Shown here one piece after another: positions 1-34,766 of a stretch of DNA of 34,766 bases. The notes under the pieces were generated by a model that saw nothing but the letters and a program-made list of their open reading frames with translations, was not told the DNA's origin and did not search any database. Made by a program: the position numbers and the translations under genes. The DNA is from Lentisphaerota bacterium (GTDB lineage: Bacteria > Verrucomicrobiota > Lentisphaeria > Victivallales > Victivallaceae), in assembly GCA_015061775.1 (NCBI GenBank), contig SUVY01000025.1, forward strand, positions 1-34,766. The letters run 5' to 3'. Numbering within the stretch: position 1 is the first letter of the stretch; each line of letters begins with the position of its first letter.

Positions 1-118
1 GAAAGCGGGAAAACTTCTTTTCGCGAGAAAAGAAGCCGAACGTCGGCTTCGTTATTCTTTTCCCCTTGTCCCGCCATAGCCTTGGCGACGGCGGATCTCA
101 CCCTTTCAAGAAAAGCGG
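1..118 (+). repeat. Dispersed hairpin repeat, copy 1 (interrupted, may be cut by window edge)
   Basis: This stretch downstream of pyrD carries the parts of a repeat seen twice more in the window. A GGGAAAA arm (7-13) can pair with TTTTCCC (58-64). Inside it CTTCTTTTC (14-22) pairs with GAAAAGAAG (27-35). A tail reading CCCTTTCAAGAAAAGCGG ends at 118. Compared with the copies near 16450 and 27446, about 22 extra bases (roughly 36-57) split the right arm, and these form their own hairpin. The match is by eye; the boundaries are approximate and the repeat may begin before base 1. Confidence 0.55.
27..50 (-). terminator. Likely intrinsic terminator of the hisC-pyrD gene string
   Basis: GAAGCCGA (32-39) and TCGGCTTC (43-50) form a perfect 8-bp stem with a 3-base loop. 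Read on the minus strand the stem is followed directly by TTTTC, as expected of a Rho-independent terminator. It lies about 100 bases beyond the pyrD stop codon and no other terminator-like hairpin was seen between them. It competes with the CTTCTTTTC/GAAAAGAAG stem at 14-35, because the two share bases 32-35. Confidence 0.5.
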
Positions 119-148
119 AGTTCTTTTTTATTTGTCCTGCTTTGAGTT

Positions 149-1069
149 TTATATCCTGACGCCTCCTATGATATCGGTGACTTTTTCGATGTTGTGTCGG
201 TCAAGGTATTCGTTTATTCCGTCGATAACTTTGAGCGGAGCGTAGGGATCGACGAAGTTTGCGGTTCCGACGGCGACAGCGGTAGCTCCTGCGAGCATGA
301 ACTCTATGGCGTCTTCGGCGGAGCAGATTCCTCCCATTCCGATGATCGGGATCTTTACCGCTCTTGCGGTATCATAAACCATTTTGATGGCGACCGGCTT
401 CACGGCAGGACCGGAAAAACCTCCCATTACATTGGCGAGTTTGGGACGTCTTGTCTCAATATCGATAGCCATCGCGCTCAGGGTGTTGATGAGTGAGACG
501 CCGTCACTTCCCTCAGCCTCGGCGGCGCGGGCAAAGTCCGCGATGCTGGTCACGTTGGGAGAGAGTTTGGTGATGATGGGCAGAGTCGTCGAGTTTCTTA
601 CTTTTCTTATGACTTGAGAAGCGAGTTCAATGTTTGTTCCGAACGCGGCTCCTCCAGCCTTGACGTTGGGGCAGGAGATGTTGATTTCGAGCGCGGTGAT
701 GCCCTCTCTTTCGGCATCAAGTCTTGACGCGACTTCTCCGTACTCTTCGATGGTAGTACCCCAGATGTTGACGATCACGGTGGCGTCGGTGGTTCTCAAA
801 AAGGGCATGTAGTGTTCGTCATGGAGGAATTTATCAACTCCCGGTCCCTGGAGACCGATGGCATTGAGCATACCACCTGTGACTTCAGCGACGCGCGGAG
901 TGGGATTTCCGTGGCTGGGAGTCATGCGGATGCCTTTGACAGTGACGGCACCGAGTTTTGCGATATCGTAGAGTTGATGATATTCCTGACCGTAACCATA
1001 GGTACCTGAACCGGTGGTCACGGGGTTTTTTATGGTGAATTTACCGAGATTTACGCTGAGATCTGCCAT
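149..1069 (-). CDS. pyrD: Dihydroorotate dehydrogenase, class 1B catalytic subunit
   Basis: Oxidises dihydroorotate to orotate, the fourth step of UMP synthesis, on an FMN-bearing TIM barrel in the cytoplasm. The 306-residue protein covers the whole family length. The active-site loop NISCPNVK (130-137) has cysteine 133 as the catalytic base, which marks class 1 enzymes rather than the membrane-bound class 2 (serine). KGIR near 45-48 and GGI near 245 fit FMN binding. The start is 5 bases after the pyrK stop, so the two are read together. Class 1B enzymes work as a heterotetramer with PyrK and use NAD, which agrees with this pairing. The assignment is firm; NAD use is inferred from the PyrK partner. 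Confidence 0.96.
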   Translation of the reverse strand: MADLSVNLGKFTIKNPVTTGSGTYGYGQEYHQLYDIAKLGAVTVKGIRMTPSHGNPTPRVAEVTGGMLNAIGLQGPGVDKFLHDEHYMPFLRTTDATVIVNIWGTTIEEYGEVASRLDAEREGITALEINISCPNVKAGGAAFGTNIELASQVIRKVRNSTTLPIITKLSPNVTSIADFARAAEAEGSDGVSLINTLSAMAIDIETRRPKLANVMGGFSGPAVKPVAIKMVYDTARAVKIPIIGMGGICSAEDAIEFMLAGATAVAVGTANFVDPYAPLKVIDGINEYLDRHNIEKVTDIIGGVRI

Positions 1070-1074
1070 TTTAT

Positions 1075-1860
1075 TTACTCTCCGAGATAGACATTTTCGA
1101 GTTTGAACACCGGGCCTTCGGAGCAGCTTCTGGCATATCTCCAGCCGTCGGCGGAGCCGGGATCATTGACTTTGATGACGCAGGCGAAGCATGCTCCGAC
1201 GCCGCAGCACATCTTGTGGTCGATGCTGAGTTCACCGTCAAGACCGTATTCTTTGAGCATTTTGCCGAGAGCCATGAGCATCGGGTGCGGGCCGCAGCCG
1301 TAGAAGAGCAGCTTTTTGCCCTTGTAGTCTTCGAGCAGCTGCGGAATGAGTGAAGTGACTACTCCTTTTGAGCCCATGCTGCCGTCATCGGTGGCGACCC
1401 GGACATCAAAACCGGCGGCCTCATAACGCTCAGTTAAAATGACATCATTTTTGTTTCTGGCACCGGCGAGCAGGACACCCTTGTTTTTGGAGACCCTGCT
1501 GAGCAGATAGAGCGCGGCACTTCCGTAACCTCCTGCGACTGCGACCGGAATGACGTCATCTGCCGGAGCGGAAAAACCGATTCCGAGAGGACCCATGACG
1601 TCGAATTCATATCCTGAAGCAAGCTCTTTCATTGCCGCAGTACCTTTGCCGACGACTTTGTAGGCAACGCTCACCGTTCCCTTTTCGGGGTCGGTGGAGT
1701 GGATGCTGAACGGACGGCGCAGGATATAATCTTTTCTCTCATCTATTCTGATGTGGACGAACTGTCCTGCAACTGCTTTGGAGGCTATCTCCGGAGCGGT
1801 AAATACCACTTCGTAATAGTCTCCCTGCAGCTGCCGGTTGCTGATGATTACTGCTTTCAT
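1075..1860 (-). CDS. pyrK: Dihydroorotate dehydrogenase electron transfer subunit
   Basis: Iron-sulfur flavoprotein that passes electrons from PyrD to NAD. The 261-residue product has a ferredoxin-reductase-like FAD domain with RRPFS (48-52), a nucleotide domain with GCGPHPM (188-194), and a C-terminal [2Fe-2S] site formed by Cys219, Cys224, Cys227 and Cys246 (C-x4-C-x2-C-x18-C). The open frame continues 34 codons upstream into the previous gene. The ATG at 1860 is preferred because AGAGGGG lies just before it and the protein then starts directly with the barrel strand MKAVIISN. It lies between a hydrolase gene (19-bp gap) and pyrD (5-bp gap). Confidence 0.95.
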   Translation of the reverse strand: MKAVIISNRQLQGDYYEVVFTAPEIASKAVAGQFVHIRIDERKDYILRRPFSIHSTDPEKGTVSVAYKVVGKGTAAMKELASGYEFDVMGPLGIGFSAPADDVIPVAVAGGYGSAALYLLSRVSKNKGVLLAGARNKNDVILTERYEAAGFDVRVATDDGSMGSKGVVTSLIPQLLEDYKGKKLLFYGCGPHPMLMALGKMLKEYGLDGELSIDHKMCCGVGACFACVIKVNDPGSADGWRYARSCSEGPVFKLENVYLGE

Positions 1861-1879
1861 TTTCCCCTCTCTATAGTAT

Positions 1880-2485
1880 TTACAGATAACTGTTGGTTGA
1901 TTTTTCGATTCCGATAGTGCTCGACGGCCCGTGTCCGGGATGGATGATGATATCATCGTCAAGGGTGCAGAGTGATCGAAGTGTTTTTCTCATCACGTTG
2001 ATATCTCCGCCCTCGAAGTCGGTTCTGCCGATGGAGCCGGCAAAGAGAGTATCTCCGGTAAAGAGGTGTTTTTCTTTGCCGTTGTCGAAGAGCAGAGAGA
2101 CGCCTCCCGGAGTGTGTCCCGGGCAGGGTATCACCCGATAGTCGTCATTCTGTTCATAATTGCAGGTTTCCGGCAGATCTTCGGCAAGCGGGATATATGG
2201 AGGAAAAGCATTGTCCGGACTGCGGTAGATCGGAATATCCTCTTTTGCCAGCCTTACAGCAGATATATCATATTTCTTGCACAATGCTCCGGCGGCTCCG
2301 ATATGGTCGGCGTGAGCGTGGGTGAGCAGGATCTCCATGCGGTCGGCGGAGTCTTTTAGCTCTTCCATACAGTCGGATATCTTTTCAGGATCAGCTCCCG
2401 GGTCGATGATATAGAGTGTCCGGTTCACTGCGGTAATATAGCAGTTTTCGGAAACATATCCGGTGACGGCAGTTTTTATATTCAT
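1880..2485 (-). CDS. Metallo-beta-lactamase-fold hydrolase (glyoxalase II-like)
   Basis: Likely a dinuclear-zinc hydrolase of the YcbL/GloB-like group, cytoplasmic, about 201 residues. Counting from the upstream TTG, it shows THAHADH (58-64), PGHTPG (126-130 region), GDTLF with Asp148, and HPGHGP with His188, which supply the usual metal ligands. It lacks the C-terminal domain of full glyoxalase II, as is normal for YcbL-type proteins, so the substrate cannot be named. The start is uncertain: an ATG at 2485 has GGAA about 10 bases upstream, while a TTG at 2494 would overlap the preceding stop as TTGA. The ATG is chosen here. It sits in the pyr gene string, but nothing shows a role in pyrimidine synthesis. 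Confidence 0.88.
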   Translation of the reverse strand: MNIKTAVTGYVSENCYITAVNRTLYIIDPGADPEKISDCMEELKDSADRMEILLTHAHADHIGAAGALCKKYDISAVRLAKEDIPIYRSPDNAFPPYIPLAEDLPETCNYEQNDDYRVIPCPGHTPGGVSLLFDNGKEKHLFTGDTLFAGSIGRTDFEGGDINVMRKTLRSLCTLDDDIIIHPGHGPSSTIGIEKSTNSYL

Positions 2486-2490
2486 AGTTG

Positions 2491-5400
2491 TCAATTTCCA
2501 GTTGCTCTTTTTTGCAGGATAACAGTACTGTTCTCTTTTCTGCCCAGTACGTTCTGAATTTTTATCATGCGGTCGAAGTCATCAGGTTCGACGAATGCCG
2601 CAGGCAGGGTGAGACGGATGGAGCGGTTGATCTCTCCCAGCGTGGCAGAACGGCGCATTACGACCCGGGATATCCGCGGATCACCGAACTCCTCCATGCT
2701 GCTTTCCGGAGTTGACGAACCCCAGTTGTCAGGAGTGATTATGCGGTACTCCAGGGCTATTTCGCAGGAGTAGTTTCTGACATAAGCTGTTGTGCGTTCC
2801 TTGCCCGCTACATTGGTGTATTCTTTGAGTATATTGTATCCCGGAAGCTCAAACGAAAGATAGTCTCCGATCTTTACTGCGAAGGAGGGTATCACGACGC
2901 TGTATTTTATCACTCCCGGATTCTTTGAGAAGTCGCAGCTGTATTTACCCTTGAGCTGAGCAGATTTATCCATTGCATTTGCGCTTGCGGCAAAGAAGCG
3001 GCGCAGGAGTTCCGGAGTCATTTCCGAGGTGGAGCGGTTCATTTTTTCAAAGAACGCTCCGCGGAAGAGGCATGTCACATTTATCAGCGCAGAGCCGTCA
3101 TTGTTCAGATTGATGTCATACTTCTTTCTGATAAGGTTGTGGTGTCCTGCCTCGGAGATTATGGCGTTGACGCTTCCGTTTTCGAGATTGAGCCCGATAT
3201 TGCCGCTGTACGGAGTATATCCGATCCCGGCATACTGAGTCGAGGAGTTGAGGAAGATATTGAATTCCGGAATATATACCAGCACCGCTTCAAATGCGGC
3301 ATCGGAGTATTGGTTGAATTCGCTGTAAGTGTGGTTCAGGAACACATATTTATCTGCGAGATAGAAAGAGTGTCCGACTCCGAGTTTTTTCAGCATGGCA
3401 GCGAAGAGCACAGCTCTCTCCGGAGAGGTCGCGACTCCGCGTTTGAATACTTCGTCTGCGGTCTGTATGGTTTCGAGCGGTATCTGGTCGGTATCAGGTC
3501 CGGATACCCGGACAGCTTTGTGGATAAAATCACGCAGGGCTTCAACGGCTTTGCGTTTGCTCAACTTGCTGATATCGTTGGAGCTGGTGAATTCTTTCCA
3601 GGCGGCAGCAGGTTCTGCCATGCTCTGGCGGGTAAGGGCATCGTTGTACTCTTTCGCCAGAGCTTTGGTGTCAACGGCGGAAAAACTCACATGCGGAGAG
3701 ATGAAACGCAGATCTCCCTGTCCCTGCTCTTTTTTGACTTCAGGAACATTTTTTGCTTTCCATGTCCTTACGATATTTCCCTTTTGGACAGTACGGGTGA
3801 ATGTTGCGTGTTCCGGTACGGGGGAGGTGCGCATTTTGAGGGTTTGCGGAGCTGTGAGAGTGAAGCTCCAGTCAAGTACGGGGTTGTGCTCTCCCATGAT
3901 CTCACATCCGGCGGCGGGGAAGAGATATCTTCCTTTGTTGGTCAGGGTGAATTCGATGACCGCCCCCTCTCTGACCGAGGGCAGGGCTGCGACCATTATT
4001 TTCCCAGCCGGAATATTTTTGATATCGCCGGTCCACGGCATATCCATTATGCGTATGCTGTTCTGGGTGAGTTTATGCACCGTTCCGTCCGGAAGGGTCA
4101 CAGCAGCATCGAGGGTGATTTTTTCGCGTTCCGGAAAGAAGGGTATCTTGAGCTCAGAAAACTGTTTTATCGCAGCATAACTTGTGACCAGCACCTTGCG
4201 GGTGACAGTATCGGTGAAGGAGCGTTCTCCGGAGATGACAAGATTTCTGTGCGACGCCAGCACTACTGCGTCCGAGTCCGGAAAAACTTTGGCGAGCTCT
4301 TGCGCGGAGAGTTTAGTGTGATCTTTTCTTGCGATCGGCTGCCGTTTGTTGGCAGAAGCCATCTTCTGCAGCTCTTTTTTGAAGGCGCTGTATTTGTCCG
4401 GAGTTATCATATCTCCGCTGATGACCGCCGAAGAGCTGCGCAGCAGTTTTCCGTTTTCATGTTTGAAAGAGCTGCTCCAGGAAAGTATCCCGTCTTTACC
4501 GGACATCTGCTGCGGGATGCCGCAAATATCCAGACTGCGCGGGAGTTTCAATGAAAAATCCTCAACAAGTTTGCAGCTTGAGTCGAGCTCTATCGGGAAA
4601 CGTCTCTTTTCGAGCGCAGTGTCGGGCAGCAGCCAGTGGAGTGTTCCGAAAACAGACGAGAAATCCGGAATATGCAATATGGCTGGTTTGCTGGTTGCCG
4701 GAAGCGCGTTATCTGCGGAAAATGAGAATTCCACCGTGACAGGCTGAGCAGTATTCCTGATATCTGCGGGCAGTATTTCAAGTTTCTCAAGTTTGGCTCC
4801 CGGAAGAGCACGGCGTATCCTTCCCTGCCAGAATTCGGAGCGTTTGCGTTGGGTCATGCGCGAGAAGCTTGAGCGGTATATAAGGTCGTTTATTCCGTTC
4901 AATTCAATGCGGCAAACTCCCTTCATGACTCCCTTGTCATCGACTTCGGCTTCCGAACTTATCTTCATCAGATTTTTTTCCGGAGCGATCAGCGGAGTCT
5001 TTCTCAAAATGTCGCCCTCTTTGCGGGCGGCGAGGAAACTCTGGTTTGCGAGGTACTCCGGAAAAAGCGTGCGGGTGTTTTCGTCCGTCGGGTCCATCAT
5101 GACATAGTTGAAGTTGCCCTTGTCCACACAGGTAACCGCATGATTGAAATAGCCGTTCGGCACATCGCTGTCCTTGGGCGTTCCCGCCATGAATAAAGCG
5201 GGATATGCTTTGATACCCGCAAGTTCCAGCATGGAAGCCAGCAGAGCCGCCTTGTCGCGGCATACTCCGTGACGCTGTCTGAAAGTATCTCTGACATCGT
5301 GCGGCTCAAAGCCCGGAGCGTTTTTTTCGGCGGTGACTCCGGTATAGCGGATGTTCTGGGAGACGAATTTGAATATGCGGGAGATCTTTTCATCATCATC

Positions 5401-6270
5401 TTTCGCGCCGGATGTCAGTTCTTTTACCTTGGCTATCATCTCATCAGAGACCGCGTCCATGCCCGGGCGGCAGAGTTCGTAGTACCACCTTGAAATGGAT
5501 TGCCAGTCTTTTGCGGTTCCTGCGAGCAGCCTCTGACAGCAGGTGTAGAGTTTGGGCATACCCGGTTCAGGGATCGCCTGCGGAACGTTCAGAGCCTGCC
5601 AGCGGTAAATTATGCGTCCGTTTTTCACTTCGGGTTTGAAGGTCTTCACGGTTCCCGGCACCTCATTTTTGAGTGCGATATTGCGTAAAGGAAGCTCTTT
5701 CGGAGCATTGATTTCCACATCATAGCGCAGTATGGGAACGTCGGACTCAAGCAGATTGATGGTGCTCCACTCTCCCGGAATGATGGGTTTGAGCGTTTTT
5801 CTCTGAGTTTTGATAAAGAGCGTGTCTCCGATCTGCAGTCCCGGTACGGTGAGGATGATTTCCTTGATTTCGGGATCGTAGATGTTGCTGCTCATCTGTT
5901 CCGCCGAGGTAGTGACGGTCGTATGTTTTTTGAGATCGAAAGTGATCTTTTTACCATCGCGCAGTATGAAGCAGTCGCTGAACTCCGCACTTCCGAAATT
6001 GGTATTGCAGTGCAGAGGAATCTTTGAGAGCTCTTTTCTGCCTGCCTCTGTGAGTATCTTCTGGTAAAACTCATCGGTTTCCACCGAAGTACCGTCCTTC
6101 TGGTAGGTCATGACCTCCAAGTCATAGACAAGCACACTTTTGGCATCAGGAAATCTCTCCTGAGTGGCACTTTTGATAAGAGCCGGAATATCCGGACTTT
6201 TTGCACCCAGGATGGTTCCTGATATTACCGCAAGCGCGAGAAAGAGCGTTTTCAACAGAGAGCAGGACAT
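2491..6270 (-). CDS. Exported DUF3857/transglutaminase-like protein with a second, degenerate domain pair
   Basis: A 1259-residue protein with an N-terminal signal peptide (hydrophobic run about 5-22), so probably periplasmic. It looks like an internal duplication. The first half has a DUF3857-like beta domain (about 40-230) and a transglutaminase-like cysteine protease fold with Cys337 (GVCRDKA), His377 (FNHAV) and Asp393 (MDPTDEN). The second half repeats the arrangement: a DUF3857-like segment (about 665-845) and a transglutaminase-like segment (about 905-1015). At the matching places the second copy has Ser949, Glu994 and about Asn1008, so it is probably not catalytic. The start ATG at 6270 lies 9 bases after the gltX stop, with GAGG upstream. 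Substrate and role are unknown. Transglutaminase-like folds act as cysteine proteases or amide hydrolases in many envelope proteins. Confidence 0.85.
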   Translation of the reverse strand: MSCSLLKTLFLALAVISGTILGAKSPDIPALIKSATQERFPDAKSVLVYDLEVMTYQKDGTSVETDEFYQKILTEAGRKELSKIPLHCNTNFGSAEFSDCFILRDGKKITFDLKKHTTVTTSAEQMSSNIYDPEIKEIILTVPGLQIGDTLFIKTQRKTLKPIIPGEWSTINLLESDVPILRYDVEINAPKELPLRNIALKNEVPGTVKTFKPEVKNGRIIYRWQALNVPQAIPEPGMPKLYTCCQRLLAGTAKDWQSISRWYYELCRPGMDAVSDEMIAKVKELTSGAKDDDEKISRIFKFVSQNIRYTGVTAEKNAPGFEPHDVRDTFRQRHGVCRDKAALLASMLELAGIKAYPALFMAGTPKDSDVPNGYFNHAVTCVDKGNFNYVMMDPTDENTRTLFPEYLANQSFLAARKEGDILRKTPLIAPEKNLMKISSEAEVDDKGVMKGVCRIELNGINDLIYRSSFSRMTQRKRSEFWQGRIRRALPGAKLEKLEILPADIRNTAQPVTVEFSFSADNALPATSKPAILHIPDFSSVFGTLHWLLPDTALEKRRFPIELDSSCKLVEDFSLKLPRSLDICGIPQQMSGKDGILSWSSSFKHENGKLLRSSSAVISGDMITPDKYSAFKKELQKMASANKRQPIARKDHTKLSAQELAKVFPDSDAVVLASHRNLVISGERSFTDTVTRKVLVTSYAAIKQFSELKIPFFPEREKITLDAAVTLPDGTVHKLTQNSIRIMDMPWTGDIKNIPAGKIMVAALPSVREGAVIEFTLTNKGRYLFPAAGCEIMGEHNPVLDWSFTLTAPQTLKMRTSPVPEHATFTRTVQKGNIVRTWKAKNVPEVKKEQGQGDLRFISPHVSFSAVDTKALAKEYNDALTRQSMAEPAAAWKEFTSSNDISKLSKRKAVEALRDFIHKAVRVSGPDTDQIPLETIQTADEVFKRGVATSPERAVLFAAMLKKLGVGHSFYLADKYVFLNHTYSEFNQYSDAAFEAVLVYIPEFNIFLNSSTQYAGIGYTPYSGNIGLNLENGSVNAIISEAGHHNLIRKKYDINLNNDGSALINVTCLFRGAFFEKMNRSTSEMTPELLRRFFAASANAMDKSAQLKGKYSCDFSKNPGVIKYSVVIPSFAVKIGDYLSFELPGYNILKEYTNVAGKERTTAYVRNYSCEIALEYRIITPDNWGSSTPESSMEEFGDPRISRVVMRRSATLGEINRSIRLTLPAAFVEPDDFDRMIKIQNVLGRKENSTVILQKRATGN

Positions 6271-6279
6271 ATTTCAGCC

Positions 6280-7731
6280 TCAGAGTTTGGCGAGTGCGTT
6301 GTCGATACGGCGGAGCGACTCCTCTTTGCCGAGCAGCTCCATGATCTCTCCCGGACCTCCGGGGGTGACCGGAGTTCCTGAGAGGGCGATACGCACTGCC
6401 CACATCGGCTGTCCGAGTTTGACGCCGCGTTTTTCGGCGCACGCGGTGAGCAGATCGGTGACCGCCTGAGCGGATATCTCCATTCCGGAAAAGGCTTCGC
6501 GCATTTCAAGGAGTATATCCTTGGCGATCTCAGGAGTGCATTTGCTCTTTTTGTTGTTGAACATCTCAGCATCATACTCCGGCTGCTCGTGCAGGAAAGC
6601 GATTTTTCCCGGAATTTCAGTCAGAAGTTCAGTGCGCTGCTGGAGCAGTGCCGCAAGCATATCCCACTTTGCTTCGAGCGGAGTGTCCTCAACCTGGGCA
6701 AACGATTTTGCCCTTGCGGCAAACTCCTCAGGAGAGAGCTTGCGGATATATTCAGCATTCATCCATTTGAGTTTGTCATAGTCGAAAACAGCGGGGCTTT
6801 TGTTGAGACCTGAGAGGCTGAAAAGTTCCTCAAGTTCGCTGAATTCAAAGATCTCTCTGTCGCTCTTTGAGGACCATCCGAGCAGAGCGATATAGTTGAC
6901 GATCGCTTCCGCGAGATATCCGTCGGCAATGAGGTTTTCAAAACTCACAGAGCCGTGGCGTTTGGAGAGCTTTGCGACTTCTCCGTCTGCATTGCGTCCC
7001 ATGATGAGCGGAAGGTGGACGTAGGTCGGGATATCCCAGCCGAAAGCCTTGTAAAGGAGATTGTATTTCGGAGTCGATGAGAGATACTCCGAACCGCGCA
7101 CCACATGAGTTATCGCCATAAGGTGATCGTCGATGACGTTGGCGAAGTTGTAGGTGGGCATTCCGTCGCTTTTGAGCAGGATCTGGTCATCGAGGACTTT
7201 GTTTTCGATGGTGATTTCTCCGAAGACGCTGTCGGTAAAGGTGGTGCTTCCGGAGCGGTCGATCTTCTGGCGGATGACACAGCTTTTTCCAGCGTCAACG
7301 AGCTTCTGAGCTTCAGCCGGATCCATGGCGCGGCAGGGGTCATCGGCGGGGTCGGAGTTTCCGGCTCCTTCGGTCTCATCTTCACACTTTTCGCAGAAGC
7401 AGTAGTAGGCGTGGCCGGTTTCGACCAGCTTTTTGGCGTATTCGGCATAGAGGGGTTTGCGCTCGCTCTGGATGTAGGGACCGAAATCTCCTCCGACATC
7501 CGGACCCTCGTCATGGATGAGATTTGCGGCTTTAAGAGTGGCATATATCACATCCACGGCTCCATCTACATAGCGTGCCTGATCGGTGTCTTCGATACGC
7601 AGGATGAATTTTCCTTTGGAAGAGTGGGCGAGCAGACAGGCGTAAAGCGCAGTACGCAGGTTTCCGACATGCATGAAGCCGGTGGGACTGGGGGCGAAGC
7701 GGGTGCGGACGCAGTTTGAATTGTTGCACAT
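6280..7731 (-). CDS. gltX: Glutamate--tRNA ligase
   Basis: Charges tRNA-Glu with glutamate in the cytoplasm. The 483-residue class I synthetase has the HIGH-type motif as HVGN (21-24) within APSPTGFMHVGN, and the KMSKS loop as KLSKR (254-258). A cysteine set around 111-116 (CFCEKC) and Cys133 fits the zinc-binding insert of some GluRS enzymes. The anticodon-binding helical region follows to the C terminus. The frame opens upstream at a TTG (7764) inside the preceding gene; the ATG at 7731 is preferred because the next residues lead straight into the conserved RTRFAPSPTG and AAGG lies upstream. Whether it also charges tRNA-Gln cannot be told from sequence. Confidence 0.96.
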   Translation of the reverse strand: MCNNSNCVRTRFAPSPTGFMHVGNLRTALYACLLAHSSKGKFILRIEDTDQARYVDGAVDVIYATLKAANLIHDEGPDVGGDFGPYIQSERKPLYAEYAKKLVETGHAYYCFCEKCEDETEGAGNSDPADDPCRAMDPAEAQKLVDAGKSCVIRQKIDRSGSTTFTDSVFGEITIENKVLDDQILLKSDGMPTYNFANVIDDHLMAITHVVRGSEYLSSTPKYNLLYKAFGWDIPTYVHLPLIMGRNADGEVAKLSKRHGSVSFENLIADGYLAEAIVNYIALLGWSSKSDREIFEFSELEELFSLSGLNKSPAVFDYDKLKWMNAEYIRKLSPEEFAARAKSFAQVEDTPLEAKWDMLAALLQQRTELLTEIPGKIAFLHEQPEYDAEMFNNKKSKCTPEIAKDILLEMREAFSGMEISAQAVTDLLTACAEKRGVKLGQPMWAVRIALSGTPVTPGGPGEIMELLGKEESLRRIDNALAKL

Positions 7732-7744
7732 AATGGAAAATACC

Positions 7745-8521
7745 TTATTTTTCAGATTGTTCAAGCGGCAGCCACATATCGCGGCGGACGCGGGTTTTGA
7801 TATCTTTTTTCAGAAGGCGGATGAAGTTTTCCGCCTCCGGAGAATTTTTTACGGTCACTAAAACATAGCGGCGGGAGAGCGGATATTTTCCGCTGCATAT
7901 ATTGTTTTTGGACGGCATCACTCCGTTGACGGGAGTGATATTTACGTTTTCGTCTCCCGCAGTCATGTGGGCAAAGCCCATGGCATCGGGATTTGCTCCG
8001 ACGAGGAGCACTACATCCTTTGAGCTTTCGACTCCCAGAACTTCTGCGGCGGGAGCGGCTCCCAGAATGTCGCGGTCGAGTCCTGAGTGTTCAGAAGTGT
8101 TTTTGAGATTTATGCGGTGGATATCGCGGGGTCTCCAGCCAAGTTCGCTCCAGCGCGGACGCAGTCCTGAAAAGATATCTTTTGCCTGTTCGGAGGTGAT
8201 TCCGGGCAGGGGATTGGCTGAGTTGACGTATATGACGAGAGCCTCACATCCGAGGGGAAGCTGCGGATTTTTTTTGAACTTTTCAGGAATGTCTCCGATC
8301 TCCCAGACGGCAAGGTCAACCGTATTTTGTTCCGTGAGAGCAGCCGCGCTTTCAGCCGCCATGCGGTCGATACGGATATCAGAGCCGCTGGCGACAGAGT
8401 ATTCAAGAGCCGCCTGACGCAGAGCCGATGAGCCTCCGCGCGATGAGTCTGTTATCCGCAGCGTCCCTGCGGCAAGCAGGAGCGGCAGGAGGAAGAGTGA
8501 AGTGAAAAGAGCCTTTCTCAC
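7745..8521 (-). CDS. PstS-like periplasmic substrate-binding protein
   Basis: A 258-residue protein with a signal peptide (MRKALFTSLFLLPLLLAAG) and the fold of phosphate-type ABC binding proteins (PBP-like, PF12849 type). The stretch ALVIYVNSANPLPGITSEQ near 94-112, followed by DIFSG and W, is typical of PstS relatives, as is the SSGG-like RGGSS near 28-32. It begins at a GTG (8521) that overlaps the hisC stop as GTGA, with AGGAG nine bases upstream. No other start fits the signal peptide. No permease or ATPase genes lie nearby, so it may serve a distant transporter or act alone. The ligand could be phosphate or another oxyanion; this is not decided by the sequence. Confidence 0.8.
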   Translation of the reverse strand: MRKALFTSLFLLPLLLAAGTLRITDSSRGGSSALRQAALEYSVASGSDIRIDRMAAESAAALTEQNTVDLAVWEIGDIPEKFKKNPQLPLGCEALVIYVNSANPLPGITSEQAKDIFSGLRPRWSELGWRPRDIHRINLKNTSEHSGLDRDILGAAPAAEVLGVESSKDVVLLVGANPDAMGFAHMTAGDENVNITPVNGVMPSKNNICSGKYPLSRRYVLVTVKNSPEAENFIRLLKKDIKTRVRRDMWLPLEQSEK

Positions 8522-9576
8522 GCGTACATGCTCCTCAAAACTTCCAGCAGGCGGGCATTTTCAGCGGGGTTGCCGATGGTTATGCGCACATATTTGCCTG
8601 TGGCATCTCCGGGAAAGTAACGGACGATGACCGCCTCATTTCTCAAGCCGGTGAAGCATCTGTTTCCGTCCTGATCCGGAGGCATGGCAAAGAGAAAATT
8701 GCTCTTGGAGTCAACGCAGTAGAAGCCGAGTTTTTCCAATTCAGCTTTGAGCATCGAGCGCATCTCTTTGACTTCTGCGGTTCTGGCGGCAAAATACTCC
8801 GTGTCGTTGTATGCCGCGAGCGCGATGTGCTGGCTGAGCATATCGACATTGTAGGAGTCTTTGAGTTTCATCAGACCCTCGACGATCTCTTTTGAGCTCA
8901 CCGCATATCCCAGACGCAGACCGGCGAGAGCGTAGCTTTTGGAAAATGTCCGCATGACGATCACGTTGGAGTATTTTTTCACCAGCTCCATGCAGTTGTC
9001 TTCGGCAAAGTCGGCGTAGGCTTCGTCGATGGTGACGATTCCGTCGAAAGAGCAGCAGATGTTTTCGATGACAGAGATATCGAAGCTGTTTCCGGTCGGA
9101 GCGTTGGGGCGGGTGATCATGAGCAGATTTGCCTCTTTTGCCTGCTCAAGCAGATCGTCCGGAAGCGCAAAAGTCTTTTCAGCGAGCGCGATACGGATGA
9201 CTTTTGCTCCCTGCATGGCGGCGAGTTCAGCGTAAAGCGAATAGCTGGGATAGAGCATCGCCATCGCTCTGTCCGGACTGGTGAACGCCCGGAATATCAT
9301 CGTGAGGATATCATCCGAGCCATTGCCGACGATGACGTTGTCTTTTTCGAGTCCGTTGCGCTGAGCCACTGCGCAGCGCAGGGCGTCTGCCCTGGGGTCC
9401 GGATAGCGTCGCATCTGCTCAGTGTTGAAGTTTTTCAGCACCTTTTCCACCTCAGGAGAGGGAGCAAAGGGATTTTCGTTGGTATTGAGTTTGACCAGAT
9501 TTGCCATCTTGGGCTGTTCTCCCGGAACATAACCTGCCATGGCATCTATTTCGGGTCTGAAATATGATTTTGTCAT
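8518..9576 (-). CDS. hisC: Histidinol-phosphate aminotransferase
   Basis: PLP-dependent fold-type I aminotransferase, 352 residues, converting imidazole acetol phosphate and glutamate to histidinol phosphate. The Schiff-base lysine is Lys213 in TFSKSYALAGLRLGY, with the phosphate-binding Arg221 in the same motif. LNTNENPF (30-37), RYPDP (57-61), GNGSDD (84-89), RPNAPTGN (156-163) and DEAYADF (184-190) match HisC. PNAPTG replaces the commoner PNNPTG. It is the first gene of the leftward string, with AAGG upstream of the ATG at 9576. No other his genes are present here, so the pathway is scattered. A relaxed specificity for other aromatic substrates is possible, as known for this family. Confidence 0.93.
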   Translation of the reverse strand: MTKSYFRPEIDAMAGYVPGEQPKMANLVKLNTNENPFAPSPEVEKVLKNFNTEQMRRYPDPRADALRCAVAQRNGLEKDNVIVGNGSDDILTMIFRAFTSPDRAMAMLYPSYSLYAELAAMQGAKVIRIALAEKTFALPDDLLEQAKEANLLMITRPNAPTGNSFDISVIENICCSFDGIVTIDEAYADFAEDNCMELVKKYSNVIVMRTFSKSYALAGLRLGYAVSSKEIVEGLMKLKDSYNVDMLSQHIALAAYNDTEYFAARTAEVKEMRSMLKAELEKLGFYCVDSKSNFLFAMPPDQDGNRCFTGLRNEAVIVRYFPGDATGKYVRITIGNPAENARLLEVLRSMYA

Positions 9577-9622
9577 TTGACTGCTGCCTTATCAATAAAG
9601 TTAATATATGATACACAGCTCT

Positions 9623-9651
9623 AATGTAGCGCAAAAATCCCTATTTTTCAA
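9623..9651 (-). promoter_or_regulatory. Candidate promoter for the hisC-pyrD string
   Basis: On the minus strand TTGAAA (9651-9646) is followed after 17 bases by TACATT (9628-9623). That is a 5/6 and a 4/6 match to the housekeeping sigma factor boxes at ideal spacing, about 45 bases before the hisC start. Predicted from sequence only. Confidence 0.4.
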
Positions 9652-9826
9652 TACGAACCGCAAGCTTTTTTGCATTAAAGCCGGCAAAAAAGTCCAAAGA
9701 AGCGAGTTTCATGCGGTCATCCCGGTTTTGTGCAGTTTTTGTTCCATTTCCAGGCGTCTCCGGCATGATACCGCAAAAAACATTGCCGATGATCCGATAA
9801 AACTCTTATTTATTGTACCCCGGCAC

Positions 9827-9855
9827 TTGTAAAAACGCGCACATAACGTTATCTT
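9827..9855 (+). promoter_or_regulatory. Candidate promoter for the 9912-15659 operon
   Basis: TTGTAA (9827-9832), 17 bases, then TATCTT (9850-9855), with a further TATATA just after. The boxes are only moderate matches, but the spacing is ideal and the place is right, about 55 bases before the first start codon. Confidence 0.33.
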
Positions 9856-9911
9856 ATATAGTTGGATCGTTGTTGTTTCACAAACAAAATCATATATGGA
9901 GAAAACTTGAT

Positions 9912-10490
9912 ATGAAAAAATTTCTTTTGATGCTCATTGCCGTCGCCGCCCTCGCTCCCGCCGCTGTCCGCGGAGCTGAAGAGCCGGTCATCACCCGCGG
10001 AGAACTCAAGGATAAGATCCTGCTCTATCTGCCCAACCGCGTCATGGATCTTCTGGATATCTTCAGCTTGAACATCGGAGTCGGTCCGGTCGCCGAAGCT
10101 CGTCTTATGGCAACCAGATACTGCGATGTGGGTGCGGGTATCGGACTCTCTGCCAAACTCTACAAGGATTTCAACCGTCAGTACGGTCTCGGACTCGAAG
10201 AGGGCTGGTACTGGTCATTCATCTTCGTCAGCGAAGAGCAGTATGCACTTACTGAGAGCCTCGGTTCAGTCAAACTCTACTCAGAGAACCGCACCGGAGT
10301 TCCCATGCCCGATACCAACACCTATGATTTCTTCGACGGCAAACGCGACTTCCTCGCCATCGGCGGAAGCCTCGGACTTCTGGTTGACGGAAATCTCTAT
10401 CTGCACCCCATGGAGTGGCTTGACCTCGGTCTCGGATTTCTCCTGATCGACATCAAGAACGACGATTATATAATGGATGATTTCCGCTGA
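9912..10490 (+). CDS. Exported protein of unknown function
   Basis: A 192-residue protein with a clear signal peptide (MKKFLLMLIAVAALAPAAVRGAEE; likely cleavage after about residue 21). The mature part is rich in short glycine-containing strands such as NIGVGPVAEARLMATRYCDVGAGIGLSAKLY and AIGGSLGLLV, and ends in WLDLGLGFLLIDIKNDDY. That pattern suggests a beta-rich, possibly outer-membrane-associated protein. I do not recognise a named family. The frame opens 33 codons upstream at 9813, but the ATG at 9912 has GGAG upstream and gives the signal peptide. It leads an operon whose other members act in the cytoplasm or inner membrane, so context does not reveal its job. Confidence 0.85.
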   Translation: MKKFLLMLIAVAALAPAAVRGAEEPVITRGELKDKILLYLPNRVMDLLDIFSLNIGVGPVAEARLMATRYCDVGAGIGLSAKLYKDFNRQYGLGLEEGWYWSFIFVSEEQYALTESLGSVKLYSENRTGVPMPDTNTYDFFDGKRDFLAIGGSLGLLVDGNLYLHPMEWLDLGLGFLLIDIKNDDYIMDDFR

Positions 10491-10491
10491 G

Positions 10492-10833
10492 ATGTCCTTT
10501 GAGTGTCTGAGGTGCGGAGCCTGCTGCCGCTGGGAGGGGGCGGTGAAACTTGTTGACGATGAAGTTGACAAAATAGCCTCCTATCTCGGTATGGACGTGA
10601 ATGATTTCATCCGCGACCATACCGGAATAACTCCCGACAGACAGCACCTCTCGCTTCTGAGTAAATCTGACGGAAGCTGCGAGTATCTCGGAGAAAACGG
10701 CTGCCTGATAAATCCGGTCAAACCCCGTCAATGCCGCGAATTTCCTGAAAAGTGGAATTTTCCCGGCTGGATGGACGAGTGCGCCTCCGGAAGAGAACTC
10801 AAAAAACAACAATCCACAGCAAAACAGTTATGA
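10492..10833 (+). CDS. YkgJ-type cysteine cluster protein (CxxCxxCC)
   Basis: A 113-residue protein of the CxxCxxCC family (PF03692), thought to bind zinc or an iron-sulfur cluster; the biochemical role of most members is unknown. The N-terminal FECLRCGACC and a second set, GSCEYLGENGCLINPVKPRQCREFP, supply the ligands. The ATG at 10492 comes one base after the preceding stop and places the motif right at the N terminus, as usual. An alternative ATG at 10477 would add five residues and overlap the upstream gene. The gene ends in an ATGA overlap with gmk, so the two are translated together. Confidence 0.85.
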   Translation: MSFECLRCGACCRWEGAVKLVDDEVDKIASYLGMDVNDFIRDHTGITPDRQHLSLLSKSDGSCEYLGENGCLINPVKPRQCREFPEKWNFPGWMDECASGRELKKQQSTAKQL

Positions 10834-11447
10834 AAAAACTCGGTGATCTTATTGTACTGTCCGGACCGAGCGGAGTCGGAAAATCGACTCTGGTCGGCAA
10901 GTTGAAACAGAGTCTTCCTGCTCTGGAGTTTTCCATATCCTGCACCACCCGGGCTCCCCGCGGAAGCGAGCAGAACGGTGTGGAGTATTACTTCCTCTCT
11001 CAGGAGGAGTTCGACGCCAAACGCCGCAACAACGAGTTTATCGAGAGTGCGGATGTCTTTTCTCACAGCTACGGTACTCTCAAGAGCGAAGTTATCGACC
11101 GCATCAGACGCGGAGTTCAAGTCGTGCTCGATATCGACGTGCAGGGTGCTCTTCAGATACGCAAAGCTGCGCTTGAGGATGAGATACTCAAAAGAACGGC
11201 GACATTCGTTATGATCGCTCCTCCTGACCTTGAGACGCTGAAGACCCGTCTTTCCGGACGTGCCACCGACAGCGCAGAACAGGTTGCCCAGCGTCTTGCC
11301 AAGGCGCAGAGTGAATTGCAGAATTTCCGCCACTACGACTGCCTTGTGGTCAACGATGATCTGGAAAAAGCGTCGGAGGATCTGCTCGCCGTATTCAAAG
11401 CAGCTTCTCTCAGAAGTTCAACCATAGATGAAGAGTTGTTTGTATGA
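10830..11447 (+). CDS. gmk: Guanylate kinase
   Basis: Phosphorylates GMP to GDP with ATP in the cytoplasm. The 205-residue protein has the P-loop GPSGVGKST (12-20). The GMP-binding region follows with SCTTRAPRGSEQNGVEYYF, which includes the arginines and tyrosines that grip GMP, and LDIDVQGALQI is the conserved strand after the GMP-binding domain. Full length for the family. The ATG overlaps the previous stop as ATGA, and the stop overlaps coaC the same way. A longer frame from 10752 is rejected because it runs through the preceding gene. Confidence 0.96.
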   Translation: MKKLGDLIVLSGPSGVGKSTLVGKLKQSLPALEFSISCTTRAPRGSEQNGVEYYFLSQEEFDAKRRNNEFIESADVFSHSYGTLKSEVIDRIRRGVQVVLDIDVQGALQIRKAALEDEILKRTATFVMIAPPDLETLKTRLSGRATDSAEQVAQRLAKAQSELQNFRHYDCLVVNDDLEKASEDLLAVFKAASLRSSTIDEELFV

Positions 11448-11977
11448 GTAAAGTTATCGTTCTCGGAGTTACCGGAGGCATCGCCGCCTACAAGAGTGCC
11501 TTCCTCTGCAGCAAACTCGTTCAGGCGGGTTACGATGTACGGGTGGTGATGACTGAAAATGCCGCAAAGTTTGTCACTCCGCTGACCTTCCGCACCCTGT
11601 CGCGCAATCCGGTGACGACCTCTCTCTGGGATGAGCCGGAGTGGAAACCTGAACACGTTGCGCTTGCCAATATCGCTGATCTGTTTGTCGTAGCTCCGGC
11701 GACGGCAAATTTCCTTGCCAAGTTCGCCAGCGGTATCGCCGATGACGCGCTCTCGACCTTTGCCGCGACTTACGGGGGAATGAGTCTGATCGCTCCTGCG
11801 ATGAACCCCGCCATGTGGAAAAATCCCGCCTGTGCCGCCAATGTGGAAACGCTCAAGTCGCGCGGAGTTGCCTTTATCGGTCCCGAGTGCGGGCACGTCG
11901 CGTGCGGCGAGCCCGGAGCAGGACGTATGTCCGAGCCTGAAAAGATTTTTGCCGCGGTGGAAGACGCTCTGCGATGA
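11444..11977 (+). CDS. coaC: Phosphopantothenoylcysteine decarboxylase (CoaC domain only)
   Basis: Flavoprotein of the HFCD family that decarboxylates phosphopantothenoylcysteine to phosphopantetheine in coenzyme A synthesis. The 177-residue protein has the FMN-binding GVTGGIAAYK start (8-17), the active-site His71 in EHVALA, the PAMN motif (118-121) and the substrate clamp with Cys154 in ACGEPGAGRM. In most bacteria this domain is fused to the CoaB synthetase; here the protein stops right after CoaC. No CoaB follows, so a separate synthetase gene must lie elsewhere. UbiX-type or cysteine decarboxylases share the fold, but the PAMN and clamp motifs favour CoaC. ATGA overlaps occur on both sides. 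Confidence 0.9.
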   Translation: MSKVIVLGVTGGIAAYKSAFLCSKLVQAGYDVRVVMTENAAKFVTPLTFRTLSRNPVTTSLWDEPEWKPEHVALANIADLFVVAPATANFLAKFASGIADDALSTFAATYGGMSLIAPAMNPAMWKNPACAANVETLKSRGVAFIGPECGHVACGEPGAGRMSEPEKIFAAVEDALR

Positions 11978-13605
11978 AGTTTGAACGCTCCGCGCTGATA
12001 TTTTTTGCCGCCCTTGCCGCTGCACTTGGAGCATCTTTGTATATCCTTGCTCCCTGTCCGGTCTGGATAACCGACAACGGAAACAAGTATATCATCATGC
12101 GCAACTATGCCGCACACGGTACTGCCGCGCTGCGTCACGCTGAGCCGGAGCTTGCTCCGACCGGAGACTTTCATATCCAGCACCATGAGAAGCAGCTCCG
12201 CAGTTTTTATCCGGAGTTTTACCCCGTTCTGTGCAGCTTTTTCTATCTCGCCGGAGGTGAGCGCGCCGCCGCACTTCCGGCGATACTGGGAACTCTTGTC
12301 TGCGCCTTTACAGTCTTTCTCTGGACAAAAAATAAACTGCTTGCGGCGGTGACGGTATTATGTGGTCCGCTGCTGTTTTACAGTTTCGTGTTGTGGGAGA
12401 TGACTTTGAGCTGTGCGGTTGTAACTTGTGCGCTCTACCTGCTTTTGAAAAAACGCCATGCTTTTTTTGCCGGACTTCTCATCGGTCTCGGATTATTTCT
12501 TCGTGAAGAGTCCTACTTTGCCGCCGCCGCGCTCGGGTTTGCCCTGCTGATTTTCAAAGAGTACAAAGCCCTGGCATACTTTGCCGCCGGAACGGTTTGC
12601 GGAGTCCTTCCGGTCTGGATATACAATTACGTTGAGTTCGGCAATATCCTCGGACTCCACGGAAAAGTTTACCTCGCCGGCACCGGAATTCAGAGCGTTG
12701 CAGGTATCGCCTGGAACTATTTCCACCACCTTCTGCGCGGAGAGCCTACCGGCAGAAATCTTGAGATACTCTACACCATCGTTCCTGCGATACTGATGAT
12801 TATTTCATCATTCAAACGCAAGACCAAACTGCGTGCCATCTCGCTCACTTTCGCCTCTGCGGGAGCGGCGATACTGCTTTTGCGTTATATCCGTCTTTCA
12901 GGCTACTCCTATGCGGCGGCGTGCAGTACAGGAGTATTTGCCGCGCTTCCTGTGGGGTGGTTTTTCTTTTCTGATATCCGCAACGCTCTGACCCGTCAGG
13001 CGAAGATATACCGCATTCTTGCGTTGTTCGTGCTGGTGTATATCGTGACCGTTCCTGCGGTACTTACCCGCGGAGACGTCGGTCTTATCTGGAGCGCGCG
13101 CCACTTCATGGTGCTGATTCCTGCATTGGTCATATTGAGTGCGAAAAGCGTCAAAAACATTGATTTGCCCACAGCGCGTGAGACGCTTCCTGCGGTCGTG
13201 GCACTTCTGGCATTGGGGCAGCAGCTTGCCGGAGTTTATTCCCTCAGGCAGATATCCAATGAGTGCCGCGAGTTGGAGAACACCATAAGAGAGATGAAGA
13301 CTCCGATCGTGGCGAGCGACGTGTTTTACCTGCCTGAGATGACTCCGCGCCTCTGGTTTGAAAATCTGATGCTGGATATATCAAAGAGCTCCAATGTGGA
13401 AAAGATATCGCAGTCCGCTCCGGGAGAGATGCTGCTTGTCATCTCTCCCAATCCGCAGTTCAGGCGCATCGGAGACAACAACTTGAGTTATCTCTTGAAG
13501 AACTATGATATTCCAGCGGCTCCTGTGCACTTCAAAAAGAGTTCCGGAACAGGTTTCATCGACCTCTTTATCTTCAAACTCGTCCGCAAAGGCGGTGCAA
13601 AATGA
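11974..13605 (+). CDS. Multi-pass membrane protein, GT-C glycosyltransferase-like
   Basis: A 543-residue protein with about ten to twelve hydrophobic segments spread over residues 1-425, followed by a soluble C-terminal part. After the first membrane helix it has TDNGNKY with Asp34, in the place where GT-C (PMT/ArnT-like) enzymes carry an acidic residue in the first outer loop. The next conserved-looking part, FYPEFYPVLCSFFYLAGG, also fits such enzymes. These transfer sugars from lipid-linked donors on the periplasmic side. The family match is by pattern only, and donor and acceptor are unknown. It is joined by ATGA overlaps to coaC and to the U32 gene. Confidence 0.65.
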   Translation: MKFERSALIFFAALAAALGASLYILAPCPVWITDNGNKYIIMRNYAAHGTAALRHAEPELAPTGDFHIQHHEKQLRSFYPEFYPVLCSFFYLAGGERAAALPAILGTLVCAFTVFLWTKNKLLAAVTVLCGPLLFYSFVLWEMTLSCAVVTCALYLLLKKRHAFFAGLLIGLGLFLREESYFAAAALGFALLIFKEYKALAYFAAGTVCGVLPVWIYNYVEFGNILGLHGKVYLAGTGIQSVAGIAWNYFHHLLRGEPTGRNLEILYTIVPAILMIISSFKRKTKLRAISLTFASAGAAILLLRYIRLSGYSYAAACSTGVFAALPVGWFFFSDIRNALTRQAKIYRILALFVLVYIVTVPAVLTRGDVGLIWSARHFMVLIPALVILSAKSVKNIDLPTARETLPAVVALLALGQQLAGVYSLRQISNECRELENTIREMKTPIVASDVFYLPEMTPRLWFENLMLDISKSSNVEKISQSAPGEMLLVISPNPQFRRIGDNNLSYLLKNYDIPAAPVHFKKSSGTGFIDLFIFKLVRKGGAK

Positions 13606-15659
13606 AGAAGCCCGAACTGCTCCTTCCCGCCGGAAGCATCGAGACTGCGCTCGCCGCCTTTGACGGAGGTGCTGATGCGGTCTATTGCGGTCTGGCAAAA
13701 TTCAATGCGCGTGAGCGGGCGGTGAACTTTTCTTTTCCGCAGCTGCGCACCCTGCTTGAGCGGGCAAAGAGCGAAGGGAAAAAGGTCTATATCACTTTTA
13801 ATACTCTGCTCAAAAGCTCTGAGCTTTCCGAAGCGGCGCAATTTCTTGCCGAGCTTGCCAAGACGCCTCCTGACGCGCTTATCGTCCAGGATCCGGGAGT
13901 GATACAGCTCGTCAATAAATATTTTCCGTTTTTTACTCTGCACGCCTCCACCCAGATGGGAATACACAACTCCTGCGGAGTATCTGCCCTGGAGGAACTC
14001 AATATCAAGCGCGTCATCCTCGAGCGTCAGATAACCCTTGATGAGCTCAAAAAAATCCGCCGGAAGAGCAAACTTGAGCTTGAAGTGTTTATCCACGGTT
14101 CCCTCTGCTGCAGCTTGTCGGGACGTTGTCTTTTAAGCAGTTATCTTGGCGGAACAAGCGGAAACCGCGGCCGCTGCAAGCAGCCGTGCCGCCGCTGTTA
14201 TGCCGCGGTTGACAACTCCAAACAGGACTATTTTCTCTCTCCGTATGATCTTGACGGCTCATCTCTGGTGCGCGAGTTGAGTGATATCGGTATCGACTCC
14301 TTCAAAGTCGAGGGCAGGCTGCGCGGAACGGATTACATTTTCAAGACAGCCCGCGCCTACCGTCTGCTCATCGACCACCCGGACGATTTTGAAGCTGTCT
14401 CTGAAGCCCGCAAGCTTTTGGAGTCCTCTTCCATGCGTGAGACCTCGACCGGGTTTTATTACAAGCGCGATTACAAAAACATCATCAACCGGAACCGTTC
14501 CGGAGTATTCGGTATCGAAGCCGGCATCGCCGGAAAAAGCCGCAACGGAACGTTTGCCCTGCGCTCACAGATACGTCTCCATCTCGGAGACCGTCTGCGG
14601 CTGGTAAACGAGCGTACCCGCGAAGATATCTCCTTTTCCCTCACCCGTCTCGAGGAAAACGGCAAGCGGGTGATCAAGTGCCGTCCCGGAGCTCAGGTCG
14701 TCATCGGAACTGCTCCCGATGTTCCAGCCGGATGCCGGGTATATAAGATCGGTGAAAACGGTTTTGACTACCGTACTGCGGCGGAGAGTCTGCGTCCCGG
14801 CAGATATCCTGCCACTCTCACCGTAAAAGCGTCTGAAAAGCTCTGGAAAGTCACCTTTTCCCGTCTTCCCGGTTTTGAATGGATAGAGGAGACGGATTTT
14901 TCTCCCGCCGAGAAGCGTCCTGTAACGCAGGAGAGCATCGCTGAGGCCTTCTCTTCCGCCCCCCTTGAGCCGTGGAGAATAGACGATGTCAAAGTTGAAA
15001 TAGACGGCAGTTTTTTTGTTCCGGGTTCCCTCTTGAAGGATATGCGCCGCAAATTCTGGAGTGCCGTCAAAGCGCAGATGCCTCCCTTTGACTGCTGGTT
15101 TGGTGAGCAATCAAATGCTCTTGAAGCTTTTTTGAACGCAGATAAGTGCGATACTCTGTCTCCGGAAACCGTCATGCCCCGGGAGGCGTTTGTCATCCCG
15201 GCATTTATCTGTGAAGATGATTTGAATAGTGTCATTCACGAATTGGAAATATATTTTGCTTCCGGAAAACGTGCCGTCTGCGTCACCTCTTTCCACGGAT
15301 TTGCCATGCTGAAAACTGCTCCCCGCGACGTCAGGATATTTGTCCGCTTTCCGCTCCCTGTCGCCAACCATCTTGCCGCAGGATTGCTCGCGGAATTGGG
15401 AGCTGAGGCATTTGCTCCCGAAGTTGAGCTTGATGCGGAGGCGAAACAGCAGTTGTTTTCCAAAACATCTCTTGCGCATTTTGTTGACGACACCCCTGTT
15501 CCTCTGCTCGTTACCCGCGCCGCTCTCGACCGAACCAGGCGCACCGACGGCTCCGGAAACACTTTTTCCGTCCGGTATGACAGTTCAGAAAAGACCTCCC
15601 AGCTCTTTTCCGAAAACACCGACCCCGCATCGGAATTTGAAAAACAACTGTTATTATAA
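13602..15659 (+). CDS. U32 peptidase-family protein (RlhA/TrhP-like)
   Basis: A 685-residue protein with the U32 signature and four cysteines for an iron-sulfur cluster: Cys169, Cys176, Cys192 and Cys196 in EVFIHGSLCC to RCKQPCR. The N-terminal half is a TIM-barrel-like domain starting ELLLPAGSIETALAAFDGGADAVYCG. A DUF3656-like middle part and a longer C-terminal region follow. Members with this layout, such as RlhA and TrhP, use prephenate to hydroxylate rRNA or tRNA bases; the peptidase name is historical. Which RNA this one modifies is not clear. Last gene of its operon, entered through an ATGA overlap. Confidence 0.85.
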   Translation: MKKPELLLPAGSIETALAAFDGGADAVYCGLAKFNARERAVNFSFPQLRTLLERAKSEGKKVYITFNTLLKSSELSEAAQFLAELAKTPPDALIVQDPGVIQLVNKYFPFFTLHASTQMGIHNSCGVSALEELNIKRVILERQITLDELKKIRRKSKLELEVFIHGSLCCSLSGRCLLSSYLGGTSGNRGRCKQPCRRCYAAVDNSKQDYFLSPYDLDGSSLVRELSDIGIDSFKVEGRLRGTDYIFKTARAYRLLIDHPDDFEAVSEARKLLESSSMRETSTGFYYKRDYKNIINRNRSGVFGIEAGIAGKSRNGTFALRSQIRLHLGDRLRLVNERTREDISFSLTRLEENGKRVIKCRPGAQVVIGTAPDVPAGCRVYKIGENGFDYRTAAESLRPGRYPATLTVKASEKLWKVTFSRLPGFEWIEETDFSPAEKRPVTQESIAEAFSSAPLEPWRIDDVKVEIDGSFFVPGSLLKDMRRKFWSAVKAQMPPFDCWFGEQSNALEAFLNADKCDTLSPETVMPREAFVIPAFICEDDLNSVIHELEIYFASGKRAVCVTSFHGFAMLKTAPRDVRIFVRFPLPVANHLAAGLLAELGAEAFAPEVELDAEAKQQLFSKTSLAHFVDDTPVPLLVTRAALDRTRRTDGSGNTFSVRYDSSEKTSQLFSENTDPASEFEKQLLL

Positions 15660-15716
15660 GTGTATTAAGTATATGAGGTATATTTGTCAACATACGCAAA
15701 ACGCCTGTTTGCCACG

Positions 15717-15730
15717 GCGGATGCATCCGC
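15717..15730. promoter_or_regulatory. Perfect 14-bp palindrome upstream of the FKBP gene
   Basis: GCGGATGCATCCGC reads the same on both strands. It lies in the 137-base gap between the U32 and FKBP genes, a few bases before TATGAT (15737-15742), which could be a -10 box. A dimeric regulator could bind here. No T-run follows, so it is not a terminator. No well-spaced -35 box was seen. Confidence 0.3.
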
Positions 15731-15796
15731 GAGAGGTATGATACACATTAACCAATACAAAGCATTGTCCACCAAAAATAAAGAAAGGTTGAAAAA

Positions 15797-16408
15797 ATGA
15801 CAGAACAACAGAAAATCAGTTACGCCCTTGGTATGAACATCATGGGCAATCTCGCCGAGCTCCCGATCGAAATCGATGTCGAGAGCGTCATCTCCGCGAT
15901 CAAGGACGTCTCCGCTGAAAAAGAGACCGCCCTCAAGGTCGAGGAGTACCACAAGTACATGCAGGAGTTCCAGAAAAAGGTTCAGGAAGCCGGTCAGCAG
16001 GCCGTCGCCAAAGCCGCCGAGAACAACAAGAAAGCCGGAGCCGAATTCCTCGCCGAAAACGCCAAAAAAGAGGGCGTCAAAGTCACTCCTTCCGGTCTGC
16101 AGTACCGCGTCATCACCGAAGGCAGCGGAACCAAACCCTCCGCCTCCAGCAAGATAAAAGTCCACTACACCGGTAAACTCACCGACGGAACCGTTTTCGA
16201 CAGCTCCGTCCAGCGCGGCGAACCCATCGACTTCGCACTCAATCAGGTCATCCCCGGCTGGACCGAAGGCGTCCAGCTCATGACCCCCGGAAGCAAATAC
16301 GAATTCGTTATCCCCTCCGACCTCGCCTACGGCGACCGCGGAGCCGGTAACGCCATCCCCCCGGGCGCGACCCTCGTCTTCGAGGTTGAGCTGCTCGCTG
16401 TTCTGTAA
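15797..16408 (+). CDS. FKBP-type peptidyl-prolyl isomerase (Mip/FklB-like)
   Basis: A 203-residue prolyl isomerase that speeds protein folding. The N-terminal part (1-95) is helical and lysine-rich, like the dimerisation domain of Mip/FklB proteins. The C-terminal FKBP domain has VHYTGKLTDGTVFDSS (122-137), VIPGWTEG (151-158), YEFVIPSDLAYGDRG and IPPGATLVFEVELL. There is no signal peptide, so it probably acts in the cytoplasm, like E. coli FklB rather than FkpA. The ATG at 15797 has AAAGG upstream. Codon choice is very uniform (mostly C-ending codons), hinting at strong expression. It stands alone between an operon end and a hairpin-rich gap. Confidence 0.92.
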   Translation: MTEQQKISYALGMNIMGNLAELPIEIDVESVISAIKDVSAEKETALKVEEYHKYMQEFQKKVQEAGQQAVAKAAENNKKAGAEFLAENAKKEGVKVTPSGLQYRVITEGSGTKPSASSKIKVHYTGKLTDGTVFDSSVQRGEPIDFALNQVIPGWTEGVQLMTPGSKYEFVIPSDLAYGDRGAGNAIPPGATLVFEVELLAVL

Positions 16409-16424
16409 CAGTTGAGGATGGGAG

Positions 16425-16511
16425 CCGGGAGGAGGCGGAAAACTTCTTTTTACGGGAAAAAGAAGTTTTCCGCCCCCTCCCGGACCCTCCCCCACTTTTC
16501 AAGAAAAACGG
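16425..16511 (+). repeat. Dispersed hairpin repeat, copy 2
   Basis: A 27-base arm (16425-16451) pairs with 16457-16483 around the loop ACGGG, with a single A-C mismatch (16433 with 16475). The core is GGAAAACTTCTTTTT against AAAAAGAAGTTTTCC. A C-rich link and the tail CTTTTCAAGAAAAACGG (to 16511) follow. It starts 16 bases after the FKBP stop and may serve as its terminator or as an RNA end stabiliser, though no T-run follows the stem. The same core and tail occur near 1-118 and, inverted, near 27395-27473. Confidence 0.75.
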
Positions 16512-16522
16512 CTGAATGAACT

Positions 16523-16661
16523 GCTCCCGCTGGTCGCAGTTCGGGTATGTCGTTTGCACGCCGTTGTGTTGGACGCAGCGGCTTTTTTGTTATTTTGCTC
16601 CCTTCGGTCGCGTTCTTTTCTTGCTCCCGCTGGTCGCGGTTGTTTTGCTCCCTTCGGTCGC
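16523..16661. repeat. Four copies of a 15-base motif in alternating form
   Basis: GCTCCC-nnn-GGTCGC occurs at 16523-16537, 16597-16611, 16623-16637 and 16647-16661. The three middle bases alternate GCT, TTC, GCT, TTC, while the flanking six bases on each side never change. On the minus strand the unit could fold as GC/GC and CC/GG pairs around two G-A mismatches with a 3-base loop. Short T-rich spacers separate the units. The function is unknown. Confidence 0.7.
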
Positions 16662-16700
16662 TTTCTTTTTTTGGCTCACTCTGAACGCGTTTCAGGGTAT

Positions 16701-16730
16701 AAAAAAGCCCATCCGGATTTCCGGACGGGC
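16701..16730 (-). terminator. Intrinsic terminator of the H-X9-DG prepilin gene
   Basis: Read on the minus strand, GCCCGTCCGG and CCGGATGGGC pair around a short AAAT loop (one G-T wobble) and are followed by six T. This classic Rho-independent terminator lies 22 bases past the prepilin stop. Confidence 0.88.
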
Positions 16731-16752
16731 ATTGGTTCAAGCGTAGTGAAGA

Positions 16753-17520
16753 TCAGTCTTCAAAGTTTTTGATATCGTCAGCGGGGATTTGTATTGCTCC
16801 GCACTTATCCTTGTCGCCGCTGTCGCTGTATTTTACATCGTTGTCAGGAATGAATTTGGTGCTGGCTTGTTCCTTGGTCACGCTTTCCACATGACCGTCA
16901 AGGAAGAACATATTGAGTTCATTATCATGCACGACGAAAAAGTATCCCGCAGTTCCGTTATACAAATTTGAGCGCGGAATCAGCTCGTTGTCCTCTATAC
17001 GTCCGGAGCATCCGCCGATAACCAGCTGAGATGGTGACAGAATGACTTTGGTTGAGCTGCTTTTGACTGTAAGGCGTTTGGTTCCTCTGAAATCAAAACC
17101 CTGGAATTTGTCTTTTACGTCAGCTCCCTGGGCACCGATCACTCCGAGTGCAGCTGCCATCTGACTGTTTGTCGGATTGCGTCCGAGAGTAGGATCGGTA
17201 TTTGTCATGATTGCCGGACAGCGGAAACCTTTGGTGCTCGACAGTTTGCCTTTGGAATGCAGATAACGTGTCCACGCTGCATCTTTTTTGGTATCGTTCA
17301 AAGAGGTGGATGCCATACCGCTTCCATTGACCAGATAACTGTCATTGGCATTCATGGTGACGGTGAGCAGCTTCATAAGCTGTCCCTGATTACTGATGCA
17401 CTCGGTGCGGCGTCCAGCCTGACGTGCCATTCCGACTGCCGGAAAAATCAATCCGGCGAGGATACCGATGATACCTACGACCACCAGCACTTCCACGAGG
17501 GTGAAATGTTTTTTATTCAT
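16753..17520 (-). CDS. Prepilin-like protein with C-terminal H-X9-DG motif
   Basis: A 255-residue secreted, membrane-anchored type IV pilin-like protein. The N terminus MNKKHFTLVEVLVVVGIIGILAGLIFP is a class III prepilin leader: short basic stretch, cleavage before Phe6, Glu at mature position 5, then a hydrophobic helix. The residue before the cut is His, not the usual Gly. Near the C terminus HDNELNMFFLDG fits the H-X9-DG motif of a processing-associated domain common in Planctomycetes and Lentisphaerae. The frame continues 62 codons upstream; the ATG at 17520 is chosen because it starts the leader. It has its own promoter and terminator and is divergent from a second prepilin gene. The partner machinery is not in the window. 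Confidence 0.9.
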   Translation of the reverse strand: MNKKHFTLVEVLVVVGIIGILAGLIFPAVGMARQAGRRTECISNQGQLMKLLTVTMNANDSYLVNGSGMASTSLNDTKKDAAWTRYLHSKGKLSSTKGFRCPAIMTNTDPTLGRNPTNSQMAAALGVIGAQGADVKDKFQGFDFRGTKRLTVKSSSTKVILSPSQLVIGGCSGRIEDNELIPRSNLYNGTAGYFFVVHDNELNMFFLDGHVESVTKEQASTKFIPDNDVKYSDSGDKDKCGAIQIPADDIKNFED

Positions 17521-17571
17521 AATCTTGTTCACTTTCTTTTTTTGGGGTTGAAGACTATTTTTCCACCATAT

Positions 17572-17600
17572 AGAATAGCTGAAAAACGTCAATTTGTCAA
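17572..17600 (-). promoter_or_regulatory. Promoter of the H-X9-DG prepilin gene
   Basis: On the minus strand a perfect TTGACA (17600-17595) is followed after exactly 17 bases by TATTCT (17577-17572). The start codon lies about 52 bases beyond the -10 box. It points away from the matching promoter at 17651. Confidence 0.65.
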
Positions 17601-17650
17601 GCTCGGAAGTGCAAAAAACTATTTTTTTCTTGAAAAAAAACAGTATTGAT

Positions 17651-17679
17651 TTGACAAAACGCCGAAATTCGGCTAAAGT
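17651..17679 (+). promoter_or_regulatory. Promoter of the GspG-like gene with a palindrome in its spacer
   Basis: TTGACA (17651-17656), a 17-base spacer, then TAAAGT (17674-17679). The last 13 bases of the spacer (17661-17673) are an inverted repeat, GCCGAA-A-TTCGGC, touching the -10 box. A protein bound there would be expected to block or alter promoter use. The start codon is 58 bases downstream. Confidence 0.65.
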
Positions 17680-17737
17680 ATATGGTGTGGAAAATGTTCT
17701 CAGCAACGGAAAATATAAAATTTAGGGTATTGATATT

Positions 17738-18400
17738 ATGAACAAACGTTACAATTTCACTCTGGTCGAACTTCTGGTCGTTATCGGCATCATCGCTATC
17801 CTCGCAGGACTCATCCTCGGAGCTGTTACCATGGCTCAGGCAAGCGGACGCAACACCCAGGCAAAAGCTGACATCGCCTCCATCACCATGGCTCTGCGCG
17901 GAGTCGAGACAACCTATGGCAAACTGGTCAATACAGCCGCTGATTTCAACGGCAAAGCTGCGACGAAGAGCACCTCAAAAGAGAGCAACGACACCTGGTT
18001 CATCGACGGAGATGCTTATGACGCATTTATTGCCGAATTGAGTGTTCCCAAAAACGAAGGACTCGACAGCACAAAACTGAATATAAACAAGCGCAAGACG
18101 GTGTTCCTCGAGCCCCGCAGCACATTCGATCCCTCGAAGAAGTATGATGACGACGATACCCAGAAAGCCGCTCTGTGGCGCGACCCCTGGGGAAATGCCT
18201 ATCAGGTCTATCTCAACGTTCAGGGAGAGAAATACCTGAAGCTTGGCAGCAAAGTTCTCGCCGCCGATATCGCCATCTACTCATTCGGACCCAACGGAAC
18301 CGATGACAAAGGATGCAACTCCGATCTCGACACCTGCGAACAGGGAGCAAGTGCCGATGACCACAAGCTCCACGACGACGTGGCAGGCTGGCGCAAGTAA
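17738..18400 (+). CDS. GspG-like pseudopilin
   Basis: A 220-residue prepilin. The leader MNKRYNFTLVELLVVIGIIAILAGLI is cleaved before Phe7, and the hydrophobic helix follows. The residue before the cut is Asn instead of Gly. The C-terminal part has WRDPWGNAYQVYLN and IYSFGPNGTDDKG, matching the DPWG and SxGPNG/DG pattern of type II secretion major pseudopilins (GspG), where the loop binds calcium. No other secretion genes are next to it, so it may be one of many scattered pilin-like genes, as is usual in Lentisphaerae. It has its own promoter and terminator. Confidence 0.88.
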   Translation: MNKRYNFTLVELLVVIGIIAILAGLILGAVTMAQASGRNTQAKADIASITMALRGVETTYGKLVNTAADFNGKAATKSTSKESNDTWFIDGDAYDAFIAELSVPKNEGLDSTKLNINKRKTVFLEPRSTFDPSKKYDDDDTQKAALWRDPWGNAYQVYLNVQGEKYLKLGSKVLAADIAIYSFGPNGTDDKGCNSDLDTCEQGASADDHKLHDDVAGWRK

Positions 18401-18418
18401 GACAGCTGCAGTTCAAAA

Positions 18419-18460
18419 GGGCTGCTGCCGGACACGATGTTCCGCAGCGGCTCTTTTTTT
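18419..18460 (+). terminator. Intrinsic terminator of the GspG-like gene
   Basis: GGGCTGCTGCCGG (18419-18431) pairs with CCGCAGCGGCTC (18442-18453), giving 12 pairs with two G-T wobbles and one bulged C, around a 10-base loop. Seven T follow. It lies 18 bases after the stop codon. Confidence 0.85.
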
Positions 18461-18492
18461 GTCTTTTTTTGCTCAAAAACTTTGTGAAACAA

Positions 18493-18532
18493 CTTGAAAC
18501 AGGCTTGTATTTCAAGGGGTAAGGGGTATATT
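18493..18532 (+). promoter_or_regulatory. Candidate gyrB-recA operon promoter with inverted repeat
   Basis: CTTGAAA (18493-18499) and TTTCAAG (18510-18516) form a perfect inverted repeat with a 10-base centre. It covers a possible -35 box TTGTAT (18505-18510), followed after 16 bases by TATATT (18527-18532). A second AT-rich box TATAAT lies at 18532-18537. The start codon is about 55 bases on. The repeat could be an operator, but its regulator is unknown. Confidence 0.45.
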
Positions 18533-18540
18533 ATAATTAA

Positions 18541-21090
<2,550 letters not shown>

Positions 21091-21114
21091 TTTTAAACAC
21101 AAGGAGTTACTACT

Positions 21115-22167
21115 ATGGCAGAAAAAGATATGCCCGCAATCGATAAAGATAAGAGTTTGCAGATCGCTATCAGCCAGATCGAAAAGGAGTTCGGCAAGGG
21201 CTCCATCATGCGTCTGGGTGATACACAGGCTGCAGTTACCGACGTCAACGTGTTCAGCACCGGAAGTCTCTCCCTCGACCTCGCGCTCGGAATCAATGGA
21301 CTTCCTGCCGGACGTATCGTTGAGATTTTCGGACCTGAGTCCAGCGGAAAGACCACCGTCTGTCTCCACGTCATCGCCAATGCTCAGGCGAAGGGCGGAA
21401 AGTGCGCCATCATCGACGCCGAACACGCCATCGACCCCGGCTATGCCAAAAAGATCGGAGTCAATATCGACGATCTGCTGATCTCCCAGCCGGATTGCGG
21501 AGAGGATGCCCTCAATATCGTTGATTGTCTGCTCCGCAGCAATGCGATCGATGTTCTCGTTGTTGACTCTGTCGCGGCACTGGTTCCCCGCGCAGAGATC
21601 GAGGGACAGATGGGAGACTCCCACGTCGGACTTCAGGCGCGTCTCATGTCACAGGCTCTCCGTAAAATCACCGGAGCCGCCAGCCGCGGACGCACCTGCG
21701 TCATCTTCACCAACCAGATCCGCGAGAAGATCGGAGTCATCTACGGCAACCCCGAGACCACTCCCGGCGGAAACGCCCTCAAATTTTACGCCTCCATCCG
21801 TATGGATATCCGCAAAACCAGCGTCATCAAATCCGGAGAGCAGGTTCTGGGCAACCGCGCCAGAGTCAAAGTCATCAAAAACAAAATGGCTCCTCCGTTC
21901 AAAGTCGCAGAGTTCGATATCATGTATAACGAGGGAATCTCCAAAGTCGGCTCGATCATCGACGTCGCAACTGATCTCGGACTGCTGGAAAAACGCGGTT
22001 CATGGTTCAGTTTTGAGGGAGAGCAGCTCGGACAGGGCAGAGATCAGGTCAAAGCACTTATGACCGACAGCCCCGAACTGCGCGAGCGCGTCACCAGAAA
22101 GATCATGGAAGTCCTCTATCCGGAGCAGGCTGCTGCTCAGCAGGAAAAGTCCGCAGAGACCAAGTGA
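21115..22167 (+). CDS. recA: Recombinase RecA
   Basis: ATP-dependent DNA strand-exchange protein, central to homologous recombination and the SOS response. The 350-residue protein has Walker [10 protein letters not shown] (73-81), Walker [16 protein letters not shown], the L1/L2 DNA-binding loops ([19 protein letters not shown] and [30 protein letters not shown]) and an acidic/Gln-rich C-terminal tail. AAGGAG lies before the ATG. Only 24 bases separate it from gyrB, leaving no room for its own standard promoter there. It is therefore probably driven from upstream of or within gyrB. No LexA-like box was recognised in the gap, and no recX or lexA lies nearby. Confidence 0.98.
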
Positions 22168-22183
22168 TCTACGGGGAAGTGCG

Positions 22184-24730
22184 ATGTTCTCTCTGTCAGT
22201 AAAATTTTTCCGAACTGCAAAGACGGCGTGCCTTATGGGCGCGCTGGCACTTCCTGCATTGCTTGGAGCATTCATGTTCGGTTCTGCGGAAACTCCGGGA
22301 GACGCTTCCATGAGACAGGGAGATGCTGCAATAAGCACCGGTGACCGAAAGAGTGCAGAGAGATTTTATTTACGCGCTCTTGAACAGGGTAAAGAGGACA
22401 TAACTCTTTGGAGCACCGCGCTTTTCCGGCTGGGAACACTCGCGCTGCAAAGAAATGATATTCCCCGGGCGAAGGCTCTGTTGCAGGAGTTCCGCCAGCG
22501 GATACCTGCGGGCTCAGCTGGCACTCTTCCCGGAGAGATCATGGCGGCGGAGGGCGATTATGCCGGAGCTGAAAAATTCTTCAACACTCTGATTTCCCGC
22601 AACGATGTGTTCGCCGATCAGGCGCGTTTCGGACTTGCGGATATCAGAATAAAACAGCAGAAATACGAAGAGGCACTCAAGATACTTGTTCCGTTGAAGG
22701 AGTCGCGTTCAGCTCATATCGCAAGACGTTCCGAGTACGCCCAGATACTTACTCTGATAAAGATGGGTAAAATCGCTGAGGCGGAAAAGCTGCTTGAGAT
22801 CCCCCTCAAAGAGAGCCGCGACAGCAACTTTATGATGCTGAGACTTCTGTGTGCCGCAAAATCAGATGATATCAGTTTTTTCCGCAAACATTATCAGCAG
22901 GCGGTGACCGGAGTCGAGGCAGATGAGTTTGTGAGCACCGTTTCCGAGTTCGGAGCGGAACTTGCCGCAAAAAAATCCGATCCCCTCTATGCGGCAAAAC
23001 TTTATGAGGACGCATTCTGTTTCGCGCTTGACAGCGGGCGCAAACGCGAGCTTGCCGGAAAACTCTTTTCCTGCTGTGCCGCTTTCGATGCGGAACGGGC
23101 GGCACAGGTCGCTGAAAAATACGCGAGATTGTTTCCGCACGCTTCGGACAGAGCTCTTATGCAGATGCAGTCCGGAAGATTGCTGGCTTCACAGGGAAAA
23201 TATTCTCAGGCAGTCAAATTCTACATGAATGTCGTCCACGACAGCGAAAACCTGCTTGTCGAGCGGAGAGCTGCCGCATTGGAGGGCGCAAGTGCCGCAG
23301 AGCAGGGCGGATTAGTCAAGGAGGCAGAGTATTTTTATGATCTGCTTATCACCAACTCTCCTGAAATCAGCGAGCGTGAACAGGCCTCTTTGCAGTATGC
23401 AGGTTTCCTTATGCGCCGCAGGGAGCATTCCCGCGCCGCAAAGATCCTCGACAGACTTTTCCGCAGCAGTTCGGCCGCTGTACGCGAACAGGCGGCATAC
23501 CGTCTGCTTCAGGCAAAGAGTTCAGAGAGTGTGCTGAGTGAAAAAGACATACAATACTCCTCTCTGCTGGAAAAATCCCGCGACAGAAAGATTGCCGAGT
23601 TCGGCTGTTTTATTTCAGCTGAGATAGCCCGTATTTCCGGACGCTCCGATAAGGAGGTCAGGGAAAAATATCTTGAGTTTATCAAAAAGTATCCCGCAAG
23701 CAAGTTTGTTCCGCAGGCGCGTTTTCATGCGGCGAGGCTTGCCGGAAAGGGAGGCAAATATATAGAGGCGGCAAAGGAGTTTATCTCTTTCGCCGATAAA
23801 TTTCCGGAGCACAAGAACTCCGGAGCCGCGCGTTTCATGGCTATCGACTACTTTTGCCGCGCTTCTGATACCGCAGCTGCTGCGGAGCAGTTGAAAAAGC
23901 TCAGGGAGCAGCGCAAATATCCGGAAGCATTTTCCGCAGGATTGCTCTATATGGGTGAGTATATGCTCAACCGCAATGAGTGTAAAAAGGCACTTGAGCT
24001 TATTTCTGAAATGACTTCCGGAAAAGACTTTGAGCACTTTTCCAGCCGCGCCGATATGCTTTATCTCCAGGCCCGGCTCCATGCCCGGCTGAAGGATTAC
24101 GACAATGCAGTGGCTGCTCTCGATAAACTGATAGCCGGCTTTCCGGGCTCTCAGGAGTCAGCCGACGCCAATTTCCTTGCAGGAAACCTGCGGTTTGATG
24201 TTTACAACGACTATAAACGTGCCGAACAGCACTTCAAACGCGCTTATGAGCTTGCTTCCGGAGCGGTAACTTCCAATGCCTGCGCCGGAAGGCTTGCCGA
24301 CTGCCGGTACACCATGTATCTCGGCAATAAAGATGCCGAACTGCTTGCGTCCGCCGAAGAGATATTCCGAATGCTTGCTGAAAAAGCAGTTCTTCCGGCA
24401 ATGCGGCTCCAGGCGCAATACAAGGCGGGAAAATGCCGGGAAACGGCAGGTGACAGCGAGAAGGCTTTCGAGGATTATGAACAGGTTCTTTACCTCGCGC
24501 TGTCTCTCCGGGAGAGCGGCTTGACGCCCGAGCAGAGATGGTGCGAACTTGCAGCTTATAATGCTATACAGCTTGCTTTGTCCCAAAAGGATTTTGAGGC
24601 AAATACCAGAGCGCAGCAGATACTTCAGGTTTACCGTAAACTCGGATTTGAACACAGCAATTACGATTTCGATATATTGAAGAAGAATATACGCGAAAGA
24701 CAGCAACTTATGAACAGAGGAGCAAGATAA
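22184..24730 (+). CDS. Large exported TPR-repeat protein
   Basis: An 848-residue protein with an N-terminal hydrophobic signal or anchor (about 12-33), followed almost entirely by helical TPR-like repeats. Examples are DAAISTGDRKSAERFYLRALEQ, AEGDYAGAEKFFNTLI, KQQKYEEALKIL, LASQGKYSQAVKFYMNVV, KDYDNAVAALDKLIAGFP and DYKRAEQHFKRAYELA. It probably sits in the periplasm and binds partner proteins. The start is 16 bases after recA with GGGGAAG upstream. ExbB follows 3 bases after its stop. TPR proteins such as YbgF/CpoB accompany Tol systems, so a scaffold role for the following ExbB/ExbD motor is reasonable. It is far longer than CpoB and lacks a recognised enzymatic domain. Confidence 0.85.
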   Translation: MFSLSVKFFRTAKTACLMGALALPALLGAFMFGSAETPGDASMRQGDAAISTGDRKSAERFYLRALEQGKEDITLWSTALFRLGTLALQRNDIPRAKALLQEFRQRIPAGSAGTLPGEIMAAEGDYAGAEKFFNTLISRNDVFADQARFGLADIRIKQQKYEEALKILVPLKESRSAHIARRSEYAQILTLIKMGKIAEAEKLLEIPLKESRDSNFMMLRLLCAAKSDDISFFRKHYQQAVTGVEADEFVSTVSEFGAELAAKKSDPLYAAKLYEDAFCFALDSGRKRELAGKLFSCCAAFDAERAAQVAEKYARLFPHASDRALMQMQSGRLLASQGKYSQAVKFYMNVVHDSENLLVERRAAALEGASAAEQGGLVKEAEYFYDLLITNSPEISEREQASLQYAGFLMRRREHSRAAKILDRLFRSSSAAVREQAAYRLLQAKSSESVLSEKDIQYSSLLEKSRDRKIAEFGCFISAEIARISGRSDKEVREKYLEFIKKYPASKFVPQARFHAARLAGKGGKYIEAAKEFISFADKFPEHKNSGAARFMAIDYFCRASDTAAAAEQLKKLREQRKYPEAFSAGLLYMGEYMLNRNECKKALELISEMTSGKDFEHFSSRADMLYLQARLHARLKDYDNAVAALDKLIAGFPGSQESADANFLAGNLRFDVYNDYKRAEQHFKRAYELASGAVTSNACAGRLADCRYTMYLGNKDAELLASAEEIFRMLAEKAVLPAMRLQAQYKAGKCRETAGDSEKAFEDYEQVLYLALSLRESGLTPEQRWCELAAYNAIQLALSQKDFEANTRAQQILQVYRKLGFEHSNYDFDILKKNIRERQQLMNRGAR

Positions 24731-24733
24731 ACC

Positions 24734-25351
24734 ATGCTTTTTATGAAACTTATGAAGGACGGAGGCCCTGTGATGTGGGTCATTCTGGTGCTCGATATCA
24801 TCGCGCTTGCGGTGATCCTGCAGAAGACCTTTCAATTTCACCGCGAAGAGATCAATATCCGCGAGCTGCTCCGCGGTTTGTTCAACGTTTTGAAACGCGA
24901 TGGATTCGTCGAGGCGATCTCACTCTGTGATAACACTCCCGGACCGGTTGCCCGTATGCTCAGTGCGGCGATCGCCGCCAAACAGCAGGGAAACGAAGAT
25001 ATCCGCAGCGCGATCGACGATGCGGCATTTACAGAGATTCCCCGTCTCGAGCGCGGAGTGCGCCTTTTGGGAACGATAGGATTTATTCTGCCTCTGACCG
25101 GTTTTCTGGGAACCGTAGTCGGAATGCTTCAGGCATTTGAGAAAGTTCAGGCTGTGTCTGCCTTTACCGCTTCTGCTGTTTCCGGAGCTGTCACTTCTGC
25201 GTTGATCACCAGCGCGGCGGGACTTGCCGGAGCGATTCCATGCTATATCGCGTATAACTTTCTGGTGTCCCGCATCGACACGATAACGCTCGATATGGAC
25301 CGGGCGGCGTTGGAGATACAGAGCTTCTTTGAGCGCAATAAAAATCAATAA
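24734..25351 (+). CDS. MotA/TolQ/ExbB-family proton channel protein
   Basis: A 205-residue inner membrane protein with three membrane helices: about 13-31, then FILPLTGFLGTVVGMLQAF, then VTSALITSAAGLAGAIPCYIAYNFLV. The last two carry the family motifs GLLGTVxGM and ALxTxAxGLxxAIP, with the threonines thought to line the proton path. With ExbD it would form a proton-driven motor that energises envelope proteins. GAGGAG precedes the ATG. Whether it serves a Ton, Tol or other system is not clear. No TolB, Pal or TonB-dependent receptor is in the window. Confidence 0.92.
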   Translation: MLFMKLMKDGGPVMWVILVLDIIALAVILQKTFQFHREEINIRELLRGLFNVLKRDGFVEAISLCDNTPGPVARMLSAAIAAKQQGNEDIRSAIDDAAFTEIPRLERGVRLLGTIGFILPLTGFLGTVVGMLQAFEKVQAVSAFTASAVSGAVTSALITSAAGLAGAIPCYIAYNFLVSRIDTITLDMDRAALEIQSFFERNKNQ

Positions 25352-25363
25352 ACGGTAAGCAGG

Positions 25364-25837
25364 ATGGAAAAAGAGCTTGTCAAACGCCGCCGTTACCGCA
25401 CGCGGCTCAAATATTTCAAACGCTGGCCGGAGCTTACAGCTCTGCTCGATGTGCTTTGCCTGCTGCTGCTGTTTTTTGCTCTTGCGGGAAGTTTCATAAG
25501 GATTCCCGGAATCGGAGTCGAACTTCCGCGTATTGCTGCTCCGGAAGTAGCCGAGCTTGAGCGGTTTGTTGTTTCGGTCACGCCTCCGGCAAAAGAGGGT
25601 GCGGAGTGTCAGTTTTATTTCAAAGACAAAGTCGTTACCTTCGATGAGTTGAAACATGAGTTTTCCACCATCAAAGACAAGTCGGTCAAGCGCACGGTCA
25701 TCATCTGTGCAGACAGCAAAGTTCCGTTCGATACGGTGGCGCAGGTGATGGCGGCGGCTGAGGCGGCGGAGCTCTCGAGTTTCATTGCAGTAATGCCTCC
25801 TGAAATACGGGGCGGAGTAGTTATCGAAAAGCAGTAA
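25364..25837 (+). CDS. ExbD/TolR-family protein
   Basis: A 157-residue partner of the ExbB-like protein. A basic cytoplasmic N terminus (KRRRYRTRLKYFKR) leads into one membrane helix, LTALLDVLCLLLLFFALAGSF, with Asp29 at the proton-carrying position. The periplasmic part has KDKVVTFDELKHEFSTIKDKSVKRTVIICADSKVPFDTVAQVMAAAEAAELSSFIAV, which fits the ExbD/TolR pattern of a beta strand, then ADxxVPF, then a helix. It starts 12 bases after exbB and ends 3 bases before the next gene, so the three are surely co-expressed. Confidence 0.92.
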   Translation: MEKELVKRRRYRTRLKYFKRWPELTALLDVLCLLLLFFALAGSFIRIPGIGVELPRIAAPEVAELERFVVSVTPPAKEGAECQFYFKDKVVTFDELKHEFSTIKDKSVKRTVIICADSKVPFDTVAQVMAAAEAAELSSFIAVMPPEIRGGVVIEKQ

Positions 25838-25840
25838 AAA

Positions 25841-26530
25841 ATGAATACCCGAAGCAGTATCAAGCGCAAATGGCGTTTCAGCCGCACGTCATCAACATAT
25901 TGGCAGGAGTTATCTGCCGCATTGTTGACAGCTGCGGTTGTGCATCTGCTTTTTTTTGCGGTGTTCAAATACCGCGAGTCTGAAGCTTCCGAGCTGAGCA
26001 AAGGGTCTAAGATAACGCTTTACAACGTTACGGCAATGGAGAAAAATCAGCGTTCCAGAACGGTGAAGTGGCTGCAGATGCATGATCCGAAGCTTGCTGT
26101 ACGCGGAGACTCTCCCTTCGGATTTGCCGGCTTGATGCCGAAAGAAAAACGCCGCACCATCACGGTCAGCGAATTCAAGCCTGAACTCGATATTCCGGAA
26201 GCGGCAGAGTTGAAGTATGTTCCGTCAACGGTCAGAGCTGCGGAGTTGAAAGATTTTCCGCAGGTATCGCTCTTGAAAACTCCCGGCAAGGGAGAGACGG
26301 TCGTTCTTGATCCACGCGGAAAGAGAGCCGGATTTGACTTGAGCCGTATAAAAGCGGCAGTTCCCGGAACTGGAGTGTACCGGCTTTCCGGAGAGGGTTT
26401 GCTGCGCCGGGTCGAAGTTGTAAAATCAACAGCTCCTGAGCAGGACAGACTCTTTTCTCAACTCCTGCTGGATACAGATATTTCAAGCAGCGGAGAGTTT
26501 ACCGTGATCTGGGCAGGAGGTGCGCAATGA
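25841..26530 (+). CDS. TonB-like membrane-anchored periplasmic protein
   Basis: A 229-residue protein with a basic cytoplasmic tail (1-22), one membrane helix (about 24-42) and a periplasmic remainder, the layout of TonB. It lacks the long proline-rich spacer of classic TonB. The C-terminal segment GVYRLSGEGLLRRVEVVKSTAPEQDRLFSQLLL resembles the TonB C-terminal pattern of strand, G, VxVVxSS, xxLD and helix, and ends with strand FTVIWAG. Position directly after ExbB and ExbD supports a role as the part that carries force outward. The similarity is weak and judged by eye, so the role is an inference. Confidence 0.6.
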   Translation: MNTRSSIKRKWRFSRTSSTYWQELSAALLTAAVVHLLFFAVFKYRESEASELSKGSKITLYNVTAMEKNQRSRTVKWLQMHDPKLAVRGDSPFGFAGLMPKEKRRTITVSEFKPELDIPEAAELKYVPSTVRAAELKDFPQVSLLKTPGKGETVVLDPRGKRAGFDLSRIKAAVPGTGVYRLSGEGLLRRVEVVKSTAPEQDRLFSQLLLDTDISSSGEFTVIWAGGAQ

Positions 26531-26772
26531 ACAGTATCACTTACGCCGACGCATTTTGCACCTACTTTGTCTGCTTTCTCATATTCATCGCAATTTTATG
26601 GAATCGGGAAAGCTCCCGGGTGAAACGCCGCGAGCGTCGGAATTTCAGTACAAGACTGTTTTTCTGCGACAAGTGCCGCCGTCCGTTTCTCCAGGAAGAG
26701 GACATCAACCTCTGCCGCTGTCCGCGCTGCAATACAGTCTGCATAAGACCGCGCAGGAGAGACCTTGAATGA
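26527..26772 (+). CDS. Small membrane protein with zinc ribbon
   Basis: An 81-residue protein with one hydrophobic helix (about 9-25) and then a basic cytoplasmic or periplasmic part holding CDKC (47-50) and CPRC (65-68), with extra Cys63. The two CxxC pairs fit a rubredoxin-like zinc ribbon. It begins in an ATGA overlap with the TonB-like gene and ends in another overlap with the lipoprotein gene, so translation is coupled through all three. No named family is recognised. Tight coupling suggests a role in the same ExbB/ExbD system. Confidence 0.75.
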   Translation: MNSITYADAFCTYFVCFLIFIAILWNRESSRVKRRERRNFSTRLFFCDKCRRPFLQEEDINLCRCPRCNTVCIRPRRRDLE

Positions 26773-27146
26773 AAAAATTTTACCAGCAAATTATTTGCGC
26801 AATCATTTTGGGAGCGATCTGTTCCGGATGTGCATGGTTTCTGCCTCCGGGAGAGGCTCCTGAGGGAAAAATCACAGATAACTCCCAAGATAAGAACCTC
26901 AGCTCCGAAGAGCTCATGCATCACGCCGCGACATCGCTTTGCGGATTTCTCCTTACAACGCCTGAGATAACGTCCATCAACTGCGCAGATATGATATCCG
27001 AAAGAGTTTTGCGCGAAGCATCGTCAGTTACGGGAACCGTATTGAATAGAGCAAGCAGATACACGCTATCCTGCCGCAATGACGGAAAAAAGGTTTACTT
27101 CACCATAACCTGCTCCGGTAAGACTCTCTGGAGTTATCCTGAGTGA
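26769..27146 (+). CDS. Small lipoprotein of unknown function
   Basis: A 125-residue protein with a lipoprotein signal: MKKFYQQIICAIILGAICSGCAWF, with Cys21 as the likely lipidated residue. Residue +2 is Ala, so outer-membrane sorting is possible if E. coli-like rules hold. The mature part contains four further cysteines (CGF, NCAD, SCRN, TCSG), which could form disulfides, and a strand-rich end YTLSCRNDGKKVYFTITCSGKTLWSY. I do not recognise the family. Last gene of the gyrB operon. By position it could be the outer-membrane end of the ExbB/ExbD assembly. Confidence 0.78.
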   Translation: MKKFYQQIICAIILGAICSGCAWFLPPGEAPEGKITDNSQDKNLSSEELMHHAATSLCGFLLTTPEITSINCADMISERVLREASSVTGTVLNRASRYTLSCRNDGKKVYFTITCSGKTLWSYPE

Positions 27147-27206
27147 TTTTATCTCCTCTGAAGGAATGAGGTTCGCGCTCACGCCGCAATAAACGCCTGC
27201 CAGACA

Positions 27207-27328
27207 ACACACAAAACTACTCTGCACGCCCAGACCATAAATCTATGCCGTGGCGACCAACGGAGTATAGACGTCGGTTAGGAAACACACAAATCTACTC
27301 TGCACGCCCCAAACGCAAATTTATGCCG
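27207..27328. repeat. Pair of 44-base direct repeats, 78 bases apart
   Basis: Copies at 27207-27250 and 27285-27328 share ACACACAAA, CTACTCTGCACGCCC, AAAT and TATGCCG in register, with about seven differences. The repeats are old enough to have diverged. They could be remains of a mobile element or of a duplicated regulatory site. Confidence 0.75.
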
Positions 27329-27394
27329 AGGCAGAAACGAGACCGCCGTCCCCCGATCAAGCCCGACAAACTGGAGGGCGCGACACTGCAAAAA

Positions 27395-27473
27395 CGCTTT
27401 TCTTGTGAAGGGATGGGGTTTGGGGAAGGGAAACACTTCTTTTCCCGTGAAAAGAAGTGTTTCCCTTCCCCAA
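27395..27473 (-). repeat. Dispersed hairpin repeat, copy 3 (inverted)
   Basis: A perfect 24-bp stem: 27420-27443 pairs with 27450-27473 around the 6-base loop CCCGTG. The core is GGGAAACACTTCTTTT against AAAAGAAGTGTTTCCC. On the minus strand it is followed by a C-rich link and CCCTTCACAAGAAAAGCG (27412-27395), the counterpart of the tail in the other copies. Compared with copy 2, the stem carries an A-to-C change on one arm matched by T-to-G on the other. Confidence 0.8.
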
Positions 27474-27493
27474 GAACAACTCCCATCACCAAC

Positions 27494-27523
27494 AAAAAAA
27501 GCCGCCTCTTTGCAGAAGCGGCT
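27494..27523 (-). terminator. Intrinsic terminator of the Gfo/Idh gene
   Basis: On the minus strand AGCCGCTTCT pairs with AGAGGCGGCT (one G-T wobble) around a GCAA tetraloop and is followed by a run of seven T. It begins 17 bases beyond the oxidoreductase stop codon. Confidence 0.9.
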
Positions 27524-27539
27524 GAAGACAATATTACTC

Positions 27540-28523
27540 TCAGGCGAGGTCGGCTTTGTCGCGGGCGACGAGGCAGGCGCGGGTGAGCTCGAAGGTTTGG
27601 GCGGCATCGACGAGGGCCTCTTCTCCGTCGAGGAGATGGAGTGCGAAATCATAGAAGATTCCGCGTTGGGGGAGCTGCTCGAGGACTTGTTCTCCGTCGG
27701 CGTTGATCAGGGTGACGGTGCTTTTCATAACTTCGATGACTCCGTCGGTTCCGGCGACGCGGACGCGGTCATCTCCGTGGGTGGGGGCGGTGCTGGGGCG
27801 CAGGTAGTCGATGGAGGCACTTGCCAGAACTCCGTTATCCATGACAGCTGAAACGAGAGCGGTCATTTCAAGTTCGCCGTGGTTGCGGTTATCGGTGGTG
27901 CTGTGATAAGCCTCGATCTTGGAGAAAGATTTAGCTCCGCTGAACCAGAGGATCCAGTCGAGTGCGTGGCTGCCGACCCACGGAATAGTTCCGCCGTAAG
28001 TGGCGCGCTCCTTGTAGAATGCGGGACGCTCTCCGAGCTTGTAGGACTTGCGGGTATTGACCATCTTGACCTTTCCGATCTTGCCGGCCTGAACGGCGCG
28101 GTAAGCGGTGAGGAAGGGGGCTTCGGCACGCAGTCCGACCATGGAGATGATCTCGACTCCGGGAGCGCATTTTTTATATGTCTCTTCGATTTTCGCAAGG
28201 TCTTCAAGGGTGAGGGCGATGGGCTTCTCGCAGAAGACGTGTTTGTTGCGTTTCAAGGCCTCGCAGCACATTTCAGCGTGAAGATCGAACGGACCGTCGA
28301 TGACAACGCAGTCAATATTTTCTTTGTCCAGCATCTCTTTGTAGTCGTCATAGACTTTGATCTCTTTCCCGAGCTCGGCTGCGGAGTCGATGACCCGCTG
28401 GGGAGAGTCAGCACATCCCGGGGAGTAAGCCACCCAGTTGATGCGGTCGATGCGCTGAACCGCGTTGCGGAAATATCCCCAATGTCCGCGGTTGCCGATA
28501 AGAGCTACGTTAAGCTGTTCCAT
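27540..28523 (-). CDS. Gfo/Idh/MocA-family oxidoreductase
   Basis: A 327-residue NAD(P)-dependent oxidoreductase. The Rossmann fold begins VALIGNRGHWG (GxxGxxG, 10-16). The family motif EKP is at 99-101 (CEKPIA), with the lysine as a catalytic residue. The substrate domain carries GGTIPWVGSHALDWILWF, where the His would act in catalysis. Members act on sugars, inositols or sugar nucleotides, and this substrate cannot be named. There is no signal peptide, so it is cytoplasmic. GAGGAA precedes the ATG. It stands alone with its own terminator. Confidence 0.9.
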   Translation of the reverse strand: MEQLNVALIGNRGHWGYFRNAVQRIDRINWVAYSPGCADSPQRVIDSAAELGKEIKVYDDYKEMLDKENIDCVVIDGPFDLHAEMCCEALKRNKHVFCEKPIALTLEDLAKIEETYKKCAPGVEIISMVGLRAEAPFLTAYRAVQAGKIGKVKMVNTRKSYKLGERPAFYKERATYGGTIPWVGSHALDWILWFSGAKSFSKIEAYHSTTDNRNHGELEMTALVSAVMDNGVLASASIDYLRPSTAPTHGDDRVRVAGTDGVIEVMKSTVTLINADGEQVLEQLPQRGIFYDFALHLLDGEEALVDAAQTFELTRACLVARDKADLA

Positions 28524-28617
28524 GATAAAAAATTCCTCTATTTTGATTTACAGCGGAGTTTTCTTGAGAGTTCCGCATAAGATGTTTTTCTGAAGCACAA
28601 AAAGCTCCGATACATAG

Positions 28618-28644
28618 ATTATACTCTCAACTGCGATTTTTCAA
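28618..28644 (-). promoter_or_regulatory. Candidate promoter of the Gfo/Idh gene
   Basis: On the minus strand a perfect TATAAT (28623-28618) follows TTGAAA (28644-28639) after 15 bases, shorter than ideal. It is about 95 bases before the start codon. Confidence 0.4.
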
Positions 28645-28695
28645 GCTCATTTTGAAAAAAAACGCTTCTAAATGGAGGATTTTTGCATTTGCAGC

Positions 28696-28724
28696 TTGCC
28701 AAAGTGCCGTTTTTCGTGTATGTT
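28696..28724 (+). promoter_or_regulatory. Candidate promoter of the LptF/G-recF pair
   Basis: TTGCCA (28696-28701), 17 bases, TATGTT (28719-28724), about 40 bases before the GTG start at 28764. Spacing is ideal and both boxes are fair matches. Confidence 0.45.
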
Positions 28725-28763
28725 AAGTTGCTGTCAATTATAAACTGAACAAAAGAGCTGCAA

Positions 28764-29858
28764 GTGAAAACTCTCAACTGGTATGTGACCCGCGGATTTC
28801 TCGGAGCATTTTTCATGGCGATCGCCGTGCTGACTTTCGGTATGACAGGAGCCAACCTGGTCAAGGTACTTGATTATGTCTCGCAGGGAATTCCATTAAG
28901 TGTGTTTCTTAAATTCACGCTCTATATTCTTCCTATCATTCTGACATTTACAGTTCCGTGGGCTGTGATGGTCGCGGTCATGCTGGTTTTCGGGAGACTC
29001 TCAGCAGACAATGAGATAACCGCCATGCGCGCCTGCGGAGTATCCATACTTCAGATAACCAGTCCGATTCTGATAATCACGGTACTGCTTTCTGCGTTGT
29101 GCATGTACCTTCAAGTCGAGCTGGGACCTCCGCTGCTCGGACAGTCGCGCGATATGATGAAGATGGCGGCGATAAATCAGCCGATGTCGATGTTCGAGCC
29201 GGGAAAATCTGTCTCATACGAAAATACCCTGATCTATGTCGATGATAAAGATGGCAAAGAGGGGCTGCGCGGAGTTGAACTCTACGTCCTTTCAGACGTG
29301 AATACCGCGGCGCAGAATATCTCTTCTGATTACGGCAAAGTCGTGGTCGATAAGGAGAAACAGATCATGACCATCAAGCTTTATGACTGTCTGGTGAGCG
29401 ACCGCAAAAAGAGCGGAAACGACAGTATAGACCGCTTTTTTGCCCAGGAGCTGAATTTCTCTTTCCATTACGGAAAAGCTGCCAACGAGCAGCGTATAGC
29501 TATAAAACCCAAGTATATGCGTCTCTCAGACCTTATGGGCAGGATAAGACTCACCAAAGAGTTGAATAAGGATACGACAGAGCTTGAGATCGAGCTCAAC
29601 CAGCGTATCGCGTTTGCGCTCTCTCCGATAGCGTTTCTGCTGCTGGGACTTCCGCTCGCCATCCGCACCAGCCGCAGGGAGACTTCGGTAGGACTGTTCC
29701 TGAGCGTCATCCTTGCCGGAGTATTTTTCCTCTCGATCATTCTGTGTGAGAGTCTGGAGTCATTCCCGGCACTCTATCCGCAGTATCTTCTCTGGCTGCC
29801 CAATATCGTGTTCCAGATAATCGGAGCGGTGATGACTTACCGCATATCCCAGCGGTGA
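28764..29858 (+). CDS. LptF/LptG-family permease (YjgP/YjgQ)
   Basis: A 364-residue inner membrane protein of the LPS export complex LptB2FG, which extracts lipopolysaccharide from the inner membrane. Three hydrophobic helices (about 10-35, 48-75, 95-120) come first. A periplasmic beta-jellyroll-like domain (about 125-265) follows, and then three helices from about 275. Family features include the start YVTRGFLGAF, the coupling-helix region GRLSADNEITAMRACGVS and the late segment ELNQRIAFALSPIAFLLLGLPLAI. The start is a GTG with weak upstream AGAG. Only one such gene is here, so its LptF or LptG partner and LptB lie elsewhere; which of the two it is cannot be decided. Confidence 0.9.
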   Translation: MKTLNWYVTRGFLGAFFMAIAVLTFGMTGANLVKVLDYVSQGIPLSVFLKFTLYILPIILTFTVPWAVMVAVMLVFGRLSADNEITAMRACGVSILQITSPILIITVLLSALCMYLQVELGPPLLGQSRDMMKMAAINQPMSMFEPGKSVSYENTLIYVDDKDGKEGLRGVELYVLSDVNTAAQNISSDYGKVVVDKEKQIMTIKLYDCLVSDRKKSGNDSIDRFFAQELNFSFHYGKAANEQRIAIKPKYMRLSDLMGRIRLTKELNKDTTELEIELNQRIAFALSPIAFLLLGLPLAIRTSRRETSVGLFLSVILAGVFFLSIILCESLESFPALYPQYLLWLPNIVFQIIGAVMTYRISQR

Positions 29859-29883
29859 ATTCCGGCTGTCCGAGGTGCCCGAA

Positions 29884-30915
29884 ATGGCTCTTATCAAAGA
29901 GTTGAGTTTGCGGAGTTTCCGCAGTTTTCAGGAGCGTAAGTTTGTTTTTGACGCGTCCGACGTAGTTTTTACCGGAGAAAACGGCACTGGCAAAAGCAAT
30001 GTTCTTGAGGCACTCGGATATTTGAGTACGTTGCGGAGTTTCCGCCGTTCCGGAGTCCGCGATATGATCAATATAGGCTCGGACTTTTTCGAGCTTGGAG
30101 CAGTAGTTGCAGGAGGTCGTTCCGTCTCCAATCTGACGGTCAGGGAGCAGCTCGGCGGAGCGCGGCAGCTTCTGGTGAATAATGCTCCCGTCAAGCTCGG
30201 AGACTTCCTTTTTGAATACCGCTGTGTCTGTTTTTCTCCGGGAGATTTTTCCATCGGTTCCGGGGCGGCAGGCGTGCGCCGCCGTTTTCTCGACCAGCTT
30301 ATAAGTTCCAATGACCGCAATTATCTTGCCTTGCTTTCACAGTATGTCCGGGCTCTGACCCAGCGCAACCGGGCTGCCAAGATGAAAAATGCCGCAGCTA
30401 TGCGCGCGTTTGAAGTAGTAATGGCGGAAAATGCTCCGGGAATAATCTCCTGCCGCCGCGAAGCGATATCGCAGCTCGAAACACAAATACGCTCACTGCT
30501 TGCCGGAAAATATGATTTTGCCATCCGCTACAAGCCCGATTTTGACGGAGACACCGAGGGGTTTCTCCGCCGCTTTCACTCCATGCGCCAGCGGGAAATG
30601 CAGAGGGGCTGCACCCTCACCGGAACTCAGCTCGACGACATAGAGTTTATCCTTGACGGAAAATTTTTGAGGACTTTCGGCTCGACCGGGCAGATAAGGA
30701 TGGTCACACTGATGCTCAGGCTTGCAGAGTACACACTTCTCCGCCGGACTCCGTCTCCTGTCGTCGTGCTGGCGGACGATGTGACCGGTGAGCTCGATGA
30801 CAACAACCGCGAGCTGTTTTTCCGCACCGTTTCGACCGCGGATATGCGTTTTCACACCTACGCAGTCTGGCCTGAATATGAAACGCTGCGTTCTGCCCAG
30901 TTTATCAAGCTGTGA
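29884..30915 (+). CDS. recF: DNA replication and repair protein RecF
   Basis: ABC-type ATPase that helps load RecA at single-strand gaps. The 343-residue protein has Walker A GENGTGKSN (31-39), the RecF-typical ELSLRSFRSF start, LDQLISSNDRNYLALLSQYVRALTQRN, a signature region with STGQIRMVTLMLRLAEYTLL, and Walker B VVVLADDVTGELD (about 293-305). The ATG at 29884 has GAGG eight bases upstream and is preferred over a GTG at 29875. It follows the LptF/G-like gene by 25 bases. In many bacteria recF sits between dnaN and gyrB; here it is about 9 kb from gyrB. Confidence 0.92.
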   Translation: MALIKELSLRSFRSFQERKFVFDASDVVFTGENGTGKSNVLEALGYLSTLRSFRRSGVRDMINIGSDFFELGAVVAGGRSVSNLTVREQLGGARQLLVNNAPVKLGDFLFEYRCVCFSPGDFSIGSGAAGVRRRFLDQLISSNDRNYLALLSQYVRALTQRNRAAKMKNAAAMRAFEVVMAENAPGIISCRREAISQLETQIRSLLAGKYDFAIRYKPDFDGDTEGFLRRFHSMRQREMQRGCTLTGTQLDDIEFILDGKFLRTFGSTGQIRMVTLMLRLAEYTLLRRTPSPVVVLADDVTGELDDNNRELFFRTVSTADMRFHTYAVWPEYETLRSAQFIKL

Positions 30916-31070
30916 CAGAGCTGCCGCATGACGGTGAATTGTTGGCTGAATAACGGCAGTTTCCGGAATAATTTATCGAACTTTAGCTTCAAATTTATTT
31001 GTATTTTGCCCTTTGCGGAGTTAAATTGTATTTGTGCATATATAAACTTTATATACAGGAGAGTTGCTTT

Positions 31071-32381
31071 ATGGATAAAAAAGATTTTGTTATAAGCCGT
31101 CTCGGAGAGGCGACGCTACCGTCTCCGGTGGTCGGACAGGCGTTTGTCAGCAATGACGAAACAGTCTGTTACGAAACCGATGCAGCGCGCATCGTCCAGT
31201 ACGTCAAAGAGGGTAAAGAGATCCCTGCATTCGAGCGCGCCGGAGCCCGTGAAAAGATCTTTCACGACCCCGCCTGGAGCCGTGCTGCGATCCTCACCGC
31301 CGGAGGACTCTGCCCGGGACTCAATGAAGTCATCAAATTTCTCACCCAGACTCTGATAAACGACTATAATGTTCCTGTGGTTTACGGAATTCCCTACGGC
31401 TATCGCGGACTCAACCCTGCGCGCAAACTTACTCCGATACAGCTTTCTCCCGAGATGGTCGATGCCATCCACGAGGAGGGAGGTTCCATTCTCGGTTCTT
31501 CACGCGGTCAGGAGGATACCGAAATAATCGTCGATACCCTTATGCGCATGAACATCAATATGCTCTTTTGCATAGGCGGAGACGGTACCGCACGCTGTGC
31601 TCACGACATTGCAGTCGAGATCCAGAAACGCAAACTTGCTATCAGCGTCGTCTGTATTCCCAAAACCGTGGATAACGACCTCAACTTCATCGACCAGACC
31701 TTCGGTTTTGCCACCGCAGTATTGCAGGCGGGACCCTACATCACCTGCGCCCACAGCGAAGCCAAAGGAGCTTACAACGGCGTCGGACTGGTCAAAGTCA
31801 TGGGACGCGACTCAGGATTTATTGCCGCTTATACTGCGCTTTCCAATCCGTTTGTCAACTACTGTCTTGTTCCTGAAGTCCCCTTCACGCTCGAAGGAGA
31901 CGGCAAACGTTCACTTCTTCCGCACCTTGTCGAGCGTCTCAAAGCCAAACATCACGCGGTGATCCTTGTCGCCGAAGGAGCCGGTCAGGAGCTTTTCAAA
32001 AATCAGGAAGTCAGGCACGATGCCTCCGGAAACAAGCTTCACAACGATATCGGAACCTTCCTCAAGGGAGAGATCAACCGTTACTGCAAAGAGCAGGGCA
32101 TCGAAGTCAATGTCAAATATTTTGACCCCGGATATGCCATCCGCAGCGTCAAGGCAATGGGCAGCGACGCCGTGTTCTGCGCCATGCTCGCCGCCGGAGC
32201 AGTCCATGCCGCGATGGCAGGCTGTACCGACGTGATGATCGGTCACTGGGGAGGACAATTCACCCACGTTCCGATCGCGCTTGCCACCCGCAACCGCAAA
32301 AAGATCGAGCTTGACAGCACCCTCTGGAGCAATGTCCAGGCGATGACCTGTTATAAGCAGAGCAAACCCAATAACAACTGA
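31071..32381 (+). CDS. pfkA: 6-phosphofructokinase, ATP-dependent TP0108-like type
   Basis: Phosphorylates fructose 6-phosphate in glycolysis. The 436-residue protein belongs to the PFK superfamily branch that includes spirochaete TP0108 and trypanosome enzymes. Motifs are AGGLCPGLN (77-85), GGDGT (169-173), PKTVDNDL (197-204) and MGRDSGF (244-250). In this family Gly after GGD points to ATP as donor, while PPi enzymes have Asp. Lys198 in PKT is shared with PPi-type and trypanosome-type enzymes, so ATP use with this lysine is expected. AGGAGAG lies before the ATG at 31071; a longer frame from 30999 is rejected. YhcH follows after 47 bases. Confidence 0.88.
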   Translation: MDKKDFVISRLGEATLPSPVVGQAFVSNDETVCYETDAARIVQYVKEGKEIPAFERAGAREKIFHDPAWSRAAILTAGGLCPGLNEVIKFLTQTLINDYNVPVVYGIPYGYRGLNPARKLTPIQLSPEMVDAIHEEGGSILGSSRGQEDTEIIVDTLMRMNINMLFCIGGDGTARCAHDIAVEIQKRKLAISVVCIPKTVDNDLNFIDQTFGFATAVLQAGPYITCAHSEAKGAYNGVGLVKVMGRDSGFIAAYTALSNPFVNYCLVPEVPFTLEGDGKRSLLPHLVERLKAKHHAVILVAEGAGQELFKNQEVRHDASGNKLHNDIGTFLKGEINRYCKEQGIEVNVKYFDPGYAIRSVKAMGSDAVFCAMLAAGAVHAAMAGCTDVMIGHWGGQFTHVPIALATRNRKKIELDSTLWSNVQAMTCYKQSKPNNN

Positions 32382-32428
32382 GAAACAGCAGTTCTCTGAA
32401 AAAAAAACTTAAATAAAAAGGTGAAATC

Positions 32429-32887
32429 ATGATTTACGACCGTCTTGAAAATCTCAACGATTACGCATCGATCGACCCCGAGGCATGGGCATTGGTCGAG
32501 GAGTTCCTCAACTCTTGCGCTGAAAAGACTCCTGAGATCGGACGCCACGAACTCGACGGAAAGAGAGTCTATGTCGGAGTCCAGAGCTACAACACCCACG
32601 AAGACAACGGTGTCAAACTCGAGACCCATTGCAACTATATCGATATTCAGCTTCTTCTTGCCGGAAAAGAGCACATCATCTACCGCGATGTGGAAGATGC
32701 TGAGTGCCTGAGCGAATACAATCCCGAGAAAGATGTCGCCTTCTTCAGCAAGCCCGATGCCGGACTTGCTCTTCCGCTCGAAGTCGGCAACTTCGCCGTG
32801 TTCATGCCCGGCGAGGGTCACGCTCCCGGAATCGGAAGCCCCGACAATACTGTCATCAAAGCGGTCTTCAAAATCAGAGCGAAATGA
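32429..32887 (+). CDS. YhcH/YjgK/YiaL-family protein
   Basis: A 152-residue cupin-like protein of the DUF386 family, whose members (NanQ in E. coli) help isomerise or process sugar acids such as sialic acid. Conserved residues that can bind a metal are in LETHCNYIDIQ (Glu65, His67, Asp72) and MPGEGHAPGI (His131). AAAGGTG lies before the ATG. It shares an ATGA overlap with the aldo/keto reductase gene downstream, which suggests sugar-related metabolism. The specific sugar is unknown. Confidence 0.87.
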   Translation: MIYDRLENLNDYASIDPEAWALVEEFLNSCAEKTPEIGRHELDGKRVYVGVQSYNTHEDNGVKLETHCNYIDIQLLLAGKEHIIYRDVEDAECLSEYNPEKDVAFFSKPDAGLALPLEVGNFAVFMPGEGHAPGIGSPDNTVIKAVFKIRAK

Positions 32888-33912
32888 GTACCGTAAGGTT
32901 GGGTAAAACCGGATTTGTGCTGGAAAAAAACGGTTTCGGCGCACTTCCGGTACAGCGGGTATCTGTCGATCAGGCGGTTTCGCTTCTGCGGCGCGCCTAC
33001 GACGGAGGTTTCCGCTTTTTTGATACCGCCCGCTATTATACCGACAGCGAGAAAAAGCTGGGCATCGCCTTTTCCGGAATGCGCGACAAAATCGTCATTG
33101 CCAGCAAAACTATGGCGCAGGATGTGAAAACGTTCCGCAGCGATCTTGAGACGTCGCTCCGGGAACTTCAGACCGACTATATCGATATATACCAGTTCCA
33201 TAACCCTCCATTCATGCCCAAACCGGATGATGGCACCGGGCTGTATGAGGAGATGCTCAAAGCGAAAAGCGAAGGCAAGATCAGACATATATCCATCACC
33301 AGCCACCGCTGTTTTATTGCCGAAGAGGCGGTCAAGTCCGGACTTTATGCCACGCTGCAGTATCCGTTTTCCTACATCTGCGGAGAGACCGAGCACCGTC
33401 TGGTGGAGCTCTGCCGTCAGCACGATGTCGGATTTATCGCAATGAAAGCCCTCGCCGGAGGTTTGATCCAGGACTCCGCGGCGGCTTGTGCGTATATAAA
33501 TCAGTTTGATAATGTGCTTCCCATCTGGGGAATTCAGCGTGAACGTGAACTTGATGAGTTTTTGAGTTACATCAAAAACGCTCCTCAGGTGGATGAGCGT
33601 ATAAATTCGGTCATAGAGCGCGATCGCCAAATGCTCGCCGGAGAGTTCTGCCGCGCCTGCGGTTACTGTCAGCCCTGTCCGGCTCAAATAGATATCGCTC
33701 AATGCGCGAGGATGAGCCTTATGCTCAGACGGGCTCCGGCGGAAAACTTTTTGACTCCGCATTGGAAAAGCGAGATGGAAAAAATAAACAACTGCATCAA
33801 CTGCGGACAATGCCTCGGCAGATGTCCCTATAAATTGGATACACCCAATCTGTTGAGGCGCAACCTCGAGGACTATATCGCAGTTTATGAAGGAAAGGTA
33901 TCTGTAAAATGA
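32884..33912 (+). CDS. Aldo/keto reductase with C-terminal ferredoxin-like domain
   Basis: A 342-residue enzyme in two parts. The aldo/keto reductase barrel (1-245) has the catalytic set Asp47, Tyr52, Lys75 and His106 (FFDTARYY, ASKT, YQFHN). The C-terminal part has two cysteine sets, CRACGYCQPCP (Cys256, 259, 262, 265) and CINCGQCLGRCP (Cys304, 307, 310, 314), fit for two [4Fe-4S] clusters. This fused layout is known in anaerobes and suggests that electrons can come from or go to iron-sulfur partners. The ATG at 32884 overlaps the YhcH stop; the long upstream extension of the frame is a shadow of that gene. Substrate unknown. Confidence 0.92.
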   Translation: MSTVRLGKTGFVLEKNGFGALPVQRVSVDQAVSLLRRAYDGGFRFFDTARYYTDSEKKLGIAFSGMRDKIVIASKTMAQDVKTFRSDLETSLRELQTDYIDIYQFHNPPFMPKPDDGTGLYEEMLKAKSEGKIRHISITSHRCFIAEEAVKSGLYATLQYPFSYICGETEHRLVELCRQHDVGFIAMKALAGGLIQDSAAACAYINQFDNVLPIWGIQRERELDEFLSYIKNAPQVDERINSVIERDRQMLAGEFCRACGYCQPCPAQIDIAQCARMSLMLRRAPAENFLTPHWKSEMEKINNCINCGQCLGRCPYKLDTPNLLRRNLEDYIAVYEGKVSVK

Positions 33913-34415
33913 AAGTCATAAGCCGTCAGCGCAACAGCAAATTCTGTCTGGTCTGCGGTCTGGATAATCCGTTCGGTATCCGCGGAGCTTTTTACAATAT
34001 GGAAGACGGAAGGGTCATGAGTCCGTTCCAGTTCCATTTCAACCATCAGAGCTACCCCCAGCGCGTTCACGGAGGTATGATCACGACCGTCCTCGATGAG
34101 CTCGGAATACGTGCAGTATGGGCAAAAAATCTCGACGACACCGTATTCGGAGTCACCACCAGTCTGACCACCAAATACCGCAAACCAGCTCCATACGAGA
34201 CGGATCTTATCTCAGTCGGAGAGGTGTTGTCCGAGACCAAACGCTTTTTCATCGTTTCCGCCAAGCTCTATGATCCTGATGGAGTGCTTTATGCCGAATC
34301 TGAACTCAAGTACATCAAACTTCCAGCCGATGTTATTTCAAAAGGAGTCGATGTGCACGATCAGATGCCGTATCTTGTCGAAGATGGAGTAACAGAGCTC
34401 AACTTCAACTTCTGA
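33909..34415 (+). CDS. PaaI-like hotdog-fold thioesterase
   Basis: A 168-residue hotdog-fold protein likely to cleave acyl-CoA thioesters. RVHGGMITTVLDELG (52-66) is the typical HGG motif followed by the helix with the acidic catalytic residue (Asp63 or Glu64). The N-terminal CLVCGLDNPFGI (13-24) is common in this subgroup. TSLTTKYRKPAP and a C-terminal strand complete the fold. It begins in an ATGA overlap with the reductase gene. The acyl substrate is unknown, and its link to the sugar-like neighbours is unclear. Confidence 0.87.
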   Translation: MKVISRQRNSKFCLVCGLDNPFGIRGAFYNMEDGRVMSPFQFHFNHQSYPQRVHGGMITTVLDELGIRAVWAKNLDDTVFGVTTSLTTKYRKPAPYETDLISVGEVLSETKRFFIVSAKLYDPDGVLYAESELKYIKLPADVISKGVDVHDQMPYLVEDGVTELNFNF

Positions 34416-34766
34416 ACACAGGTTTTTCCATGGGGCTGTTGCAAAACTTTATTGTTTCAGCATCGTATGGTGAGGGAGTTTAAGAGGCTGCTTGCCTCTT
34501 AAAAATCTCCCGGCAGGGGAGAGTCCCCTGCACCTCTGGCTATTGATTTTGTTCCAAAATCAATAGCCGATTCCTTTTTTGGTGGATTGGGTATTGAGCC
34601 TGCTATTCTTAGTGGTGCCGCGTTCTGCTCCCGGCTTTGTCCGCCTCTTCCCTGCGTTCGGCTCCGGGCGGCATAGTAGCCGCCCCTGAGCAGCCTTTTC
34701 TGGCTGCTCAGGCACTCTCTCCGTGCGATGCGCAAGGAATTATGCATTCCTTGACCTGCAGCAGGG
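34416..34766. other. Non-coding region packed with perfect hairpins
   Basis: No credible gene is seen in these 351 bases; an 82-codon frame on the minus strand has a composition unlike a real protein. Six perfect stems occur: 34479-34503 (10 bp), 34513-34531 (8 bp), 34538-34568 (14 bp), 34666-34685 (7 bp), 34685-34712 (11 bp) and 34733-34753 (8 bp). The start at 34434, GGGCTGTTGCAAAAC, resembles ends of some insertion sequences. The region runs off the window. Confidence 0.7.
34538..34580 (+). terminator. Possible terminator of the phosphofructokinase operon
   Basis: GGCTATTGATTTTG (34538-34551) pairs perfectly with 34555-34568 around a TTC loop, and six T come seven bases later (34575-34580). 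The stem is AT-rich and the T-run is offset, so termination is plausible but not certain. Confidence 0.4.

Follow-up and report, generated by a model that had tools for sequence, protein, structure and literature searches.

The right edge of the 34,766-nucleotide Lentisphaerota contig analyzed here (contig C74 of the 2.7 Mb, 107-contig host genome G000, hereafter the window) carries a dense array of hairpins, which raises the question of whether this is a structured RNA, a cluster of recombination sites, or the end of a mobile element. The array comprises six non-overlapping perfect stems of 14, 11, 10, 8, 8, and 7 bp between 34479 and 34753, exactly where the first-pass annotation had placed them, including the single base (34685) common to the fourth and fifth. 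Its further claim that chance would rarely produce such an array was borne out by 1000 dinucleotide shuffles of the block: stems of ≥7 bp with loops of 3–8 bases occurred 0.13 times on average and never more than twice, and no shuffle reached the six observed. No other 333-base stretch of the window came near the block (median of 0 paired bases), and its folding was exceptional with both DNA (z = −10.4) and RNA (z = −9.5) parameters.

Comparison with the rest of the genome showed that the block covers the left ~335 bp of a mobile element that is dispersed and non-coding. At 34432, 17 bases past the stop codon of the upstream gene, it opens with GGGGCTGTTGCAAAACTTT, and these first bases (34432–34450, forward strand) form a genuine terminal inverted repeat of the IS1182-family type, with one change relative to the family consensus and an inverted partner in complete copies. 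Used as a query against the host genome, the block returned 52 matches, of which 45 were strong (E-value ≤ 2e-14) and many fell at contig ends; as certain copies gave two separate matches, the total amounts to about 40 copies or fragments, 81–99% identical over long stretches. Complete copies are 430–800 bp long and flanked by terminal inverted repeats (GGGGCTGTTGCAAAACCTT), with GGGGCTGTTGCAAAACCTTATTG as the first bases and the inverse, AAGGTTTTGCAACAGCCCC, as the last. The repeat at the element ends, GGGGCTGTTGCAAAACCTY, is 17–19 bp long; an 18-base version matched the host genome 73 times (up to 3 mismatches) while a reversed control pattern had no match, giving about 70 element ends. Ten complete copies bounded by these repeats were recovered from three species, ranging from 432 to 798 bp: five in the host (798, 751, 609, 695, and 703 bp), four in G012 (650, 484, 680, and 432 bp), and one in G040 (460 bp). 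Copies occupy many unrelated intergenic sites and have clean ends. The resemblance to insertion sequence ends noted in the first-pass annotation was genuine, and two of the outcomes it had named as refuting, a lack of copies elsewhere and of an element end downstream, were contradicted: the host has dozens of dispersed copies, and the complete ones carry the inverted repeat at their far end.

The window itself holds only the left part of a whole element (34432–34766, forward strand), as position 34766 is the end of the contig and lies inside the repeat, and the feature continues past it. The last 78 bases of the window recur without change as the first bases of contig C16, on which the opposite element end lies. 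C16 may plausibly be the continuation of this copy, a link that stays unproven, as other copies contain closely similar stretches. Such repeats fragment short-read assemblies of the host genus, and about 56 of the 214 host contig ends (around a quarter) lie in or beside element copies.

The interior of the element is modular. From left to right, the window copy includes module H1 (34479–34503; 10-bp stem, loop of 5), which is found in nearly all left ends, allele a1 of slot a (34513–34531; 8-bp stem, loop of 3), replaced by module X in other copies, and allele b1 of slot b (34538–34568; 14-bp stem, loop of 3), followed shortly by a run of six T (34575–34580, forward strand). Next come a hairpin in the conserved block D (34666–34685; 7-bp stem, loop of 6), hairpin D2 (34685–34712; 11-bp stem, loop of 6), which is kept in the copies, and allele f1 of slot f (34733–34753; 8-bp stem, loop of 5), where other copies carry f2 or module X. 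Mapping 25 module sequences with BLAST on 45 loci revealed a constant order: right insertion sequence end, H1, slots a, b, and c, block D–D2, slots f and g, tail, and left insertion sequence end, the tail being either W-Y-Z or a decayed transposase start. Alternative modules exist for each of slots a, b, c, f, and g, and module X can occupy slot a, slot f, or both together (copies C9 and C39). Eight copies could be scored at all six slots and displayed seven combinations; nine of the 15 slot pairs failed the four-gamete test, and modules have therefore been reassorted by recombination.

Slot b holds at least four different stems of 13–15 bp overall, i.e., at least three others, perfect or near-perfect, in copies beyond the window. 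Alleles b1 to b4 differ at 12 of 14 stem positions while retaining pairing, with a mismatch in one variant; these arms were compared directly, as MAFFT had aligned them out of register. When its arms change, a palindrome can stay perfect through selection, through intra-strand correction at replication, or through the swapping of hairpins as whole units. Some modules also occur outside element ends. A 348-bp tandem unit repeated 3.5 times (G000:C57:23491–24724, or L277:592–1825) contains module Y and lacks element ends, and C29 and C8 may carry similar, shorter tandem arrays.

The ends of the element are of IS1182 ancestry. At the right end, a terminator-like hairpin (GGCTGTTGC-loop-GCAACAGCC) and a T run are followed by a −10 box (TATAAT) and a decayed transposase gene start. 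This end is ~80% identical over ~160 bp to an insertion sequence end that continues into a gene (MAYFTNSQGYLFLCSDIPFEEKQKL...); host copy C94, for instance, aligns at this level over this length, with start codon and frame decayed, and in G011, G012, G017, and G021 the matching end runs into the gene start MAYFTNSQGYLFLCSDIPFEEKQKLDDYLQLLEDSGVGKII. At the other insertion sequence end (G011, G022, and G003), the 3′ end of the transposase gene directly abuts the terminal repeat. In sister species, fragments of an IS1182-family transposase lie between element-type ends. C-terminal fragments from G003 and G011 had the IS1182 model NF033551 as their best match (E-values of 3e-31 and 7e-9), an assignment made on fragments that score below the whole-protein cut-off; IS5 and ISNCY models were far poorer, and the Pfam domain DDE_Tnp_1_6 was matched above its cut-off. 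Because the same ends flank these transposase fragments, the element is best described as a non-autonomous IS1182-family derivative. Its left end shares only the terminal ~18 bases and a loose further match with the right end of the insertion sequence, from which the left terminal repeat appears to derive.

Neither the host assembly nor its 33 relatives (34 genomes of the genus) yielded an intact or full-length IS1182 transposase, which is weak evidence of absence because such repeats break short-read assemblies; the transposase copy in G003 runs off its contig. With no intact autonomous partner found, we filed the element as a derivative rather than as an insertion sequence. DUF772 (PF05598) had no match in the 34 genomes, and the N-terminal transposase peptide had none in Pfam, NCBIfam, plasmids, or viral contigs, and a single, chance-level match in PDB. 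Another match to the IS1182 model, on contig C52 of G017, was set aside as it lacks this terminal repeat. The element is short, gene-less, and present in many copies, and shares terminal inverted repeats with an insertion sequence, as is typical of a MITE. MITEs are usually shorter than its 432–798 bp. The flanking direct repeats of MITEs are absent, as expected under IS1272-type transposition.

We then considered how the element inserts. IS1272 and TnSha1 are reported to target hairpins, terminators among them, and to delete or replace the stem-loop with no target duplication (PMC5678879, PMC4923244). Among the ten complete copies, no target duplication was found, the best abutting repeat being 3 bp. 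Copy C9 sits inside a member of a second palindromic repeat family of the host, where it stands exactly at the place of the 15-bp-stem inner hairpin of an intact relative. This is the sole insertion for which both sides could be compared to an intact site, a paralogue rather than the orthologous empty site. The second family (GGCTCTGTTCCCGA...TCGGGAACAAAGC, inner hairpin AAAACTTCTTTT..GAAAAGAAGTTTT) has its own inverted ends, is dispersed, and exists as long and short forms differing by inner hairpins (L122:1–200, L121:370–620, L262:115–330, and L264); it may be another MITE. Matches to this family were found in 11 of 67 element flanks, counting both sides of C9, and mostly end at or just outside the inner hairpin, with at least one (C33) just beyond the repeat; for most flanks (56 of 67), no hairpin target was identified. 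Immediately outside the element ends, the adjoining base is G-rich and the next ones A-rich (64% A at −5 to −2), with AAAA in 30 of 67 flanks vs 8 of 67 control stretches further out. These A-rich flanks are probably what remains of terminators with A and T tracts once their stem-loops had been removed. The 3.2 kb flanks yielded no orthologous empty site in the 34 genomes, and the nearest relative gave no intergenic alignment. Judging from family membership and one two-sided site, replacement of hairpins as by IS1272 is the best available mechanism, and the element apparently inserts in place of other hairpins, for instance those of transcription terminators.

The distribution of the element is narrow and patchy. 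Every named genome matching the right-end signature was a Lentisphaeria MAG, and several came from the guts of herbivores (colon bins of roe deer and sheep, along with SIG89 and UBA1791); the host belongs to a Lentisphaeria genus of herbivore guts. The signature was detected in only 4 of 388 genomes of the phylum, all four in the genus of the host, while a shorter terminal motif occurred in 23 of the 34 genus genomes; the terminal signature was not found in viral contigs. At high identity, the host-type version is common only to G002, whose C66 copy is 97.5% identical to that of host contig C16 over 316 bp, while matched flanking genes of this nearest relative are only 65–77% identical to those of the host. 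This suggests horizontal movement, or else contamination of a bin.

Taken together, with a probability of roughly 0.8, we interpret the feature as an outsized IS1182-derived MITE that is mobilized in trans, replaces hairpins, and exchanges modules between copies. Such an element would have retained both terminal inverted repeats of the insertion sequence and, at one end, its protective terminator-like hairpin and promoter, along with a decayed transposase start in some copies, with an ordered series of hairpin modules in place of the remaining transposase gene. An IS1182-family transposase would most likely act in trans on the inverted repeats, a mode we infer because no full-length transposase was found, and the elements are presumably still moving. 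Insertion would proceed as for IS1272: the target stem-loop, in many cases that of an intrinsic terminator or of some other palindromic repeat, would be excised and the element would take its place without target duplication. Copies would exchange hairpin modules at junctions they share, through recombination or template switching. A bolder version, which we regard as conceivable and rather doubtful, takes the hairpins themselves as the payload: an IS1182-type transposon that replaces terminators and palindromes would compensate with its own terminator-like hairpins, acquire and swap slot modules by hairpin-for-hairpin exchange, and evolve by shuffling palindrome cassettes.

Alternatively, the element could be a dead IS1182-derived relic now spread solely by homologous recombination and gene conversion, as the missing intact transposase and the extensive recombination between copies would allow; clean-ended copies at many unrelated intergenic sites and the near-identity of the G002 and host copies amid much more divergent genes make this unlikely. 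It is very unlikely that the repeats form a REP/BIME- or REPIN-type family moved by a hairpin-recognizing Y1 (RAYT) transposase rather than a DDE enzyme. Like the BIMEs and REPINs of enterobacteria and pseudomonads, they are intergenic, interspersed mosaics of palindromic units (PMC2817692, PMC3116915), they lack target duplications, and the host genome contains one weak Y1_Tnp match; however, BIMEs depend on RAYT and have no IS1182 terminal inverted repeats (PMC2817692, PMC3116915), while the present element has true repeats of 17–19 bp with IS1182 gene fragments at its ends, and Y1_Tnp is absent from the repeat-rich G040 and G012 and also from G002. Across the genus, matches to the corresponding Pfam model (PF01797) did not track the repeat, and Y1/RAYT mobilization was rejected. 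Finally, a repeated structured RNA gene family with a host function, a variant of the structured RNA listed among the options of the first-pass annotation, would fit the strong RNA folding and the conserved slot-b pairing, yet scarcely seems credible given the lack of any Rfam match in the whole window at gathering threshold, equally exceptional DNA folding, a patchy species distribution, and whole modules being swapped, duplicated, or lost between copies, which leaves no constant RNA. No positive evidence emerged for its suggestion of a recombination-site cluster, and an integron attC array is unlikely in view of the terminal repeats and the insertion sequence ancestry. Its remaining option, a mobile element end that forms secondary structure, gains support from the terminal repeat, the many copies, and the IS1182-family ends.

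Returning to the favored interpretation of a hairpin-replacing IS1182-derived MITE, the element is ordinary in kind as a mobile element, its unusual features being size, an interior of modular hairpins, and evidence of hairpin targets outside staphylococci. It shares with IS1272 and TnSha1 of staphylococci the transposase family, terminal inverted repeats of ~16 bp in those elements, and the lack of target duplication (PMC5678879, PMC4923244). Unlike these autonomous or gene-carrying elements, it is gene-less and filled with hairpins, and while they replace or partly delete hairpin or terminator targets, here this is seen at one site and by paralogue comparison only. IS1182-family MITEs of 160–169 bp matched to ISMac2 have been described in Methanosarcina acetivorans (PMC3852290) and are likewise non-autonomous, gene-less, and multi-copy with IS1182-type ends, whereas the present element reaches 430–800 bp and its hairpin interior is reshuffled between copies. 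Modular repeats with terminator-like hairpins, nested in one another, are also known from pneumococcal BOX and SPRITE elements (PMC3049150, PMC10969869), from which this one differs in ends, size, and host. We know of no link between BOX or SPRITE and IS1182. For a MITE, the slot-wise reshuffling of hairpin modules seen in the present element is an unusual way to evolve, and it raises the testable question of how perfect palindromes are kept and exchanged. The main described case of hairpin-replacing transposition is IS1272 in staphylococci. A high-copy family from a distant phylum, free of duplications, located at terminator-like sites, and in one case occupying the place of a hairpin, would suggest that the mechanism extends across the IS1182 family, and would offer a natural set of tens of targets.

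The element has terminator-like features in both orientations. At its right end, the hairpin and T run resemble a terminator for transcription that comes in from the right. For transcription entering from the left, the slot-b hairpin and its T6 run resemble a weak intrinsic terminator and are a weaker candidate than the right end; in copy C94, the equivalent site was flagged by a terminator consensus scan. Any such function is one we infer, and an element that replaces terminators while bringing its own terminator-like hairpins would do little harm to its neighbors.

Related hairpins were also observed outside the element. In the host, contig C34 contains a lone, intergenic terminator-like hairpin accompanied by an A run and a T run; its sequence is that of the right end of a full-type copy in C16. 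Hairpins of the form GGCTGTTGC-N(4–30)-GCAACAGCC are common across the genus (20 places in G040, 16 in G011, and 13 in G046), some being element ends and at least one, that of C34 in G000, standing alone. Within the window, two further perfect hairpins at 27420–27473 and 16434–16474 (25-bp and 18-bp stems, respectively) are members of the AAACTTCTTTT..GAAAAGAAGTTT family, palindromes of the type replaced by the element at other places in the host genome.
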